From Rhizobium sp. NXC14 (GTDB taxonomy: Bacteria > Pseudomonadota > Alphaproteobacteria > Rhizobiales > Rhizobiaceae): DNA of 64,000 nt. The first letter of the stretch is position 1. Every line of letters starts with the position of its first letter. Shown here piece by piece: positions 1-64,000 of this stretch. The notes under the pieces were generated by a model. The model was not told the DNA's origin and did no database searches. It saw nothing but the letters and a program-made list of their open reading frames with translations. Both the position numbers and the translations under genes were made by a program. The DNA lies in contig NZ_CP021030.1 of the NCBI RefSeq assembly GCF_002117485.1, forward strand, positions 2,607,001-2,671,000. Reading direction: 5' to 3'.

Positions 1-241
1 GCGCGATCTCTTCGATCTCGGCCTCGCTCTTCTCAGGGAAAGCGTTGCGCAGATTGACAAGCATCAGTCTATGACGGCGCGTCCGCCGGCCGAGGCGGCG
101 CATCATCCGGTCGGCGAAGCGAATCGCGCCATCGGCCGGAAACAGCTTCAGCACATTCAGGAAGCCGAACATCACCTGCGCCACCAGCCATTGCTGGAAA
201 TTTCTGAGCGCCAGAACGACCCGGGTAATGAACAGCTTCAC
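1..241 (-). CDS. lpxXL: Lipid A VLCFA acyltransferase LpxXL, N-terminal part
   Basis: The first 80 codons of an HtrB/LpxL-type acyltransferase; the rest lies beyond the left edge of the window. The family transfers an acyl chain from an acyl carrier protein to lipid A at the inner membrane, and LpxXL specifically uses the C28 chain carried by AcpXL. The reading frame opens with GTG (MKLFITRVVLALRNFQQW) and continues through an amphipathic N-terminus to RHRLMLVNLRNAFPEKSE, a stretch typical of the family just before the catalytic HX4D motif, which is outside the window. The GTG lies six bases after the stop of the oxidoreductase gene, so it is last in the acpXL operon. Identity rests on both the partial sequence and the gene order. 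Confidence 0.85.
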   Translation of the reverse strand, partial: MKLFITRVVLALRNFQQWLVAQVMFGFLNVLKLFPADGAIRFADRMMRRLGRRTRRHRLMLVNLRNAFPEKSEAEIEEIA

Positions 242-247
242 GTGAGG

Positions 248-1276
248 TCAGTCCATCTTCAGAATGATCTTGCCGAAGATCTGGCGGCTTTCCATCCGCT
301 CCAGCGCCCGGTCGATATCGTCGAATCCGACTTCCGTATCGATGACGGGATGGACGAGCCCGCGGCCCATCTTCTGCATCGCATCGGCCATGTTCTCCAT
401 GCGGCAGCCGAAGGAGCCAAGCAGCTTCAATTGCTGCTGGAACAGCATCATCAGGTTCATCTCTGTCGAGACGCCCGAGGTCGAGCCGCAGGTGACGAGG
501 CGCCCGCCGCGCTTCATGCAGAGTATCGAGCCTGCCCAGGTGTCCTTGCCGACATGTTCGAAGACGACGTCGACGCCCTTCTTCTTGGTCAGCTTGCGCA
601 CCACGCCTTCGAAGCGGTCGGTGCGGTAGTTGATGACGTGATCGGCGCCGAGAGCCTTGGCCCTCTCGATCTTGTCATCGGAACCGACCGTGGTAATCAC
701 GGTGCAGCCGATCTTCTTGGCAAGCTGGATCGCCGCAGTGCCAATGCCGGAGCCGCCGGCATGAACGAGGATCGTCTCGCCGGGCTCGAGCTTGGCATTG
801 TCGAACAGCATATGCTCGACCGTGCCGAAGGTGACGGGTGCCAATGCTGCGCCGATCGCATCGACACCGGGAGGGGCCGGAACCAGCAGACGCGCCGGCA
901 GGTTCACCTTTTCCTGCGCGAAGCCGTCGAGATGGAAGCCGTGCACGCCGGAGACATGTTCGCAGAGATTGTCGCGGCCTTCGCGGCAGGGACGGCAGAG
1001 GCCGCAGGTGCGCGCGCCGTAGATCGAAACCAGCTGGCCCGGCAGGACGTTGGCGACACCGGGACCGATCGCCTCGACGACGCCGGAGGCTTCCGCGCCG
1101 ATGACGAGCGGCATCTTGCGCTTGGCGAAAGCCATGCCGCGCCAGCCCCAGACGTCGATATGGTTGAGGGCCACCGCCTTGACGCGCAGCGTCACCTCGC
1201 CTGCAACGGGTGCGTCCGGTTCTGGCAGGTCGGTGATCTCAAGCTTGCGGTCATCGATCAGTTGCAAAGCGCGCAT
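248..1276 (-). CDS. MDR-family zinc-type alcohol dehydrogenase of the VLCFA locus
   Basis: A 342-residue medium-chain dehydrogenase/reductase. The GroES-like N-terminal domain carries four cysteines (C91, C94, C97, C105) in the structural-zinc lobe, and the Rossmann domain has HAGGSGIGTAAIQLAKKIG. The usual catalytic-zinc cysteine near residue 38 is absent (LNHIDVWGW), and GHE is replaced by GAEASG, so it resembles quinone oxidoreductases or enoyl reductases in that part. In rhizobia this gene always sits between the fabFXL genes and lpxXL. A role in reducing an intermediate during elongation to the 27-hydroxy C28 acid is a reasonable inference, but the reaction cannot be read from the sequence. 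It starts 56 bases after fabF1XL ends. Confidence 0.85.
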   Translation of the reverse strand: MRALQLIDDRKLEITDLPEPDAPVAGEVTLRVKAVALNHIDVWGWRGMAFAKRKMPLVIGAEASGVVEAIGPGVANVLPGQLVSIYGARTCGLCRPCREGRDNLCEHVSGVHGFHLDGFAQEKVNLPARLLVPAPPGVDAIGAALAPVTFGTVEHMLFDNAKLEPGETILVHAGGSGIGTAAIQLAKKIGCTVITTVGSDDKIERAKALGADHVINYRTDRFEGVVRKLTKKKGVDVVFEHVGKDTWAGSILCMKRGGRLVTCGSTSGVSTEMNLMMLFQQQLKLLGSFGCRMENMADAMQKMGRGLVHPVIDTEVGFDDIDRALERMESRQIFGKIILKMD

Positions 1277-1332
1277 GGCAAAATCCCTCGCCTCGAAGGC
1301 GTTCGTCTCGTCTTAAATTAGTCGGGAACCGC

Positions 1333-2619
1333 TTAAGCCGGTTCGAGCGCCATGACAAGGCTGGCATTCTGCCCGCCGAAGCCGAAGGAGTTGGAAAGCA
1401 CGGCCGAAACCTGGGCTTCCCGCTTCTTGTTCGGCACGACATCAAGCACGATCGACGGATCGGGATTGGTGTAGTTGATCGTCGGCGGCAACGTGCCCGT
1501 CAGCATCGTCTGCAGCGAGAACACCGCTTCGACCGCACCCGCTGCCGTCAGCGTATGGCCGATCATCGATTTGTTCGACGAGACGGGAATGCCGACGAGT
1601 CGTTCGCCGAAGACAGCCGACATCGCGCCGTATTCCATCTTGTCGTTCTCAGGCGTCGAGGTGCCGTGCGCATTGATGTAGCCAATGCCGCTCTCGTCGA
1701 TGCCGGCGTCGGCAAGGGCCGCGCGGATCGTCGAGATAGCCGGTCCGCCGTCGGGCGAGGAGCGAGTGCGGTGGAAGCTATCGGCCTTGTCGCCGGCGCC
1801 CTTCATGATGCCGAGCACCCTGGCACCGCGGGCGACCGCCGCTTCCAGCGATTCCAGGACCAGCGTCGCCGCACCCTCGGCGATGACGAAGCCGTCGCGG
1901 TCCTTGCTGAACGGCTTGGAGGCCTTGGTCGGCGGATCGTTCTGCGTCGAAAGAGCCGACAGAAGCGAGAAGCGGATCAGCGCTTCGGCGCTGAGCGACC
2001 CATCGGTCGCAACCGTCAATGCGCGATCGGTGCGCCCCTGACGAATCGCCTCGATGCCGAGCTGGATCGCGGTGACGCCGGAAGCGCAGGCCGTCGACAG
2101 CGTCACGGGAAGGCCGCGCGTGCCGAACCGGTCGGCCAGACGCTCGGAAATCGCACCGAACAGCGCCGCCTCGTGGAAGGCCGGGTCGGGCCGCTGGCGC
2201 AGCGCGGTCAGGAAGCGCTCATAGGCGTCGCCTGGATGATCGGCGGCCGGCGAACGGTCTGCAAGTTCGAAGCGGGCGCTCCATTCCGGCTCGATCGGCG
2301 GCGCGGCAAGGAACAGCGGACCGTTGAAATCGCCTGAAAGACCGGCGTCGGCCAATGCTTCGATGGTAGTCTCGCGGGCAAAGGCATAGGAACGCTCGAC
2401 GGCGTTCGGCACCGGAATTTCGATGAAATCGACGGTGCCGGCGATGCGTGTCGACAGGCCTTCGGTCGGAAAGCGGTTGATTGCGTGGATACCAGAGGTG
2501 CCCGAGGAAAGGGCCGCCCAGTTGTCCTTCAGGCCCTGGCCGAGCGAGGTGATGATGCCTATGCCGGTCACTGCGACGATCGGTCGGCCGAGATGATCTC
2601 TGTAAGCGGAAGCTGTCAT
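1333..2619 (-). CDS. fabF1XL: Beta-ketoacyl-ACP synthase FabF1XL (intact active site)
   Basis: A 428-residue condensing enzyme of the FabF family. The nucleophile Cys178 lies in TLSTACASGVTA, the two catalytic histidines are His318 (NAHGTSTPEND) and His355 (SNKSMIGH), Lys350 is conserved, and the C-terminal NSFGFGGQNAS loop is present, so the enzyme should be catalytically competent. It would elongate acyl chains carried on AcpXL beyond the normal length during synthesis of the 27-hydroxyoctacosanoate of lipid A. The gene follows fabF2XL after ten bases, and the pair probably works as a heterodimer because fabF2XL lacks these catalytic residues. Confidence 0.92.
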   Translation of the reverse strand: MTASAYRDHLGRPIVAVTGIGIITSLGQGLKDNWAALSSGTSGIHAINRFPTEGLSTRIAGTVDFIEIPVPNAVERSYAFARETTIEALADAGLSGDFNGPLFLAAPPIEPEWSARFELADRSPAADHPGDAYERFLTALRQRPDPAFHEAALFGAISERLADRFGTRGLPVTLSTACASGVTAIQLGIEAIRQGRTDRALTVATDGSLSAEALIRFSLLSALSTQNDPPTKASKPFSKDRDGFVIAEGAATLVLESLEAAVARGARVLGIMKGAGDKADSFHRTRSSPDGGPAISTIRAALADAGIDESGIGYINAHGTSTPENDKMEYGAMSAVFGERLVGIPVSSNKSMIGHTLTAAGAVEAVFSLQTMLTGTLPPTINYTNPDPSIVLDVVPNKKREAQVSAVLSNSFGFGGQNASLVMALEPA

Positions 2620-2629
2620 ATCTCTCTCC

Positions 2630-3835
2630 TCACGCCTCTGCGGAAAGAACGGCGACGCCCTCGCCGCGCTGATGTCCGACCATAGTTACGACGGCCGCCT
2701 TCGTTCCCGCCTTCATCGGCGCTTCATGGGCGACGTCGAAGGGTGGAACCTTGGCCTCGGCATCGATTGCAAGGGCTGCGAGCGCCAGCCCTAGCGGGAA
2801 TTGCGCTTCGATCGTGTGACCGGAAACGCCGCCGAAGCCGCGGATCGCCGCACCCGGAAGCTGATGTTCCAGCACCGCCTTTTCGCGGGCGGCGATGTCA
2901 TGCATGCCGGTCGAACCGGAGAAGATCGCCATGCTCTCTGCCGGCAGCTCGGCGGCAGGCTTCAGCAGCCGTTCCATCCGCACTTCGAAATTGCCGGCAG
3001 CGCGGTTGCCGCGATCGCCTTCAACGGCGCTGATCGTCGCATAGATGTGCGCGCCGCGCTCTTCCGCGTGCTTGCGCGATTCCAGCACCAGGAAAGCGCC
3101 GGCCGAACCGGTGATCATGCCGCCGCCCTCGAGGTCCGAGCGCGACCAGAGCGGCGCCCATTCGCCGCGCGTATGCGCGCCGATCGCTTCAGTGAGCAGG
3201 ATCATGTCCGGACGCTCGGCAGCAAAGGCGCCGCCGACCAGCGCATGGGTGGATTCGCCGGAGCGAATGCGCCAGAACGCCGTCTCGACGGCGGAAACAC
3301 CCGACGCTTCTTCGCCCATGAAGGTCCGCGAGGAGCCAGTGACCTTGTGAACGATGGAGATATTGCCGGCAAGCAGATTGGAAAGCTGCGCCAGGAACAG
3401 CGTCGGCCTCAGCTCCGTCGTCAGCTTCTCATTGAGCAGCAGTTCGCGGTCGTTGCGCTTCAAGCCCTCGTCGACGATCAGCGTGTCGACGTTGATGTCG
3501 CGCTCGCCGCCGCCGGCCGCTACGATCATGTCCATCGTGCCGCAGGCCTCGATATTGTCCTTGAATCCGGCATCGTCGAGCGCAAGACCCGCGGCGAAGA
3601 CGCCGATGCGCTGCCAGTTTTCCATCTGGCGCTGGTCGCCGCGCTTGGCAATCTGCTGCGACCAGTCGATCTCAGGCAGCGGATGCACCGGATAGGGTTT
3701 GAATTTCTCTGTCTCGACGATCGCCCTTGGCGTGCTGTCGGCCGAAAGCAGCGCGACATGCGCCTCCTTGCCGACGCCCTGACAGGTAACGATACCGACG
3801 CCTGAAATGACGACGTCGTTTGCGGCCTTGCTCAT
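2630..3835 (-). CDS. fabF2XL: Degenerate ketosynthase-like protein FabF2XL (lacks catalytic Cys)
   Basis: A 401-residue protein with the thiolase-fold layout of FabF. Aligned by eye with its neighbour FabF1XL, the position of the nucleophilic cysteine is Glu176 (FMGEEASGVSA), the first catalytic histidine is Gly307 (IFSGSTGMHD) and the lysine is lost. Only His340 (GGVSGH) remains. This pattern resembles the chain-length factor (KS-beta) subunit of type II polyketide synthases, where Cys is replaced by Gln. A structural, chain-length-setting partner of FabF1XL is therefore inferred. The start codon overlaps the fabZXL stop as ATGA, which implies coupled translation. Confidence 0.88.
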   Translation of the reverse strand: MSKAANDVVISGVGIVTCQGVGKEAHVALLSADSTPRAIVETEKFKPYPVHPLPEIDWSQQIAKRGDQRQMENWQRIGVFAAGLALDDAGFKDNIEACGTMDMIVAAGGGERDINVDTLIVDEGLKRNDRELLLNEKLTTELRPTLFLAQLSNLLAGNISIVHKVTGSSRTFMGEEASGVSAVETAFWRIRSGESTHALVGGAFAAERPDMILLTEAIGAHTRGEWAPLWSRSDLEGGGMITGSAGAFLVLESRKHAEERGAHIYATISAVEGDRGNRAAGNFEVRMERLLKPAAELPAESMAIFSGSTGMHDIAAREKAVLEHQLPGAAIRGFGGVSGHTIEAQFPLGLALAALAIDAEAKVPPFDVAHEAPMKAGTKAAVVTMVGHQRGEGVAVLSAEA

Positions 3836-4314
3836 CCAACCACTCCCTGCGCTGCGATCGCTTCGAGAAGCCCGACCTCGCCGGCGCGTTTTTTCACGAT
3901 ATCGCCGAGCGGAACTTCGCTGAAGGGCATGGTACGCAGTTTCAGCTGCGCATCGCAGACCTTCTTGCCGCCGCTGGTGATCTTGGCTTTGGTGACCGCA
4001 AAACCCGACCCGTCATGCTCCAACACCGCCTCGATATCGAGCACGGCTTCCGGCTCGACAAAAGTGCGCATCTTGGCGCCGTCGACGGACATCAGGAAGG
4101 GCATGGCGGCAAAGTCGGAGGCGGCAAGCACCAGCATGCCGGAAGCCTGCGCCATGGTTTCGATCAGGAGCACGCCGGGAACGAGCGGCATACCGGGAAA
4201 ATGGCCTTCGAAAACGGGGCTCTTGGCCGGCACGACGGATCGCGCCGTCAGCGTAGCCTTCTTCAGGTCCACCGCTTCGACGCGGTCAATCATCTGGAAA
4301 TATTCCAGCAGCAT
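3832..4314 (-). CDS. fabZXL: 3-hydroxyacyl-ACP dehydratase FabZXL
   Basis: A 160-residue hot-dog-fold protein of the FabZ family. The catalytic motif reads GHFPGMPLVPGVLLIETMAQ around residues 37-56, with the active-site His and Glu both present. It should dehydrate 3-hydroxyacyl-AcpXL intermediates during elongation to the C28 acid. It lies between acpXL (117 bases upstream) and fabF2XL (4-base overlap), the usual order of this locus. The gap before it holds no gene and could contain an internal promoter or simply be an operon spacer. Confidence 0.92.
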   Translation of the reverse strand: MLLEYFQMIDRVEAVDLKKATLTARSVVPAKSPVFEGHFPGMPLVPGVLLIETMAQASGMLVLAASDFAAMPFLMSVDGAKMRTFVEPEAVLDIEAVLEHDGSGFAVTKAKITSGGKKVCDAQLKLRTMPFSEVPLGDIVKKRAGEVGLLEAIAAQGVVG

Positions 4315-4431
4315 TCGGATCCTCCGGCCCGGAAGGCCAAATCCGCCCGCCGGTGACGCCTAATTAGGAACGAAACCGCCCGGCCGCCATAGTCAGGGCG
4401 GCAGGGCGTTCGAAAAAGACTGATGTGTCGC

Positions 4432-4710
4432 TCAGGCCTTGGCCGCTTTGAGCTCGTCGATCTTGGCACAGAGGTTCTTCAGCACGAAATATTCTTCGGT
4501 GGAAACCTTGCCTTCGTTGACCTCCTGCGTCCACTTTTCGAGCGGAATCTTGATGCCGAATTCCTTGTCGATCGCAAAGACGATATCGAGGAAATCGAGG
4601 CTGTCGATACCGAGGTCGTCGATCGTATGGCTCTCCGGCGTGATCGTGGCGCGATCGATCTCGCTGGTTTCTGCAATAATGTCGGCAACTTTGTCGAATG
4701 TAGCGGTCAC
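4432..4710 (-). CDS. acpXL: Acyl carrier protein AcpXL
   Basis: A 92-residue acidic acyl carrier protein dedicated to the C28 chain of lipid A. The phosphopantetheine serine is in [15 protein letters not shown], and the C-terminal part ([20 protein letters not shown]) is characteristic of AcpXL rather than of the housekeeping AcpP. The start is GTG at 4710, chosen because the protein then has the usual length and a GAGG Shine-Dalgarno lies eight bases upstream. A longer frame reading upstream has no support. It is the first gene of the VLCFA operon, and two FNR-type boxes lie 180-230 bases upstream. Confidence 0.95.
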
Positions 4711-4891
4711 GCGCTGTACCTCATGAAATGACGATTTAAACCCCCTCATAGGCAAATCCTTTTCAAAAGCCAATGCTTTCGTCCGGGCGTCGCGGCAATT
4801 TGACAATAAGGTGTTGCCTAAACAGCAATGGAACGCCGGCGAGTGCTGGCGCCGAAAACAGGATGCGGCTGTCCAACATCCGCACCGGTCT

Positions 4892-4936
4892 TTGATCTGA
4901 ATCAAATTATGCGCGCCGGCATTTGATAATCATCAA
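4892..4936 (-). promoter_or_regulatory. Tandem FixK/FnrN boxes upstream of acpXL
   Basis: Two exact matches to the FNR-class consensus TTGAT-N4-ATCAA, at 4892-4905 (TTGATCTGAATCAA) and 4923-4936 (TTGATAATCATCAA). Their starts are 31 bases apart, close to three helical turns. They lie in the gap between the 3' end of the transpeptidase gene and the 5' end of acpXL, so acpXL is the only gene they can serve on the minus strand. Paired sites of this kind are known for FnrN/FixK-controlled promoters in rhizobia. No clear -10 element was recognised. Confidence 0.75.
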
Positions 4937-5121
4937 GCTGGGCTGGAAGGAATTGCGATCGCGTTCCAGCATGTCCGGCTATTTGAAGGATCGCGACGAT
5001 CGACGTTGCCAGCATTGAGATTTTTGAAGCAGGCACGCCCGTTGCACGTCCTTCCCGCCAGGCGCGGCACGGCGTCGTCTGCGGTCCGACGCCGAATTCA
5101 GGTTAACGCGCTGATCCGGGA

Positions 5122-5550
5122 TCAACGCGTGATGACGACGCGGGTATTGGCAAGACCTGCCTGCCGCGCCAGTGAGAAGAACTCGGCCGCATTGTCGGGA
5201 TGCAAGCGAACGCAGCCATGCGAGGCCGGTGTGCCGAGACGCTTCAGATCGAAGGTGGCATGAACGGCGTAACCGCCGTTGAAAAATACAGCATACGGCA
5301 TCGGCGCATTGTCGTATTTGCGCGAACGGTGATCGCGCGATAGCCATTTGGCGCTCCAGGAGCCGGTCGGCGTGACATAACCATTGCGCGCGGTCGAAAC
5401 CTTCCAGCGATATTTGACAAAGCCGTCCTCGGTGACGGTCATGGTCTGTTTGCCGATGCTGATATTGGCAACCAGCGTTGCTGCTTCAGCGGCAACCGGA
5501 GAAAACTGCAGCAATAAGCTTACCGCCGCGGCGGCAAAAATCGTCTTCAT
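5122..5550 (-). CDS. Secreted L,D-transpeptidase, YkuD family
   Basis: A 142-residue protein starting with a signal peptide (MKTIFAAAAVSLLLQF, then AAEAA as likely cleavage region). It consists almost wholly of one YkuD domain with the catalytic signature HATFDLKRLG followed by ASHGCVRLHPD, containing the nucleophile Cys. Such enzymes form 3-3 peptidoglycan cross-links or attach proteins to peptidoglycan in the periplasm. The start at 5550 is preferred over an upstream ATG because GAAGAGGG lies correctly spaced before it and the signal peptide begins there. Monocistronic, and not obviously linked to its neighbours. Confidence 0.9.
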   Translation of the reverse strand: MKTIFAAAAVSLLLQFSPVAAEAATLVANISIGKQTMTVTEDGFVKYRWKVSTARNGYVTPTGSWSAKWLSRDHRSRKYDNAPMPYAVFFNGGYAVHATFDLKRLGTPASHGCVRLHPDNAAEFFSLARQAGLANTRVVITR

Positions 5551-5700
5551 GATAATCCCTCTTCGCACCCGCGCATTTGATTGCGCCCTCACGCCAGAGA
5601 GACTACGACGATACTTGATTATATAGCTTTAACCCGAATGGTAATCACAATTCTAACAGGGCAATGACGGATTTGAGCGCCGCAGGACGGCCGCTCCGCC

Positions 5701-5901
5701 TCACTGAAGCTTGCGCGCCGCCGGCCTCTGCTTGAGCTGCTGATAGGCCTTGTTCATCCTTTCGCGGATGGAGGCCATGGTGCCGAGATTATGGCCGCAA
5801 GCCGCGCAGCTTATGATATCCGTCTCCCGGATCTCCGGACGCTCGAATTTCATCTTGGTGCTTTTGCACTTCGGGCACGGTAGTTCAATCTGAACTGTCA
5901 T
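5701..5901 (-). CDS. Small zinc-ribbon protein, function unknown
   Basis: A 66-residue protein with two CxxC knuckles (PCPKCKS near residue 10 and SCAACGHN near residue 35) separated by about 25 residues, a likely zinc ribbon. The C-terminal half is a basic helix (ASIRERMNKAYQQLKQR). The start at MTVQIELPCPKC is preferred to an upstream in-frame ATG because it is the point where the zinc ribbon fold begins. It could bind nucleic acid or act as a small adaptor, but nothing in the sequence or context fixes its role. Confidence 0.7.
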   Translation of the reverse strand: MTVQIELPCPKCKSTKMKFERPEIRETDIISCAACGHNLGTMASIRERMNKAYQQLKQRPAARKLQ

Positions 5902-5995
5902 CGCTCTGCTTCCGGTCTGATGGAGATATGAGGCGTTTCGCATAAACGTTTGGGACGGGACTGTCCACTGGGGCGTGAGCTCTACCGCAAGCCCC

Positions 5996-6976
5996 TCACA
6001 GAGAGCACAAAAACAATCCGAACGTCACGCCGGCAAGCACCATGCAGCTCGCCTGATACACTGAGACCCCGTCTTCGATGTCGCCGGATGTCGCGACATC
6101 GCGTCCGGGATTGTTGATCATCGGCTCGGTAACGAGCACACCGCCATAGATGCGCGGTCCTGCGAGCTGGACATTCAGCGCACCAGCCATTGCCGCTTCC
6201 GGCCGGCCGGAATTCGGCGAACGGTGCAAGCCGCCGTCGCGCATAGCCACCCGGATCGCCTCGCGGCAGGCGCTGGTGCCGCGCCGGATCCAGGCGCCTG
6301 CAGCAATCAGCAGGATCGAAAGGCGCGCCGCCGGCCAGTTGGCGAGATCGTCGAGCCGAGCGGCCGCCCAGCCGAAATCGATATATTTTTCCGATCTATG
6401 GCCGATCATCGAGTCCGCCGTGTTCAGCATCTTGTAAGCGAAAAGCCCTGGCAGGCCGAAGATAGCGTACCAAATCGCCGGCGCGACGACGCCATCGGAG
6501 AAGTTCTCGGCAAGGCTTTCGATCGCAGCACGGCAGACGGCCGGCTCATCCAGCGTCTCGGGATCGCGCCCGACAATGCGGGAGACGGCGGCCCGTCCAC
6601 CGGCAAGCCCCTCCTCGCGCAGGGCGACGGCAACGGCAGCGACATGGTCGGCAAGGCTCTTCTGCGCCAGAAAGACCGCCACCAGTCCGGTCTCCAGCAG
6701 GATGCCGCCGAGGCCGAACAGCGCGAAAAACCGGTTGAACACGAAGCCGGCCCCCACAGCGAGCAGCAGCAGCGCCAGGATGGCGGCAACGCCGTTCATC
6801 CGCCGTTGATGCCCCGTAAGGCTTGAAGGATTGAGCTGCTGGTCGGCATAGGAGATCACCGCTCCAAAAATCGCGACAGGATGCGGCACGCGCGACCAGA
6901 GCCATTGCGGATCGCCGACAATCCGGTCGAGCAGCAGCGCCAGAAGCAGCACGAGAAGGTTTAGGTCGATCGTCAT
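5996..6976 (-). CDS. cobD: Adenosylcobinamide-phosphate synthase CobD (CbiB)
   Basis: A 326-residue integral membrane protein of the CbiB/CobD family, which attaches (R)-1-amino-2-propanol O-2-phosphate to adenosylcobyric acid. Family features include the N-terminal LLDRIVGDPQWLWSRVPHPV, the central ESLAENFSDGVVAPAIWY and the NTADSMIGHRSEKY block. Several hydrophobic segments are visible. It is the last of four coupled genes, and its ATG overlaps the cobC stop as ATGA. The gene directly upstream (cobC) makes the aminopropanol phosphate substrate, so the order matches the pathway. Confidence 0.95.
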   Translation of the reverse strand: MTIDLNLLVLLLALLLDRIVGDPQWLWSRVPHPVAIFGAVISYADQQLNPSSLTGHQRRMNGVAAILALLLLAVGAGFVFNRFFALFGLGGILLETGLVAVFLAQKSLADHVAAVAVALREEGLAGGRAAVSRIVGRDPETLDEPAVCRAAIESLAENFSDGVVAPAIWYAIFGLPGLFAYKMLNTADSMIGHRSEKYIDFGWAAARLDDLANWPAARLSILLIAAGAWIRRGTSACREAIRVAMRDGGLHRSPNSGRPEAAMAGALNVQLAGPRIYGGVLVTEPMINNPGRDVATSGDIEDGVSVYQASCMVLAGVTFGLFLCSL

Positions 6977-7980
6977 CGCTCAAATCTCTGAAGGACTTCG
7001 CCAAGCCGCCGGTCCGCCGCCGGATCGGGCGCCAGCCCGAAACGCAGCCATTCGGGCGCATAGTCGAACTTGCGGACGAGAATATGATGCCGGCAGAGAT
7101 GCGTGTAAATGTCGCTCGCCCTGGCATCGTCGACAAGGGCAAACAACCCTGTTCCCCCTGCGATCCGGAGGCCGACCCCGCCCAGCACCGCACGAAGCCC
7201 GGCGCTGCGTTCATCGATAAGCCGGCGGATGGAAGAAACGTCCGAACGCAGAAGCGAGCCTGCTATCGAAAGCGCCGGCCCGGAAACCGCCCAGGGCCCG
7301 AGCCACTCCTCGAAACGCTTGAGAATGTCGTCACGTGCAATCACGAAACCGAGCCGCAGGCCGGCGAGCCCAAAAAACTTGCCGAAAGAGCGAAAGATCA
7401 CCAGGTTTGAGAGCCTCTGCGCGACGCCCGCAAGACTCAGCGCTGGATCGGCATCGCCGAACGCCTCGTCAACAACGAGAAGCCCATTGACCGCCTTCAT
7501 CCTCTCGTGCAGTCCGATCAGCGTCTCGTTCGGCCATGTCAGCCCATCGGGATTGTTCGGATTGACGACGACGGCAAGCCGATGCTCGGTTCCGATCGCA
7601 GCGACATCATTGACGGTCTCGACGGCAAAACCGGCCGAAATAAAGGCGCGCGCATACTCGCCATAGGTCGGCGCCACGACGGCGACCCTGGCGCCCTCAC
7701 CCTTTGTCAGCAACCGCGGCAGAAGCTGGATCACCGATTGCGTTCCGGGCACCGGCAGCGGCAGGATCTGGCCGCTCCCATAGTAATCGCGCGCCGCCCG
7801 CCTTGCCTGATTGACCAGATAACTGTCCGGCAAGCGGTGCCAGGCCCTTGTCGGGATTTCTGGCAGGGCAGCCGGGCACGGGTTAATGCCGGTGGAAAGG
7901 TCGAGCCAGTCCTCCGGCCTGCCGCCAAAGGCGGCAGCAGCGGCGGTAACTTCGCCACCATGGACGATCGGCGCGCTCAC
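6973..7980 (-). CDS. cobC: Threonine-phosphate decarboxylase CobC
   Basis: A 335-residue class I/II aminotransferase-fold, PLP-dependent enzyme that decarboxylates L-threonine phosphate to aminopropanol phosphate for the cobalamin side chain. Visible features are the N-terminal HGGEVTAAAAAFGG, LDLSTGINP, the VVNPNNPDG loop, VVDEAF and the PLP-lysine motif RSFGKFFGLAGLRLG. The start is GTG and overlaps the cobB stop by four bases (GTGA); cobD overlaps the other end. Nothing unusual in length or residues. Confidence 0.95.
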   Translation of the reverse strand: MSAPIVHGGEVTAAAAAFGGRPEDWLDLSTGINPCPAALPEIPTRAWHRLPDSYLVNQARRAARDYYGSGQILPLPVPGTQSVIQLLPRLLTKGEGARVAVVAPTYGEYARAFISAGFAVETVNDVAAIGTEHRLAVVVNPNNPDGLTWPNETLIGLHERMKAVNGLLVVDEAFGDADPALSLAGVAQRLSNLVIFRSFGKFFGLAGLRLGFVIARDDILKRFEEWLGPWAVSGPALSIAGSLLRSDVSSIRRLIDERSAGLRAVLGGVGLRIAGGTGLFALVDDARASDIYTHLCRHHILVRKFDYAPEWLRFGLAPDPAADRRLGEVLQRFER

Positions 7981-9284
7981 GCGGCAATCCCGGCGAGATC
8001 GATCAGATGCATGTAGGAACCCGCAACCTGCCCGCGCCGCAGCCCCGCCCGGCCGAGATCGGTTCCGATCGCATCCCGGACCTGAAACAGCCGTTCGCCC
8101 TCGCCTTCGGAAATGAGGGTCGAATAGTGGAACTCATGCGCCGTCATCGCCCGCTGAAAGATTGCACCGTCGAGCGGCATGACGTGGCGATAACCGAGAT
8201 GGCGTTTGCGCGCGGCATAGCTAGTGACGACGGGCAGCAGGCCGAGCATCTCGTGACGCTTCCTCTCTGCGTCAATCAGCCCTTCGCCGAGCACCATATA
8301 GCCGCCGCACTCGCCATAGATCCGGATGCCGCGCGCCGCCGCATCGAGGAGGGCGGCGCGGAAATTGGGCGCCTGGGAAAGCGTTCCGGCATGCAGCTCG
8401 GGATAACCCCCGGGCAGATAGATCGCATCGGCGTCGGCAGCAGGCGCCTCGTCGGCAAGCGGCGAGAAGAAGGAAATCGAAGCCCCCCGCCGCCGCCAGC
8501 CAAGCAGCATATGTTCATAGGAAAAGGCGAAAGCGATATCGCGGGCCACTGCAATGCGACTGCCGAGCGGCGGCAGACGATCAATATTGGCAGCCGACGG
8601 TCGGTTGAGGCCCTGCCTCGCGATGCGCAGCAGAAACTCGAAATTGCATTCCTCGGAGACGGCATCCGCCGCATGCTCGATGAAACCTTCGAGGCTCGGA
8701 TGTTCACAGGCCTGAACAAGGCCGAGATGGCGATCCGGCAAGGCAAGCGCCTTGTCGCTGCCGATCACGGCGATCACGGGCATCCGGATCGCCTCGAGCG
8801 CCTGACGCAGCATCGCCTCGTGCCGTTCGCTGCCGACCTTGTTGAGGATGACGCCGGCAACGCGGACATCGGCGCGGAAACCGGCAAAACCCGCCACCAG
8901 CGGTGCTATCGATTGCGACATGCGCGAACCGTCGACGACCAGCACCACGGAAAGGCCGAGCTGGGCGGCCAGATCCGCTGCCGTCCCCTTGCCGTCGGCC
9001 GCCCCATCGAACAGTCCCATCATCGCCTCGACGACGAGAATGCGGTCGCCGGAGCGATGCAGCGTCGCATTGGCCGAGATCAGCTCCGGCCGCATCGCCC
9101 AGGGGTCGAAGTTCAGGCAAGGCGTGCCGCTTGCCGCCGCATGGAAGGCGGGATCGATATAGTCGGGGCCGGCCTTGCCCGGCGCGACCGCGATGCCGCG
9201 CCGGCGAAGCGCCCTCAGGAGCCCAAGCGTCACCGTCGTCTTGCCGGCACCGGAGGAAGGAGCTGCGATCAGGAGGCCGCTCAT
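7977..9284 (-). CDS. cobB: Hydrogenobyrinic acid a,c-diamide synthase CobB
   Basis: A 435-residue glutamine amidotransferase of the CobB/CbiA family. The N-terminal ATP-binding domain opens with MSGLLIAAPSSGAGKTTVTLG, and the C-terminal class I-like amidotransferase domain has the nucleophile Cys in IYGECGGYMVLGEG and EFHYST near the end. It amidates the a and c side chains of hydrogenobyrinic acid before cobalt insertion by CobNST. The start at 9284 overlaps the cobA stop as ATGA. The open frame continues much further upstream, but that part is antisense-like sequence inside cobA. Confidence 0.95.
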   Translation of the reverse strand: MSGLLIAAPSSGAGKTTVTLGLLRALRRRGIAVAPGKAGPDYIDPAFHAAASGTPCLNFDPWAMRPELISANATLHRSGDRILVVEAMMGLFDGAADGKGTAADLAAQLGLSVVLVVDGSRMSQSIAPLVAGFAGFRADVRVAGVILNKVGSERHEAMLRQALEAIRMPVIAVIGSDKALALPDRHLGLVQACEHPSLEGFIEHAADAVSEECNFEFLLRIARQGLNRPSAANIDRLPPLGSRIAVARDIAFAFSYEHMLLGWRRRGASISFFSPLADEAPAADADAIYLPGGYPELHAGTLSQAPNFRAALLDAAARGIRIYGECGGYMVLGEGLIDAERKRHEMLGLLPVVTSYAARKRHLGYRHVMPLDGAIFQRAMTAHEFHYSTLISEGEGERLFQVRDAIGTDLGRAGLRRGQVAGSYMHLIDLAGIAA

Positions 9285-10120
9285 GCCCGCACCTGGCCGG
9301 ACTGGCGGAACGGATCGGGCTGCAGGCGTCGTCCGGCGAGAGCGCCAACCCAGTCGAGCGAGGCCCGCAGCCGCACTACCTCGCCAACGACGACCACCGC
9401 CGGCGGCTCGAGCCCGGAGGCGGCAACAGCCTCGGTCGCCTGCCCGAGCGTCGTCTCCAGCACCTGCTGCGCACCGGTCGCCGCATTGCAGACGAAAGCT
9501 ACGGCCTCGGACGGCGAGCGGCCCGACGCAATGAGATTGGCGCTGATCTGGGCGATATGCTTCATCGCCATGTACATGACGATCACGGGCGAACCCTTGC
9601 CGATCGCTTCCCAATCTATCCTGTCGGGCACGATGCCGGAGGAATCATGGCCGGTAAGAAACGTCACCGCATGATTGATCTCGCGGTGCGTCACCGGAAT
9701 GCCGGCATAGGCAAGCCCGCCGATACCGGCGGTGATCCCCGGCACGATGCGGAAAGGGATATTGTGCTCGACCAGCGTCAGCGCCTCCTCCCCGCCGCGC
9801 CCGAAGACGAAGGGATCGCCACCCTTCAGCCGCAGCACCCGCTTGCCGGTGTGCGCCAGTTCCACCAGACGCAACGAAATATCCCGCTGCTTGGCCGAGG
9901 GTTTGCCGCCGCGTTTGCCGGCATATTCGAGTTCGGCGCCGGGGTGCGCGAGCCTCAGACAGTCCTCATTGACCAACGCATCATGGACGATCACATCGGC
10001 CTCGGCGAGCCCCTTGGCGGCCAAGAGCGTCAGCAGACCCGGATCACCCGGACCGGCCCCGACGAGCCAGACGCTGCCCGGCTCCAATGCCGGCAAATGG
10101 GAGAATGCGCTATTCAACAT
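9281..10120 (-). CDS. cobA: Uroporphyrinogen-III C-methyltransferase CobA
   Basis: A 279-residue SAM-dependent tetrapyrrole methyltransferase that converts uroporphyrinogen III to precorrin-2, the entry to the corrin pathway. The two family signatures are VWLVGAGPGDPGLLTLLA near the N-terminus and VLRLKGGDPFVFGRGGEE near residue 100, followed by GITAGIGGLAYAGIPVTHR. It is first of the cobA-cobB-cobC-cobD block, joined by 4-base overlaps. No CysG-type dehydrogenase domain is fused, so precorrin-2 is directed only to cobalamin (or handled by a separate siroheme enzyme elsewhere). Confidence 0.95.
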   Translation of the reverse strand: MLNSAFSHLPALEPGSVWLVGAGPGDPGLLTLLAAKGLAEADVIVHDALVNEDCLRLAHPGAELEYAGKRGGKPSAKQRDISLRLVELAHTGKRVLRLKGGDPFVFGRGGEEALTLVEHNIPFRIVPGITAGIGGLAYAGIPVTHREINHAVTFLTGHDSSGIVPDRIDWEAIGKGSPVIVMYMAMKHIAQISANLIASGRSPSEAVAFVCNAATGAQQVLETTLGQATEAVAASGLEPPAVVVVGEVVRLRASLDWVGALAGRRLQPDPFRQSGQVRA

Positions 10121-10300
10121 TTTGTTGATCTAGGCCCAGCGAGGGCCAAGGTCAACGCCGCCCGCGCTGCCTCACTTGAAGTTGCTGAGATAACGATGAC
10201 TCACTTTGCAAGCAAGCGGATTCAATATCGCAGGAAAGCGACGCAACAGCGTGAATATATTATAATATACCCAAACGAGACCGCCCGCTGCACGGACTGC

Positions 10301-10405
10301 TGACAAAGTCGTCCAACTCCTCTTCGTCATTCTCGGCCTTGTCCCGAGTATCTGTGGCGGCCGCGGCAGACCCTCGACACAAGGCTACACAAGGCCGAGG
10401 GTGAC
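10301..10405. repeat. Palindromic intergenic repeat (copy 1) between cobA and nucleoside hydrolase
   Basis: The 339-base gap between cobA and the nucleoside hydrolase gene contains a large imperfect inverted repeat: arms 10326-10342 and 10389-10405 pair at 15 of 17 positions. Inside the left arm is the shorter palindrome CTCGGCCTTGTCCCGAG. The left part (TGACAAAGTC followed by a CTCGG...CCGAG core) recurs at 37063-37109, which shows it is a dispersed element. It could also form a terminator-like hairpin for the nucleoside hydrolase transcript. No gene was seen in this gap. Confidence 0.6.
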
Positions 10406-10459
10406 CCCGAAAAAAGCAAGTCGAAAGTTGGCGCCTGCTGCAATCAGCCTTCAAGGCCC

Positions 10460-11410
10460 TCAGCCGCGAAGCAGCGTATCGCGGATCAGCTTTAGGACCT
10501 TTTCCGACTCGATCCCTGTGGTGACGATTTGGCTCGGCCGATCATCCCAATCGCCGGGCGGGAAGCGGCGGCCATCCGGCTTGACGATCGTCTGGCCGTC
10601 GGCAATGCCGCCGCAGACGACGCGCACCGCCCCCGATATCGACGAGAACAGTTCCGGGGCCACGACGTAGACTGCGGCGCAGCTGTCATGCACCATCATG
10701 CCGTCCTCGACCGCATGCTTGTAGAAGTCGATATAGGACTGCGAGAGTGCATCGAGCAGTTTCACGGCGCCATCTCCCTCGGCCGCCATCCTGCCAAGAT
10801 AACTGCGGCTCATCGTGGTGATCGAGGTGACGTCGAGGCCGATGACGACCACCTTCCAGGGCGCGGTCATGACAATGTCGGCGGCCTCAGGATCGCCGTG
10901 AATGTTGGCCTCGGCGACCGGCGAGACATTGCCGGGCACATAGAAATTGCCACCCATGATGACGACGTCCTTGACCAGGGTCGCAATCTCGGGATCCTCC
11001 TTCAGCGCCATTGCCAGATTGGTCATCCGTCCGACCGCGACCAGGCGCACTTCGCCGGGATTGGCACGCACGGTGTCGATGATGAAGCGGTGCGCCGGGC
11101 GCGGATCGAGCGGCAGGTCGATCGCTGCGGGCACCTCGATATCGCCGAGGCCGTTGTCGCCATGCACCATGGAAGGCCATTCCCGCTCGGCGCGCGAGGC
11201 ATCGATGGTGACGCTGGCGCCTTTGGCGACCGGCGCGGGAATATTCCACTCGCGCTTGAGGAAGAGCGCATTGCGCGTCGTCGTCTCCACCGATGCATTG
11301 CCAAAGACCGTGGTGATGCCGATCAGATCGATTTCGGGATGGCGATGTAGGAAGAGAAGCGCCATGGCGTCGTCAACGCCCGGGTCAGTGTCATAAATGA
11401 CCTTGTGCAT
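10460..11410 (-). CDS. Ribonucleoside hydrolase (IunH family)
   Basis: A 316-residue inosine/uridine-preferring nucleoside hydrolase. The N-terminal calcium-binding aspartate cluster YDTDPGVDDAMAL is intact, and GNASVETTTRNAL, VRLVAVGRMTNLAMAL and the C-terminal VHDSCAAVYVV are typical of the family. It releases the base from ribonucleosides, feeding salvage or catabolism. The start at 11410 has GAGGA nine bases upstream. It lies between cobE and cobA on the same strand, so it may be co-transcribed with cobalamin genes, but no pathway link is established. Confidence 0.9.
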   Translation of the reverse strand: MHKVIYDTDPGVDDAMALLFLHRHPEIDLIGITTVFGNASVETTTRNALFLKREWNIPAPVAKGASVTIDASRAEREWPSMVHGDNGLGDIEVPAAIDLPLDPRPAHRFIIDTVRANPGEVRLVAVGRMTNLAMALKEDPEIATLVKDVVIMGGNFYVPGNVSPVAEANIHGDPEAADIVMTAPWKVVVIGLDVTSITTMSRSYLGRMAAEGDGAVKLLDALSQSYIDFYKHAVEDGMMVHDSCAAVYVVAPELFSSISGAVRVVCGGIADGQTIVKPDGRRFPPGDWDDRPSQIVTTGIESEKVLKLIRDTLLRG

Positions 11411-11480
11411 AATATATCCTCTAAATGTGAATCGCGAGCCTGCCGGTTGGCGCCGCGAATTGCCGCCACCATAGCGACCG

Positions 11481-11900
11481 TCAGGCTTTCTGCAACCCGC
11501 CTCGGGCGACTGCCGCCGTCGCCTGCGCCGACTTGATTTTGCCAAGCACCAGTTCGGCATCGTCGCCGATCGCAGCAAGCGCCGCCGATTCCGCAACGCC
11601 ATGGCAGCCGACGCGAGCAAAGACGACGGCCGATGGATTTCTGAGCCGCGGCGTTTCCCGCTCCAGCCGAGGAGCGTCGAAGAATCGGGCCGGCACGGCA
11701 AAATGCCTGGCGACTGACCAGATTGCCGCCTCCTGCCGGCGGCTGCCTATGGAAGCGACGGCGGCGAGTTCATCCGCGCCGATACCCGCAGCCTTGAGCG
11801 CCTCAAAGGCGAGCGCCAACACCTCCGCAGGCTGTGCCCCACGCTCGCAGCCAAGACCGAGCACATGGCGCCGTGTGGGATTGAAAGAAATGTCGCTCAT
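11481..11900 (-). CDS. cobE: Cobalamin biosynthesis protein CobE
   Basis: A 139-residue protein matching the CobE / CbiG C-terminal domain family. The start motif is HVLGLGCERGAQPAEVLALA, followed by IGADELAAVASIGSRRQEAA and a Gly-rich C-terminal part with VGCHGVAESAAL. CobE is required in the aerobic cobalamin pathway, but its precise chemical role is not settled. The start at 11900 gives the usual length. A longer open frame continues upstream across the opposite-strand permease gene and is not credible. It is followed 70 bases later by the nucleoside hydrolase. Confidence 0.88.
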   Translation of the reverse strand: MSDISFNPTRRHVLGLGCERGAQPAEVLALAFEALKAAGIGADELAAVASIGSRRQEAAIWSVARHFAVPARFFDAPRLERETPRLRNPSAVVFARVGCHGVAESAALAAIGDDAELVLGKIKSAQATAAVARGGLQKA

Positions 11901-11999
11901 GGAAGCAGCCGATTGTGCCGTTGCTGTGTCCTTGCAGCCATTGCAGCTTGGAGAGGGAAATGCAACAAGGCGGGCTGAAAGCCCTTCTGGAATAGCATC

Positions 12000-12785
12000 T
12001 TGCCTGACATTGCCCTCCATCTGCTTCTGCTGCTCTGCGCGGCTGCCTTCTTTGCCGGTTTCGTCGATGCAATTGCCGGCGGCGGCGGTCTCATCACCGT
12101 TCCCGCCATGTTGATCGCCGGCATCCCGCCGCTGCAGACGCTCGGAACCAACAAGGTGCAATCGATCTTCGGCGCAGCTTCCGCGACGCTCGCCTATGCC
12201 CGCAAGGGCCATGTGGAGCTTTCCGAACAGCTGCCGATGGCGCTGATGGCCCTCATGGGCGGGGCACTCGGCGCCGCTCTTGCGACGATCGTCCCAGGCC
12301 AGGTGCTTCAAGCGATCATGCCTGTGCTGCTGCTGGCAATCGCAATCTTCTTTGCCGTCAAGCCGAACCTCAACGATCTTGACAAACACCGCCTCATCAC
12401 GCCCTTCGCCTTCGGCCTGACGCTGGTGCCGGCCATCGGCTTCTACGACGGCGTCTTCGGCCCCGGCACCGGCTCTTTCTTCATGCTCGCCTTCGTCACC
12501 CTCGCCGGCTTCGGCGTGCTGAAGGCGACGGCCCACACCAAACTTTTGAACTTCGGCTCGAATTTCGGTGCACTGATCGTCTTCGCAAGCTTCGGCGCGA
12601 TCCTCTGGAAGATCGGCCTGCTGATGGGCGTCTGCCAATTCCTCGGCGCACAAGTGGGCTCACGGCTTGCCATGCGCATCGGCGCAAAGCTGATCAAGCC
12701 GCTGCTCGTGATCGTCTGCGTCGCTTTGGCGGTCAAGCTGCTCGCCGATCCGGCAAATCCCCTGCGGATCTGGCTCGGCGTTTAG
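12000..12785 (+). CDS. TSUP-family (TauE/SafE) membrane permease
   Basis: A 261-residue membrane protein with the TSUP pattern: an N-terminal hydrophobic segment with AGFVDAIAGGGGLITVPAML, NKVQSIFGAASATLAY, and a second half repeat beginning PAIGFYDGVFGPGTGSFFMLA. The family exports or imports sulfur-containing and other small anions. The apparent start is TTG at 12000, as no in-frame ATG lies upstream at suitable distance. It runs opposite to the surrounding cob genes, between cobE and cobO. Its substrate cannot be told from sequence. Confidence 0.88.
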   Translation: MPDIALHLLLLLCAAAFFAGFVDAIAGGGGLITVPAMLIAGIPPLQTLGTNKVQSIFGAASATLAYARKGHVELSEQLPMALMALMGGALGAALATIVPGQVLQAIMPVLLLAIAIFFAVKPNLNDLDKHRLITPFAFGLTLVPAIGFYDGVFGPGTGSFFMLAFVTLAGFGVLKATAHTKLLNFGSNFGALIVFASFGAILWKIGLLMGVCQFLGAQVGSRLAMRIGAKLIKPLLVIVCVALAVKLLADPANPLRIWLGV

Positions 12786-12802
12786 TCGCAAAGCACCTGA
12801 CC

Positions 12803-13438
12803 TCAGAACTCCACGCCGGGCTGCCCTTTGATGCCGGAACGAAACGGGTGTTTGACGAGTTCCATCTCCGTCACCAGATCGGCGATCTCGATCAGCTCTT
12901 CCTTGGCGTTGCGTCCTGTCAGCACGACATGCGTCATGGCGGGTTTCTCATTCTTCAGGAAGGCGACGACATCGTTGATGTCGAGATAATCGTAGCGCAG
13001 CGCGATGTTGATCTCGTCGAGCAGCACCATGGAATTGCGTTCGTCGCGGATCAACTCCTTGGCCTTTTCCCAGGCCGCCGAGGCGGCGGCGATGTCGCGG
13101 GCCCGGTCCTGCGTTTCCCAGGTGAAGCCCTCGCCCATCGTGTGGAACTGGCAGAGATCGGAAAAATGCTTCTCGATCAGGTCGCGCTCGCCGGTCCACA
13201 TCGCGCCCTTGATGAACTGCACGACGGCTGACGGCTTGCCGTGCGCGATGTGGCGGAAGATCATGCCGAATGCGGCTGACGACTTGCCCTTGCCCTTGCC
13301 GGTATGGACGATGATCAAGCCCTTGCCGTCCGTCTTGGTCGCCATGATCTTGTCGCGCGCAGCCTTCTTCTTCGCCATCTTCTCGGCGTGGCGCGCATCA
13401 TCCTTGGCCGCTTCGTTTTCCAGGATCTCGTCGCTCAT
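12803..13438 (-). CDS. cobO: Corrinoid adenosyltransferase CobO
   Basis: A 211-residue CobO/BtuR-type ATP:corrinoid adenosyltransferase. The P-loop reads HTGKGKGKSSAAFG near residue 45, followed by the family blocks VVQFIKGAMWTGE, FTWETQDR, LLDEINIALRY and VVLTGRNAKEELIEIADLVTEM. The N-terminus is a lysine-rich helix. It adds the upper adenosyl ligand after cobalt insertion. It is the last gene of the riboswitch-led operon; its ATG shares one base with the cobN stop (TGATG). Confidence 0.95.
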   Translation of the reverse strand: MSDEILENEAAKDDARHAEKMAKKKAARDKIMATKTDGKGLIIVHTGKGKGKSSAAFGMIFRHIAHGKPSAVVQFIKGAMWTGERDLIEKHFSDLCQFHTMGEGFTWETQDRARDIAAASAAWEKAKELIRDERNSMVLLDEINIALRYDYLDINDVVAFLKNEKPAMTHVVLTGRNAKEELIEIADLVTEMELVKHPFRSGIKGQPGVEF

Positions 13439-16400
13439 CAGTGCACCTCATTCAGTTGCGTGGCTGCCAGGTCGAACCGGGCCGAATTGCTGCGCGGCGT
13501 CCAGAGCCCGCGATCGATCGCTTCGCGCAGCCGCTCTCGCATCTCGTCGAATGCCGCCGGGTTCTTCTCGATCATGAAGTCACGCACGCCTGGATCGGCG
13601 ACGAAGGCCCGAAAGACCGCCTCGAAATGATGCGCGCCGACCGCGCCCGTCGTCGCCGCGAAGGCGAAGAGATAATCGACGGTGGCGGCGATCTCGGCCG
13701 CTCCCTTGTAGCCATGGCGCATGACGCCCGTTATCCATTTTGGATTGACCACGCGCCCGCGCACGACGCGGCCGATTTCCTCTTCAAGCGCGCGGATCAC
13801 CGGTCGTTCGGGCCTGGAATGATCGTTATGATAGATTGCGGGGCGTTTACCGGTGAGTTCCTCAGCCGCCGCCGCCATGCCGCCTTCGAACTGGTAGTAG
13901 TCGTCACTGTCGAGCAGGTCATGCTCGCGATTGTCCTGGTTCTGAATGATAGCTTGCACAGAGCGCAACCGCTCCTCGAAAAGGCCGCGTTCGGCCCTGC
14001 CTTCCTCGCCGGCGCCATAGGCATAACTTCCCCACACAAGATAGGCCTCGGCAAGATCGGCACGCCGCTCCCAGCCCTTTTCATCGATCAGTGCCTGCAA
14101 CCCCGCGCCATAGGCGCCCGGTTTCGAGCCGAAGATGCGATAGCCCGCCCGCTTCGCCGCCGTGTTCTCATCGAGCCCAGCCGCAGCGAGCCGCGCGGTC
14201 TCGCCGCGCATTCGCCCGGCAATCGGATTATCCGCCGCGTCCTCTTCGAGCGCGCCGACAGCGCGGATCGCCTTGTCGAACAGCGCGATCTGCTCTGGGA
14301 AGGCGTCGCGGAAGAAACCGGATATGCGCAGCGTCACGTCAACCCGCGGTCGCCGCAGCAGAGCCGGCGGAATGATTTCGTAGCCGGTGACACGCCGTGA
14401 GGCCATGTCCCAGACCGGCTCGACGCCGATCAGCGCTAAGGCCTGAGCAATATCATCGCCGCCGGTGCGCATGTTGGACGTGCCCCAGGCTGTCAGCCCG
14501 AAGGAGACAGGCCATTCGCCGTGATCCTGCACGTATCGGCGGATCAGCAGTTCCGCGGATTTCTTGCCGAGTTCGTAAGCAGCCGCTGTCGGCACCGCCC
14601 GGCTGTCGACAGAGTAGAAATTCCGCCCGGTTGGCAAGACATCCGGCCGTCCGCGCGTCGGCGCACCGGATGGGCCGGGCGGCACGAAACGGCCGTCGAG
14701 GCCCCGGAGCAGGCTGGCGATCTCGGCCGGACCACAGGCAAGGATGGATGGCTTGAGACACGCTTTGATTTCGTCCAGCACAGCTCTGGTTTGGACCCAG
14801 AGGGTTGGGCACGCCATTTCACCGGAAACGAGCTTGGCGGCGAGCAGTTCAATGCGCTCGACGGTGTCACCGTTACTGCGCCAGGGGGCGTCGAGGATAT
14901 CTGCGAGGACAGCCGGACGCGGGCCAGTCCAAAGAGTCGCCATATCGCAATCGAGTGGGTCGAACGGACGCTGAAGCGCGCGACTCCCCTCCTCCCCGGC
15001 GGGGAGAAGGTGGCCCGAAGTGTCGGATGAGGGGACCGCAGACTCCGCCTCGCTTGCGCTCAGCCGCTCGCTCCTACCGTCGCTCGCCCCCTCATCTGTC
15101 CTGACGGACATCTTCTCCCCGCTGGGGAGAAGGGGGAAACTCAACCCAGCATCCCCCGCAATCGCCCGCTGCAAACTCGCATCGCCACCCACTCCCAGCC
15201 CGCGCGGTACCCGCGCCAGCGCCATGGTGAGATCCGTCAGCAACCGCCCCTCCGGCGACACGCCGAAGACATGCAGCCCATCGCGGATCTGCATCTCCTT
15301 CAGATCGCAAAGATAGGCGTCGAGCTTCTTCAGCGCCTCACCTTCGCTCTCGCCTTTCGCAATCCCCGCATCCCGATCCAGCCCGATATCGGTGACGAGA
15401 TCGAGGATCTGGCGGCTGAGCAGCCGAATGCGGCGGGGATCGCCGCCCGAAGCTTCGTAATATTCATCGACCAGCGCCTCTAGATCCTTGAGCGGCCCAT
15501 AGCTCTCGGCCCGCGTCAAAGGCGGCGTCAGGTGATCGATGATGACTGCGGCGGTGCGGCGCTTGGCCTGGGTGCCCTCGCCCGGATCATTGACGATAAA
15601 GGGATAAAGATGCGGCAGCGGTCCAAGGATCGCTTCCGGGTAGCACGTCTCCGACAGCGCCAGCGCCTTACCCGGCAGCCATTCAAGATTGCCATGCTTG
15701 CCCATGTGAATGACGGCATCGACGCCATATTCGCGCCGCAGGAAAGCATAGAACGCGATATAGCCATGCGGCGGTACGAGATCCGGCGAATGGTAGCTGT
15801 CCTTTGGATCGATATTGTAGCCGCGCGCCGGCTGGATGCCGATCAGGACACCGCCGAAGCGGGCGAAAGGCAGGGCGAAGACGCCATCGCGAAAATAGGG
15901 ATCGTTCTCTGGCTCGCCCCAGCGGGCCGTCACCTCCTCTTGAATCTTTTTGGGAAGCGATTCCAGGAAATCTTTGTAGCGACTGAGCGAAAGCGCCTCG
16001 CGGATAAGCCGGCCGTCATGTCCCGAATTGGTCGGCCCCTCCATCAGATGCTGGATCAGCGCGTCACCATCGGCCGGAAGATCGGCGACTGGATAACCCG
16101 CGGCCGCCATTGCCCGAAGCACCTCGATGCTGCCGGCCGGCGTGTCGAGCCCGACGCCGTTGCCGAGCCGGCCGTCGCGGTTTGGATAATTGGCCATCAC
16201 GAGAGCGATGCGCCTCCTATTGGCTGGCGTCCCGCGCAGCCGCGCCCAGTTGGCGGCCAGTTCCGCCGTGTAACGCACCCGACCGGCATCGGGCATGCTG
16301 GCTACGATGTTCGCCTCGACAACAGCGTCGTAACGCGCCGCCGTCTTGAAGGACACCGCCCGCGCCAATATTCGCCCATCGACTTCAGGCAGCGCCACAT

Positions 16401-17418
16401 TCATGCCGAGGTCGCGCGCCGACAGACCCTGCGACGAAGCCACCCAGGCCTCCCTCGACGAAGCCGACAGGATTGCCTGCAGCACGACGGCGCCATCCGC
16501 CTCCAGCACCGTCGGTTGCCGGTCCGCGCCCGGTGCGGAGACCGCAAAGCCCGTTGTGTTGATGACGACATCCGGTTTCAACGCCGAAAACACGCTCTCG
16601 AGAACGCCTGTCGAAACGGGATCCTTTAGGCTGTAGGCAAAGACCGGCAGCGGCCGCAGGCCAAGCGCGGCCAGGGCCTCGATCAGCGCCTCGACCGGCC
16701 CGGTCTCGCCGCTCTGGACTAGGGCACGGTAGAAGCTGATGGCGACGATGGGGGACGTGGGTTCGAATTCCACCTCTTCTGTCGAGCTTGGTGTCACACG
16801 CTTGACGGACGACGTTGGCGCGACATGCGAACCGACGACCCGCCGCCACTCCTCGACCCCGATCGCCCCTCGCCCCGGCCACCAGATGCCCGCCTTCATC
16901 AGCGGCACTGCCGGCGCCGGCTTCTCCGCCGCTGACAGCATCGCCGAAGCATAGGCGAGAAAATCCCGCGCATTGGTGTCGCCGCCTTCGATCAGGTAGG
17001 CCCACAGCCCGTTGAGATCGTCGAGGTCAACATTGGAGAAAGGAACCAGCCCGGCATCCGGCTTGGCATCGCCAGGCAATACCGCAATCTTCACGCCATT
17101 GCGGGCAGCAACGGCGTGCAGCGCCTCCAGCGCATAATGGAAATAGCTGGCGCCGCCGAGCGCACGCACGACGATCAACTTGGCGTGCCGGGCCGTTCGC
17201 TCGACATAGGTATCGACCGACATTGGATGCTTGAGGCTCATCAGATTCGCGAGCCTCAGCGAATGCGGCATCCCTTCACACTCGTGATAGGCGGCAGCAA
17301 TCGCGGCGAGTTCGGTGTCGGCAGCCGAAAGAAACAGGATATCGCCGGGCGACTGGCCGAGGTCGATCGCCTCCTCGCCGTCGCTGATCGTTCCCTGCTG
17401 GGCAAGAAGCAGATGCAT
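13438..17418 (-). CDS. cobN: Cobaltochelatase subunit CobN with in-frame repeat insertion
   Basis: A 1326-residue large subunit of the aerobic ATP-dependent cobaltochelatase (CobNST), which inserts cobalt into hydrogenobyrinic acid a,c-diamide. Family stretches include VIHMGKHGNLEWLPGKALAL, QARGYNIDPKDSYHSPDLVP and, near the C-terminus, YQFEGGMAAAAEELTGKRP and NPKWITGVMRHGYKGAAEIA. CobN proteins are usually near 1275 residues. The excess of about 50 lies at roughly residues 761-811, where the DNA is a palindromic repeat (14984-15135) that stays in frame. The inserted peptide is rich in Ser, Glu and Ala and falls between conserved blocks (GDAGL before, FDPLDCDMATLW after). The gene sits between cobW and cobO; cobS and cobT are not in the window. 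Confidence 0.95.
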   Translation of the reverse strand: MHLLLAQQGTISDGEEAIDLGQSPGDILFLSAADTELAAIAAAYHECEGMPHSLRLANLMSLKHPMSVDTYVERTARHAKLIVVRALGGASYFHYALEALHAVAARNGVKIAVLPGDAKPDAGLVPFSNVDLDDLNGLWAYLIEGGDTNARDFLAYASAMLSAAEKPAPAVPLMKAGIWWPGRGAIGVEEWRRVVGSHVAPTSSVKRVTPSSTEEVEFEPTSPIVAISFYRALVQSGETGPVEALIEALAALGLRPLPVFAYSLKDPVSTGVLESVFSALKPDVVINTTGFAVSAPGADRQPTVLEADGAVVLQAILSASSREAWVASSQGLSARDLGMNVALPEVDGRILARAVSFKTAARYDAVVEANIVASMPDAGRVRYTAELAANWARLRGTPANRRRIALVMANYPNRDGRLGNGVGLDTPAGSIEVLRAMAAAGYPVADLPADGDALIQHLMEGPTNSGHDGRLIREALSLSRYKDFLESLPKKIQEEVTARWGEPENDPYFRDGVFALPFARFGGVLIGIQPARGYNIDPKDSYHSPDLVPPHGYIAFYAFLRREYGVDAVIHMGKHGNLEWLPGKALALSETCYPEAILGPLPHLYPFIVNDPGEGTQAKRRTAAVIIDHLTPPLTRAESYGPLKDLEALVDEYYEASGGDPRRIRLLSRQILDLVTDIGLDRDAGIAKGESEGEALKKLDAYLCDLKEMQIRDGLHVFGVSPEGRLLTDLTMALARVPRGLGVGGDASLQRAIAGDAGLSFPLLPSGEKMSVRTDEGASDGRSERLSASEAESAVPSSDTSGHLLPAGEEGSRALQRPFDPLDCDMATLWTGPRPAVLADILDAPWRSNGDTVERIELLAAKLVSGEMACPTLWVQTRAVLDEIKACLKPSILACGPAEIASLLRGLDGRFVPPGPSGAPTRGRPDVLPTGRNFYSVDSRAVPTAAAYELGKKSAELLIRRYVQDHGEWPVSFGLTAWGTSNMRTGGDDIAQALALIGVEPVWDMASRRVTGYEIIPPALLRRPRVDVTLRISGFFRDAFPEQIALFDKAIRAVGALEEDAADNPIAGRMRGETARLAAAGLDENTAAKRAGYRIFGSKPGAYGAGLQALIDEKGWERRADLAEAYLVWGSYAYGAGEEGRAERGLFEERLRSVQAIIQNQDNREHDLLDSDDYYQFEGGMAAAAEELTGKRPAIYHNDHSRPERPVIRALEEEIGRVVRGRVVNPKWITGVMRHGYKGAAEIAATVDYLFAFAATTGAVGAHHFEAVFRAFVADPGVRDFMIEKNPAAFDEMRERLREAIDRGLWTPRSNSARFDLAATQLNEVH
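14984..15135. repeat. RIME-like palindromic repeat inserted in the cobN coding sequence
   Basis: The element is bounded by two palindromes of the form CTTCTCCCC-N-GGGGAGAAG, around 14990-15009 and 15112-15131, and contains GATGAGGGG paired with CCCCTCATC. Positions 15001-15034 match 23301-23334, a non-coding copy, at 33 of 34 bases. The structure resembles the Rhizobium-specific intergenic mosaic elements (RIME1), though the name is from memory and not checked. Here it is translated as part of CobN without breaking the frame. Confidence 0.85.
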
Positions 17419-17421
17419 CGA

Positions 17422-18477
17422 TTATCCCTGAACGAGCGCTTCGATCGCCTTGCGTACCGCGTCCTCGTTCATTTCATGCAAGCCGATGACGACGAGGCGC
17501 GTGCGGCGCGCCTCGTCCGCTGCCCAGGCGCGGTCGAAATACTGGTCGATGCGGCTGCCGACGGCCTGCAGTTGCAGGCGCATGGGCTTGCCCAAGACGT
17601 CGATGAAGCCTTTGAGGCGCAGCACATCATGCTCGGTGATGATGCCCTTCAGCTTCTCGACAAAGCCCGTCGGATCGGAAACAGCGCCGAGTTCGACAAC
17701 GAAGCTTTCGAATTCGTCGTGGTCGTGTGGCGCCCCCTCCTCGTGCTCCAGCTCGTGATGGGACTTGCGGTTGGCGATATCGTCTTCGGTGCCGATGCCG
17801 AGGCCGAGCAGCACGCCTGCCGGCACCTCGCCATTCCTGGCTTCGATCATGACCGGCTTGCGGGCAATGCGGGAGGCGACTTCGCTCTTCACGCGGTCAA
17901 GGCCATCGCCATCGATCAGGTCGGTCTTGTTGAGCACGATGAGATCGGCGCATGTGAGCTGGTCTTCGAACAGCTCCTCGATCGGGCTCTCATGATCGAG
18001 CGAGTCGTCCTCGCTGCGCGCCGCCTCGACTGCATCATGGTCGTCGGCGAAACGGCCGGCGGCAACGGCCGCACTGTCGACGACCGTAATGACGCCGTCG
18101 ACGGTCACCTGGGTGCGAATATCGGGCCAGTTGAAGGCGGCGACCAGCGGCTGCGGCAGGGCGAGGCCGGAGGTTTCGATGACGATATGGTCGGGCCGCT
18201 TTTCGCGCTCCAGGAGCTTCGTCATCGTCGGAATGAAATCGTCGGCGACTGTGCAGCAGATGCAGCCATTGGTGAGTTCGATGATATCGTCCTCGCTGCA
18301 ATTCTCCGCTCCACAGCCCTTCAGGACCTCGCCATCGACGCCGAGATCGCCGAACTCGTTGATGATAAGCGCAATCTTTCTGCCGCCGGCATTGGTGAGC
18401 AGGTTGCGGATCATCGTCGTCTTGCCGGCGCCGAGGAAGCCGGTGATGACGGTTGCGGGAATTTTCTGCTGGTTCAT
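17422..18477 (-). CDS. cobW: CobW GTPase / metallochaperone
   Basis: A 351-residue COG0523 G3E GTPase. Seen are the Walker A motif TGFLGAGKTTMIRNLL near residue 12, the metal-binding CxCC motif in NGCICCTVADD, VIETSGLALPQPL, the guanine-specificity motif LNKTDLI, and a histidine-containing linker (HHELEHEEGAPHDHDEFE). The C-terminal CobW domain has LRLKGFIDVLGKPMRLQLQAVG. CobW is thought to deliver cobalt to CobN; this is family knowledge. It lies between cobP and cobN with gaps of only a few bases. Confidence 0.95.
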   Translation of the reverse strand: MNQQKIPATVITGFLGAGKTTMIRNLLTNAGGRKIALIINEFGDLGVDGEVLKGCGAENCSEDDIIELTNGCICCTVADDFIPTMTKLLEREKRPDHIVIETSGLALPQPLVAAFNWPDIRTQVTVDGVITVVDSAAVAAGRFADDHDAVEAARSEDDSLDHESPIEELFEDQLTCADLIVLNKTDLIDGDGLDRVKSEVASRIARKPVMIEARNGEVPAGVLLGLGIGTEDDIANRKSHHELEHEEGAPHDHDEFESFVVELGAVSDPTGFVEKLKGIITEHDVLRLKGFIDVLGKPMRLQLQAVGSRIDQYFDRAWAADEARRTRLVVIGLHEMNEDAVRKAIEALVQG

Positions 18478-18483
18478 GGAACT

Positions 18484-18993
18484 TCAACCCTTCATTTTCA
18501 GCGGCAGACCGGCCGCAATGAAATAGACCTCGTCGGCCTTCGCCGCGATTGTTTGGTGCAGCCGTCCGGCATGATCGCGAAAATCGCGCGCCATGCGATT
18601 GTCAGGGACGATCCCGAGACCAACCTCGTTGGAAACGAAGACGAGTTGCGCCTTGGCGCCGGGGAGGAAATCGGCGAGCGCGGCAAATTCCACAGCCATC
18701 TCGCGCTCCGCCATCATCAGGTTGGTCACCCAGAGCGTCAGGCAATCGACAAGCACAATGCGTCCCTCGCCATCGATGGCGCCAAGCACGCCGAAAAGAT
18801 CGAGCGGCTCCTCATGCGTCATCCAGGAAGGGCCGCGATCGGTCCTGTGCTGGGCTATACGCGTCTGCATCTCCTCGTCCCAGGCACGGCCGGTGGCGAG
18901 ATAGTGGCGCTCGAGGCCGCTTGCCATAACGAGATTTTCGGCGAAACGGGATTTGCCGGAGCGTGCCCCGCCGAGGATGAGCGTGGTGGTCAT
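18484..18993 (-). CDS. cobP: Adenosylcobinamide kinase / guanylyltransferase CobP
   Basis: A 169-residue CobP/CobU protein that phosphorylates adenosylcobinamide and transfers GMP to it for nucleotide-loop assembly. The P-loop [16 protein letters not shown] is at the N-terminus, followed by [20 protein letters not shown] (the guanylylated histidine region), [13 protein letters not shown] and [14 protein letters not shown]. First recognisable gene of the cobP-cobW-cobN-cobO operon. AGAGGAA lies about ten bases before the ATG, and the stop of a possible leader ORF overlaps the ATG as ATGA. Confidence 0.95.
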
Positions 18994-19346
18994 GCCCGAA
19001 TATTCCTCTGAGGAGGCGTGCCGCTGCAGCTTGTTCTAGTTTTAACTTTATGAGCCACGGTAGCCAAAACTTTGCTTGGGAAAGCCGCGCCACCCCATTC
19101 ACTTCCCTCATTCCTGTGCTTGTCACAGGAATCCAGCTTGCCCAAGTCCTTGGGCACGGAAGGCTCATTCGTTGCCTGCGCATAGTTAATCACGGCGCGG
19201 ACGCGCCGTGGCCGGATTCCTGTGACAAGCACAGGAATGAGGGAGGAAAGGAAGGCGCGTAATACGCAGACATAACCTGCAGGCGACGAACCGGCACCTC
19301 TCATACGCACCACCAGAGGCGGCGCTGAATTCGTTCTTTCAGCCAA
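18990..19346 (-). CDS. Possible leader ORF linking the cobalamin riboswitch to cobP
   Basis: An open frame of 118 codons starting with TTG at 19346, five bases after a strong GGAGG (19352-19356), and ending in a 4-base ATGA overlap with cobP. Its middle is encoded by the palindromic repeat at 19104-19243 ([11 protein letters not shown] and later [10 protein letters not shown]), so the peptide itself is unlikely to be a functional enzyme. No domain was recognised. Other start codons in the same frame exist, for example the ATG near 19304. Its value, if translated, would be to couple riboswitch-controlled initiation to cobP. It may also be a chance open frame in a GC-rich leader. Confidence 0.35.
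19104..19243. repeat. Mosaic palindromic repeat in the cobP leader
   Basis: Arms 19104-19134 and 19213-19243 are perfect inverted copies over 31 bases. Each arm also contains its own hairpin (TTCCTGTGCTTGTCACAGGAA). Between the arms are two more hairpins: GCCCAAGTCCTTGGGC near 19140 and CACGGCGCGGACGCGCCGTG at 19191-19210. Such mosaics of palindromes are typical of dispersed intergenic repeats in rhizobia. In the cobP transcript it would fold into a long stem between riboswitch and coding region. Confidence 0.85.
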
Positions 19347-19351
19347 AACAA

Positions 19352-19406
19352 CCTCCGTGCTGGCAGCGGGTCTCTTGCCCAGGTTTGGGCTGTTCGCCCG
19401 GCACGG
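19352..19406 (-). promoter_or_regulatory. Candidate riboswitch expression platform sequestering a Shine-Dalgarno
   Basis: Just 3' of the B12 box, in transcript orientation, CCGTGC (19406-19401) can pair with GCACGG (19360-19355), and the latter runs directly into GGAGG (19356-19352). Pairing would mask that Shine-Dalgarno. This fits translational control by the cobalamin aptamer, but the ligand-dependent alternative structure was not modelled. Confidence 0.5.
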
Positions 19407-19770
19407 AAGGCAGGTCTCCTGGCTCGCGGTTATCGGCGGCGATCGGGGGCGAACCGGAAGCCCGGTCGCCCCTGATCGTGCCAGCGGATCTGCCTCGCCT
19501 TCCCGGCTGCCTCGGTGAAAAGGTGGACGATTCGTAGAGTTAGAGGCGTCCGACCCCGGTTGATCACCATGCATCTCCAGTGGCTTTTCCGGCATGTCGC
19601 CCATCCCGCCCGCCTGCACTATTACGGTTAGGCCGGAAGAGGTCCGATGCCGGATGGAAGACCCTGACCGCTCTACAGTCGCGGGGTCGGCTGTGATGAA
19701 GGCGCCCGATGTGGGTCCGCCCCGTCACATTCCCTTTTCATCCGGAAGGCGAAATGCCGATCCGGAACCA
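19405..19770 (-). promoter_or_regulatory. Cobalamin riboswitch upstream of cobP-cobW-cobN-cobO
   Basis: Read on the minus strand, the conserved class elements occur in order: GGTTCC (19769-19764), GATGAAAAGGGAA (around 19740-19728), ACAGCCGACCCCGCGACTGT (around 19697-19678), AAGCCACTGG (around 19590), GGGAAGGCGAGG (around 19500) and the B12 box AGCCAGGAGACCTGCC (19424-19409). The aptamer is longer than most (about 365 bases) owing to extended peripheral loops. A further hairpin (AACCATCCG with CGGATGGTT, 19767-19793) lies at its 5' end. It should reduce expression of the operon when adenosylcobalamin is abundant. Confidence 0.93.
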
Positions 19771-20013
19771 TCCGTTATTCCTCGGATGGTTAGGCAAGCC
19801 GGCGGGTGAAGTCAACCGACCTTCGCCACCGCCTTCCCGCTGGACTGCGCGAAAGGCCGGCCAACACCACTGACCCTACCGGAAGTATCGTCTTTTATCA
19901 GCGGCTTACGTCATGAATGTTTGATGTGGCCGTCGGCTTTTCGCCGCAATTGCGTTGCAAGGCGACTGCACCTCCGCCCTTGACCCGGCCTCTCCTCGCC
20001 TAGTTGTCTAGCC

Positions 20014-21803
20014 ATGCTTATGAAAATGGATCGGCGCCGCCTGAGCGCGCTGCGTGTTTTCTTCGATCCGGGGCGACTGCGCGCCCTGACGCGCCGCAGC
20101 GAAGTCGGCCTGTCGCTGGCCGGCGCCATCGTCGGCATCGCCTCGGGCCTTGCCGTGACCGGCATGAGCTATGTCTCCAGCGAGCTGCACCAGATTGTTT
20201 TCGGCATCGCCGACAGTGAAAGGCTGAGCGCGTCGGCAATCCAGGACAAGATGCTGCTGCTCACCGCCCCTCTCATTGGTGGCGCCCTGCTCGGCCTGCT
20301 GCTCCTGGTGCTCGCCAAACGGCGCAAGAAACCCATGGTCGACCCGATCGAGGCAAATGCGCTGCACGGCGGCCGCCTCTCCCTGACCGATAGCATCATC
20401 GTTGCCGTACAGAACCTGATCTCCAACGGCTTCGGCGCCTCCGTCGGCCTGGAAGCCGGCTATACCCAGCTCGCCGCCGGCATCGCTTCCAAATTCGGCC
20501 TGAAGCTGCAGCTGCGCCGCTCGGACCTGCGTATCCTCGTCGGTTGCGGCGCGGCCGGCGCCATCGCCGCCGCCTTCAATGCGCCGCTGACGGGCGCCTT
20601 CTACGCCTTCGAGCTGACATCGGCACCTACACCATCGTATCGTTAACCCCGGTTGTGGTCTCCGCCCTCGTTTCGACCCTCATCGCAAGGTTGCTTGCCG
20701 AGGGCGATTTCACCATCGATATTGGCAGCTTCGGCTCGGTCGTGCCGGCCGATTATGTCCCGGCGCTGCTGCTCGGCGTCTTCTGCGCCGGCGTTGGCAT
20801 TCTCCTCATGCAGGGCGTGGCCTTCATTGAGGAGGTGGCGCGCAAAAGCTCGATCGCTCCGCCCTTTCGCCCGGCGCTCGGCGGCATCATCGTCGGGCTT
20901 CTCGCGATGATCTCGCCGCAGGTCCTTTCGCCCGGCCACGGGGCGCTGCATCTTAACTTGTCCCGCGACGTGGCGATCCCGGCGCTGATCGGTCTCTTTC
21001 TCCTGAAATCGCTGGCTTCGGCAATCTCGATCGGTTCTGGCTTCAGGGGTGGTCTGTTCTTCGCCTCGCTGTTCATGGGCGCCCTGCTGGGCAAGCTCTT
21101 TGCTTATTGCGGCCCCTATTTTGCCGATGCGACATTGACGCCGGTTATTTATGCTGTGGTCGGGATGAGTTCCCTGGCGGTCGCCGTCATTGGCGGGCCG
21201 CTGACGATGACCTTTCTGGCGCTCGAAATCACCGGCGATTTCCCGATCACGGCACTGGTTCTTGCGGCCGTCATCACCTCCTCGCTCGTCGTGCGCTCGA
21301 CCTTCGGCTACTCCTTCGCCACATGGCGCTTCCATCTGCGCGGCGAGAGCATCCGCAGCGCCCACGACGTCGGCTGGATCCGCAATCTCACCGTGAACAA
21401 GCTGATGCGCGCCGACGTGAAGACGGCAAGGGCCGATATCTCGCTGGAAGACTTCAGGAGGGCCTTCCCGATCGGCTCGACCCAGCGCGTCATTCTCGTC
21501 GACGAGAACGATAAATATGCTGGCCTCGTACTAGTCCCGGAGATCTACGCTAACCCGACCGACGTTCAGGACGAGGGCCAGACGCTTGCCGATTTCGTCC
21601 GCTATCGCAATGATTTCCTGCAGCCGCAGATGAATGCCAAACAGGCGGCGGCGATCTTCGACAAGAGCGAAAGCGAAGCGCTCGCCGTCGTCAACAATCT
21701 GATCGAGCGCAAGGTCGTGGGACAGCTCAGCGAAAGCCACACGCTGCGCCGCTACAGCGAAGAACTCGACCGGCGCCGCCGCGAGGTGTCGGGCGAGATC
21801 TGA
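20014..21803 (+). pseudogene. ClC-type chloride channel, frameshifted
   Basis: Two overlapping frames together encode one ClC-family protein of about 595 residues. The first (20014 to about 20616) holds the N-terminal membrane part with SNGFGASVGLEAGYTQLAAG and NAPLTGAFYAFEL. The second (from about 20620) continues with IGTYTIVSLTPVVVSALV, then GSGFRGGLFFASLFMGALLG and a C-terminal cytoplasmic part that may be CBS-like. Related proteins read FYAFELxIGTY without a break, and one base appears to be missing at 20617-20620. It could be a true pseudogene or a sequencing error. If intact, the product would move chloride, probably in exchange for protons, across the inner membrane. Confidence 0.85.
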
Positions 21804-21809
21804 GCGAGC

Positions 21810-23084
21810 CTAAGAAGCGGCGCCGGCAAGCCTGTAAACGTCGGCTCTCTTCGAGACGCCGCGCAGCTCGAAAGCGCCGAGATAGTCGCAGGGCACAGCG
21901 CAGGTCGCTGCGAAGCTTTCCGACAGCAGCAGGGGCTGCTCAAGCGTTCCGCACAGCTTCTCGAGCCGCGACGCCTCGTTGACCGCCCTGCCGATCACGG
22001 TGAAGTCCAGCCGGCCTTGGGCGCCGACATTTCCGTAGAAAACCTCGCCGAGATGCAAGACGACATCAATCCCGATATCGGGGCCGCTATTCAGCGTTCG
22101 CTCGCGATTGAGCTCCTCGTTTGCCCTCAACAGGTTCTGTGCCGAAGCCAATGCGGCCTTGCAGGCCTTTTGCGGATTCTCAGCGTCCGTCGGAAAGATC
22201 GCCAGCACGCTATCGCCCATGAACTTGAGGATCTCGCCGGAATTTTCCTCGACGTGCCGGTCGATCAGCTCGAAGTGCTCGTTGAGAAAGCCGACGATCT
22301 CCCCCGGCTGATACGCCTCGGTCAGCGCCGTGAAGTTGCGGAGGTCGGCAAGCAGGATGGCGGCGTCGATGGAGCCGCCCATTCCCCTGCGGGTTTCACC
22401 GGCAAGGATGCGCGCGCTCGTCCTGGCGCCGGTATAGACGGCGAGGATATCGGTCGCGGTCTTGGATACCGCGACACGGTAAGCGGCAAGCCCCAGCGCT
22501 GGGAACAGTTCATCGATGATCGCCAGCTGATCATCTGAAAATCCGCCCCGAGCGTCACTCGTCAGAGAGAAACCGAGCCCGCGCAGCGCGACTTCCTTCG
22601 GGAACTCGAAAAGAGTGACCACATGGTCCGTGCCGCCGGCAAGCGCAAATTGGTGGAGCTCGCCGTAGTGGAGACCCTCGCCTTTCGCCAGGTTCCACCG
22701 CCCCGTCTTCTCACCGCGGTTCAGAAGAAAGAATATCGGCGTCTTCTCGAAGTTGCGCTCGGTCTCGCTGCCGTGCTCCGCATTCTCGAGAACGGTCTCA
22801 CCGCCCCGCATGAAATTGGCGGCGATGCCGCGATACATAGGATGTAGGGACGGCATGCGGATGCTTGCCCGCCAGATCGGAAACCCGTCCGCGATCAACC
22901 GTTCACACAGGCCGGCGACGAGATCGCCGATATGCTCGCTGGTGATTCCCTGCTCTATAATCCACTGAATATGATCTTTAATTTTGAAAACCTCCGCATG
23001 AGGTGGGGAACTTGGAATGGCGTCACCATCGAGGTCGGCGCCGGGAACAACAGGACAGGCGCCGAAAGGCCTAGCCGCACACAC
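21810..23084 (-). CDS. Class III adenylate/guanylate cyclase
   Basis: A protein of up to 424 residues. The C-terminal half is a class III cyclase domain: AAILLADLRNFTALTEAY with the metal-binding Asp, GEILKFMGDSVLAIFP, DVVLHLGEVFYGNVGA and FTVIGRAVNEASRLEKL. The N-terminal half (about residues 35-200) is a soluble region with no recognised sensor motif, though similar rhizobial cyclases share it. The start is uncertain: homology-like sequence begins near VFKIKDHIQWIIEQ, just after a GGAGG at about 22995, with no standard start codon at ideal spacing, so the far upstream ATG is listed. It faces the ClC gene tail to tail with a 6-base gap. Confidence 0.85.
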   Translation of the reverse strand: MCAARPFGACPVVPGADLDGDAIPSSPPHAEVFKIKDHIQWIIEQGITSEHIGDLVAGLCERLIADGFPIWRASIRMPSLHPMYRGIAANFMRGGETVLENAEHGSETERNFEKTPIFFLLNRGEKTGRWNLAKGEGLHYGELHQFALAGGTDHVVTLFEFPKEVALRGLGFSLTSDARGGFSDDQLAIIDELFPALGLAAYRVAVSKTATDILAVYTGARTSARILAGETRRGMGGSIDAAILLADLRNFTALTEAYQPGEIVGFLNEHFELIDRHVEENSGEILKFMGDSVLAIFPTDAENPQKACKAALASAQNLLRANEELNRERTLNSGPDIGIDVVLHLGEVFYGNVGAQGRLDFTVIGRAVNEASRLEKLCGTLEQPLLLSESFAATCAVPCDYLGAFELRGVSKRADVYRLAGAAS

Positions 23085-23194
23085 GACTTTTTAGCCTGCT
23101 TCGCATTGCGATACTACTCCCGCGAGAATGATGTGATAGAGAATTGGATACACAGTATAGGTATGTGCCTGTGGCCCCCGTATCTGCCGCCGGC

Positions 23195-23335
23195 ATCTTC
23201 TCCCCGCCGGGGAGAAGGGAATCGCGGCTATGTCCTGCCCTCTTGAAGCGTTTGCGATAGAAACGAAGGACGGCAACTTGCTCCCCCTCTTCTCCCCATC
23301 GGGGAGAAGGTGGCCCGAAGGGTCGGATGAGGGGG
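23195..23335. repeat. RIME-like palindromic repeat between cyclase and cobQ
   Basis: This lies in the 282-base gap between the cyclase start and the cobQ stop. It has two palindromes, CTTCTCCCCGCCGGGGAGAAG near 23198-23218 and CTTCTCCCCATCGGGGAGAAG near 23289-23309, and ends with a block (23301-23334) that matches the copy inside cobN at 33 of 34 bases. It could form a terminator-like hairpin for cobQ. No gene was seen in the gap. Confidence 0.85.
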
Positions 23336-23366
23336 CTGCACGGCACGCCCTTCACTGCCCTTGCGC

Positions 23367-24836
23367 TCAGCAAATTCTCCCGACCTCCAGCAACTCACCC
23401 AACCACCGCGCATCCAGGCAGCGCTCCAGTTCCCCTGCAACCTCGTCAAGCGCCCGCTCCACGCTCTCACGGTAGTTCCCCTGTCCGCCGGAAAGCCCGA
23501 AGCTCTCCAGCAGCCGGGCGCGGTAAGCGTCACTGCCGAACAGCCCGTGCAGATAGGTGCCCATGATCCGGCCGTCCGCCGAAACCGCTCCATCGGGGGC
23601 GCCGTCGATGATCGCGGAAGGCCTGACACAATCCGGGCCGCGGGTGATGCCGAGATGGATCTGGTAGCCGGCAAGCAGCACGTCATATTCGGTCGAGCGG
23701 GCATGGCTGTTGCGCACGGTCTTCTCCGGCGCCATCTCGGTCTCGACGTCGAGCAGCGCCAACCCCGGCGTCTCGCTCGTGCCGCCCTCGATGCCGCGCG
23801 GGTCATGCACCATACGACCGAGCATCTGGTAGCCACCGCAAATGCCGATCACCCGTCCGCCGCGCCGGACATGCGCCGCAAGATCGCGGTCCCAGCCTTG
23901 AACTCTGAAATCGGCGAGGTCTGCTATCGTCGATTTCGACCCTGGAAGAATGACGAGACCGGCATCGGCAGGCAACCGTTCGCCCCCTCGGACGAAGACC
24001 AGCTCGACATCCGCCTCCGCCCTCAGCGGATCGAGATCGTCGAAATTGGCAATGCGCGGCAGCATCGGCACGGCGATCTTCAGCGCCCCGGTCCGGCTCC
24101 TGGCAAGCCGTTCGAGCACGACCGAATCTTCGGCCGGCAGGCGCGTGGCAGCCTGCAGCCACGGCACGACGCCGAAGCAGGGCCAGCCGGTGAAGCCTTC
24201 GATCGCGCGAATCCCGTCATCGAAGAGCGAGACGTCGCCGCGGAACTTGTTGATGAGATAACCTGCGATCATCGCTCGATCGCCCTCATCGAGAATCGCC
24301 TGCGTGCCGACCAGCGAGGCAATGACGCCGCCGCGATTAATATCGCCGACGAGCACGACGGGCACGCCCGCCTTCGTCGCAAACCCCATATTGGCGATAT
24401 CACCGGTCCTAAGATTGATTTCCGCCGGCGAGCCGGCACCCTCGACGACGACGAGGTCGGCGCCGGCAGACACATTTTCGAAGCTTTCGAGCACGGCGCC
24501 GAGCAGTTGCGGCTTCAGCCGCTGGTAATCCCGCCCCTTCGCCTGCCCGAACACCCTGCCCTGCACGATGATCTGGCTGCCGTTTTCCGATTGCGGCTTG
24601 AGCAGCACCGGGTTCATGTGCACCGACGAGGGCGTGCGTGCAGCCATCGACTGCAGCCACTGCGCCCGGCCGATCTCACCGCCGTCATCGGCGACCGCAG
24701 CGTTGTTCGACATATTCTGCGGCTTGAACGGCCGCACGGTGAGCCCGGCATTTGCCGCAAGCCGGCAGAGCCCCGCCACCAGCACCGTCTTGCCGACATC
24801 CGAGCCGGTTCCCTGCAGCATGATCGCTCTTGCCAT
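23367..24836 (-). CDS. cobQ: Cobyric acid synthase CobQ
   Basis: A 489-residue ATP-dependent amidotransferase that amidates the b, d, e and g side chains of adenosylcobyrinic a,c-diamide. The N-terminal dethiobiotin-synthetase-like domain starts MLQGTGSDVGKTVLVAGLCR, then KPQNMSNNAAV and VVEGAGSPAEINLR. The C-terminal glutaminase domain has the nucleophile Cys in VIGICGGYQMLG and the catalytic His in MGTYLHGLFG. It stands alone, 4.4 kb from the riboswitch operon, and no riboswitch was seen upstream of it. Confidence 0.95.
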   Translation of the reverse strand: MARAIMLQGTGSDVGKTVLVAGLCRLAANAGLTVRPFKPQNMSNNAAVADDGGEIGRAQWLQSMAARTPSSVHMNPVLLKPQSENGSQIIVQGRVFGQAKGRDYQRLKPQLLGAVLESFENVSAGADLVVVEGAGSPAEINLRTGDIANMGFATKAGVPVVLVGDINRGGVIASLVGTQAILDEGDRAMIAGYLINKFRGDVSLFDDGIRAIEGFTGWPCFGVVPWLQAATRLPAEDSVVLERLARSRTGALKIAVPMLPRIANFDDLDPLRAEADVELVFVRGGERLPADAGLVILPGSKSTIADLADFRVQGWDRDLAAHVRRGGRVIGICGGYQMLGRMVHDPRGIEGGTSETPGLALLDVETEMAPEKTVRNSHARSTEYDVLLAGYQIHLGITRGPDCVRPSAIIDGAPDGAVSADGRIMGTYLHGLFGSDAYRARLLESFGLSGGQGNYRESVERALDEVAGELERCLDARWLGELLEVGRIC

Positions 24837-25472
24837 GGCGGCCGCCTTTCCCTAGCGCATCGCGCGTCCGAAAATAGGTTCAGATTTCGGGCCGATGCAC
24901 GAGCCGGAGGCCTACAATGGCCGCCGATCCCGGGTCAAGACTTCGACTATTCTCGCGAAAGCGCGAAAACCGCGCATGGCCTTGGCTCTGCGCGGTTTGC
25001 CGAAAACTCAGGCGTCTTCGCCCCTACACGGCGAAGCTCGCTTTCTCCGGTACGCACTACCTGAACCGGAGAAGCAGCGGTCGTTGCCGCCACGCCCCAA
25101 CTGATAACGGCACATTCTTACCGGAGAGTTATTGAAGCCTTACGCAAACGTTAATTTTGACTTTTTTTGATCTGCTCGGCGGAATTTTCGCCACCATTGC
25201 GCCGGCGTTCGCAGACAGCATCCATTTTCGATCTGGGGAAATTTCAGCCGAAATTATATTATTCGAATTCAATAATTTAGTACCGCAACCACCAGCAGAA
25301 GACAGTTGATTTCTGCGAGCGAACGCGTAGGCTTCGACAAAATACGCCCAAACATGTCCGCGACGAGTTGCCGGAGCCGGTAGGACGGCGCCCGTGAACC
25401 GGAAACCCCTGTTGCGGGATCGCCCAGGTGAATCCCGGCAGCACGTTCTTTAAGAAGAATTCGGGGAAGACT
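24837..25472. other. Intergenic region, 636 bases, no gene recognised
   Basis: The gap separates the divergent cobQ and binding-protein genes. Short open frames here have neither credible Shine-Dalgarno sites nor protein-like composition. The half nearer the binding protein gene is AT-rich and includes the palindrome ATTATTCGAATTCAATAAT (25258-25276), a possible operator. Promoters for both genes should lie here, but no convincing -35/-10 pair was identified. Confidence 0.5.
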
Positions 25473-26471
25473 ATGAAGACGCTTTTGATTTCGGCCGTCT
25501 TTGCCGCGGCTCTTTTTAGCGCGACCGCGCCGGCCGAAGCCGCCGAGTGCGGCAAAGTTTCGATCGCCGAGATGAAATGGGCCTCGGCCGGCATTGCCGC
25601 AAACTTCGACAAGATCATCCTGGAAAAGGGCTACGGCTGCTCCGTCACCATCGTCGACGGCGACACTCTTCCGACCTTCGCCTCGATGAACGAAAAAGGT
25701 ACCCCCGATATCGCTTCAGAATACTGGATCAATTCCGTCAGGGCCCTGCTCGATCAGGCCGTCAACACCGGTCGGCTGGTGCAGGGCGCCGAGATACTCG
25801 CCGATGGCGCGGTCGAGGGCTGGTTTATCCCGAAATTCATTGCCGACGCCAATCCCGATATTCGCTCGGTCGAGGACGCGCTGAAGCACCCCGAGCTTTT
25901 CCCTGCCGAGGATGATCCGTCGAAAGGCGCGGTTTACAACTGTCCCGCCGACTGGAGTTGCCAGATATCGACCACCAACCTCTTCAAGGCCCTCGCCGCC
26001 GACAAAAAAGGCTTCGAACTTATCGAAACCGGCAGTCCTCAGCGGCTCGACGCCTCGATCGCCCGGGCTTTCGACAAGAAGACCGGCTGGCTCGGTTATT
26101 ACTGGGCGCCGACCGCCATCCTCGGCAAATACGACATGACGCGGCTGAGCTTCGGCGTCAGTCACAACAAGGCCGAATGGGACCGCTGCACCGCGGTTGC
26201 CGGCTGTATCAGGCCTGAGCTCAATTCCTATCCGGTCTCGCGCGCCTTCACGCTGATGACCAGGTCTTTCGCCAGCCGCGCCGGACCTGTCACGACCTAT
26301 CTCAAGACCCGCAAATGGGACAATGAGACGATCAACCAAGTGCTCGCCTGGCAGGATGAAAATCGCGAAAGCAACGAGGATGCCGCGATCTATTTCCTGC
26401 GCAATTACGAGAACCTGTGGATGAAATGGGTGCCGGCCGATGTAGCCGAAAAAGTCAAAGCGAGCCTATAA
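25473..26471 (+). CDS. ABC transporter substrate-binding protein, glycine betaine (OpuAC/ProX) type
   Basis: A 332-residue periplasmic binding protein. The signal peptide is MKTLLISAVFAAALFSATAP with AEAAEC at the cleavage region. The mature part resembles OpuAC-type betaine/choline receptors (SIAEMKWASAGIAANFDKII, SEYWINSVRAL, WLGYYWAPTAILGKYDM, then WDRCTAVAGCIRPELNSYP with a probable disulfide). GGGGAAGA lies just before the ATG at 25473, which is preferred to the upstream in-frame ATG. No permease or ATPase gene is adjacent, so it is an orphan receptor. Substrate is by family only. Confidence 0.85.
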   Translation: MKTLLISAVFAAALFSATAPAEAAECGKVSIAEMKWASAGIAANFDKIILEKGYGCSVTIVDGDTLPTFASMNEKGTPDIASEYWINSVRALLDQAVNTGRLVQGAEILADGAVEGWFIPKFIADANPDIRSVEDALKHPELFPAEDDPSKGAVYNCPADWSCQISTTNLFKALAADKKGFELIETGSPQRLDASIARAFDKKTGWLGYYWAPTAILGKYDMTRLSFGVSHNKAEWDRCTAVAGCIRPELNSYPVSRAFTLMTRSFASRAGPVTTYLKTRKWDNETINQVLAWQDENRESNEDAAIYFLRNYENLWMKWVPADVAEKVKASL

Positions 26472-26503
26472 CGGCAGATGGCGCCAACGACCGGACGATT
26501 CGA

Positions 26504-26851
26504 ATGACAGGCAACCTTCCCTTTCCCGACCGCGATACCGTTGCGGAAAAGCTCGCCGCGTTGTCGGAAGCCGATAAATCATATCTGGCCCTGCTCATGG
26601 AAAATGCCGCCCAGGACGACAACCTGCTCGACGGCCTGCGACGCCATCTCGACCTTGCCGCGAAGTCGCATTTCCTGAACTCGCTCAAGCTCGAAAATCT
26701 CGGATTGTGGCTCGGGGCCGAGGCGCCGCATCGCCTGCAGATTCGGCTGATGGAAACCGCTCGCTCAAGCCAGCATCCCGCCTATCAAGCCTTCCGGACC
26801 GGTCTTAGCCGATCCGGCGGCCTCGAAAAGGCATATCCTCCGGTGCCTTGA
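26504..26851 (+). CDS. Hypothetical protein, 115 residues
   Basis: Not recognised. A soluble, helix-rich protein (DTVAEKLAALSEADKSYLALLMENA, then DGLRRHLDLAAKSHFLNSLKLE), with no signal peptide, membrane segment or cysteine. It starts 33 bases after the binding protein gene and reads the same way, so the two are probably co-transcribed. The ATG at 26504 is chosen because the frame upstream of it overlaps the receptor gene. Confidence 0.55.
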   Translation: MTGNLPFPDRDTVAEKLAALSEADKSYLALLMENAAQDDNLLDGLRRHLDLAAKSHFLNSLKLENLGLWLGAEAPHRLQIRLMETARSSQHPAYQAFRTGLSRSGGLEKAYPPVP

Positions 26852-26895
26852 TCCGGCCTCGGATGGCCTTTCAGTCCGGCAAAGCTGCCGGCCGA

Positions 26896-27051
26896 TTACT
26901 TCCTCGCAGCCCGGTCGACCGAGCGGCCTGCATCCTGGGTGGCGTTGACGGCGTTCGCCGTATCTTTTCCCATACCGCGGATCGTGTTGCCGCAGGAGGA
27001 AAGAGCAAGAAGAACCATGAAGGCTGCGGCAATTTTGGCCGTTGTCGTCAT
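26896..27051 (-). CDS. Entericidin-like small lipoprotein
   Basis: A 51-residue protein. The N-terminus MTTTAKIAAAFMVLLALSSC is a lipoprotein signal peptide whose lipobox LSSC gives the lipidated Cys20. The mature part (GNTIRGMGKDTANAVNATQD and a basic end) matches the entericidin A/B family of small outer-membrane lipoproteins. AAGGAT lies nine bases upstream. Entericidin family members are linked to stationary phase and membrane stress in enterics. No partner gene is next to it here. Confidence 0.85.
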   Translation of the reverse strand: MTTTAKIAAAFMVLLALSSCGNTIRGMGKDTANAVNATQDAGRSVDRAARK

Positions 27052-27149
27052 TTCGAATATCCTTGTTTGAAATCAACCCCGAACGGCACTCATGCCATCC
27101 GCGCCCCTAACGCACAAGTGGCGAAAAAGTTCACGGTTGAAAGACATCC

Positions 27150-28049
27150 TCAGGCGGCGACAGCCTTCGCTCTCTCGGCAAACGCGCTCCGGATGCTGTC
27201 GGCCACCGTCTCGATCGGTCCCGACATCTGCGAGGCGGTCAGCAGCCGGATATCGAAGGAGCCGAGCTCCGGCAGCCCTTCCTGCAGGCCGAGGATCGAC
27301 ATGTCCTCGCTGACATAGGAGAGCGGCAGCGGCGCGATGGCGAGATCGGAAAGCACGGCGGCGCGCTGCGCCATCGTGTGACCGCTGAGATAGGCGACGC
27401 GATAAGGCCGCTTGTTGCGTTCAAGCTGGGCAAGTGCCTCCTGCCGCCAGATGCAGCCATCCTCCCAGATCGAAATCGGCAGGGGATCGCGCCGATGCGC
27501 CGAGCCGCACCTTGCGCCGGCCCAGACCAGCCGCTCTCGAAACACCACTTCGCCACCGGTCGGAAACGGCCGAGTCGCGCAGTTGATCAGCGCCAGGTCG
27601 AGCCTCTGCTCTTCCATGCGCTTCTTCAGTCCGACGCTCATGTCGATCGTCACATCGACCATGATGCCGGGATAGCTCTCGGCGAAGCTCTTTAGGATTC
27701 TCGGCAGCAGCCGCTCGCCGATATCCTCCGGCGCGCCGAGCCGGACGACCCCGGTGAGTTCCGGCATGATGAAGCGCGACACCGCCTCGTTCGACAGCGC
27801 CAGGATGTTGCGGGCGTAAGAGAGCAGCATTTCGCCATGGCGCGTCAGCGACACCGAGCGGGCATCGCGTAAAAACAGCGTCGCTCCGAGCTGCTCCTCG
27901 AGCTTCTTGATCTGCATGGAGACCGCCGACGGCGTCCGGAAGACCGCTTCGGCGGCGGTGGAAAAATTGCCCGTCTCGGCGATGGCGACGAAGGTGCGCA
28001 ACACATCGTTGTCAAGCAAAGGAATGGGACGGCGAAAGGGAAGGCTCAT
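27150..28049 (-). CDS. LysR-family transcriptional regulator
   Basis: A 299-residue LysR regulator. The N-terminal winged helix-turn-helix reads LLDNDVLRTFVAIAETGNFSTAAEAVFRTPSAVSMQIKKLEEQLG, and the rest is a substrate-binding domain with GAPEDIGERLLPRIL. The ATG at 28049 is favoured over an upstream TTG. It is divergent from a small DUF1127-like gene 114 bases away, the most obvious candidate target, since LysR proteins often control divergent neighbours. The effector is unknown. Confidence 0.9.
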   Translation of the reverse strand: MSLPFRRPIPLLDNDVLRTFVAIAETGNFSTAAEAVFRTPSAVSMQIKKLEEQLGATLFLRDARSVSLTRHGEMLLSYARNILALSNEAVSRFIMPELTGVVRLGAPEDIGERLLPRILKSFAESYPGIMVDVTIDMSVGLKKRMEEQRLDLALINCATRPFPTGGEVVFRERLVWAGARCGSAHRRDPLPISIWEDGCIWRQEALAQLERNKRPYRVAYLSGHTMAQRAAVLSDLAIAPLPLSYVSEDMSILGLQEGLPELGSFDIRLLTASQMSGPIETVADSIRSAFAERAKAVAA

Positions 28050-28162
28050 CGTCGCATCTTTCAATTTTTCTGATCTTTAACCCCATATCATTTTGTTTGA
28101 TTGAATGTCAATCGCTCCCCATAGTCTATGTATCGGAACTGATGCAGCAAAGGAGGCTAGAC

Positions 28163-28375
28163 ATGGCGCAATCAAGCACCTGGAATATCCTACAGGCCGT
28201 TTCCGCATTCAAGACGCGCCGGCGCAGGGATGCGAATCACGAACATGCGCTCCGGGAATTGAAGCGATTTCCGTCGCACCTCTTGGCCGACTGCCAGCGT
28301 GAAATGGAGTTGCCGCTCCTTAACGTCGCTGCGCGACCAAAGCGGGGTCTGAGACTCGTGGAAACGCGCGCATGA
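28163..28375 (+). CDS. Small DUF1127-like protein
   Basis: A 70-residue basic protein. The central part (RRRRDANHEHALRELKRFPSHLLADCQREME) resembles the YjiS/DUF1127 domain, with the typical helix of basic residues before an L-x-D-like segment. A strong Shine-Dalgarno AAAGGAGG precedes the ATG at 28163. DUF1127 proteins in related bacteria affect phosphate/carbon metabolism and RNA binding, but the assignment here is by eye and weak. Divergent from the LysR gene. Confidence 0.6.
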   Translation: MAQSSTWNILQAVSAFKTRRRRDANHEHALRELKRFPSHLLADCQREMELPLLNVAARPKRGLRLVETRA

Positions 28376-28411
28376 TGCTGACCTCTGGCTCGGATCTGAC
28401 AGGCGCCGGGC

Positions 28412-28433
28412 CGATCGCCTCACACGGCGATCG
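28412..28433. terminator. Hairpin between convergent genes
   Basis: CGATCGCC (28412-28419) and GGCGATCG (28426-28433) form a perfect 8-base stem with a 6-base loop. It lies exactly between the end of the small DUF1127-like gene and the end of the LysE-type exporter gene, two bases from the latter stop, so it could terminate both. There is no clear U-tract. Confidence 0.5.
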
Positions 28434-28435
28434 AC

Positions 28436-29044
28436 TCACATCCCGCCTATCAGCTTGAAGGCGATAATCCACATCGTCGCAGCGACGAGGGTCTCGAGCA
28501 TCCGCCAGGAGGCCGGCCTGGAAAAGAACGGCCGCAGCCACGTCGCGCCATATCCGAGCGCAAAGAAAAATAGGAAGGAGCCGGTTACGGCGCCTGCGGC
28601 AAAGGAAGCCTGCTGCCCCGGATAGCGCGTCGATATCGTGCCGAGCAGCACGACCGTGTCGAGATAGACATGCGGATTAAGCCAGGTCAGCGCGAGACAA
28701 GTCGCAAGCGTCCGGGAAAAGCTTGCCGTATCGGCTTCCGTAACTGTGAGCACAGCGGACGACCGTAAGGCGGAATAGAAGCTCTTGGCTCCGTACCAGG
28801 CCAGAAACGCGGCTCCCCCGTAGCGCATGACCGGATCGAGCCAAGGCAGCAATCCGGCGATCTGCCGGAGGCTGGTCACGCCGAGCATGATCAGCGCCGC
28901 GTCGGACAAGGCGCAGGTAAGGCAGACGGCGAAGATATGTTCACTACGCAGGCCCTGTCGAAGAATGAAGGCGTTCTGCGCGCCGATCGCGACGATCAGG
29001 CTGAGGCCCATCATCAGGCCCGTGATATAAATTGAAAAATTCAT
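28436..29044 (-). CDS. LysE/ArgO-family amino acid exporter
   Basis: A 202-residue membrane protein of the LysE superfamily. The N-terminus MNFSIYITGLMMGLSLIVAIGAQNAFILRQGL carries the family signature GAQNAF, followed by about five further hydrophobic segments and the conserved LTWLNPHVYLDTVVLLG. It should export basic amino acids (arginine or lysine) and analogues. It is divergent from an ArgP/LysG-type regulator 100 bases away, the arrangement in which the regulator activates the exporter when the amino acid is in excess. Confidence 0.92.
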   Translation of the reverse strand: MNFSIYITGLMMGLSLIVAIGAQNAFILRQGLRSEHIFAVCLTCALSDAALIMLGVTSLRQIAGLLPWLDPVMRYGGAAFLAWYGAKSFYSALRSSAVLTVTEADTASFSRTLATCLALTWLNPHVYLDTVVLLGTISTRYPGQQASFAAGAVTGSFLFFFALGYGATWLRPFFSRPASWRMLETLVAATMWIIAFKLIGGM

Positions 29045-29099
29045 CGTTTCGCCAACCGCTCTCAGCTTAGACAGAGTTGCGGTATCGCGTGAAGTTGGC

Positions 29100-29141
29100 T
29101 TAGTCTAATTAATCCATCTTACCTTGATTAAGCGAAACTAA
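29100..29141. promoter_or_regulatory. Candidate ArgP operator between lysE-type exporter and argP
   Basis: TTAGTCTAATTAATC (29100-29114) and GATTAAGCGAAACTAA (29126-29141) form an imperfect inverted repeat in the AT-rich 100-base space between the divergent genes. LysR-type regulators bind such sites, so ArgP may act here on both promoters. Confidence 0.5.
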
Positions 29142-29144
29142 TCC

Positions 29145-30038
29145 ATGCTCGACTATCCCGCTCTTCGCGCCGTTGCAACCGTCGTCCAGACCGGCAGCTT
29201 CGAAAGGGCGGCGATCGTGTTGAATGTGACGCCGTCGGCGGTGTCGCAGCGGGTGAAGCAACTCGAAGAACGCCTCGGCGTTATCCTGATCGCCAGAGGC
29301 ACCCCCTGTACGGCAACCGAAAAAGGGGAATGGCTCTGCCGTCACATCGAGAATGTCGGTATGCTTGAGGTTGAGCTTTTCGGGCAGCTCCCGGCTCTCG
29401 TCGATCCCGACGAGCCACGCCAAAGGGTTACGCTACAGATCGCGACTAACGCCGACAGCCTCGGCACATGGTTTGTGGAGGCCATGTCGAATTTCTCCAA
29501 GACCTCGTCCTATCTGTTGAATGTCGCCGTCGACGATCAGGATCACACCGCCGAATGGCTGCAGCGGGGACGGGTGATCGCAGCCGTCACCAGTCTGGAG
29601 AAGCCGATCCGGGGATGCCGGCGCTTCGCCCTTGGAACTCTCCGTTACAACGCCACCGCGACACCCGATTTTGTCGCCCGCCACTTCCCGGACGGCGTGA
29701 CATCGGAGGCGATCCGCAACGCTCCGGCCCTGACCTTCAATCAAAAGGACAGGCTTCAGAGCAGCTGGGTAAGGCAAACCTTCAGCCAAGATCTGGACTA
29801 CCCCACACATTGGCTGCCCTCGCCGCAAAGCTTCGTCGAAGCCACTCTTTCCGGAATGGGATGGGGAATGAACCCGACCCAGCTCACCCGCGATCATCTC
29901 GCATCGGGGCGGCTCGTCGAACTTGTTGCCGACACGCCGCTGGACGTCCCACTCTACTGGCAGATAAACCGCCTCGCCGCCGACCGCCTGGCGGAGTTGA
30001 CGCGCGAGGTCGTCGCCGTGGCGAAGCGTCGGCTTTAA
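29145..30038 (+). CDS. argP: LysR-family regulator ArgP (LysG)
   Basis: A 297-residue LysR regulator of the ArgP/IciA subgroup. The helix-turn-helix is at the N-terminus (LDYPALRAVATVVQTGSFERAAIVLNVTPSAVSQRVKQLEERLG), and the effector domain ends with GWGMNPTQLTRDHLASGRLVEL, typical of this subgroup. It should sense lysine or arginine and activate the divergent LysE/ArgO exporter. The start is directly after the candidate operator. Confidence 0.88.
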   Translation: MLDYPALRAVATVVQTGSFERAAIVLNVTPSAVSQRVKQLEERLGVILIARGTPCTATEKGEWLCRHIENVGMLEVELFGQLPALVDPDEPRQRVTLQIATNADSLGTWFVEAMSNFSKTSSYLLNVAVDDQDHTAEWLQRGRVIAAVTSLEKPIRGCRRFALGTLRYNATATPDFVARHFPDGVTSEAIRNAPALTFNQKDRLQSSWVRQTFSQDLDYPTHWLPSPQSFVEATLSGMGWGMNPTQLTRDHLASGRLVELVADTPLDVPLYWQINRLAADRLAELTREVVAVAKRRL

Positions 30039-30225
30039 TGACCGTCAAGATGCCTCTTCTCCAGGCTCCACCCCGGCAGAGGGATTTAGTCGGTCGGAAC
30101 GATCACACGTAGGCCGTGCGGCTGCCGAACTCGCTGGTTTCGTCAAAATCCTTCGTACCGATCCGCTCGCTCTCGCCGGAGAATTCGGCGGCGTCTCCGA
30201 ACTCGGCATACTTTGACGATCTTCT

Positions 30226-30708
30226 CTAGGAGATGGCGAGAATCTCCAGCTCCTGGCCGCCTGTCTCCACCACATCGCCGACAGCCTTGCCCATCAGCAG
30301 CTGCGCCACCGGAGAGACGTAGGAAATCGATCCCGCCTTGGGATCTGCTTCGTCTTCTCCAACGAGCCGATAAGTCTGCACGCGTCCATCGTCGCGGCTG
30401 AAAGTGACCGTATTGCCAAAGGCAACCACGTCGGCTGACGTAGGGTTAGGCATGAGCTGGGCGGTGCGAAGTCTGGCGGATAAGTATCGGAGATCACGTA
30501 CAGGATTGGCAGCCTGCCGCCGCCGCTCATTTACGTCTTCGATGGCGCTCGTCGCATCATAGGCCGCGCGCGCCTGCTGAAACTGCAATTCGAGAGCCCT
30601 GAATCCCGCTTCCGTGACGAGGTTGGGATGCGGCGAAATTGGCCGGTCCGGCAACAGGGTTTCCGAAGCGGTTTCGAAACTCTCTTCCTTGGTGAAGGCA
30701 ACAGCCAA
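30226..30708 (-). CDS. GreA/GreB-family transcription elongation factor-like protein
   Basis: A 160-residue protein. The N-terminal half contains a predicted coiled coil (ALELQFQQARAAYDATSAIEDVNERRRQAA) and the C-terminal half matches the GreA/GreB FKBP-like domain (VVAFGNTVTFSRDDGRVQTYRLVGEDEADPKAGSISYVSPVAQLLMG, with motifs in segments). The start is TTG at 30708, with GGAGA seven bases upstream; the longer frame upstream lacks protein character. The family rescues stalled RNA polymerase or, as Rnk, regulates it. Whether this member acts on polymerase is not known. Confidence 0.82.
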   Translation of the reverse strand: MAVAFTKEESFETASETLLPDRPISPHPNLVTEAGFRALELQFQQARAAYDATSAIEDVNERRRQAANPVRDLRYLSARLRTAQLMPNPTSADVVAFGNTVTFSRDDGRVQTYRLVGEDEADPKAGSISYVSPVAQLLMGKAVGDVVETGGQELEILAIS

Positions 30709-30947
30709 TCGATGTCTCCGTTTTAAACGCAACGCACTCTTATGATTGGTGGGGGAATTGCCCCGCCGGAACCATACACCGATGACCGACAAACCGCCAA
30801 TCTTGCCCTGTTGCAAACGTCAACGCTCCTGGCGTTCCGGGAACGTCCTGGCCGACATTGCGTTTATCTCAACCGATGCACTGTAGCCCAGGAGGAACGA
30901 ATGCTTGGCCGGCAGCGAAAGAGCGGCAACACAGTCGGGATCAGACC

Positions 30948-31667
30948 ATGCCTTCATTCCTGACGGAAGCGATGCCGCTCACGCCAAGCTGGTGGGAGAT
31001 CGCCTTACGGATGATATTAACGGTGATCGCAGGCGGACTGATTGGCCTCGATCGCGAGCGCGGCGGTCACGCGGCGGGCTTCAGGACTACGATCCTGGTG
31101 GCTCTTGCCGCCTGCCTGGCGATGATCCAGGCAAACCTCCTTCTATCGACCTACGGAAAAACCTTTAGTTATTTCACTCAGATGGACGTGCTGCGCTTTC
31201 CCCTCGGCGTGCTGACGGGCGTCGGCTTCATCGGCGGCGGCGCCATCCTGAGGCGTGGAGACACGATGACCGGCGTCACCACGGCCGCGACCATGTGGTT
31301 CATGACCGTCGTCGGTCTCTGCTTCGGCGGCGGCCAGATTCTGACCGGAACGGCAGCGACCGCGGTCGCCTTCATTATCTTGTCGCCGATGAAGCAGTTG
31401 GACATGTGGCTGCGTTGCGAACAGAAAGCGACACTCGTCCTTCACAGCTCCGAAGCCGAGTTGCCGGAACTGTCGGAGGTGCTTGCACCGTTCGGTTGCG
31501 CTGCCCAATTCGTTTCCTTTGGGCAGACCAGCGAGGGCCGCCCTGGCGTCACGTTCGAGCTGCGATGGATGGCCAAAGACCGTGACGGCTCCGCCCGCGC
31601 GATTTTCGGTGCCCTTTCAGAGGCCTATGACGTCGCAGGATTTTCGATGCTTTCGACCACGACATAG
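30948..31667 (+). CDS. MgtC/SapB-family membrane protein
   Basis: A 239-residue protein. The N-terminal membrane domain has the MgtC signature (LTVIAGGLIGLDRERGGHAAGFRTTILVALAAC) and the blocks FPLGVLTGVGFIGGGAILRRG and GVTTAATMWFMTVVGLCFGGG. The C-terminal ~90 residues are soluble and ACT-like. MgtC proteins affect magnesium limitation and acid tolerance, and in pathogens survival in the host. The start at 30948 is the first ATG at the beginning of the conserved part. Confidence 0.9.
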   Translation: MPSFLTEAMPLTPSWWEIALRMILTVIAGGLIGLDRERGGHAAGFRTTILVALAACLAMIQANLLLSTYGKTFSYFTQMDVLRFPLGVLTGVGFIGGGAILRRGDTMTGVTTAATMWFMTVVGLCFGGGQILTGTAATAVAFIILSPMKQLDMWLRCEQKATLVLHSSEAELPELSEVLAPFGCAAQFVSFGQTSEGRPGVTFELRWMAKDRDGSARAIFGALSEAYDVAGFSMLSTTT

Positions 31668-31688
31668 GTCTCGCGGGGTCTTGAACGA

Positions 31689-31874
31689 TCATTTGGAGAC
31701 ATGCTCGGGTTTGCCCTTGGTCTTGGTCGACGCGAATTCCTCGAGCTGTTTTTCACTCATGGATTTTTCCATCTGCTTCGAAGCGCCCCTGAGTTCCTTC
31801 TTCGGCGTCTCTCCGCGTTTGGCTGAAAGTGCGGCACCTGCCGCTTTCTGCTGGGCCTTGGATTTGGCTGGCAT
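31689..31874 (-). CDS. Small lysine-rich DUF3008-type protein
   Basis: A 61-residue, highly charged protein (MPAKSKAQQKAAGAALSAKR, then GETPKKELRGASKQM and MSEKQLEEFASTK). The opening and the SEKQLEEFAxTK end are typical of the DUF3008 family, found mainly in proteobacteria with stress-type small proteins. Function unknown. It converges on the MgtC gene. Confidence 0.8.
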   Translation of the reverse strand: MPAKSKAQQKAAGAALSAKRGETPKKELRGASKQMEKSMSEKQLEEFASTKTKGKPEHVSK

Positions 31875-31953
31875 TTCGATCTCCTCTCGTCCGGACGAGG
31901 AATGAGGCCCCTTGCAGGAGGAGGCCGCAGCCTAAGCCGCAGCCTCGCACTCC

Positions 31954-32187
31954 TCAATTGACGGTGGCCCACTGGCTGCGGACATCCCGGGCATTCTTCG
32001 ACAGGTGAACATGGGCGTCGACGTGATCGACCCAATCGAGCGGAATCAGATGATGTTTGCCGTCCTCCGAGTCGGTTTTCGTCAACTTGATGCGGGTCGG
32101 ACCGTCAAGCTGATCCACGGTTCCGACGTGAGTGCCGTCGGCAGCCCGCACTTCCATATGTTCACGGATCTGATCTGCGGAAATCAT
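31954..32187 (-). CDS. DUF2171 (PRC-barrel-like) protein
   Basis: A 77-residue protein (MISADQIREHMEVRAADGTH then VGTVDQLDGPTRIKLTK and WVDHVDAHVHLSK). It matches the DUF2171 pattern, a short beta-rich domain resembling a PRC barrel. Such proteins occur with stress-response genes in rhizobia. A good Shine-Dalgarno (AAGGAGG) lies before the ATG. Function unknown. Confidence 0.8.
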   Translation of the reverse strand: MISADQIREHMEVRAADGTHVGTVDQLDGPTRIKLTKTDSEDGKHHLIPLDWVDHVDAHVHLSKNARDVRSQWATVN

Positions 32188-32290
32188 CGTTTCCTCCTTG
32201 CATCATTGGCAGTTACCAAGCGGCAACGACGTGGGAGGGACATGGTTCCAAAGCTTTTTGCAGCACGCTCACGGACATGAGCACGGCTTT

Positions 32291-32648
32291 CTATGGGCGA
32301 TCGACATTCGACTTAAGAGCGGCCTGATGCAGCCGCCTCGCATCGATCAAGGCTGCCGCGACATAGGCAATACGGCTCGCCAAGGATTCCGCGGCGATGC
32401 CCGGCAGCGGAGATACCCTGGTACCGAACAGGATAAGGAATATCCAGGACGCCCGCGAACACGCGAGCGTCTTTCGAGGGAGCGGCAGCGCGCCCTCCGA
32501 CGAGCAGGGCGACGACCAGCAGAATCAGGAAAATAGAGAGAAGGCTTGGGCTCAGCGATAGCGCGGCATATGCAACGGGGGCCAGCACGCCGCTGAAGAG
32601 ATTGACGAACACCCGTCCGATCGCCGCCAGTTGGATGTGGTTCGGCAT
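32291..32648 (-). pseudogene. Small hydrophobic protein gene with an apparent frameshift
   Basis: The frame from the ATG at 32648 encodes IGRVFVNLFSGVLAPVAYAALS, LSPSLLSIFLILLVVALLVG and then becomes implausible after about residue 70. In the neighbouring frame (from about 32450 down) the sequence is protein-like again: WIFLILFGTRVSPLPGIAAE, then IAYVAAALIDARRLHQAALK, stopping at 32291. The two parts together suggest one small membrane protein of about 118 residues broken by a frameshift around 32440-32470. Alternatively the first frame alone is used. No family recognised. Confidence 0.4.
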
Positions 32649-33057
32649 GTCCGCTCCGTGGGGTTATCGGGAGTGAGGGGCAAGGCCCGAAGGCTCAGCG
32701 CCGTGCTATGCCGTTGTGCATCTCTTTAAGAAGATTAGGTGCCGTTCGTCGCTAAGACCTATGACAAGTTCATAAATCCGTGACGCTGGCCTCGCCGCCG
32801 ACACGCAGCGAGACATTCGATTATGAACCTAGAGTGTAAGCGCATGCCGCTTCGCAAGGTCGCCAGCTGGCCTCTATTCCCAACAGTGCGAGCCATAGGC
32901 CATTATTGGAAGGCGCTGAGATCGTTCAATCTCCTTGATGTTATCCATAAGCTCTATTCGTTTGAATGATGAGTTCCCGACGCCCATATTAACTGTGTGG
33001 ACATGGACGATCCTCCCATCGATGACCATGCCGCTGACTTAGGAAAGGAACTGAATA
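32649..33057. other. Intergenic region, 409 bases, no gene recognised
   Basis: This separates the divergent broken small membrane protein gene and the small DUF1127-like gene. Short frames without Shine-Dalgarno sites only. The end nearest 33058 carries AGGAAAGGA before the next start. No clear promoter or palindrome was identified. Confidence 0.5.
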
Positions 33058-33258
33058 ATGACCACGCTCACCTATCGGGGTGGTGGCAAGACCCTCCCCT
33101 CCGGCGAAGGCCGCTTCGATCTGGGCCACTACGCCCATAAGCTCGTGCTTGCCTGGACGCGCTGGCGGACCGCCCGTGAAATTGAAGCCATGCCGTTTGA
33201 CGTCCGCAAGGATATCGGCTGGCCGAGCACCGACGACAGCAAACACCGGACCATGTAA
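33058..33258 (+). CDS. Small DUF1127-like protein
   Basis: A 66-residue protein (MTTLTYRGGGKTLPSGEGRF, then WTRWRTAREIEAMPFDVRKD and IGWPS). The last part resembles the DUF1127 signature in which a basic W-R helix is followed by L-D-R/K-DIG. The Shine-Dalgarno AGGAAAGGA is well placed before the ATG. Role unknown. It precedes the GlxA-type regulator by 270 bases. Confidence 0.65.
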   Translation: MTTLTYRGGGKTLPSGEGRFDLGHYAHKLVLAWTRWRTAREIEAMPFDVRKDIGWPSTDDSKHRTM

Positions 33259-33528
33259 TGAATGCGACATTCCTCCTGAGATGAGGGCGGCGTCTGCCTC
33301 GCGCAACGCCGCCTTCTTCGTGCCCGCTGTGCAGTGCCCCGCCGTCTTCAGTCTCGAATTTCAGCCGTCCGTGAGCCTTGTTTCTGCCCCGACCGGCGAT
33401 GTGACTGGTCAAATTCCGGTCAATGTCGCATATTTGCTCTTACCGGCCGCATTTTTCCATGCCACTGTCGCTTTTAGGACATCGGCGCGACGCATTCCGC
33501 GCAACGAATATGTCATCGCCCCTCGAGC

Positions 33529-34560
33529 ATGGATTTCGCTATGAACAGGATGCAGATCAAGAAGCGCTCACTGGTCTTCTTTATGGTACCGCAATTCACC
33601 ATGCTGCCCTTTTCGGCAGCGGTGGACACCTTGCGCATCGCCAACCGCATGCTCGGCTATCAGGCCTATACTTGGCGGCTTGCCTCGGTCGACGGAGAAA
33701 AGGTCTATTCCTCCTGCGGCATCGGCATCGAGGCGAATTCCTCGCTCGCCGAGGAACGCCGGCATCTCGGCGGCGAAAACCGTCCCGGCATGGTGCTCGT
33801 CTGTTCCGGCATCGATATCGAGGAATTCAACAACAAATCCGTCAATGCCTGGCTACGCGAATGCTACAATCGCGGCGTCGCCGTCGGCAGCCTCTGTACG
33901 GGCGCGCATGTGCTTGCGCAGGCCGGTCTTCTGAACGGCAAGCGCTGCGCCATCCACTGGGAGAACTTGCCCGGCTTTTCCGAAGCCTTTCCGCAGGCAG
34001 AGGTCTATGCCGATCTCTACGAGGTCGACGGCAATCTCTATACCTGCGCCGGCGGCACCGCCTCGCTCGATATGATGCTGAACCTGATCGGTGAGGATTT
34101 CGGCGAAAGCTTGGTCAACCGCATCTGCGAACAGCACCTGACCGACCGCGTGCGCAACCCGCACGACCGCCAGCGCCTGCCGCTGCGCGCCCGCCTCGGC
34201 GTGCAGAACGCCAAGGTCCTGTCGATCATCGAGCTGATGGAAGGCAATCTCGCCGAGCCGCTGTCGCTGATCGAGATCGCCGATGGCGCCGGCCTCTCCC
34301 GACGCCAGATCGAACGGCTGTTCCGCCAGGAGATGGGCCGTTCGCCGGCGCGCTATTATCTCGAAATCCGACTTGACCGTGCGCGCCACCTGCTGGTTCA
34401 GTCCTCGATGCCGGTTGTCGAGGTCGCCGTCGCCTGCGGCTTCGTCTCGGCCTCGCATTTCTCCAAGTGTTATCGCGAACTCTACCACCGCTCGCCGCAG
34501 CAGGAACGCGCCGAGCGCAAGATGACCATGGCAACGGCAAGGCAGGCCGTTGCGGCGTGA
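33529..34560 (+). CDS. GlxA-type transcriptional regulator (DJ-1/PfpI + AraC domains)
   Basis: A 343-residue regulator. The N-terminal DJ-1/PfpI-like domain (about residues 12-200) has VGSLCTGAHVLAQAGLLNGK with the nucleophile-elbow cysteine and GNLYTCAGGTASLDMMLNLI. The C-terminal AraC domain (about residues 230-335) has two helix-turn-helix motifs (SLIEIADGAGLSRRQIERLF and VVEVAVACGFVSASHFSK). It belongs to the GbdR/ArgR-like group that often controls arginine, choline or betaine catabolism. The start is ATG at 33529 or 33541. No target gene is adjacent. Confidence 0.88.
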   Translation: MDFAMNRMQIKKRSLVFFMVPQFTMLPFSAAVDTLRIANRMLGYQAYTWRLASVDGEKVYSSCGIGIEANSSLAEERRHLGGENRPGMVLVCSGIDIEEFNNKSVNAWLRECYNRGVAVGSLCTGAHVLAQAGLLNGKRCAIHWENLPGFSEAFPQAEVYADLYEVDGNLYTCAGGTASLDMMLNLIGEDFGESLVNRICEQHLTDRVRNPHDRQRLPLRARLGVQNAKVLSIIELMEGNLAEPLSLIEIADGAGLSRRQIERLFRQEMGRSPARYYLEIRLDRARHLLVQSSMPVVEVAVACGFVSASHFSKCYRELYHRSPQQERAERKMTMATARQAVAA

Positions 34561-34590
34561 GGCTGATAACGCCGAGTAAGCGCAAGCAAC

Positions 34591-35922
34591 CTACTGCGCC
34601 GCCTCCTCCGTCATCTTGGCGTCGGAATAGACCTGGTTGCGGCCGCGATGCTTGGCCATGTAGAGGAACTGGTCGGCGGCGTTGAGGTAGTTTTCGAAGG
34701 TTTCGTAACTGCCGATTTCGGCAATCCCGATCGAGATGGTGACGCCGAGTTCCTCGTCGTCGGCCGTTACCTTCAGCCGCGAAATATCCGAGCGGATCTC
34801 GTCGCAGAGCTTGGTGGCGGCGGCCGAATCCATCTGCGGGAACAGGATGGCGAACTCCTCGCCGCCGAGGCGCGAGAGCAGGTTGTCGCTGCCATCGAAG
34901 ATCGTGAACAGCCTGTTTGCAACCGCCTTCAGCACCTTGTCGCCGATCTCGTGGCCGTATGTGTCGTTCAGCCGTTTGAAATGGTCGATATCAAGAATGG
35001 CGACCGAGCTTGGCACTTTGAGCCGCAGGCATTCGTTCACCAGCTTCGGGCCATTGTCGTAGAAATAGCGGCGGTTATAAAGGCCGGTGAGATAGTCACA
35101 GGCTGCAGCGGCCCTCAACTGGCGCATCTGCGCCAGTGTTTCCGCATTGTTGGCGATGCGGCATTGAAGCTCCTCGGGCACGAAGGGCCGATAGACGAAA
35201 TCGCTGGCGCCGGCTTTCAGGAAACTCGCGGACAGCATGCGATCGTTGGAGGAGGAGACGCCGATGACGCGTAACCGGTCTGAACCGAAGCGATGGCGGA
35301 TGCGCCGCGTCAGCTCGTAACCGCTCATGTCGGGCATGTGATGATCGGTGACGACGAGTTCAATATCGCTATAGGCTTCGAGCGCCGCCAGCGCCTCGAG
35401 CCCCGAGCTTGCCTCGACGACCAGATATTGCTGTGCCTTCAGGAGATCAACGAGAACCTGGCGTACCGAGACCACGTCGTCGACGACGAGCACCCGGGTT
35501 TTGCGGTTGGAGATCGCACGGCGGACGGTGGCGACCAGATTGTCGAGCGCGAACTCATTGTCTTTCAGCACGTAATCGATGACATTGCGCTCCATGATCT
35601 TGTTGCGCGTGTTGAGATCGAACGTGGCGGTGAAGACGATTGCTGGAATATCGTGCTCGATCGTACAGTCGAGCGCCTCGCCATAGGGCGAATCCGGCAG
35701 GTTGAGATCAACGACGGCCATGGTGTAGCCGTGACCGTCTTCGGCAAGTTCCCTGCGAAGCGCTTTCAGCGACGAGCAGGATTTGACAGCAAGGCCAAGT
35801 TCCGTCTGGAACCGATGACAAAGCACGGCGGAAAACATCCGGGAATCTTCAACCAGAAGTATCTTGAGCCCGCCGGAACGCAGCCCAAGCCCATCCCGCT
35901 GAAAATCCGCCTGAAAAGCCAC
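34591..35922 (-). CDS. Diguanylate cyclase with two REC domains (PleD-like)
   Basis: A 443-residue response regulator. REC1 (about residues 19-140) has the phosphoacceptor Asp in AVVDLNLPDSPYG, REC2 (about 145-265) in LVVTDHHMPDMSG, and the GGDEF domain (about 285-440) has the active-site motif RLGGEEFAIL and AILDIDHFKRLNDTYGHEIGD. The inhibitory I-site RxxD five residues before GGEEF is absent (GSDNLLS), so product inhibition may be reduced. It should make cyclic di-GMP under phosphorelay control. Its neighbour at 36109 has a similar tandem REC part without the output domain. Confidence 0.92.
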   Translation of the reverse strand: MAFQADFQRDGLGLRSGGLKILLVEDSRMFSAVLCHRFQTELGLAVKSCSSLKALRRELAEDGHGYTMAVVDLNLPDSPYGEALDCTIEHDIPAIVFTATFDLNTRNKIMERNVIDYVLKDNEFALDNLVATVRRAISNRKTRVLVVDDVVSVRQVLVDLLKAQQYLVVEASSGLEALAALEAYSDIELVVTDHHMPDMSGYELTRRIRHRFGSDRLRVIGVSSSNDRMLSASFLKAGASDFVYRPFVPEELQCRIANNAETLAQMRQLRAAAACDYLTGLYNRRYFYDNGPKLVNECLRLKVPSSVAILDIDHFKRLNDTYGHEIGDKVLKAVANRLFTIFDGSDNLLSRLGGEEFAILFPQMDSAAATKLCDEIRSDISRLKVTADDEELGVTISIGIAEIGSYETFENYLNAADQFLYMAKHRGRNQVYSDAKMTEEAAQ

Positions 35923-36108
35923 AGCCGCTACTCCCCCATGCGCCTGACGAGCTCGACTCGGCCCTGCCTACGGCGCGGCGGACGATAACCGAGACCCTCG
36001 TCCACGTGAAGAGGACAAATACTAGGGTTACCTGTAATTGCAAAAATCCGGCGCCCTGCAGCGGCCATCGCCACTGGCTTCATCTCAACCCTGATCCTGG
36101 AAGAGCCA

Positions 36109-36939
36109 TCAGGCAACTGCCCGCTCCTTGCGCATGGACTGGATCTGCAGCAGCGTGTCGAGATTTTGGTTGACGCGGCAGTAGAACTCCTCGTCGATGA
36201 AGGGACGCAGCATGAAATCGTTGCCGCCGGCCTTCAGAAACCGCGCCGAAAGCAGCCGGTTCGAGGACGAGGAAACACCGATGATGCGCAATTCGTGCGA
36301 GCCGATATGGGCCCGGATGCGCCGCGTCAGTTCAAAGCCGTCGATATCGGGCATATTGTAATCGGTGATCATCAGGCCGATGTCGCGATTGGACTTCAGG
36401 ATCTCCAGCGCCTTGGCGCCATTTTCGGCGGTGCTCACTCGGAAATTATAGCGCTTCAGCCGGCTCGACAGCAGGGCGCGCGCCGTCGCGCTGTCGTCGA
36501 CGATCAGCACGTGATGGCGATGATTGGTCAGGAACCGGCAGATCGACTCCGCCAGAAGGTCGACGGCGAAAATATTGTCCTTGAGGATGTAGTCGACAAT
36601 ATCCTTCGCGATCAGCTTGTCGCGCATGCCCTCATGGAAGGTGCCGGTAAAGACGATGGTCGGGATGGAGAGGTCAACCAGATATTCCAGCGCTTCGCCG
36701 TTTTCGGCACCGGGCAGGTTGATGTTCGAAATCGCCAGCGTGATCGGATCGGACGATTTGTCGTAGGAAAACTGCAGATCCTCGAAGTTACGGCAGATCT
36801 CGACATCAATGTCGAACAACTCCTTGAGACGTTTGCTGATCATCGACGTGAATACGTTTGAATCTTCCGCGACGATAATACGCGCGCCGGCAAACATCTC
36901 TCCGGAATATTGCATCCCCGAAATACCCAAAAACGCCAT
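36109..36939 (-). CDS. Tandem-REC response regulator without output domain
   Basis: A 276-residue protein made of two REC domains. REC2 has an intact phosphoacceptor Asp (LMITDYNMPDIDG), but in REC1 the aligned position is Asn (LAISNINLPGAENG), so only the second domain is likely to be phosphorylated by the usual route. The sequence is clearly related to the first 265 residues of the adjacent diguanylate cyclase (shared TIVFTGTF / AIVFTATF, DYILKDN / DYVLKDN), pointing to duplication. It may act as a phosphate sink or partner for the cyclase. Confidence 0.9.
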   Translation of the reverse strand: MAFLGISGMQYSGEMFAGARIIVAEDSNVFTSMISKRLKELFDIDVEICRNFEDLQFSYDKSSDPITLAISNINLPGAENGEALEYLVDLSIPTIVFTGTFHEGMRDKLIAKDIVDYILKDNIFAVDLLAESICRFLTNHRHHVLIVDDSATARALLSSRLKRYNFRVSTAENGAKALEILKSNRDIGLMITDYNMPDIDGFELTRRIRAHIGSHELRIIGVSSSSNRLLSARFLKAGGNDFMLRPFIDEEFYCRVNQNLDTLLQIQSMRKERAVA

Positions 36940-37062
36940 GGTAAACCTTTAAATTAAAATCCGTCCCCAGCCCGAACTGATACATCAATTAATTTGACTA
37001 ATTATTAATCGGCACGTCCCGGTATAAAACGAAGAAGCGGCCCGGTGAGGCCACCCCTTTGT

Positions 37063-37109
37063 TGACAAAGTCTCCTCCGGTCATGCTCGGCCTCGTGCCG
37101 AGCATCTGG
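37063..37109. repeat. Palindromic intergenic repeat (copy 2)
   Basis: This copy resembles the repeat at 10301: TGACAAAGTC is followed by the core GCTCGGCCTCGTGCCGAGC. It lies in the 458-base gap (36940-37397) between the tandem-REC gene and the decayed squalene-cyclase-like gene. Apart from this element the gap holds no recognisable gene. Confidence 0.55.
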
Positions 37110-37397
37110 CCACAGCGATTGCTTGACGGAAAACATTTATTCTCAGACACTTAATGGATGTGAAACAGATCCTCGAGAGGACCGAGGATGACGCCCGGGG
37201 TTCTGCGCGTCACCAGCCTTGACCGCCGATGGGCCGCATCCAATTTCTTGCAGATATGATTGAGGATCAATGCGGCAGCGCGGGATATGGGTAACTGGTC
37301 GTTCGTGTGAAAGGCCCACCCCGCCCCGTCGCGCTGGCAGCACGCGGTCAAAGCGATTATAACAGGTTACCGACCGTTCCGCCGAAGAGGTCCGCCC

Positions 37398-38307
37398 ATG
37401 ACCAAACCCGACCCGGTGATCGAATGGCTTCTCGATTCCGACCCCTCGATCCGCTGGCAGGTGATGTGCGACTTGCTTGACGCCCCGCAGCCGGAATGGA
37501 TGGCAGAGCGAGCCAAAGTGGAGACCGAAGGCTGGGGCGCAAAGCTCCTCTCCTTTCAGGACGACGATGGACAATGGGCCGGCGGCGCCTTTCTACCGGC
37601 CGATTTCGATCCTCGTGAGTGGCGCGAGCACGGCCAGCCCTGGACGGCCACTGCTCGGTGCCAGCGCCCACTGGGAAGAAGGCGGCCAGCTTTACTGGGA
37701 GGGTGAAGTCGAGGAATGCATCAACGGCCGGACCGTCGCAGACCGCGCCTATTTCGGCATCGACGTCTCCCGCATCGTGGAGAGGCTCACCGGCGAGCGC
37801 CTCGACGACGGCGGCTGGAACTGCGAACGAGTCCGCGGTTCCCTTCGCTCCTCTTTCGCCAGCACGATCAACGTGCTGGAAGGCTTGCTCGAATTCGAAA
37901 GATCGACGGGCGGCACGCCCCAGTCTCGCGAGGCGTGCAGCACCGGCGAGAAGTTCCTGCTCGAACGCAATCTCTTCCGCCGCCTCGGCACCGGCGAACC
38001 GGCGGACGAACGCTTCCTGCGCTTCCTCCACCCCAATCGCTGGCGCTACGACATCCTGCGTGCGCTCGATTATTTCCGCTCAAGCGCCATGTTGACCGGC
38101 GCCGATCCCGATCCACGTCTCGGCGAGGCGATCGGCCACCTTCGCTCAAGGCGCTCGAACGACGGCCGATGGCTGCTGGACTGGACCCTGCCCGGGCGCG
38201 TCTGGTTCCATGTCAACGAGGCTCAAGGCCAGCCGTCGCGCTGGATCACACTGCGGGCGATGCGGGTGCTCAGATGGTGGGATAGGCAGGCATCAATCAG
38301 ACACTGA
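37398..38307 (+). pseudogene. Squalene-cyclase-like (prenyltransferase repeat) gene with internal deletion
   Basis: The N-terminal part (37398 to about 37650, MTKPDPVIEWLLDSDPSIRW and GQWAGGAFLPADFD) and the C-terminal part (about 37655-38307, GEVEECINGRTVADRAYFGI, FLHPNRWRYDILRALDYFRS) are in different frames. In complete homologues the part after GQPWTAT continues for about 30 residues before the IGANARW-like motif; here it jumps directly to GASAHW. An out-of-frame deletion of roughly 90 bases at about 37650 is the simplest explanation. These proteins resemble alpha-barrel terpene cyclase folds, but enzymatic activity has not been shown for the family as far as known to me. Confidence 0.75.
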
Positions 38308-38470
38308 CGGCAAACCCAGCGAACGCAGGAAGCGCCTCGATCTTCTGCAGCAATTCCCAACGATATCACACGGTGAAGCGGACGACGCCGACATTAAATC
38401 GGCGAGTTCCATCTACATGCCGGCGCTCAGTCATGAAATCTTCACATCGCCCGCGCGAAATCTCATGCAT

Positions 38471-38995
38471 TTATGCGCAGCAACCGCTCCCTGCCACTGG
38501 CGGTCCGCAGCAAGCCGCCGCTCTCTTGTTTTCTTCCGCCAGCCAGCGGTCGCGGGGCTTACAGCTTGCCGGCCGCGGCGACAACTCGACATGCACTGCG
38601 CCGGCGCGCGAAACCGGCATCGCCGCGCAATAAAGCTGCATCGGGCCCACGCCGTCGCTGACCTCGAAGGTCAATTTGGCTGAACCGTCGAGTTGAACAT
38701 GCTCCGTCACCTTGCGGATGATGGAGTAAAACCTGCCGGCCGGCAGGTGTGTGCGGTCGCCTTCCTCGATATCTAACAGCTGGATGAATATCTCAGTCCA
38801 TGCCTCGGGATTGGCGCCGCAATCGAGGCCCGAGAATTGGCCCGCCTTGACCTCGGTGATATGATAGCCCGGCTTCACCCGCCGGCCGTCGTAATAGAAA
38901 ACCAGTGGCGCGTCCTTGTCGCCGGCGAGCGCGGTGAGCAACAGGCCGAGATTGATGTCCTCAGCATGAACTTTCGAGTTGTCGATGACGTTCAT
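38471..38995 (-). CDS. DUF6428-type protein next to the ars operon
   Basis: A 174-residue protein. The main part (MNVIDNSKVHAEDINLGLLL, then VFYYDGRRVKPGYHITEVKA and FYSIIRKVTEHVQLDGSAKL) matches a family often found beside arsR genes. The C-terminal 35 residues are rich in Cys and Pro (AACCGPPVAGSGCCA), which could bind a thiophilic metal or metalloid. The ATG at 38995 has GAGGA upstream. It is divergent from arsR across a 42-base space holding an inverted repeat, so it is probably ArsR-controlled. Function unknown. Confidence 0.7.
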   Translation of the reverse strand: MNVIDNSKVHAEDINLGLLLTALAGDKDAPLVFYYDGRRVKPGYHITEVKAGQFSGLDCGANPEAWTEIFIQLLDIEEGDRTHLPAGRFYSIIRKVTEHVQLDGSAKLTFEVSDGVGPMQLYCAAMPVSRAGAVHVELSPRPASCKPRDRWLAEENKRAAACCGPPVAGSGCCA

Positions 38996-39010
38996 TTGCG
39001 CTAATCCTCG

Positions 39011-39036
39011 TTTCAATTATTCTAGGATTATTGAAA
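39011..39036. promoter_or_regulatory. Candidate ArsR operator
   Basis: TTTCAAT (39011-39017) and ATTGAAA (39030-39036) form an inverted repeat in the 42-base space between the divergent DUF6428 and arsR starts. The position lets one repressor dimer cover both promoters. Confidence 0.6.
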
Positions 39037-39037
39037 T

Positions 39038-39394
39038 ATGGATCAACGTCAAGCCCTCGCCGCCTTCGGCGCGCTTTCGCAGGAAACGCGCCTTCATATC
39101 ATTCGCATGCTTGTCGTATCGGGTCCGGAGGGATTGGCAGCGGGCATCATCGCCGAAAGAGCGGATGTTTCGCCGTCCAACGTCTCCTTCCACTTGAAGG
39201 AGCTGGAGCGAGCTGGCCTGATAACCCAGCAGCGGGAATCCCGCTCCATCATCTACACCGCCAACTACGAAGCGCTTGGCGGCCTGATCCGTTTCCTGAT
39301 GGAGGACTGTTGCGGCGGAAACACGCAAATCTGCGCGCCCGCCGTCGCCATCGCCACATGCTGTGCGTCTGCAATCAAGGAGGAACTGCAATGA
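39038..39394 (+). CDS. arsR: ArsR-family arsenic-responsive repressor
   Basis: A 118-residue ArsR/SmtB protein. The winged helix-turn-helix reads LAAGIIAERADVSPSNVSFHLKELERAGLI, followed by the wing QQRESRSIIYTANY. The end carries cysteines (EDCCGGNTQIC and later ATCC) that may bind arsenite. It should repress its own operon until As(III) binds. The stop overlaps the arsC start as ATGA. Confidence 0.93.
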   Translation: MDQRQALAAFGALSQETRLHIIRMLVVSGPEGLAAGIIAERADVSPSNVSFHLKELERAGLITQQRESRSIIYTANYEALGGLIRFLMEDCCGGNTQICAPAVAIATCCASAIKEELQ

Positions 39395-39921
39395 CCGCTG
39401 ACCGTGTTTACAACGTGCTCTTTCTTTGCACCGCCAATTCGTCCCGCTCAATCCTGGCCGAATCCATCCTCGAGACCGAAGGCAAGGGCCGATTCAGGGC
39501 CTATTCCGCCGGCAGCCAGCCGAAGGGCGAGGTCAATCCCCGGGCGTTGAAGGAGCTTGCGGCACTGGGTTATCCCTCGACCGGCTTCCGCTCGAAGAGC
39601 TGGGACGAGTTCGCCAAGCCCGACGCACCGGAGATGGATTTCATCTTCACCGTCTGCGACACCGCCCACGGCGAAGCCTGCCCTGTCTGGATCGGCCATC
39701 CGATGACCGCTCACTGGGGCGTCGAGGATCCGGCCGCCGTCGAGGGCAGCGAGGTCGAGAAAGCCCACGCCTTCGCACAGGCCGCCCGCTTCCTCAAGAA
39801 CCGGATCATTGCCTTCCTCAGCCTGCCGCTGTCGTCGATCGACAAGTTGGCACTGGAGCAGCACCTGCGCCAGATCGGCGGTATGGAAGGCACGACCGCG
39901 AAACCGGCGAGGGACGGCTGA
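39391..39921 (+). CDS. arsC: Arsenate reductase ArsC, low-molecular-weight phosphatase type
   Basis: A 176-residue protein with the LMW tyrosine phosphatase fold. The P-loop is LFLCTANSSRS with Cys13 and Arg19 (CX5R). The catalytic Asp region reads FTVCDTAHGEACPVWIGHP. In this group arsenate is reduced to arsenite with thioredoxin or glutaredoxin. A strong AAGGAGG precedes the ATG. It is the second gene of the operon; the next gene (aqpS) starts on its stop codon. Confidence 0.9.
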   Translation: MTADRVYNVLFLCTANSSRSILAESILETEGKGRFRAYSAGSQPKGEVNPRALKELAALGYPSTGFRSKSWDEFAKPDAPEMDFIFTVCDTAHGEACPVWIGHPMTAHWGVEDPAAVEGSEVEKAHAFAQAARFLKNRIIAFLSLPLSSIDKLALEQHLRQIGGMEGTTAKPARDG

Positions 39922-40622
39922 TGGCGCCGTTCGATCTATCACGCCGGCTGGTCGCAGAGGCGCTCGGCACTGCAATGCTTGTCGCAACCGTCGTCGGCTC
40001 CGGCATCATGGCGACATCGCTGACTGACGATATCGGCCTCGCTCTCCTCGGCAACACGCTTGCGACCGGCGCGATCCTGGTGGTTCTGATTACCACCCTT
40101 GGACCGATCTCCGGCGCGCATTTCAATCCGGCCGTCTCGCTGGTCTTCGCTATGTCGCGTTCGCTGCCGAGACGTGATCTGGGCGGCTATGTGCTCGCGC
40201 AGATCGCCGGCGGCATCGCAGGGACGATCGCCGCTCATCTGATGTTTGCGCACCCCCTTCTGGAAATATCGAGCAAGGTCCGGACCGGCGGCGCGCAGTG
40301 GTTTTCCGAAGGTCTGGCGACCTTCGGCCTTGTCGCGGTCATTCTCGCCGGCATCAGGTTCGAGCAGAAGGCGGTGCCATGGCCGGTCGGTCTTTACATC
40401 ACCGCCGCCTACTGGTTCACCGCCTCGACCTCCTTCGCCAATCCGGCCGTTGCATTCGCCCGCTCACTGACCGACACATTCTCCGGCATTCGCCCGGTCG
40501 ATCTTCCGGGTTTCTGGATCGCTGAAATCCTGGGCGCGGCCGTCGCTCTTTTTCTGTTCACCTGGCTGCTGCAGTCAGCCGAGACATCCTCATCGACCCT
40601 GCCATCAGAGGCGAAGCTATGA
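39921..40622 (+). CDS. aqpS: Aquaglyceroporin AqpS (arsenite channel)
   Basis: A 233-residue MIP-family channel with six hydrophobic segments and the two NPA boxes (GAHFNPAVSLVF near residue 67 and SFANPAVAFARS near residue 180). In rhizobia aqpS replaces an arsenite pump in the ars operon: arsenite formed by ArsC leaves the cell by diffusion through it. The ATG at 39921 shares a base with the arsC stop, and its own stop overlaps the next gene as ATGA. Confidence 0.92.
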   Translation: MAPFDLSRRLVAEALGTAMLVATVVGSGIMATSLTDDIGLALLGNTLATGAILVVLITTLGPISGAHFNPAVSLVFAMSRSLPRRDLGGYVLAQIAGGIAGTIAAHLMFAHPLLEISSKVRTGGAQWFSEGLATFGLVAVILAGIRFEQKAVPWPVGLYITAAYWFTASTSFANPAVAFARSLTDTFSGIRPVDLPGFWIAEILGAAVALFLFTWLLQSAETSSSTLPSEAKL

Positions 40623-41041
40623 ACGTCACCATCTACCATAATGCCGGCTGCGGCACCTCGCGCAACACGCTGGCCATGATCCGCAATGCCGGCATTGAGC
40701 CTGATATCATCGACTATGTGAACAACCCGCCATCGCGTGAGGAGCTGGCGAGAATGATCGCCGATGCCGGTCTCACCGTGCGCCAAGCCCTTCGCGAGAA
40801 GGATACGCCTTATGGCGAACTCGGCCTCGACAATCCTGATCTGACTGATGACCAGCTTCTCGACGCCATGCTGGCGCAGCCGATCCTGATCAACCGACCC
40901 TTCGTCATCACGCCCCTCGGCACGCGCCTGTCGCGACCGTCCGAGGTGGTCCTGGAAATCCTGCCGGAGACGCACAAGGGTGCCTGCACCAAGGAAGACG
41001 GCGAGAAGGTCCTGGATGCGGACGGCAAGCGCGTTATCTGA
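40619..41041 (+). CDS. arsC: Arsenate reductase ArsC, glutaredoxin-dependent type
   Basis: A 140-residue ArsC/Spx-fold reductase. The catalytic Cys11 lies in YHNAGCGTSRNTL, and the arginines that bind arsenate are in LINRPFVITPLGTRLSRPSE. It uses glutathione and glutaredoxin to reduce arsenate. This is a second, structurally unrelated arsenate reductase within the same operon. It ends the ars operon; its ATG overlaps the aqpS stop. Confidence 0.92.
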   Translation: MNVTIYHNAGCGTSRNTLAMIRNAGIEPDIIDYVNNPPSREELARMIADAGLTVRQALREKDTPYGELGLDNPDLTDDQLLDAMLAQPILINRPFVITPLGTRLSRPSEVVLEILPETHKGACTKEDGEKVLDADGKRVI

Positions 41042-41068
41042 GCCGTCCAGCCTGACAGGTCCGCAATC

Positions 41069-41335
41069 CTACTTGACGACCGCCGAGCCTTTGACGATGT
41101 CGATCGTCTCGCCGCCATCCAGCCCGATCCGGTCGCCGTCGGGTGTCGTCATGAAGCAGCCGGAGGAACAGAGACTTTCGGAAGCGCCGGCATCGACCAC
41201 GACTTCGACGCGCTGCCCACCCTCGGTGATGACGAGCACCACGGCGGCAGGATCGGTATTCGTGATGGATGCGGCATTGACCGCGGGCGCGGCAAGCAGC
41301 GGGACAAGCAGAACGGCGGCAAATCTTGCCATCAT
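41069..41335 (-). CDS. Small secreted hypothetical protein
   Basis: An 88-residue protein with a signal peptide (MMARFAAVLLVPLLAAPAVN with AAS as likely cleavage site). The mature part is short and beta-rich, with one CSSGC pair (SLCSSGCFMTTPDGDRIGLD) that may form a disulfide. No family recognised. It converges on the ars operon with a 27-base gap. Confidence 0.65.
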   Translation of the reverse strand: MMARFAAVLLVPLLAAPAVNAASITNTDPAAVVLVITEGGQRVEVVVDAGASESLCSSGCFMTTPDGDRIGLDGGETIDIVKGSAVVK

Positions 41336-41447
41336 GTGCGGCGGCGCTAACGCGCCCTCCCCTCGAAAGATCGGTGCTGCCCTCGGCAGCGATCCCGATG
41401 GAAGGCATCATGCACATAGACCTGTGAATGATGGCTGAATAAGCTGT

Positions 41448-44018
41448 TCAGCTCTCCGCTGCGCGCCCGCGCAGCTGGCGCACCGGCCGCTCTTCTTCCT
41501 CCACCGGTCTATTCTCGGAATTCTCATGGCCGTCCGCATGCCTGACCGCATTGGGAAGGACGGGGGCAGCCTCTCGATGGATGGTAAGGTCGCTCTGTGG
41601 CAGTGGGATCTCTATGCCTTCCGCCTTGAAGCGCTTGAGGATATCGATCCTGAGATTGTTGCGCACCGTCAGGCCGTCGCCCATGTCGGCGAGGAAGAAG
41701 CGCAGCTCGAAATCGAGCGAATAGGGGCCGAAGCGCAGGAATTCGACATGCGGCTCGGGATTGCGCATGACGAGCGGTATCTTCGCCGTCAACTCTAAGA
41801 GAATATCCATGACCTTTTGCGGATCGGCGTCGTAGCTGACGGAAACCGGGATTTCCGAGCGACCGATCTTGTTGCGGTGCGTCCAGTTGCCGACGAGGCC
41901 GTTGATCAGTTCCGAGTTCGGCACGATGATCGCCTGCTTGCGGAAAGTCTCGATCTCGGTAGCGCGCACCGAAATGCGCTTGACGATCCCTTCGGCCGTG
42001 CCGGAGACGACGTGATCGCCGACCTTGAACGGCCGCTCGACCAGCAGAATAAGGCCTGACACGAAGTTGGAGACGATGTTCTGCAGGCCGAAACCGATAC
42101 CGACCGAAAGCGCCGAGGCGACGAGCGCGAAGCTCGACAGATCGATGCCGGCGGCGGAGACGCCGATGATCGCCGCAATGCCGACGCCGAGATAGCCGAT
42201 ACCTGTCTTCACCGAATTGCGTACGCCAAGATCGACATGGCTTCGAGCCATCACATTGCCGTCGAGCCAGCGCTGCAGCCAGCGGGTTAGCAGGTAGACG
42301 CCGGCAAACAGCAAGATGCCGGTGCAGATGCCGAGCAGCGAAATGCTGATGCCGCCGAGCTTGACCTCGGTGAACAGCCGGTAGGCGATCAGCTGCAGGT
42401 CCTGCACATGGAAGCCCCAAAGCAGCAGGATAAGCGGAATGCCGACGAGCAGCGCCACCGCATAGATGGCAAGGCCGACGAGCAGGCCAACCTGATCAAT
42501 TGCCACGGGTCCGAGGTTGAAACGGCGTGTCAGGAAGCGCGCGAAGAAAGTATCGCCGAAGCTCTCCTGCCGAGATATCGCCTTGCCGGAGAGCAGACCG
42601 ACATACATGGTGGCAACGACTGCGCCGGTGATGATGAGCTGTGTGGCGACGAAACGCGCCAGCCCCACATAACCCGCGAGCGCTGAAACGATCAGGGCAG
42701 TGCCGACGACGCGCAGGATGATTGCCATGCCGCGCGGCCAATGTCGGCCCGGCGCGTCGGGATCACCGTTCCTCGCCAGCATCGGCTTGCCGAAGGAGGC
42801 TACGATCAGGATGATGCCGATGATGAGCGCGGCGACCAGGCTTCTGACCACGGTCAGCACCAGCGGCGAGCCCATCGCTTCGCCGATGCTGCTGAAGAGA
42901 TAGTCGAGTCCGTTGATGACTGCCATCGCCAGGAGGCAATAACCGATTGAGCGCGCGCCGAGGTTGGAAAGCTTGACTAACCGCCAGCGCGGTTCGTGCG
43001 GCGCGAAGATAGCATTGACGAAGCGGCCGACGAAATAGACCAGCCCGATCGCCCCGAACAGAGCGCCGATGACGGGCGCGATATCCGGCCGCAGCACGTT
43101 GAAACTGTTCAGGAAGAAGAAGGACGTGACGAGCAGCACCGAGAGCGCCAGGGTGCGGATCAGCGTCGACCAGAAGGCGATCGACAGCCGGCCGATATAG
43201 GACGGGTTCTCGACAGCCTTGTCCCGGCGCAGATATGAGCCGAACAGCCGGTAGCTGCCGGAAAGCAGAATGAGTGCCGAAGCGAGCGACAGGAAGATCG
43301 CCGCAAAAAGCGGGAAGCGCTTGAACTTCCAGACGAAGGTGGCCCAGCTCGACAGCGCCGTGGCAAATTCGCCAGTCTCCCGCACGAAGGAAGTCGCCGC
43401 ATCGTCGAGGACGGAGACCGAGATTTCGGTGCGCTTGAAGAGCGTATCGGCAAACAGCTGCCGCCGCATCTCGATGATCTCGTTCATGAGCTTCGTCACC
43501 GCGATCGACAGGTTTTCCGCATCGCCCGTCACCGCGTTGATCTGCGCGCGCTCGGCGGCGAGCGCATTCCGCTCGTCCGTGACGATCTGCGCCTCGGGAG
43601 GCTGCCCATCCTTTGGGGGCTCGCCGATCTCGGCCAGCCGGTTCTTGATCTGGTCGAAACGCGGTCTCAGGTTGACCGATATGGTGATGACGGCGCGGCT
43701 GAGCTCGTCGGCCTTGGTTGCAAGCCCGACCAGCGCATCGTCATTATCGGCGTTCGCCTTGACGCTGTCCTGAAGTGAGCCAAGCTGGACCTTCGCCTTC
43801 TCGATCTCCTTCGCCGCCTGGGCGGAAGGCGTATCGACAAGCGGCGCCTCTGCTGCTGCCCCCTGCGGCTGCGGTTCCTGCGCGAAGGCTGCTGCGCTCT
43901 CGAAATGCGCACCGGCGAGCGCCAGCGTCACGAGAAGAATGGTGCGAAGCAGGATGGATCTCAGCCGCAAAAAAGCCTCCGAAAAGGTTGTCATCGAAAT
44001 TGAATGCTCGCTTTTCAT
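41448..44018 (-). CDS. MscS-family mechanosensitive channel with large N-terminal domain
   Basis: An 856-residue protein. After a signal-like N-terminus comes a periplasmic region of about 150 residues with coiled-coil character (DUF3772-type), then about ten membrane segments. The MscS pore and beta domain lie at about residues 640-800: VGIGFGLQNIVSNFVSGLIL, VERPFKVGDHVVSG, TFRKQAIIVPNSELINGLVG. The channel should open on hypo-osmotic shock. The start could be the ATG at 44018 or the one at 43994; neither has a strong Shine-Dalgarno. Confidence 0.92.
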   Translation of the reverse strand: MKSEHSISMTTFSEAFLRLRSILLRTILLVTLALAGAHFESAAAFAQEPQPQGAAAEAPLVDTPSAQAAKEIEKAKVQLGSLQDSVKANADNDDALVGLATKADELSRAVITISVNLRPRFDQIKNRLAEIGEPPKDGQPPEAQIVTDERNALAAERAQINAVTGDAENLSIAVTKLMNEIIEMRRQLFADTLFKRTEISVSVLDDAATSFVRETGEFATALSSWATFVWKFKRFPLFAAIFLSLASALILLSGSYRLFGSYLRRDKAVENPSYIGRLSIAFWSTLIRTLALSVLLVTSFFFLNSFNVLRPDIAPVIGALFGAIGLVYFVGRFVNAIFAPHEPRWRLVKLSNLGARSIGYCLLAMAVINGLDYLFSSIGEAMGSPLVLTVVRSLVAALIIGIILIVASFGKPMLARNGDPDAPGRHWPRGMAIILRVVGTALIVSALAGYVGLARFVATQLIITGAVVATMYVGLLSGKAISRQESFGDTFFARFLTRRFNLGPVAIDQVGLLVGLAIYAVALLVGIPLILLLWGFHVQDLQLIAYRLFTEVKLGGISISLLGICTGILLFAGVYLLTRWLQRWLDGNVMARSHVDLGVRNSVKTGIGYLGVGIAAIIGVSAAGIDLSSFALVASALSVGIGFGLQNIVSNFVSGLILLVERPFKVGDHVVSGTAEGIVKRISVRATEIETFRKQAIIVPNSELINGLVGNWTHRNKIGRSEIPVSVSYDADPQKVMDILLELTAKIPLVMRNPEPHVEFLRFGPYSLDFELRFFLADMGDGLTVRNNLRIDILKRFKAEGIEIPLPQSDLTIHREAAPVLPNAVRHADGHENSENRPVEEEERPVRQLRGRAAES

Positions 44019-44106
44019 CGCAAAGAAAGGCGACAGAAAGGCGGGAGATGCCTAAAGCGCCCGGCCCACCGAGCTTGTCCATGCCGCGCTCATTCGTCCA
44101 AACAGC

Positions 44107-44658
44107 TCAGAACCCTGCATCGGGCTTAGAGAGATAGTCGAGTTCTGCTGCCGTCGATTCCCGCCCGAGCATGGCATTGCGGTGAGGAAAGCGCCCGTAG
44201 GCGGCGATTACCTCGCGGTGACGGATCGCATAATCGAGATATTCCTCGTCACCGAGCGCGGTGAACAGGGCCACCGAACGGTCCTGCTCGTCGAGGTTCT
44301 CGGCGTGTTCGAAGGGCAGGTAGAAGAAGGTCCGGCAAGCATGTTCAACCGCCTGGTCGGCACCGGCCGCAAGCGCAAGCTTGGCTTCCCGAAGGGCAAG
44401 CCCGTCGGTAGCAACGGCAAGCCCCGTGCCGCGATAGATGTTGCGGGGAAACTGATCGAGCACGACGACGGCCGCCAGCCGGCTCACCGGACCGGCCCGC
44501 CATTCATCGCCGACGCCCGCGGCAAGCGCCAGATGCGTATCGCGGAAAACATCCCGGATCTCGACATCGAGTTCCCGCGGGGGGCGAAACCATAGGTCGC
44601 GGCCACATCGAACGAACCAAAAATCGTAGACTTCGCGAGGTGTGCGGATCGTTGTCAT
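44107..44658 (-). CDS. DUF924-family protein
   Basis: A 183-residue soluble protein with the DUF924 pattern: a start like TPREVYDFWF, then FRDTHLALAAG, VVVLDQFPRNIYRGTGLAVA and FFYLPFEHAENLDEQDRSV, ending FPHRNAMLGRESTAAELDYL. Its predicted fold is all-helical, TPR-like. Function unknown. The ATG at 44658 has GGGAGGAAA upstream. The open frame further upstream runs through a repeat and is not coding. Confidence 0.85.
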   Translation of the reverse strand: MTTIRTPREVYDFWFVRCGRDLWFRPPRELDVEIRDVFRDTHLALAAGVGDEWRAGPVSRLAAVVVLDQFPRNIYRGTGLAVATDGLALREAKLALAAGADQAVEHACRTFFYLPFEHAENLDEQDRSVALFTALGDEEYLDYAIRHREVIAAYGRFPHRNAMLGRESTAAELDYLSKPDAGF

Positions 44659-44724
44659 GCTTTCCTCCCGCCGCGTTAGGTTCGATGACGTTATGCCGGC
44701 AAGCTCTAGTAAAAATAGGACAAG

Positions 44725-44905
44725 GTGTGCCTGCGGCACCCTCATCCGCCCTACAGGCACCTTCCCCGTTGGGGAGAAGAGGGAGTCGAGACGTTGCCGC
44801 CAATCTCTTCTGCCCAGAGGGGGCCGAAGGACGGGTCGAGACCCGTGGCTCGACCCCGGTCGTCGGTGCCGGCAGCCAGATGAGAGGGCCGCAGGCACAC
44901 ACCCT
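44725..44905. repeat. RIME-like palindromic repeat upstream of DUF924 gene
   Basis: In the gap between the DUF924 and histidine kinase genes: a CACCCTCATCCGCC-type end, the palindrome CCTTCCCCGTTGGGGAGAAG near 44760-44780, and a more distant block ending near 44905 (GATGAGAGGGCCGCAGGCAC). It is a more diverged copy of the elements at 14984 and 23195. Confidence 0.7.
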
Positions 44906-44928
44906 TCATCGTGACCTTCCACCTCTAC

Positions 44929-45993
44929 CTACTTCTCCTCATGCAACGAAAACACCAGCATCGCCCTCGTCCCATCATGCCCGGGATCGTAAGTGAAATC
45001 CGATTTCAAGCTTGCGGCCATCGCCGTCAAAATCCGTGTGCCGAGGCCCGTTCCCCTCGCCGAGTTCTCTGGAGCAAACCCCGCTCCGTCATCTTCGACG
45101 ATCAGGCGCAATTCGCCGTCGATCTGATCGACAACAACGCGGATCTCGCCTGAGACGCCGTCGGGATAGGCATATTTGAAAGCATTGGTGACGAGTTCAC
45201 TGACGATCAACCCGAGCGTGATCACCTTGTCGGTCGCCAGATTGACCGGTTTTGCCGTCAGCACGATACGGTGCGGCCGCTTGTCGTCGCGCATCGAAGC
45301 TTCAAGCTCGGTCAGCAGGCTGTCCAGATATTCATCGACCTGCACCGAGCCGACCTGCCGGTTGGTGTAGAGCCGGCGGTGGACGCTCGCGATCGCGTTG
45401 ATGCGCATCTGCGTCTCGTGCAGCGCATCGATCGCCACCTGGTCCTGGGTCATCGAGGATTGCATGCGGATCAGCGCGCCGACGAGGCCGAGGCTGTTGG
45501 CGATGCGGTGGTTGACTTCGGCAAGCAGCATTTCGGCATGGTCGCGCTGCTGGCGGATCACCTCCTGCGCCTGCGCCGTCTCGCGGCGGAAGCGGGCCCG
45601 CTCCAGCGCCTGTTCGAGGGCGGCGGCGAGCAGGTCGAAATAATCGGCCGAAATCCCCTTCAGCATGTAGTCATCGGCACCCGCCTTCAGCGCCGCGACC
45701 GCAATGCTGGTGTCGTCCGACCCCGTTGCATAGATGACCGGCGGATGATCCGGCACGGATGTGATGCAGGGCAGAATGTCTAGTCCGGTCTCGCCGCTCA
45801 GGAGATGATCGAGCACGACCGCATCGATGCCGCCGTCGGCGATCCGCGCCAGGCCGGCAGCACCACTCTGCGCCCACTCGACCGAAAAGCCGCAGCGCGC
45901 AAGGTTTTTCTGCATCAGGAGCGCGAGCCCCTCGTCGTCGTCGATATAGAGGATGTGGATCAGGGCATCCGCATCGCCGCTAGAATTGCTCAT
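44929..45993 (-). CDS. Histidine kinase with N-terminal REC domain (HWE/HisKA_2 type)
   Basis: A 354-residue signalling protein. REC domain at about residues 13-130 with YIDDDEGLALL and the phosphoacceptor Asp in AVVLDHLLSGETG. It is followed by a short coiled coil and a HisKA_2 phosphorylation domain (LLAEVNHRIANSLGLVGALI, His as acceptor) and an ATPase domain (GLIVSELVTNAFKYAYPDG, VEDDGAGFAPE, GTGLGTRIL). Soluble, so it probably works in a phosphorelay such as general stress response. The ATG at 45993 has GAGACGGA before it. Confidence 0.9.
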   Translation of the reverse strand: MSNSSGDADALIHILYIDDDEGLALLMQKNLARCGFSVEWAQSGAAGLARIADGGIDAVVLDHLLSGETGLDILPCITSVPDHPPVIYATGSDDTSIAVAALKAGADDYMLKGISADYFDLLAAALEQALERARFRRETAQAQEVIRQQRDHAEMLLAEVNHRIANSLGLVGALIRMQSSMTQDQVAIDALHETQMRINAIASVHRRLYTNRQVGSVQVDEYLDSLLTELEASMRDDKRPHRIVLTAKPVNLATDKVITLGLIVSELVTNAFKYAYPDGVSGEIRVVVDQIDGELRLIVEDDGAGFAPENSARGTGLGTRILTAMAASLKSDFTYDPGHDGTRAMLVFSLHEEK

Positions 45994-46124
45994 TCCGTCT
46001 CCCGGCGTTCTCTCTAAGCAACGACCGCCCGCAAGCGTTCCGAGTCGTCGGCATGAGCACTGTCGTATTGCATTGACCGCCTGAGGTAAACATCGCTCAT
46101 CGCTCGCTCTTGTCGCAGGCGACG

Positions 46125-47570
46125 TTAGCGCTTCTGGAATTTCCGATGGCCGGAAACTTCGGCGCCCGCCTCCTTCGGCAATTGCAGAAAGCGCAGCGAC
46201 GAGACGATGCCGATTGCGCCGACCACGACGAAGGCCCATCGGAAATCGGCCATGACGGGATTGTCAGCACCTCTGAGAGCAGAGGAAATATTGAGCACGG
46301 CGGCTGCTACCGCAACGCCGAGCAGCATCGACATCTGCTGCAGCATGCTCGACAGCGTCGAGGCCGAGCTTCGCTGCGCCGGGCCGATATCGGCAAAGGC
46401 GAGCGTGTTCAGCGCCGTGAATTCCATCGACCGCGACAGGCCGGCGAGAAAGAGCAGCGCATGGATGAAAAACGGCGGCGTCTCCGGCGTCAGGAAACCG
46501 CAAGCAACGATCGAAAGCGCGGCAATCAGTCCATTGAGCCCGAGAACGGTGCGGAAGCCAAAGAAGCGCAAGAGCGGTGTCGTCACCGCCTTCATGCTGA
46601 AATTGCCGAGAAAATACACGAGCAGATAGGCGCCGGCGGCAATCGAGCTCAGTCCGAAGCCGAGCTGGAACAAGAGAGGCAGCAGGAAAGGCGTCGCATT
46701 GATGGCCGTTCGGCAAGCCGTGCCCGCCGAGAGCGTCGACATCGAAAAGGTCTGGACGCGGAAAGCCGAAAGATCGAGCAGCGGATTGTCGACGGCAAGG
46801 AAATGCCGCGTCGCCATAACCGATAATACGACGCCGGCCGCCAGCATCGATATGACCGGCCAAATCCCGCCTTCCCATTTGACCGAAAGCTCCAAGGCCG
46901 CGAGCAGCAGGGTCAATCCGGCCGCGCTCAGGACAAAGCCGAGAACATCCAGCCGGCCGGGATCGGCCTCCCGCTGTTCGGGCACGAAGCGCAGCACCAG
47001 CCCCATGCCGACGATGCCGATCGGAATATTGATCAGGAAGTTCCAGTGCCAGCTGGCATAGGTGGTGATGAAGCCGCCGAGCACAGGGCCGACCACGGGC
47101 GCCGTCAGGGCCGGCCAAGTGATGAGCGCAATCGCCTGGACGAGTTCGGACTTGCGGGCATTCTTCAGCACGATGATGCGCCCGACCGGCGTCATCAGCG
47201 CGCTCCCTGCCCCCTGCAGCGCCCGCCACAGCACGAATTCTGTGAGGCTGCCGGAGAGCCCGCAGAACAGCGAGGCGCCGGTGAAGACGCCGATCGACAC
47301 CAGGAAGACGCGGCGCGCGCCGAAACGATCGCCGAGCCAGCCCGACAGCGGAATGAAGGCCGCCATCGTCAGCATGTAGACGGTGATGCCGATGCTCATC
47401 GACACCGGCTGCACGCCGAAGCTTGCCGCCATCTGCGGCAGCGAGGTGGCGACGATCGTGCCGTCAAGGATCTGCATGAAGAAGGAAACGGCAACGACCA
47501 GAGCCACGATCTTCGCCTGGCGGCCGTTTGCCGCCTCTTGTCCCTGCTCGCTCGTCTCTGCCGTGGTCAT
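46125..47570 (-). CDS. MFS drug exporter, DHA2 (14-segment) family
   Basis: A 481-residue permease. The N-terminal part carries the DHA2 signature (FMQILDGTIVATSLPQMAAS), then GWLGDRFGARRV between segments 2 and 3 and WRALQGAGSALMTPVGRIIV in segment 4. About fourteen hydrophobic segments are visible. It probably exports hydrophobic toxic compounds by proton exchange. The ATG at 47570 begins a hydrophilic N-terminal tail; an upstream frame of about 70 codons is not protein-like. It is divergent from the ABC operon. Confidence 0.9.
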   Translation of the reverse strand: MTTAETSEQGQEAANGRQAKIVALVVAVSFFMQILDGTIVATSLPQMAASFGVQPVSMSIGITVYMLTMAAFIPLSGWLGDRFGARRVFLVSIGVFTGASLFCGLSGSLTEFVLWRALQGAGSALMTPVGRIIVLKNARKSELVQAIALITWPALTAPVVGPVLGGFITTYASWHWNFLINIPIGIVGMGLVLRFVPEQREADPGRLDVLGFVLSAAGLTLLLAALELSVKWEGGIWPVISMLAAGVVLSVMATRHFLAVDNPLLDLSAFRVQTFSMSTLSAGTACRTAINATPFLLPLLFQLGFGLSSIAAGAYLLVYFLGNFSMKAVTTPLLRFFGFRTVLGLNGLIAALSIVACGFLTPETPPFFIHALLFLAGLSRSMEFTALNTLAFADIGPAQRSSASTLSSMLQQMSMLLGVAVAAAVLNISSALRGADNPVMADFRWAFVVVGAIGIVSSLRFLQLPKEAGAEVSGHRKFQKR

Positions 47571-48093
47571 GGATCTGCCAATGAAAATTACGAATGACGC
47601 GGCAGGGAAGCGGGAGGAAGCCGATCGGAGATCTGCCGCGAGGGGAGCGCGGTTGAACCACGCACTGGCTGAATACGCCTGTTGCATCAGGCCCGAAAGG
47701 CTAAATATCGCACTGCGCCGGAATTTCCCGAGACGGCCGGCATGGACAAAAGAAGAAGGCCTCACCGGAGGCGAGGCCAAGTTTGAACCGCTCCCGGGAA
47801 AACAGGAGCGGCGTCGAGGTCCATACCCTGCGGTCCATCCGCCAGCGAGGCCGGATTTCGTCGTATCGGTACGCCTGCACGGGAAATTTTCACGAGTTGC
47901 GAGGAGATCGGTCGAAACCCGCCCGGCAGCACCTGTGCGCCGCAGTAACTAATATCACTTGCAATGTTTATAAAATGCGCTATCACTAAACACATTGCTA
48001 AACATGATGATTGAGGAGTTCATGTGAGCATTTTCTGAAACGGGTGAACATGCGACGCCGGTGGGGAGCCGGTCTTGGTTCTGGGAGGAACTT
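47571..48093. promoter_or_regulatory. Divergent intergenic region with TAAACA repeats before the ABC/DHA operon
   Basis: 523 bases with no recognised gene. Near the operon are TGTTTA (47965-47970) and two direct copies of CTAAACA (47986-47992 and 47998-48004), the latter 12 bases apart, which may be a regulator-binding site. The binding protein gene has GGGAGG five bases before its ATG. No known regulator gene lies next to this region; the one at 58456 in the same operon is a candidate. Confidence 0.45.
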
Positions 48094-49419
48094 ATGCAGA
48101 AAACATCGAAAGCCCTTTTGGGGCTGGCCACGGCGTTCGTAATGTCGTCGGCATTGCCCAATCTCGCCAAATCCGATGAACTTACGCTGTGCTGGGCCGC
48201 ATGGGACCCTGCCAATGCACTCGTTGAGCTCTCGAAGGACTTCACCGCCAAGACAGGCACGCAGATGAAGTTCGAGTTCGTTCCCTGGACGAGCTACGCC
48301 GATCGCTTCCTTAACGAGCTGAATTCTCACGGCAAACTCTGTGACCTCATCATCGGCGACAGCCAGTGGATCGGCGGCTCGGCCGAGAACGGCCATTACG
48401 TCAAGCTGAACGACTTCTTCGACAAGGAAGGCATCAAGATGGATGACTTCGTGCCGGCGACTGTTGTCGGCTACTCGGAATGGCCGAAGAACACGCCGAA
48501 CTATTGGGCGCTGCCGGCCATGGGCGACGTCGTCGGCTGGACCTACCGCAAGGACTGGTTCGAAAAGCCGGAACTCCAGAAGGAGTTCAAGGCGAAATAC
48601 GGCCACGATCTCGCAGCTCCGAAGACCTACGATGAGCTGAAACAGATCGCCGAGTTCTTCCAGAAGCGTGAGATCGACGGCAAGACCGTCTATGGCGCCT
48701 CGATCTATACCGAGCGCGGCTCCGAAGGCATCACCATGGGCGTCACCAACGTCCTTTACGACTGGGGCTTCCAGTACGACAACCCGAAGAAGCCCTACGA
48801 GATGGAAGGCTTCGTCAACTCGGACGACGCGGTCAAGGGCCTCGAATTCTACAAGTCGCTCTATGACTGCTGCACGCCGCCCGGCAGCTCCAACGTCTAC
48901 ATGGTCGAATCCGCCGACGCCTTCAAATCCGGCCAGGTCGCCATGCAGATGAACTTCGCCTTCACCTGGCCCGGCCTCTACAAGGACGAGAAGGTCGGCG
49001 GCGACAGGATCGGCTTCTTCCCCAATCCGGCGGAGAAGGCGCATTTCGCCCAGCTCGGCGGTCAGGGCATCTCGGTGGTTTCCTATTCCGACAAGCGCGA
49101 CGCCGCCCTGCAATACATCAAATGGTTCGCACAGCCCGAGGTGCAGGCCAAGTGGTGGGAACTCGGCGGTTTCTCCTGCCTCAATTCGGTCGTCAACGCG
49201 CCTGATTTCGCCAAGAGCCAGCCCTATGCCCAGGCCTTCCTGGACTCGATGGCGATCGTAAAGGACTTCTGGGCCGAGCCAAGCTACGCCTCGCTGCTAC
49301 AGGCCATGCAGAAGCGCGTCCATAACTACGTTGTCGCCGGCAACGGCACCGCCAAGGAAGCGCTTGACGGCCTGGTGAAGGACTGGAGCGACGTCTTCAA
49401 GGACGACGGCAAAATCTAG
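48094..49419 (+). CDS. Carbohydrate/polyol ABC transporter substrate-binding protein
   Basis: A 441-residue periplasmic binding protein of the carbohydrate (family 1) type. The signal peptide is MQKTSKALLGLATAFVMSSA, cleaved before DELTLCW. It has IIGDSQWIGGSAENGHYVKL and the Trp-rich stretches WALPAMGDVVGWTYRKDW and EVQAKWWELGGFSCLN, typical of sugar/polyol receptors. GGGAGGAAC lies just before the ATG. It is the first gene of the operon; the strong hairpin after it would keep its mRNA level above that of the permeases. Given the downstream kinases, a triose, glycerol or dihydroxyacetone-like ligand is inferred. Confidence 0.9.
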   Translation: MQKTSKALLGLATAFVMSSALPNLAKSDELTLCWAAWDPANALVELSKDFTAKTGTQMKFEFVPWTSYADRFLNELNSHGKLCDLIIGDSQWIGGSAENGHYVKLNDFFDKEGIKMDDFVPATVVGYSEWPKNTPNYWALPAMGDVVGWTYRKDWFEKPELQKEFKAKYGHDLAAPKTYDELKQIAEFFQKREIDGKTVYGASIYTERGSEGITMGVTNVLYDWGFQYDNPKKPYEMEGFVNSDDAVKGLEFYKSLYDCCTPPGSSNVYMVESADAFKSGQVAMQMNFAFTWPGLYKDEKVGGDRIGFFPNPAEKAHFAQLGGQGISVVSYSDKRDAALQYIKWFAQPEVQAKWWELGGFSCLNSVVNAPDFAKSQPYAQAFLDSMAIVKDFWAEPSYASLLQAMQKRVHNYVVAGNGTAKEALDGLVKDWSDVFKDDGKI

Positions 49420-49468
49420 TGCCTGACGGGACTGGCGGCATCCCTCTGCGCGCCATCCTCACCAGGAT

Positions 49469-49501
49469 GGCGGCCCGGATCGGCAGACGAGCCGGGCCGC
49501 C
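49469..49501 (+). terminator. Stem-loop between binding protein and permease genes (attenuator)
   Basis: GGCGGCCCGG (49469-49478) and CCGGGCCGCC (49492-49501) form a perfect 10-base stem with a 13-base loop. It lies in the 116-base space after the binding protein stop. Such hairpins protect the upstream mRNA and reduce readthrough, giving more receptor than permease. It also argues against placing the permease start upstream of it. Confidence 0.65.
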
Positions 49502-49535
49502 GGATCTTTCATACCCTAAAAGACCGGGTGAAACC

Positions 49536-50504
49536 TTGACCATTTCCCATCCCTCGATTGTCGAGAAAGCCGCCGACGCGACAGCAAGGGCAACGCCCGC
49601 CTCGCTCGCCCGGCACGTCCGCGGCCTCTCCGACAGGGCGATCGCGTGGCTGTTCATCGCGCCTGCCATCACCCTGCTCCTGGCGATCAACATCTTCCCC
49701 CTCATCTGGGCGGTCTATCTCTCCTTCACCAATTATCGTGCCAACCGGCCGAATGCGCCGGTCCAGGGCGTCGGGTTGGGAAATTATGAGCGTGTTCTCA
49801 ACGATCCCGACATATGGCAGGCGATGCAGACCACCGCCCATTTCGTCTTCTGGACGATCCTGCTGCAGACGGTGATCGGTTTTGCGCTTGCCTACCTGAT
49901 CGACCGCAAGTTTCGCGGCCATGCCTTCTGGACGACCATCATCCTGATCCCGATGATGCTGTCGCCCGCCGTGGTCGGCAATTTCTGGCGCTTTCTCTAC
50001 GAACCGCAGATCGGCCTGTTCGCCTATGCCGTCTCGCTGGTATCGGGCATTCCGACATCCGATGTCCAGATGCTCGGCAATGTCTCTCTGGCGCCCTGGG
50101 CGATCATCATCGTCGATACCTGGATGTGGACGCCCTATGTGATGCTGATCTGCCTCGCCGGGCTTCGCTCGATCCCCGACTATATCTACGAGGCGGCCGA
50201 GGTCGATCGTGCATCGCCCTGGCGTCAGTTCTGGTCGATCACCGTGCCGATGGCCCTGCCCTTCATCATGCTCGCGGTGCTTTTCCGCGGCATCGAGAAT
50301 TTCAAGATGTTCGACATGGTGACGCTGCTGACCGGCGGCGGACCGGGCTCGGTCACCGAGGTTGCCTCGATTACGCTGAAACGCGCCGCCTTCGAAAGCT
50401 GGGCGACCGGCCGGGCCTCGGCCTTCGCCATCGTCCTCTTCGTCGCGGTGTTCGGCCTCGCCAATATCTACGTCAAGGCATTGAACAAGGTGAAGCAAAG
50501 ATGA
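49536..50504 (+). CDS. ABC transporter permease 1 (MalF type)
   Basis: A 322-residue inner-membrane permease with six or more hydrophobic segments. The EAA loop reads YIYEAAEVDRASPWRQFWSITVPMALPF, typical of MalF-like proteins. The N-terminus before the first segment (WLFIAPAITLLLAINIFPLIWAV) is cytoplasmic. TTG at 49536 is taken as the start because the frame upstream contains a strong hairpin; a start at 49419 overlapping the previous stop is possible but less likely. The stop overlaps the next permease as ATGA. Confidence 0.88.
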   Translation: MTISHPSIVEKAADATARATPASLARHVRGLSDRAIAWLFIAPAITLLLAINIFPLIWAVYLSFTNYRANRPNAPVQGVGLGNYERVLNDPDIWQAMQTTAHFVFWTILLQTVIGFALAYLIDRKFRGHAFWTTIILIPMMLSPAVVGNFWRFLYEPQIGLFAYAVSLVSGIPTSDVQMLGNVSLAPWAIIIVDTWMWTPYVMLICLAGLRSIPDYIYEAAEVDRASPWRQFWSITVPMALPFIMLAVLFRGIENFKMFDMVTLLTGGGPGSVTEVASITLKRAAFESWATGRASAFAIVLFVAVFGLANIYVKALNKVKQR

Positions 50505-51454
50505 GCGCCGCCAATACAGCCCATTCGGTCGTCGAGCCGAGCCTCAACAGCAAGCGCATCGCCGGCACGATCGTCGTCCTCTATGCGCTGGTCACCCTCA
50601 TCCCGCTCGTCTGGATCTTCCTGACCAGCATCAAATCGCCGCCGGATTCGATCAGCTATCCCCCGAAGATCGTCTTCACGCCGTCGCTCGAGGGCTATTG
50701 CAATCTCTTCACCACGCGCACCCGGCAGACGCCCGATTATATCGCCTCGCTGCCGGCGCCGGTCGGCACCTGCGATGAGGTGACGCGCAAGCGCAACATG
50801 GTGATCGCAGGCCCGTCAAACTTCCTGCCGCGCTTCGTCAACTCGCTTGTCATCGCCTTCGGCTCCACCTTCCTGGCAGTCTTCCTCGGGACGCTCGCCG
50901 CCTACGGCTTCTCCCGCTTCAGGGTGCCGCTCGCCGACGACCTGCTGTTCTTCATCCTGTCGACGCGCATGATGCCGCCGATCGCCGTCGCCATCCCGAT
51001 CTACCTGATGTATCGCGAGCTCGGCCTGTCGGACACGGCGCTCGGCATGATCCTGCTCTATACCGCCGTCAACGTCTCGCTCGCCGTCTGGCTGCTCAAG
51101 GGCTTCATCGACGAGATCCCGCGCGAATACGAGGAGGCGGCGATGATCGACGGCTATACGAGGCTGCAAGCCTTCCGCAAGGTCGTGCTGCCGCAGGCGA
51201 CCACCGGCATTGCCGCGACTGCGATCTTCTGCCTGATCTTCGCCTGGAACGAATATGCCTTCGCCGCCCTTCTCACCTCGGGCGAGGCCCAGACCGCGCC
51301 GCCTTTCATCCCGACGATCATCGGCGAAGGCGGGCAGGACTGGCCGGCGGTCGCCGCCGGCACGACGATCTTCCTGATCCCGATCCTCGTCTTCACTATT
51401 CTCCTGCGCAAGCAGCTGCTGCGCGGCATCACCTTCGGAGCCGTCCGCAAATGA
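50501..51454 (+). CDS. ABC transporter permease 2 (MalG type)
   Basis: A 317-residue MalG-like permease. EAA loop: REYEEAAMIDGYTRLQAFRKVVLPQATTGIA. After the first segment it carries an unusually long periplasmic loop with two cysteines (EGYCNLFTTRTRQ and PAPVGTCDEVTRK) that may form a disulfide or help contact the receptor. Coupled by overlaps with permease 1 and the small membrane protein. Confidence 0.92.
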   Translation: MSAANTAHSVVEPSLNSKRIAGTIVVLYALVTLIPLVWIFLTSIKSPPDSISYPPKIVFTPSLEGYCNLFTTRTRQTPDYIASLPAPVGTCDEVTRKRNMVIAGPSNFLPRFVNSLVIAFGSTFLAVFLGTLAAYGFSRFRVPLADDLLFFILSTRMMPPIAVAIPIYLMYRELGLSDTALGMILLYTAVNVSLAVWLLKGFIDEIPREYEEAAMIDGYTRLQAFRKVVLPQATTGIAATAIFCLIFAWNEYAFAALLTSGEAQTAPPFIPTIIGEGGQDWPAVAAGTTIFLIPILVFTILLRKQLLRGITFGAVRK

Positions 51455-51669
51455 GCCACCTGATCGAGACACGCACCCGCACCCCTGCCCGCCCGAAACG
51501 GCCATTCTTGCTGCGCCGCGGTCCGATGGAGAATATCGCCACCGTGCTGATCGGGCTCGGCTTCCTCATGCTGTTCCAGCCCTTCCTGCTGGTGCTCTAC
51601 ACCTATTCGCTGGTGACCCTGCTGATCGGCACCGTCATGTTCATCATCGTCTCGAAATTCCCGGAGTAA
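51451..51669 (+). CDS. Small two-segment membrane protein of the ABC operon
   Basis: A 72-residue protein with a basic N-terminus (RTRTPARPKRPFLLRRG) and two hydrophobic segments (NIATVLIGLGFLMLFQPFLL and YTYSLVTLLIGTVMFIIVSK). The ATGA overlap with permease 2 and the short gap before ATPase 1 suggest that it is made with the transporter. Rhizobial glycerol ABC operons (glpSTPQUV) also contain a small membrane protein, GlpU. It may be an accessory subunit; function unknown. Confidence 0.75.
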   Translation: MSHLIETRTRTPARPKRPFLLRRGPMENIATVLIGLGFLMLFQPFLLVLYTYSLVTLLIGTVMFIIVSKFPE

Positions 51670-51672
51670 ACC

Positions 51673-52770
51673 ATGGCGGACATCCGGATCGAAAATCTCC
51701 GCAAGGAATTCGGCAACTTCGTCGCCGTTGAGAATTCGACCTTCAGCGTCCATGACGGCGAGTTCCTGGCGCTGCTCGGGCCTTCCGGCTGCGGCAAGAC
51801 GACGACGCTTCGCATGATCGCCGGCCTCGAGTTGCCCTCGAGCGGCAAGATTCATCTCGACGGCGAGGATGTCACCTTCAACCGCGCCAGTGCCCGCGAC
51901 ATCGCCTTCGTGTTCCAGCTCTTTGCGCTCTACCCGCATATGAATGTGCGCAAAAACATCGGCTTCCCGCTGCTGTCGCAGGGCATGCCCAAGGCCGAGA
52001 TCCGTCAGCGCGTCGAAGAGACCGCCCGCCTGCTGCAGATCGACCATATTCTCGACCGCTCGGTCTCTGGCCTTGCCGGCGGCGACCGGCAGCGCGTGGC
52101 GCTCGGCCGCGCCATCGTCCGCCGCCCGAAATGCTTCCTGATGGATGAGCCGCTCGGCACGCTTGATGCCGAGTTCCGCGAGATCATGGTCCACGAGCTT
52201 CGCGAGCTGCACAACCGCATCCATGCCACCACGGTCTACGTTACCCACGACCAACACGAGGCGATGGCGATGGCCGACAAGATCGCCGTGATGAACCACG
52301 GCGTCATCGAGCAGTTCGGCACGCCGCAAGAGATCTATGCCAAGCCGGCGACCATGTATGTCGCCGACTTCATCGGCTCACCGCCGATGAACTTCATGCG
52401 CTTCACCTCCGGCCTGAAGAGCGGCGACACATCCATCCTGCTCGACGGCGTCAATGTCGCCGTTCCCGAGATTCATCAGGACATGGCAGAAAGCGAACTG
52501 GCGCTCGGTGTCAGGCCCGAGCATATCCGCTTCAGCGACGCCTCGCCCCTTCGCGGCGCCGTCTATGGCAGCGAATATCTCGGCACCAACCAGGTTGTTG
52601 CCGTGGAAACCCCGGGCGGTCTGATCAAGGCCCGCGTTCCCGCCAGTCGCAGTTTCCGGATCGGCGAGACCGTCGGCCTCGAATTCAATCCGGCGAACCT
52701 CGCGCTCTTCGACTGCGTCTCGGGCCGCGCGGTGCCATCCCAGCTCTATAAGGAGACCCGGCATGGCTGA
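51673..52770 (+). CDS. ABC transporter ATPase 1, non-canonical signature
   Basis: A 365-residue UgpC/MalK-type ATPase. Walker A is GPSGCGKTTTLRMIAGLE, the Q-loop and Walker B are CFLMDEPLGTLD, and the switch His is in VYVTHDQHEAMAM. The signature LSGGQ is replaced by LAGGDRQRVALGRA, and the D-loop reads LGTLDAEFR rather than LSNLDAKLR. A C-terminal MalK-like regulatory region (about residues 240-365) follows. It forms a heterodimer with the second ATPase, whose gene overlaps its last eight bases. Confidence 0.92.
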   Translation: MADIRIENLRKEFGNFVAVENSTFSVHDGEFLALLGPSGCGKTTTLRMIAGLELPSSGKIHLDGEDVTFNRASARDIAFVFQLFALYPHMNVRKNIGFPLLSQGMPKAEIRQRVEETARLLQIDHILDRSVSGLAGGDRQRVALGRAIVRRPKCFLMDEPLGTLDAEFREIMVHELRELHNRIHATTVYVTHDQHEAMAMADKIAVMNHGVIEQFGTPQEIYAKPATMYVADFIGSPPMNFMRFTSGLKSGDTSILLDGVNVAVPEIHQDMAESELALGVRPEHIRFSDASPLRGAVYGSEYLGTNQVVAVETPGGLIKARVPASRSFRIGETVGLEFNPANLALFDCVSGRAVPSQLYKETRHG

Positions 52771-53791
52771 TGTCGTCCTCAGAAATCTCAGCAAGCGCTT
52801 CGGCGACACCCAGGCTCTTGATGGGCTCGATCTTTTTATCCGCGACGGCGAGTTCGTCGTGCTGCTCGGTCCCACAGGCGCCGGCAAGACCACGACGCTC
52901 AGGCTGATCGCCGGCCTCGAAAGGCCCGACAGCGGCCGCATCGAGATCGGCGGCCGCAATGTCGCGGCCGAAGCGCCGGCCGGGCGCGACGTCGCCTTCG
53001 TCTTCCAGCAATATTCGCTCTACCCGCACATGACGGTTTACGAGAACCTCGCCTTCCCGCTGAAGGCGCCGGTGCGCAAGCTGAGTGCGGAGGAGATCGA
53101 CCGGCGCGTGCGCGAGGTTGCGCGCATGGTCCGCATCGACCACAAGCTCGAAAACCGCTCGACCAGGCTCTCCGGCGGCGAGATGCAGCGCGTCGCGATT
53201 GGCCGAGCGCTGGTGCGCCGGCCGGCGATCTATCTGATGGACGAACCGCTGTCCTCGCTCGACGCCAAGCTGCGCGCCGAACTGCGCCTGGAGCTGAAGC
53301 GCATCCAGAAGGAGCTCGGTTCGACGCTGCTCTATGTCACCCACGACCAGGTGGAAGCCATGACCATGGCCGATCGCATCGGCATCGTCGCCGAGGGCCG
53401 GCTGATGCAGGTGGGAACGCCGCGCGAAATCTATGGCAATCCCGCCAACCTGCATGTCGCCGCCCGCCTCGGCCAGCCGCACATCAACCTTCTGCCGGCG
53501 GATCTGCTGCCGGGCGGCCGTCCGCCATTCGGCACAAAAACCGTCGGCGCCCGCACCGAACATCTCGATATCGTCGTCGGCAAGGATGCCAATGCCGAGG
53601 TCGACTGGATCGAGCATCTCGGCGACCAGAACCATCTCCATATCCGGGTGGCCGATCCCAAGCAGCCTGCGCGGGATCACAAACTCGTCACACTCGCGGA
53701 TCCATATCTGGCGATCGCGCCGGGCGACCGCATCAGCCTGACGCTGCGCGATCCGCTTTATTTCGATGCGGCTGGACAGCGCCTGTCGTGA
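52763..53791 (+). CDS. ABC transporter ATPase 2, canonical
   Basis: A 342-residue UgpC-type ATPase. Walker A GPTGAGKTTTLRLIAGLE, canonical signature LSGGEMQRVAIGRALVRRPA, Walker B IYLMDEPLSSLDAKLRAELR, switch His in YVTHDQVEAMTM. The C-terminal regulatory part ends in SLTLRDPLYFDAAGQRLS. Being canonical while its partner is not suggests asymmetric ATP sites. The gene overlaps ATPase 1 by eight bases and precedes the kinase genes by about 50 bases. Confidence 0.93.
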   Translation: MADVVLRNLSKRFGDTQALDGLDLFIRDGEFVVLLGPTGAGKTTTLRLIAGLERPDSGRIEIGGRNVAAEAPAGRDVAFVFQQYSLYPHMTVYENLAFPLKAPVRKLSAEEIDRRVREVARMVRIDHKLENRSTRLSGGEMQRVAIGRALVRRPAIYLMDEPLSSLDAKLRAELRLELKRIQKELGSTLLYVTHDQVEAMTMADRIGIVAEGRLMQVGTPREIYGNPANLHVAARLGQPHINLLPADLLPGGRPPFGTKTVGARTEHLDIVVGKDANAEVDWIEHLGDQNHLHIRVADPKQPARDHKLVTLADPYLAIAPGDRISLTLRDPLYFDAAGQRLS

Positions 53792-53843
53792 CCGGCAAAC
53801 AAAATGATGATGGCATGAAAAACAAACGGACGGGTCTCAACCG

Positions 53844-55484
53844 ATGAAACACTTCTTCAACCGCAGGGAAACGATCGTCACCGAAGCTCTGGACGGCCTG
53901 CTTCTGACGACGAGCAGCGGCCGTCTCGCCCGTCTCGACAGCTTTCCCGACATCAAGGTGATCCTGCGTGCGGACTGGGACAAGTCAGAGGTCGCAATCA
54001 TCTCGGGCGGCGGCGCCGGCCATGAACCCTCCCATGCCGGCTTCGTCGGTAAGGGCATGCTGACGGCGGCCGTCTCCGGGGAGATCTTCGCCTCGCCGAG
54101 CGTCGATGCGGTGCTGACGGCGATCCGCGCCGTGACCGGCCCGAAAGGCGCCCTGCTGATCGTCAAGAACTATACCGGCGACCGCCTGAATTTCGGCCTT
54201 GCCGCCGAAAAGGCGCGCGCCGAGGGCTTCGACGTCGAAATGGTTATCGTCGCCGACGACATCGCCATCCCCGGCATCAACCAGCCGCGCGGCGTCGCCG
54301 GCACACTGTTCGTCCACAAGATCGCGGGCTATCACGCCGAAAGAGGCGAGGAGCTGAAGACGGTCGCGGCCCACGCCTCGGCTGCTGCCGGCGATATCGT
54401 CTCGCTCGGCATGTCGCTCTCGACCTGCAGCGTGCCCGGCCAGGCGCATGAGGATCGCCTCGGCGCTGAAGAAGGCGAACTCGGCCTCGGCATCCATGGC
54501 GAACCCGGCGCCGAGCGCATCGCGCTGCAGCCGGTCGCCGATATTGTCGCCACCATGGCGGCGCGCCTGACCCCGGCTTTGCGCGAAGGGGCAGACCACG
54601 CCCTCCTCCTCAACAATCTCGGCGCCGTGCCGCCGCTCGAAATGACCGTCATCGCCAAGACAGTGCTGTCCTCGCCGCTTGGCCGCCACATCAGGCTGAT
54701 CGTCGGCCCGGCGCCGATGATGACCGCGCTCAACATGAACGGCTTCTCGCTGTCGCTGATCCGGCTGGATGCCGTGCGCGAAGCGGCGCTGACGGCAGTG
54801 GTCGAGCCGCATGCCTGGATGCCGGCCGTCAAACGCCACGAGATCAGGGTTATCGCCGCGCCGAGAACGGCGAGCCACTTGAACGGCGCAGCCACACCAG
54901 GGGAGAACAGCCGCTACCGGCGCCTGATCACGGCACTCTGCGAGCACCTGATCGAACAGGAAAACGAGCTCAACCGGCTGGACGGCCGCGTCGGCGACGG
55001 CGATACCGGCTCGACGGTGGCGACAGGCGCGCGCAGCGTGCTTGCCCGCCTCGACACGCTGCCGCTCGATAAGCCGGCGGCAACGCTTGCCTCGCTCGGC
55101 GACATCCTCGGCACCAGCATGGGCGGATCGAGCGGCGTGCTGCTGTCGATCTTCTTCACCGCCGCGGCAAAGGCGATGGCCGATAGAGCGGATATATCAG
55201 CAGCGCTTCTTGCCGGGCTCGACAGGATGACGTTCTATGGAGGAGCAGGAGTCGGCGACCGGACGATGGTCGATGCACTCTCGCCTGCCCTGCAGGCGCT
55301 CGCGTCAGGCGATATCGCTGCCGCGGCAAGGGCAGCGGCATCAGGCGCGGAGTCGACGAAGACGATGACGAAGGCGAGAGCCGGACGCGCCTCCTATGTC
55401 GGCGAAAGGGATCTCGCGGGTGTCGCCGATCCCGGCGCGGTCGCGGTCGCCGGCGCGTTCGGCGTGGCGGCAAGCCTCGCCTGA
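53844..55484 (+). CDS. Fused ATP-type dihydroxyacetone kinase (DhaK-DhaL)
   Basis: A 546-residue two-domain kinase. The DhaK part (residues 1 to about 330) has the active-site residues His60 (SGGGAGHEPSHAG) and His218 (GLGIHGEPGAE), the latter forming the hemiaminal with dihydroxyacetone. The DhaL part (about 355-546) has the Asp-rich ATP site (DGRVGDGDTGSTV) and MGGSSGVLLSIFF. This fused arrangement is typical of ATP-using kinases of Citrobacter type. It would yield dihydroxyacetone phosphate from substrate brought in by the ABC transporter. Confidence 0.92.
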   Translation: MKHFFNRRETIVTEALDGLLLTTSSGRLARLDSFPDIKVILRADWDKSEVAIISGGGAGHEPSHAGFVGKGMLTAAVSGEIFASPSVDAVLTAIRAVTGPKGALLIVKNYTGDRLNFGLAAEKARAEGFDVEMVIVADDIAIPGINQPRGVAGTLFVHKIAGYHAERGEELKTVAAHASAAAGDIVSLGMSLSTCSVPGQAHEDRLGAEEGELGLGIHGEPGAERIALQPVADIVATMAARLTPALREGADHALLLNNLGAVPPLEMTVIAKTVLSSPLGRHIRLIVGPAPMMTALNMNGFSLSLIRLDAVREAALTAVVEPHAWMPAVKRHEIRVIAAPRTASHLNGAATPGENSRYRRLITALCEHLIEQENELNRLDGRVGDGDTGSTVATGARSVLARLDTLPLDKPAATLASLGDILGTSMGGSSGVLLSIFFTAAAKAMADRADISAALLAGLDRMTFYGGAGVGDRTMVDALSPALQALASGDIAAAARAAASGAESTKTMTKARAGRASYVGERDLAGVADPGAVAVAGAFGVAASLA

Positions 55485-55534
55485 CCGGGTAAAGTTTGAA
55501 AGCCCGCGGGAGACGGGCGTCAGGGAGGAAGGCA

Positions 55535-56152
55535 GTGCAGGCGGAACCGGTGCTTGTGGCAGAACTGATCGAAGTGTGCCGCGCGACGATCGCGGAAAAC
55601 GCCGATCACCTCTGCGCACTCGATCGCGCCATCGGCGATGGCGATCACGGAACCAATATGCGGCGTGGCTGCGAGGCGGTGAGCGCCGAGGGCGAAAGCC
55701 TGTCCAGCCTGCCCTTCCCCGACGCCGTCGAAAAGATCGGCCTGACGCTGGTGATGAATGTCGGCGGTGCGGCCGGCCCGCTCTACGGAACGCTGCTGAT
55801 CGAGATCGGCCGCGAGCTTCGTAAAAGCGAGGAGAAGGCCGATTTTTCCCTGGTGCTGAAACAGGCGATTGACGCGGTGGCAAAACGCGGGCGGTCGCAC
55901 GCCGGCGACAAGACGCTGCTCGACGTGCTCTATCCCGTCCATGCGGCGCTGGCCAAGCGGTCTCCACTCGGTGACGTCGCGCGCAAAGCCGAGCGCTCCG
56001 CCGACAGGACAGCCGCGATGAAAGCGATGCGCGGACGCGCCGCCTATCTCGGCGACCGCTCGATCGGCCATGTCGATCCCGGCGCGTCGAGCTGCGCGCT
56101 GCTGACAACGGCGATCTGCCGCTATCTCGGGGAGCGCCGCCCCGATGAATGA
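55535..56152 (+). CDS. dhaL: Stand-alone DhaL subunit of PTS-type dihydroxyacetone kinase
   Basis: A 205-residue DhaL protein with the ADP-binding Asp motif RAIGDGDHGTNMRRG, the conserved GAAGPLYGTLLIEIGREL and the end GHVDPGASSCALLTTAICRY. In PTS-type kinases DhaL holds ADP as a cofactor that is rephosphorylated by DhaM. The start is GTG at 55535, with GGGAGGAAG directly upstream. It pairs with the stand-alone DhaK at 58921. Confidence 0.9.
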   Translation: MQAEPVLVAELIEVCRATIAENADHLCALDRAIGDGDHGTNMRRGCEAVSAEGESLSSLPFPDAVEKIGLTLVMNVGGAAGPLYGTLLIEIGRELRKSEEKADFSLVLKQAIDAVAKRGRSHAGDKTLLDVLYPVHAALAKRSPLGDVARKAERSADRTAAMKAMRGRAAYLGDRSIGHVDPGASSCALLTTAICRYLGERRPDE

Positions 56153-56162
56153 AAGGACCGAG

Positions 56163-56561
56163 ATGAATGGAAAGACAGCAAATGTGGGCATCGTGATCGT
56201 CTCCCACTCGCCACTGGTGGCAAGGGGCATCGCCGACATGGTGCGGCAGATGGTCGGCGATTGCGTGCCGCTTGCCTGGTCGGGCGGCAACGTCCATGGC
56301 GATCTCGGCACCGATGCCGGCGGCATCCTGAAGGCGATCGAGGCCGCCTGGTCAGATGCCGGCGTCGCCGTCTTCGTGGATCTCGGCGGCGCCGAGACCA
56401 ACAGTGAGATGGCGATCGAAATGCTCGGCCTTCCCCGTTCGGCGCTCGTCTCCATCTGCAACGCCCCGCTCGTCGAAGGCGCGGTCATCGCCGCCGCCGA
56501 AGCCTCAGGGGGCGCGTCGCTTGCCAAGGTCGTCGCCACGGCAGAGGAACTGTCGCCCTGA
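56163..56561 (+). CDS. dhaM: DhaM, EIIA-type phosphocarrier subunit
   Basis: A 132-residue protein of the mannose-type EIIA fold. The phosphorylated His15 lies in VGIVIVSHSPLVARGIAD. Unlike E. coli DhaM it has no fused HPr or EI domains; these are separate genes just downstream. It should pass phosphate from HPr to DhaL-ADP. The ATG at 56163 is preferred to one at 56145 because AAAGGACC precedes it. Confidence 0.9.
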   Translation: MNGKTANVGIVIVSHSPLVARGIADMVRQMVGDCVPLAWSGGNVHGDLGTDAGGILKAIEAAWSDAGVAVFVDLGGAETNSEMAIEMLGLPRSALVSICNAPLVEGAVIAAAEASGGASLAKVVATAEELSP

Positions 56562-56905
56562 TGCCGAACCGATTGCGTGGTGAAAAACAGGAGCCCGATC
56601 AATTGCACCTGAACTGCCAGATAGAGGTGGAAGTCAAGCACGGCGTCGGGCTGCATGCCCGCCCCTCCGTCACCTTCACGCGCCTTGCCAAATCTTTCCC
56701 CTGCTCGATCGAGGTCGCCGTCAACGGCAGTGACGTCTGGCTGAACGGCAAGAGCATCATCAAGATTATGGGCGCGAGGATCCGCAAAGGTTCGATCCTT
56801 AGAATACGCGCGGACGGCATTCTCGCCGAAGAGGCGATCCGTGCCCTAAAGGACCTCATCGAGCGCAACTTCGATGAGGATAAGAAACATGGCAGAACCG
56901 CTTAG
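56561..56905 (+). CDS. HPr phosphocarrier of the DHA system
   Basis: A 114-residue HPr-fold protein. The phosphorylated His32 is in KHGVGLHARPSVTF. The regulatory Ser46 region is NGKSIIKIMGARIRKGS, with the usual KSIxxIM pattern. The N-terminus is about 15 residues longer than in normal HPr, so a later start (for example near LHLNCQIEVEVK) is possible. Its end overlaps the enzyme I gene by 17 bases. It should carry phosphate from enzyme I to DhaM. Confidence 0.88.
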   Translation: MPNRLRGEKQEPDQLHLNCQIEVEVKHGVGLHARPSVTFTRLAKSFPCSIEVAVNGSDVWLNGKSIIKIMGARIRKGSILRIRADGILAEEAIRALKDLIERNFDEDKKHGRTA

Positions 56906-58454
56906 GCTGAAAGCAAAGAGCGCATCCCCGGGAATCGCATTCGGCCCTGCCTTTCTCGCGGAAGAGCCGAGGGCTGCTTCCGCGCCCGAGACTGCCGGCG
57001 GCTATGGCGCGCTTGAAAAGGCGATCGATATCTCGATCGGCGAACTCGAGCGCCTCGCCGAGGGCGCCGATGCAGAAAGCCGCGATATCATTGATTTCCA
57101 GATCGAGGTGCTGCGCGATCCGACCATCCCGGAAGCAACGAGCGCGCGCATGCAAGCCGACGAGAATGTCGTCTTCGCCTGGGTCGCCACGCTCGACGCC
57201 TATATCGGCGAACTCGAAACGGCCGACGAGGAACAGATGCGAGCGCGCGCCATCGACATTCTCGACATCAAGAACCGCGTGCTCGGGGCGCTTGCCGGCA
57301 CCCCGGTCGCCGATTTCCCGCCCGGCTCGGTCTTCGTCGGCAAGGATATGGAGCCGAGCCGCTTCCTCGCCCATGACTGGTCGAAGGGCGGTGGTATTGC
57401 GTTGTTTGCAGGCAGCGCCGCAGGCCACGTCGCTTTGCTCGCCCGGGCAAAATCAGTGCCGATGGTGGTCGGCACAGGCCGTTTTTCAGTCGCGGACCGC
57501 GATCCTGTGGGCGTCGATGGCGACGCCGGCGTCGTCATTCTCAAGGCGGGTGGCATGCTGATCCCGCCGCTCGCGCCAGCCGGCGACACCAAGACCGAAA
57601 GCCGCGAACTGCACACGGCGGACGGCGTACCGATCCTCGTCTCCATTAATATCAACGACCCCGCCGAGATCGACGCGCTCGATCCGGCAACGGCGGGCGT
57701 TGGCCTGATGCGCTCGGAATTTTCAGTCACCTCGATCGCCGATGCCGCCAATGAGGAACGCCAGCTGGCGATCTATCGCCGCGTGCTGGAACAGGCGGGC
57801 GAAAAGCCGGTAATCATAAGAATGCTGGATATAGGCGGAGACAAGCCGCTTGCCGGCCTCGAAGACCTGCCGGCTCTCGAGCCGGGCCTGCGCGGCATCC
57901 GGCTGCTGCTTGCCCGGCCGGAAATCGCCCGCGTCCAGGCCCGCGCCCTGCTGCGCGCTGCCGTCTTCGGCAAGCTTTCGGTGATGTTGCCGATGGTGAC
58001 CTTTCCCGATGAGATCGCCAGGATGCGCGAACTGTTCCGCGAGGAAGCCGAAAAGCTCGGCCGCCGCGCCCTACCGCACCGGATGCCGCCGATCGGCATG
58101 ATGGTGGAGGTGCCATCGGCCGCATTTATGCTCGACACTTTCAGATCGGCCGCCTTCTTCTCCTTCGGCACAAACGACCTCACGCAATACCTCGTCGCCT
58201 CCGCCCGCGACGGCAACGAGGCCGATGCCGGCAAGGCAGCACCCGCCGTACTCCGGCTGATCGAGCTGGCGGTAAGACTTGCCGGTGGCAAGCCCGTCAG
58301 CATCTGCGGCGACATGGCCGGCGATCCCCGCTATCTCCCGGGGCTGCTTGCCGCCGGCCTCCGGAATTTTTCCGTGGCGCCGGCCCGCCGTCCCGCGATA
58401 AGATCGGCGATAACAGGCCTCAACGCCGATGGCACAAGGGCAGCCGGAGAGTAG
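56889..58454 (+). CDS. Phosphoenolpyruvate-protein phosphotransferase (enzyme I) of the DHA system
   Basis: A 521-residue enzyme I, shorter than the usual ~575. The N-terminal part has ASPGIAFGPAF, and the phosphohistidine is His180 in GSAAGHVALLARA. The C-terminal PEP-binding barrel has GLMRSEF, VPIGMMVEVPSAAF-type sequence (IGMMVEVPSAAFML), the FSFGTNDLTQYLVA motif and the catalytic Cys in VSICGDMAG. It phosphorylates HPr at the expense of PEP. The ATG at 56889 has GAGGATAAG upstream. Confidence 0.93.
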   Translation: MAEPLRLKAKSASPGIAFGPAFLAEEPRAASAPETAGGYGALEKAIDISIGELERLAEGADAESRDIIDFQIEVLRDPTIPEATSARMQADENVVFAWVATLDAYIGELETADEEQMRARAIDILDIKNRVLGALAGTPVADFPPGSVFVGKDMEPSRFLAHDWSKGGGIALFAGSAAGHVALLARAKSVPMVVGTGRFSVADRDPVGVDGDAGVVILKAGGMLIPPLAPAGDTKTESRELHTADGVPILVSININDPAEIDALDPATAGVGLMRSEFSVTSIADAANEERQLAIYRRVLEQAGEKPVIIRMLDIGGDKPLAGLEDLPALEPGLRGIRLLLARPEIARVQARALLRAAVFGKLSVMLPMVTFPDEIARMRELFREEAEKLGRRALPHRMPPIGMMVEVPSAAFMLDTFRSAAFFSFGTNDLTQYLVASARDGNEADAGKAAPAVLRLIELAVRLAGGKPVSICGDMAGDPRYLPGLLAAGLRNFSVAPARRPAIRSAITGLNADGTRAAGE

Positions 58455-58455
58455 G

Positions 58456-58869
58456 ATGGCGCGCGAAGACACCGAAGACGCCATAATCGCCTACAAGTCC
58501 ATTCTGGCGCAGATCATCGACAATAGGCCGTCCGGCACGCGCCAGCGTCTGGCCACGGCGCTCGGCAAGCACCGCAGCTTCGTCACGCAGATCACCAGCC
58601 CGACTTATGCGACACCGCTGCCGGCACGCCATCTCGCGACAATCGTGCGCGTCTGCCACTTCAGCGCCGCCGAAGAAGAACGCTTTCTCGAAGCCTATCA
58701 GGCCGCCCATCCCGGCAAGCTCCCGGATCTCGGCCATTCCGAGAAATTGCGGCACTTGTCGCTGATGGTGCCCGACTTCGGCGACGACAGGAAAAACCGC
58801 CTCCTGGAAGAGGCGATCTCCGATCTGGTGCAGAAGATCGTCGCGATATCAGGGGCGAGCGAGCAGTGA
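58456..58869 (+). CDS. Helix-turn-helix regulator of the DHA operon
   Basis: A 137-residue protein. The central part looks like a helix-turn-helix (RQRLATALGKHRSFVTQITS), followed by CHFSAAEEERFLEAYQAAHPG and a C-terminal helix (LLEEAISDLVQKIVAIS). It is embedded between enzyme I and the second DhaK gene. It may repress or activate the operon, possibly sensing its phosphorylation state or substrate. No close family recognised. GGAGAG lies upstream of the ATG. Confidence 0.7.
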   Translation: MAREDTEDAIIAYKSILAQIIDNRPSGTRQRLATALGKHRSFVTQITSPTYATPLPARHLATIVRVCHFSAAEEERFLEAYQAAHPGKLPDLGHSEKLRHLSLMVPDFGDDRKNRLLEEAISDLVQKIVAISGASEQ

Positions 58870-58920
58870 AGAGTGAGAGAACTGACGTAGCGTAATGTTT
58901 TTGGCCTTGGGAGGGGCTTG

Positions 58921-59913
58921 ATGAAGAAGTTCATGAACACCGCGGAAACCATGGTCGCCGAAAGCGTCGAAGGCTTTGTGCGCGCCCATGAGGCCTTGGT
59001 GGTGTTCGGGGCCGAGCGCAAATGCGTCCGCCGCAGCCAACTGACATCAGGCAAGGTGGCGCTGATATCAGGCGGCGGCGCCGGCCACGAGCCGATGCAT
59101 ATTGGCTTCGTTGGCCAGGGCATGCTGGACGCCGCCTGCGTCGGCCATATCTTCACCTCGCCGACGCCCGCCCAGATCATTGCCGCCATCGAAGAGACCG
59201 ATACCGGCGCCGGCTGCCTGCTCGTGGTCAAGAACTATGATGGCGACCTGATGAATTTCGAAATGGCGATCGAGATGGCCGGTGACCGCCACGGCCTCGA
59301 CATGATCGTCGTCAGCGACGATATCGAGACGTCGAGAACAGGCGAAGGCCGTGGCCGGCGTGGCGTTGCGGGGACGCTGATTGTCGAAAAGATTCTGGGT
59401 GCCGCCGCTGAACGCGGCATGCCGCTCGCCGAATTGAAGCAGCTTGGCGAGAGGTTGAACACCCGCGTCCGCTCGATGGGGGTCGCGCTGAACGGCGTGA
59501 CGGTGCCGCAGACCGAGCGCACGACGTTTTCGCTCGGACCCGACGAGATGGAAATGGGCGTCGGAATCCACGGTGAGCCCGGCCATGCCAGGCAGCCCTT
59601 CACCGCCGCGGACGCCATTATCGGGCATCTTTGCGAGACCATCATCGCCGACATCACGGTCACGCCGGGTGCCCGGGCGCTGCTCTTCATCAACGGCCTC
59701 GGCGGCACGCCGCCTGCCGAACTCTACCTCGCCTATGCCTGCGCCCGCCGTGTCATCGAGGAGATAGCCGTCCCGATCGAGCGCTCGCTTGTCGGAACCT
59801 ACGTCACCTCGCTCGACATGCAGGGACTGTCCGTCACCCTCGCCTTACTGAGCGACGAGGAGATCGCGCTCTGGGACGCACCGGTGGCGACGGCGGCTTT
59901 GCGCTGGCCGTGA
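58921..59913 (+). CDS. dhaK: Stand-alone DhaK subunit of PTS-type dihydroxyacetone kinase
   Basis: A 330-residue DhaK. His56 (SGGGAGHEPMH) and His217 (GVGIHGEPGHA) are intact, as in the DHA-binding subunit of E. coli. There is no DhaL domain, so it should work with the stand-alone DhaL and DhaM of the same operon and use phosphate from PEP. GGGAGGGG precedes the ATG. It ends the operon. Confidence 0.92.
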   Translation: MKKFMNTAETMVAESVEGFVRAHEALVVFGAERKCVRRSQLTSGKVALISGGGAGHEPMHIGFVGQGMLDAACVGHIFTSPTPAQIIAAIEETDTGAGCLLVVKNYDGDLMNFEMAIEMAGDRHGLDMIVVSDDIETSRTGEGRGRRGVAGTLIVEKILGAAAERGMPLAELKQLGERLNTRVRSMGVALNGVTVPQTERTTFSLGPDEMEMGVGIHGEPGHARQPFTAADAIIGHLCETIIADITVTPGARALLFINGLGGTPPAELYLAYACARRVIEEIAVPIERSLVGTYVTSLDMQGLSVTLALLSDEEIALWDAPVATAALRWP

Positions 59914-59974
59914 AGGCGGAAGTTGCAATTAACAATCACCAGCGCTTCGTTAATGTGGAATGAGGAATCAAAGC

Positions 59975-60003
59975 TTGCGATTTAATCGGACGCGATGTAT
60001 ATG
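59975..60003 (+). promoter_or_regulatory. ohrR promoter with OhrR-like operator
   Basis: TTGCGA (59975-59980), a 17-base spacer and TATATG (59998-60003) make a plausible sigma-70 promoter. The spacer holds CGATTTAATCGGA, which is also found in the operator of ohr (63052-63065). This fits autoregulation by OhrR. Confidence 0.6.
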
Positions 60004-60036
60004 TATCGGCATTCATCAAGCTGGACGGATAAAGCC

Positions 60037-60537
60037 ATGCCCGCATTTAAAAACACAAAAGCACCCGACATGCCCGCCTCCCCGCAACCCCGCGAGAGCG
60101 GCAAGAAGCTTTCGAACTTCCTGTGCTTCGCCGTCTATTCCGCCAATCTCGCCTTCGGCCGCGCCTATAAACCGATCCTGGACGAGCTTGGCCTGACCTA
60201 CACGCAATATATCGCCCTGGTCGCCCTTTCCGAGGAGGATGGCCAGACGGTCAGCATGCTGGGGGAAAAACTGTTCCTCGAATCCAACACGCTGACGCCG
60301 ATCCTCAAGAAGCTGGAATCGGCAGGCTATCTCACGCGCCATCGCGATCCCGCCGATGAACGGCAGGTCCGCGTAAGCCTGACGCCGGCTGGGCGCGATC
60401 TCCTCGTCGAGGTCGACCCCGGCGGCACGCTGATTGCCGCCAGTGGCCTCGGCGATGATTTCCCCGTCGTACGGCAATCGGTGACGAGGTTGCGCGACAA
60501 CCTGTTGCGAGCGCAGGCCGAACCGGAAAAGCCATGA
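60037..60537 (+). CDS. ohrR: Organic peroxide sensor OhrR (MarR family)
   Basis: A 166-residue MarR regulator. The reactive cysteine is Cys30 (LSNFLCFAVYSANLAF), in the position that defines OhrR, followed by YKPILDELGLTYTQYIALVA and the winged helix SMLGEKLFLESNTLTPILKKLE, with RHRDPADERQVRVSLT in the wing. It should repress ohr until oxidised by organic peroxides. Two ATGs (60037 and 60070) are possible starts. Confidence 0.92.
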   Translation: MPAFKNTKAPDMPASPQPRESGKKLSNFLCFAVYSANLAFGRAYKPILDELGLTYTQYIALVALSEEDGQTVSMLGEKLFLESNTLTPILKKLESAGYLTRHRDPADERQVRVSLTPAGRDLLVEVDPGGTLIAASGLGDDFPVVRQSVTRLRDNLLRAQAEPEKP

Positions 60538-60606
60538 TGGCGACAGCAGTCACAAGCTGGTGACATGTTTGCGGCGACGCATTTTCTTCCGCAGCGAGGA
60601 GACCAC

Positions 60607-61020
60607 ATGCCCGAGATCGCGATGGGTGCCTTGAACCGCTACGGGATGCTGCTTCTCGCAAGGCGAAATTCGGAGCGCAGGATCTATCCGGGTCGCTGGA
60701 GCCTCCCCGGCGGCCATATCGAGGATGGCGAAGACGCCGAGACGGCCATGCGCCGGGAATTAATGGAGGAAATAGGCATCACGCCGGAGCGGTGGCGGCT
60801 TGCGGCAAAGTTCGTATCGCAAGCTCCGCCTGAGTCATCGGCCACCTTTCACGTCTATCACGTCGATCAATGGCAGGGATTGCCGCAACTCGTCGGTGAT
60901 GAACATACCGAACTCAGATGGTTCACTGCCGCCGTGATCGAACAGGAAACCGAGTTGGCGCCGTCCCAGCTCGGTGACATCCTCTCAAGCCTCGCGATAC
61001 GAGGAACCGCCAAGGACTGA
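60607..61020 (+). CDS. Nudix hydrolase
   Basis: A 137-residue Nudix protein. The Nudix box is complete: GHIEDGEDAETAMRRELMEE followed by IG. The rest is similar to the MutT/NudG-like group (MGALNRYGMLLLARRNSE at the start, HVDQWQGLPQLVGDEHTELR later). It probably cleaves an oxidised or otherwise unwanted nucleotide, which fits its position in a peroxide-response locus. GAGGAGA precedes the ATG. Confidence 0.9.
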   Translation: MPEIAMGALNRYGMLLLARRNSERRIYPGRWSLPGGHIEDGEDAETAMRRELMEEIGITPERWRLAAKFVSQAPPESSATFHVYHVDQWQGLPQLVGDEHTELRWFTAAVIEQETELAPSQLGDILSSLAIRGTAKD

Positions 61021-61041
61021 AAGCGCGGCGCGCTTCGTGAT

Positions 61042-61310
61042 CTACTGCCGCAGCGGCCGGAATGCCGTCCTGAGTTCGGCAGCGAAAGCCATCGGCTGCT
61101 CCCATGCGGCGAAGTGACCCCCTTTCTCCAGCCTGTTGTAGTGAATGAGCTTCGGATAGGCCTTCTCCGCCCAGCTCTTCGGCGCCTGGTAGATCTCGTC
61201 GGGAAAAGCACTGACGGCGACCGGGATCTTGATGCCCCTGGCGTCGAAGAAACCTCCAGTCGGATCATACGCGTTTTTCCAATAGAGGCGTCCCGAGATT
61301 GCCGATTCGT
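61042..61310 (-). pseudogene. Remnant of an epoxide hydrolase (C-terminal part)
   Basis: The frame ending in TAG at 61042-61044 reads GAHESAISGRLYWKNAYDPT, then GIKIPVAVSAFPDEIYQAPK and RLEKGGHFAAWEQPMAFAAE, the typical C-terminal region of an alpha/beta-fold epoxide hydrolase, including the catalytic histidine in GGHFAAWE. No start codon or N-terminal catalytic domain precedes it. Only about 85 residues remain. Confidence 0.75.
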
Positions 61311-61389
61311 GAGCCCCTCGCTCTCTCCGTCGAATAGCCGCGCGATCATCCGTAGCTGCGGATGTCGCGGTCGAGCATCCACGGTCGGG

Positions 61390-62460
61390 CTATGCCTCTG
61401 CTGCCCTGATTGCTCTTTCAGGCTGGCGCGACGACGTTGCTGCAAGCGCGCCCTCCTCCATCATCTCGGCCGCTTTCGCGTAGCCGCCGCCCATTCCGTC
61501 CAGAAAATGCAGATGCGAATCCGGCCGGCCCGATGGCACGAGGCAGGTCATCAGCGCATGCGACTGGCGGTGCAGGCCGAAATCGATCTCGCCACGCGCT
61601 CTTGCCGCAACGAGAATGGCTTCGACCCTGTCGATCTCCTCCGGCGTGCAGTCCAGCGTCAGGCGCAGACCGTCGTCGAATTTGCGGAAATCCGAATTGG
61701 AGGCGACTTCGGACCAGGCTGTCGCACTGACTTGCTTTGCGCCATCCCTCGGCACCGCGCTCTCTGCCGAAATCGGATAAGACCGGTGCGATGCAGTATC
61801 GAAAGCAGCAAGCAAGCGCTTCGCCAGCGCCGCAAAAATCTCCGGGCTGGTGTGGTCGCGAGGCTCGACCAACAGCGACAGAATCTCGCCCTGCCGGCTC
61901 GGGAACGGTGCCCAATCACAGCTGAGGCCTGTGAGGTCCGGCCTCGCTGCGCAGCGCCCAGGCTTGACCAGATAGCGGCCATTCTTGATCTGCTGCTCCG
62001 CCCATTTGAGGCCGCCGCCTGCAAACATTGCATAAGTCGCGGTCTCGGAGGCGGCATAGTGCGCGATCTTTACGTCGCGACCGGCGGCGCGGATCTCGCG
62101 CACGGTCAGCAGCCCGACACGAAGGTCGAGGTGAAGATCGGTCGCAGCGAAGCCCGCCACCTGCCGCAATGCCGATGTCGCAGCCATGATCCCGTGCGGC
62201 GGCAGGGCGAAAGCCGCCCCGTCCCCGCGGAACACGAAGGGGAAATCGAACGAGCCCCAGGCATTGCCGAGTGCCGCGATGATCGAGGCGCCGGCATAAT
62301 TGACGTCTTCGTAGCGCCCTGCCCCGATTGCCACGGTCGAACTGATGACGTCGGTGATGCCGATCAGCCAATCATCGGGCAGCGGCTCGTAGACATCGGG
62401 GTCGACGACGAGCGAAAACTCGTCATAGGCCCGGTGTGGCTCTGTATGGCTGTCGATCAT
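61390..62460 (-). CDS. DUF3095-domain protein
   Basis: A 356-residue protein matching DUF3095: LIGITDVISSTVAIGAGRYE with a possible metal-binding Asp, NYAGASIIAALGNAWG, FPFVFRGDGAAFALPP, and GGLKWAEQQIKNG. The first part resembles the palm fold of class III cyclases (D-x-x-x-S-T and FRGDG), so a nucleotide-related activity is possible, but the family has no assigned function. Transcribed opposite to ohrR and nudix genes, with ohr upstream on the same strand. Confidence 0.82.
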   Translation of the reverse strand: MIDSHTEPHRAYDEFSLVVDPDVYEPLPDDWLIGITDVISSTVAIGAGRYEDVNYAGASIIAALGNAWGSFDFPFVFRGDGAAFALPPHGIMAATSALRQVAGFAATDLHLDLRVGLLTVREIRAAGRDVKIAHYAASETATYAMFAGGGLKWAEQQIKNGRYLVKPGRCAARPDLTGLSCDWAPFPSRQGEILSLLVEPRDHTSPEIFAALAKRLLAAFDTASHRSYPISAESAVPRDGAKQVSATAWSEVASNSDFRKFDDGLRLTLDCTPEEIDRVEAILVAARARGEIDFGLHRQSHALMTCLVPSGRPDSHLHFLDGMGGGYAKAAEMMEEGALAATSSRQPERAIRAAEA

Positions 62461-62567
62461 GGCATGTTCTCCGGATCGGTCGATAGAGACTAGTTTAGGA
62501 ACGGGTCTGCCGCAAAACGGTAGACCCCCGCTTCGAAGATGACGGCGAAAGGCGCCGGCCCTTCCGG

Positions 62568-62963
62568 TCAGACAAGCCGGGTCTCGACGTCGATATTGCC
62601 GTGCGTCGCCTTGGAATAAGGGCAGATGCCATGGGCTGCTTCGATCAGTTCCTCGGCGACACCGCGTTCGATGCCGGGCAGGCTGACGTCGAGACGCGCA
62701 CGCAGGAAGAAGGAGCCGTTGCCAGTATTGAGGGTGATCTCGGCGTCGACCTCGGGACCGGCGGGCAGCGCGATCTTGCGCTGCGAGGCGGCAAGCCCGA
62801 TCGCCCCGATATAGCAGGCCGACCAGGCTGCGCCGAACAGGTTCTCGGCCGCCGGATGCGGCTGCGGCAGCTTGATGTCGAGCGTGCCGTCGCTGCTGCG
62901 TGCATAGCCCTCGCGGCCGCCGGCGATGTGGGTCTTGCCAGTGAAAAGAAGCTTCTCGGTCAT
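62568..62963 (-). CDS. ohr: Organic hydroperoxide resistance protein Ohr
   Basis: A 131-residue Ohr/OsmC peroxidase. The two catalytic cysteines are Cys50 (AAWSACYIGAIG) and Cys114 (HGICPYSKATHG). It reduces organic hydroperoxides with dihydrolipoamide. AAAGGAC precedes the ATG. Its promoter carries two palindromes that match the OhrR sites. Confidence 0.96.
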   Translation of the reverse strand: MTEKLLFTGKTHIAGGREGYARSSDGTLDIKLPQPHPAAENLFGAAWSACYIGAIGLAASQRKIALPAGPEVDAEITLNTGNGSFFLRARLDVSLPGIERGVAEELIEAAHGICPYSKATHGNIDVETRLV

Positions 62964-62990
62964 AACGGTGTCCTTTCGATGAATTTATAT

Positions 62991-63065
62991 CGCATCCGCT
63001 TTATTCGGATGCGCCTTAATATGCCTATTGGAAATCGATGTCAACACCATTCCGATTTAATCGGA
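62991..63065 (-). promoter_or_regulatory. ohr promoter with two OhrR-type operators
   Basis: On the minus strand TTGACA (63044-63039), a 17-base spacer and TATTAA (63021-63016) form a near-consensus promoter. Two perfect palindromes flank it: CGCATCCG-CTTTATT-CGGATGCG (62991-63013, over the start site) and TCCGATTTAATCGGA (63051-63065, upstream of -35). The second shares CGATTTAATCGGA with the ohrR promoter. Confidence 0.7.
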
Positions 63066-63151
63066 TACGATTTATTTTGACCGCAGGTGAAAGGCTGCCT
63101 CGCGAGCGCGTTGTTGCTGAGCCGGAAAACGGCCTGATTGGCGTTACGGTC

Positions 63152-63772
63152 TTAAGACCGCGGCCGGCCGTCGTCGAAGAGGGTGGCGAGCCACTGATAA
63201 TATCGCGGCTGCTTCTGACGCAACTGGCTGCGCGAATAGGGCGGCCGTTCGATATCGCCGAACAGGTACACGCTCGCCGTGACCGCGAAGAATTCCCGAT
63301 CGTTGCTCATCATGTAGGAATCGCCGGGCCAAAGCCCGCGGCCGTTGTTGAAGAATTGCCCGACATCGCCATTGCCGAATCCGCCGGGTAGCATCCGGTC
63401 GTTATAAGCGTGCAGAAGCTCGTGCAGGATGATCGGTTTGTCGGGATCGAGGCTCCTGACACGCAGGTCGATGCCGGTCTTGCTGCTGTAATGGCCGGGA
63501 CCGAAGCCGGCGACGGCGGCGTTGGCCCAGATCGGAATCGTCCGCATGAAGGCGAGGACATCGGGCTTCAGACTGACATGCTCGACGATGTCGAGCTGCC
63601 TTTTGACGGCCGCGACCATCTCCTTGTCGGGCTCCGCACCTCTGGCATTGGTGAGATCGACCCGCCATCCATGATAGCTGAAAACGAGCGGATCGGCGGC
63701 CGCCACTCCTGCTGTCGCAACACTCATGGCGATGGCGGTACAAAGCTCCAGGATCGTCGAAATCGTCCGCAC
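63152..63772 (-). CDS. Secreted putative zinc metallopeptidase-like protein (HExxH)
   Basis: A 206-residue protein with a signal peptide (MRTISTILELCTAIAMSVAT, cleavage near AAADP). Near residue 117 it has the zinc-binding motif HELLH (IILHELLHAYNDRML), and further on NDREFFAVTASVYLFGDIER, which may supply the third ligand (Glu). The overall pattern is like small zincins of the anthrax lethal factor or ImmA type, but no named family was recognised. Substrate unknown. Confidence 0.7.
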   Translation of the reverse strand: MRTISTILELCTAIAMSVATAGVAAADPLVFSYHGWRVDLTNARGAEPDKEMVAAVKRQLDIVEHVSLKPDVLAFMRTIPIWANAAVAGFGPGHYSSKTGIDLRVRSLDPDKPIILHELLHAYNDRMLPGGFGNGDVGQFFNNGRGLWPGDSYMMSNDREFFAVTASVYLFGDIERPPYSRSQLRQKQPRYYQWLATLFDDGRPRS

Positions 63773-63873
63773 CGGCCCCTCCTCGGCGTGTCACGCTGCC
63801 GACTGTCGCACAGGCGACCAGAGGGTACAATCATGTCGCCGCAGCATTGATGCCGTTGACGTAAGTCCGGCGC

Positions 63874-64000
63874 TCAGACCTTCTCTTTCTTCCGAACCTT
63901 TTCCTTCGGCTCCGCCGGCGCATCCGGTGTCGGGGCGAGCAGCTTGCGCAGCGATGCGATCTTGTCCTTCACCAGCGGCCGGAACCGCGTCGCGCGATAG
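63874..64000 (-). CDS. C-terminal part of an unidentified protein
   Basis: The last 41 codons of a gene continuing past the right edge of the window. The fragment begins YRATRFRPLVKDKIASLRKL and ends in a lysine-rich tail (EPKEKVRKKEKV). Composition and codon use look coding, but the fragment is too short to identify. Confidence 0.5.
   Translation of the reverse strand, partial: YRATRFRPLVKDKIASLRKLLAPTPDAPAEPKEKVRKKEKV

Follow-up and report, generated by a model that had tools for sequence, protein, structure and literature searches.

How does a palindromic repeat come to lie inside the coding sequence of the cobaltochelatase subunit CobN in Rhizobium sp. NXC14, and what becomes of the protein predicted to include it as amino acids? 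We addressed this question in a 64,000-nucleotide stretch of the NXC14 genome (hereafter the window) and in the cobN genes of the genus. The reading that we favour, with a probability of roughly 0.75, is that two CobN loops predicted to be disordered hold repeats that are repeatedly exchanged, tolerated, and kept by selection on the reading frame.

A palindromic repeat in the reading frame of CobN

The gene lies on the minus strand in an open reading frame without an in-frame stop, which scores 1706 bits against the NCBIfam CobN profile TIGR02257 (cut-off 822) and is the only CobN match in its 6.69-Mb genome. The nearest named CobN relatives come from Rhizobium, and the host is thus not Rickettsia. 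The surrounding cobalamin cluster comprises an adenosyltransferase gene, cobW, a bifunctional adenosylcobinamide kinase gene and cobQ, together with a cobalamin riboswitch (19392–19787). This riboswitch was the only family returned by an Rfam scan of the window, with none at 14984–15135. Close to it lies a 34-base inverted repeat (19104–19137 and 19211–19244; 97% complementary, 73 bases between), perhaps of another palindrome family. The features of the locus are as follows.

13438–17418, minus strand: cobN, encoding the cobaltochelatase subunit CobN (1326 aa, insert included; open reading frame, profile match)
14984–15135, minus strand: palindromic repeat of class A, with an open frame corresponding to CobN residues 762–812 (repeat matches, fold)
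15087–15135, minus strand: first arm in coding order, with the hairpin CTTCTCCCC/GGGGAGAAG, the hairpin TGTCC/GGACA and then GATGAGGGGG (sequence and fold)
15035–15086, minus strand: middle of the element, flanked by the arms (fold)
14984–15034, minus strand: second arm in coding order, the inverted counterpart of the first (fold)
23194–23340, plus strand: non-coding copy of the repeat, 3′ of cobQ (repeat comparison)

The element measures 152 bp: a 52-bp middle is enclosed by two arms of about 50 bp each, in inverted orientation. Its folding energy as single-stranded DNA is −45.6 kcal/mol, compared with −31.2 ± 3.0 kcal/mol for 200 shuffled versions, none of which folded as well (z = −4.74). 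At least 89 pieces of the same genome match it at E ≤ 0.001, a lower bound obtained from 40 of the 86 first-look candidates and with the two strands of a palindrome counted separately. Its 34-base core (15000–15033) is identical at 33 of 34 positions to 23300–23333, within a copy located between an open reading frame lacking a family match (21810–23084) and cobQ (23367–24836). The preliminary description had reported an in-frame palindrome in cobN and had traced its origin through this core to a non-coding copy. The open frame, the fold and the many genomic relatives bear out the former; the core match is exact and, together with the 89 pieces and the fold, makes the origin from the genome's own repeat family clear. 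The element at 14984–15135 is thereby a dispersed palindromic repeat of a rhizobial genome. It also resembles a MITE, having inverted repeats and a length too short to encode its own transposase. A check for a target-site duplication, made by aligning two relatives (G107 and G004), yielded an ambiguous short repeat at the junction. Inserts of the same class occupy the same place in CobN of five relatives (G107, G109, G058, G116 and G117), which makes the assembly artefact considered in the preliminary description unlikely for the window.

Two sites and four repeat classes across the genus

In an alignment of 109 CobN proteins, only two internal stretches fall below 85% occupancy over at least 8 columns.

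14968–15150, minus strand: site 1, variable stretch between SLQRAIAGD and FDPLDC, residues 757–817, holding the repeat described above (protein alignment, genome survey)
16753–16857, minus strand: site 2, second variable stretch, residues 188–222, without an element here and filled in the near relative G107

We surveyed 148 genomes of the genus, of which 143 were readable at site 1 and 126 at site 2; the five unread at site 1 had no anchor (G134, and G123, G049, G128 and G114, where a contig ends 38–195 bases away). Repeats were assigned to classes by unit score at a threshold of 20, the top score among 400 shuffles per class being 18; class A is the type found in the window. Site 1 holds a repeat in 102 genomes (A 10, B 30, C 33, D 29; remnants of 48–93 bases account for 5 of them) and none in 41, and site 2 holds one in 51 (A 14, C 33, D 4) and none in 75. 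Since every site 1 insert of at least 100 bases in the 143 genomes has a recognisable unit, the classification dropped no decayed arms. Among 80 named loci, which overlap with the 148 genomes, site 1 carries A in 5, B in 16, C in 31, D in 11 and no insert in 17, and these loci extend the inserts beyond Rhizobium to Sinorhizobium/Ensifer, Ciceribacter, Agrobacterium vitis, Peteryoungia and Phyllobacterium. In the comparison of relatives proposed in the preliminary description, some CobN proteins lack the segment, but most are filled, by other repeat classes. The single case first noticed is one instance of a wider phenomenon.

Classes A, C and D follow a common plan (a CTCCCC/GGGGAG hairpin, a TGTC/GACA hairpin and a G-run), and class B has its own unit; A and B are unlike in both unit and length. 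Across whole genomes, class B contributes 114 pieces in G004, 48 in G018, 39 in G053, 52 in G100, 22 in the window's own genome (G000) and 0 in G091 and G026, both of which have class D in CobN. Class C contributes 34 pieces to the own genome, and class D 23–50 to each of seven genomes and 4 to G075, whose site 1 is empty.

A solved CobN structure (9uk9) aligns up to residue 760, resumes at 818 and lacks both inserts. In a predicted model, weak overall (pLDDT 65, pTM 0.53), the insert and site 2 fall below pLDDT 50, and the insert is modelled as neither helix nor strand. Both loops are predicted to be disordered.

A cobN tree built after removal of both sites (FastTree, one gene, 143 rows, with 28 of the 140 inner branches open) requires at least 51 state changes at site 1 and at least 32 at site 2; the count does not separate gain from loss, and some of these changes need therefore not be insertions. 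Within the window's five-species clade, site 1 is of class A in G000 and G107, of class B in G004 and G018, and reduced to a remnant in G020. Site 2 carries a whole class C element in G107 and none in G000 and G004. In G020 and G003 it holds deletion remnants with the frame kept, and some insert losses are in-frame deletions. A short cobN frame of 772 aa in G134 (L231:724-3042) extends from the gene start as far as site 2, crosses a single class C element and continues directly into the part that follows site 1. The cobN part between the sites is absent from the assemblies of G134, G049 and G114, and the short gene in G134 reflects either recombination between two inserts or a collapsed draft assembly.

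Insert sharing, orientation and selection at the two sites

The class C element of G107 has at least 14 CobN copies in eight genomes, itself included, at 84–100% identity, and matches CobN inserts of other species at 84–88%. Among the matches listed outside CobN in the same genomes, the best full-length one reaches 77%, with single arms at 95–100%. The higher identity of the CobN copies argues against fresh insertion from elsewhere as the sole source, and the CobN inserts would appear to be partly a lineage of their own. Middles are common to both sites: clustering of those from 104 of the 153 element-bearing sites (the remainder failed the search pattern) placed 8 site 1 and 9 site 2 rows in one cluster, and the two middles of G115 are 90% alike.

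Sharing of alleles by long-tract homologous exchange was considered and rejected, within the limits of resolution, as flank divergence was not lower in pairs with similar inserts. The ratio of flank to rest-of-CobN divergence was 0.98 in 71 such pairs versus 1.01 in 3775 pairs at site 1, and 1.01 in 9 versus 1.10 in 1016 at site 2. Some class A pairs with the window showed 0.26–0.33 near the site versus 0.44 far from it, and the same stretches were equally low in pairs without a shared insert. Exchange via very short tracts is possible.

Orientation was compared among middles from 73 class C/D sites of at least 140 bases, other such sites having failed the pattern. In the largest class C family, 17 of 22 related middles run one way and 5 the other (223 links, no contradictions; 9 versus 4 at site 2 alone). 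Two smaller class C families are likewise mixed (7 versus 3 and 5 versus 3), a class D family divides 22 to 1 (G143), and a further family of three rows is uniform. Flipped alignment exceeded direct alignment at site 2 of G035 and G067 (88% versus 75%; middle 75% versus 38%) and in the pairs G034/G030 (93% versus 76%), G001/G076 (92% versus 73%) and G147/G097 (88% versus 79%); G143 and G082 at site 1 are a weaker case (80% versus 71%). The tree requires 4 orientation changes on 13 rows at site 2 and 1 on 9 rows at site 1. Inverted cases are undercounted at site 1, as the G011 insert there, outside the pattern set, matches the inverted G034 directly at 95%. Close relatives with opposite orientations would reflect either inversion through the arms or renewed insertion. 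After an in-place flip the frame stays open in 18 of 19 site 2 inserts and in 24 of 45 site 1 inserts, rows that are partly related and hence non-independent, versus 987 of 2554 random CobN pieces.

In pairs with middles at least 60% alike, arms diverge by 1–7% at each of codon positions 1, 2 and 3, middles by 10–38% and flanking four-fold sites by 28–38%. The lack of a systematic difference between codon positions indicates that arm conservation points to DNA rather than protein; copying from other repeats or a hairpin requirement may account for it. Class A hairpin cores occupy two codon phases at site 1 and three phases at site 2 (three overall). Those of classes C and D share one phase in 74 of 96 cases at site 1 and in all 44 at site 2; the uniformity at site 2 may reflect a small number of insertions with later exchange.

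These patterns permit a more specific proposal, which we regard as tentative, with odds somewhat below even: the two sites would be landing pads for an invertible, exchangeable cassette, which recombination between arms flips and the pads swap, while DNA copying keeps the arms alike and the peptide drifts. If so, either strand of the element would code for CobN residues. Less probable, and in our judgement unlikely, is a single old, inherited insertion per place whose arms and middle were overwritten by gene conversion, the class changes being conversions. The constant place of insertion, the conservation of arms at all codon positions, the middles common to both sites and the single class C/D phase at site 2 would fit such a history, but empty alleles stand beside filled ones within one clade, class B is unlike class A in both its unit and its length, and class A occupies three codon phases when both sites are counted.

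A scripted check of insert length and stop codons counted 97 of the 102 site 1 inserts and 49 of the 51 site 2 inserts as in frame and stop-free. The site 1 exceptions are G039, G045, G037 and G025, which lose the frame within or at the element, and G122, whose frame stays open across the element and is broken further downstream; those at site 2 are G002 and G071. In four loci, L199 (G039), L206 (G045), L237 (G037) and L240 (G025), cobN is split into two frames at the site 1 insert. Across pairs with 2–25% insert divergence, dN/dS at site 1 was 0.86 for class A inserts, 0.74 for B, 1.01 for C and 0.72 for D; at site 2 it was 0.58 for A and 0.59 for C. The remainder of CobN gave 0.06–0.11 in these pairs. 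The frame is therefore preserved and the peptide barely so: the inserted peptide evolves almost without constraint.

This bears on a functional role, in which the peptide or an mRNA hairpin would tune folding, translation or assembly of CobN. The presence of inserts in many lineages, arms far slower than four-fold sites and a small hairpin whose mean stem in 34 variants is 5.2 bp, versus at most 4.4 bp after shuffling of the inner bases (outer-base pairing being favoured by the search pattern), speak for it; yet a nearly unconstrained peptide read in several phases and both orientations, the 41 genomes with an empty site 1 and the solved structure without either insert leave it improbable. A frame-breaking artefact or pseudogene, to which the 5 and 2 broken frames and the four contig ends beside site 1 might point, is scarcely credible given intact frames in 97 of 102 genomes, strong purifying selection on the rest of CobN and inserts in many separate assemblies.

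Under the reading of tolerated, frame-selected repeats, a dispersed, non-autonomous palindromic Rhizobium repeat would sit in a disordered CobN loop, and repeats of several classes would be inserted, exchanged, inverted and deleted again and again because the two loops tolerate such DNA. Insertion would stem from repeat mobility, inversion would make use of the inverted arms, and the likeness of the arms would be maintained at the DNA level, for instance by copying from other repeats. The open frame would be the main thing that selection enforces; frame keeping and selection on the flanks suggest that the insert is translated, and the inserted residues are probably retained in finished CobN and harmless. 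Two loops in up to 148 genomes, with four insert classes in either orientation and empty alleles as controls, provide a natural experiment on the uptake of new residues by a large enzyme. Whether proteins simply tolerate palindromic repeats thereby becomes testable, and protein selection is separated from DNA conservation inside one coding sequence.

Repeats in other proteins and in known systems

Among 30 repeat loci examined in the own genome, some from one place, inspection recognised two further conserved proteins with in-frame repeats, RibD and UvrB. In RibD (L254:710-2017) the in-frame element is of class C. Visual inspection of the 30 best RibD loci showed it in 29, apparently as one class at one place, and the RibD frame is shorter in many of the 148 genomes; the pattern looks like that left by one old insertion and counts against the favoured reading. 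Matches to the RibD insert comprise 68 proteins, 60 with RibD domains and 8 without, the latter including a precorrin-3B synthase of Mesorhizobium and SRP54-type domain proteins. UvrB (L019) contains half a class A unit in a C-terminal extension past the profile; REPs have been reported in uvrB of Rickettsia conorii (PMC3733652). DUF559 genes adjoin class A repeats at two separate places of the own genome (L010:878-2296 and L009:1052-1741), and the DUF559 protein is a possible candidate for the repeat mobiliser.

Intragenic invertons are inverted repeats within a gene whose inversion rewrites residues; in CobN, by comparison, the change of orientation is seen as a difference between species. 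RIME and the A, B and C palindromes are described as dispersed, intergenic palindromic repeats of rhizobial genomes (PMC2573895). The CobN element is likewise rhizobial, dispersed and palindromic by that description; it differs in lying inside cobN, the RIME-type position being that of the 23194–23340 copy. Intragenic REPs of the GTAG/CGTC families are short palindromes and dimers within genes, often repair genes including uvrB, and recB of two Xanthomonas species carries one at about the same site; the portion of that account available to us contains no description of class exchange at one place across a genus (PMC3733652). Unlike REPs with a RAYT, the repeats occur here in a genome with no match to the Y1 transposase profile PF01797, in a search whose control was positive in 5 of 14 genomes.

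A close parallel, already drawn in the preliminary description, is with the Rickettsia palindromic elements (RPEs), repeats of about 100–150 bp from several families that are tolerated in frame in conserved genes (PMC2229807, PMC10969869). It holds in kind: the CobN inserts are also palindromic, in frame and of several classes, and such inserts occur in the conserved genes for CobN, RibD and, in its tail, UvrB. The peptide encoded by RPEs is conserved (PMC10969869), whereas in CobN class A is read in three phases, class C in both orientations, and dN/dS is 0.6–1.0. In-frame palindromes are thus already known from Rickettsia and other bacteria (PMC2229807, PMC10969869, PMC3733652), and our search, within the portions of the literature it covered, returned no account of repeated, multi-class, two-site and two-way repeat use in one housekeeping protein. 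Relative to that literature, such turnover appears new: a single Rhizobium protein takes four classes at two places, one class occurs in more than one phase, and one insert lies either way round.
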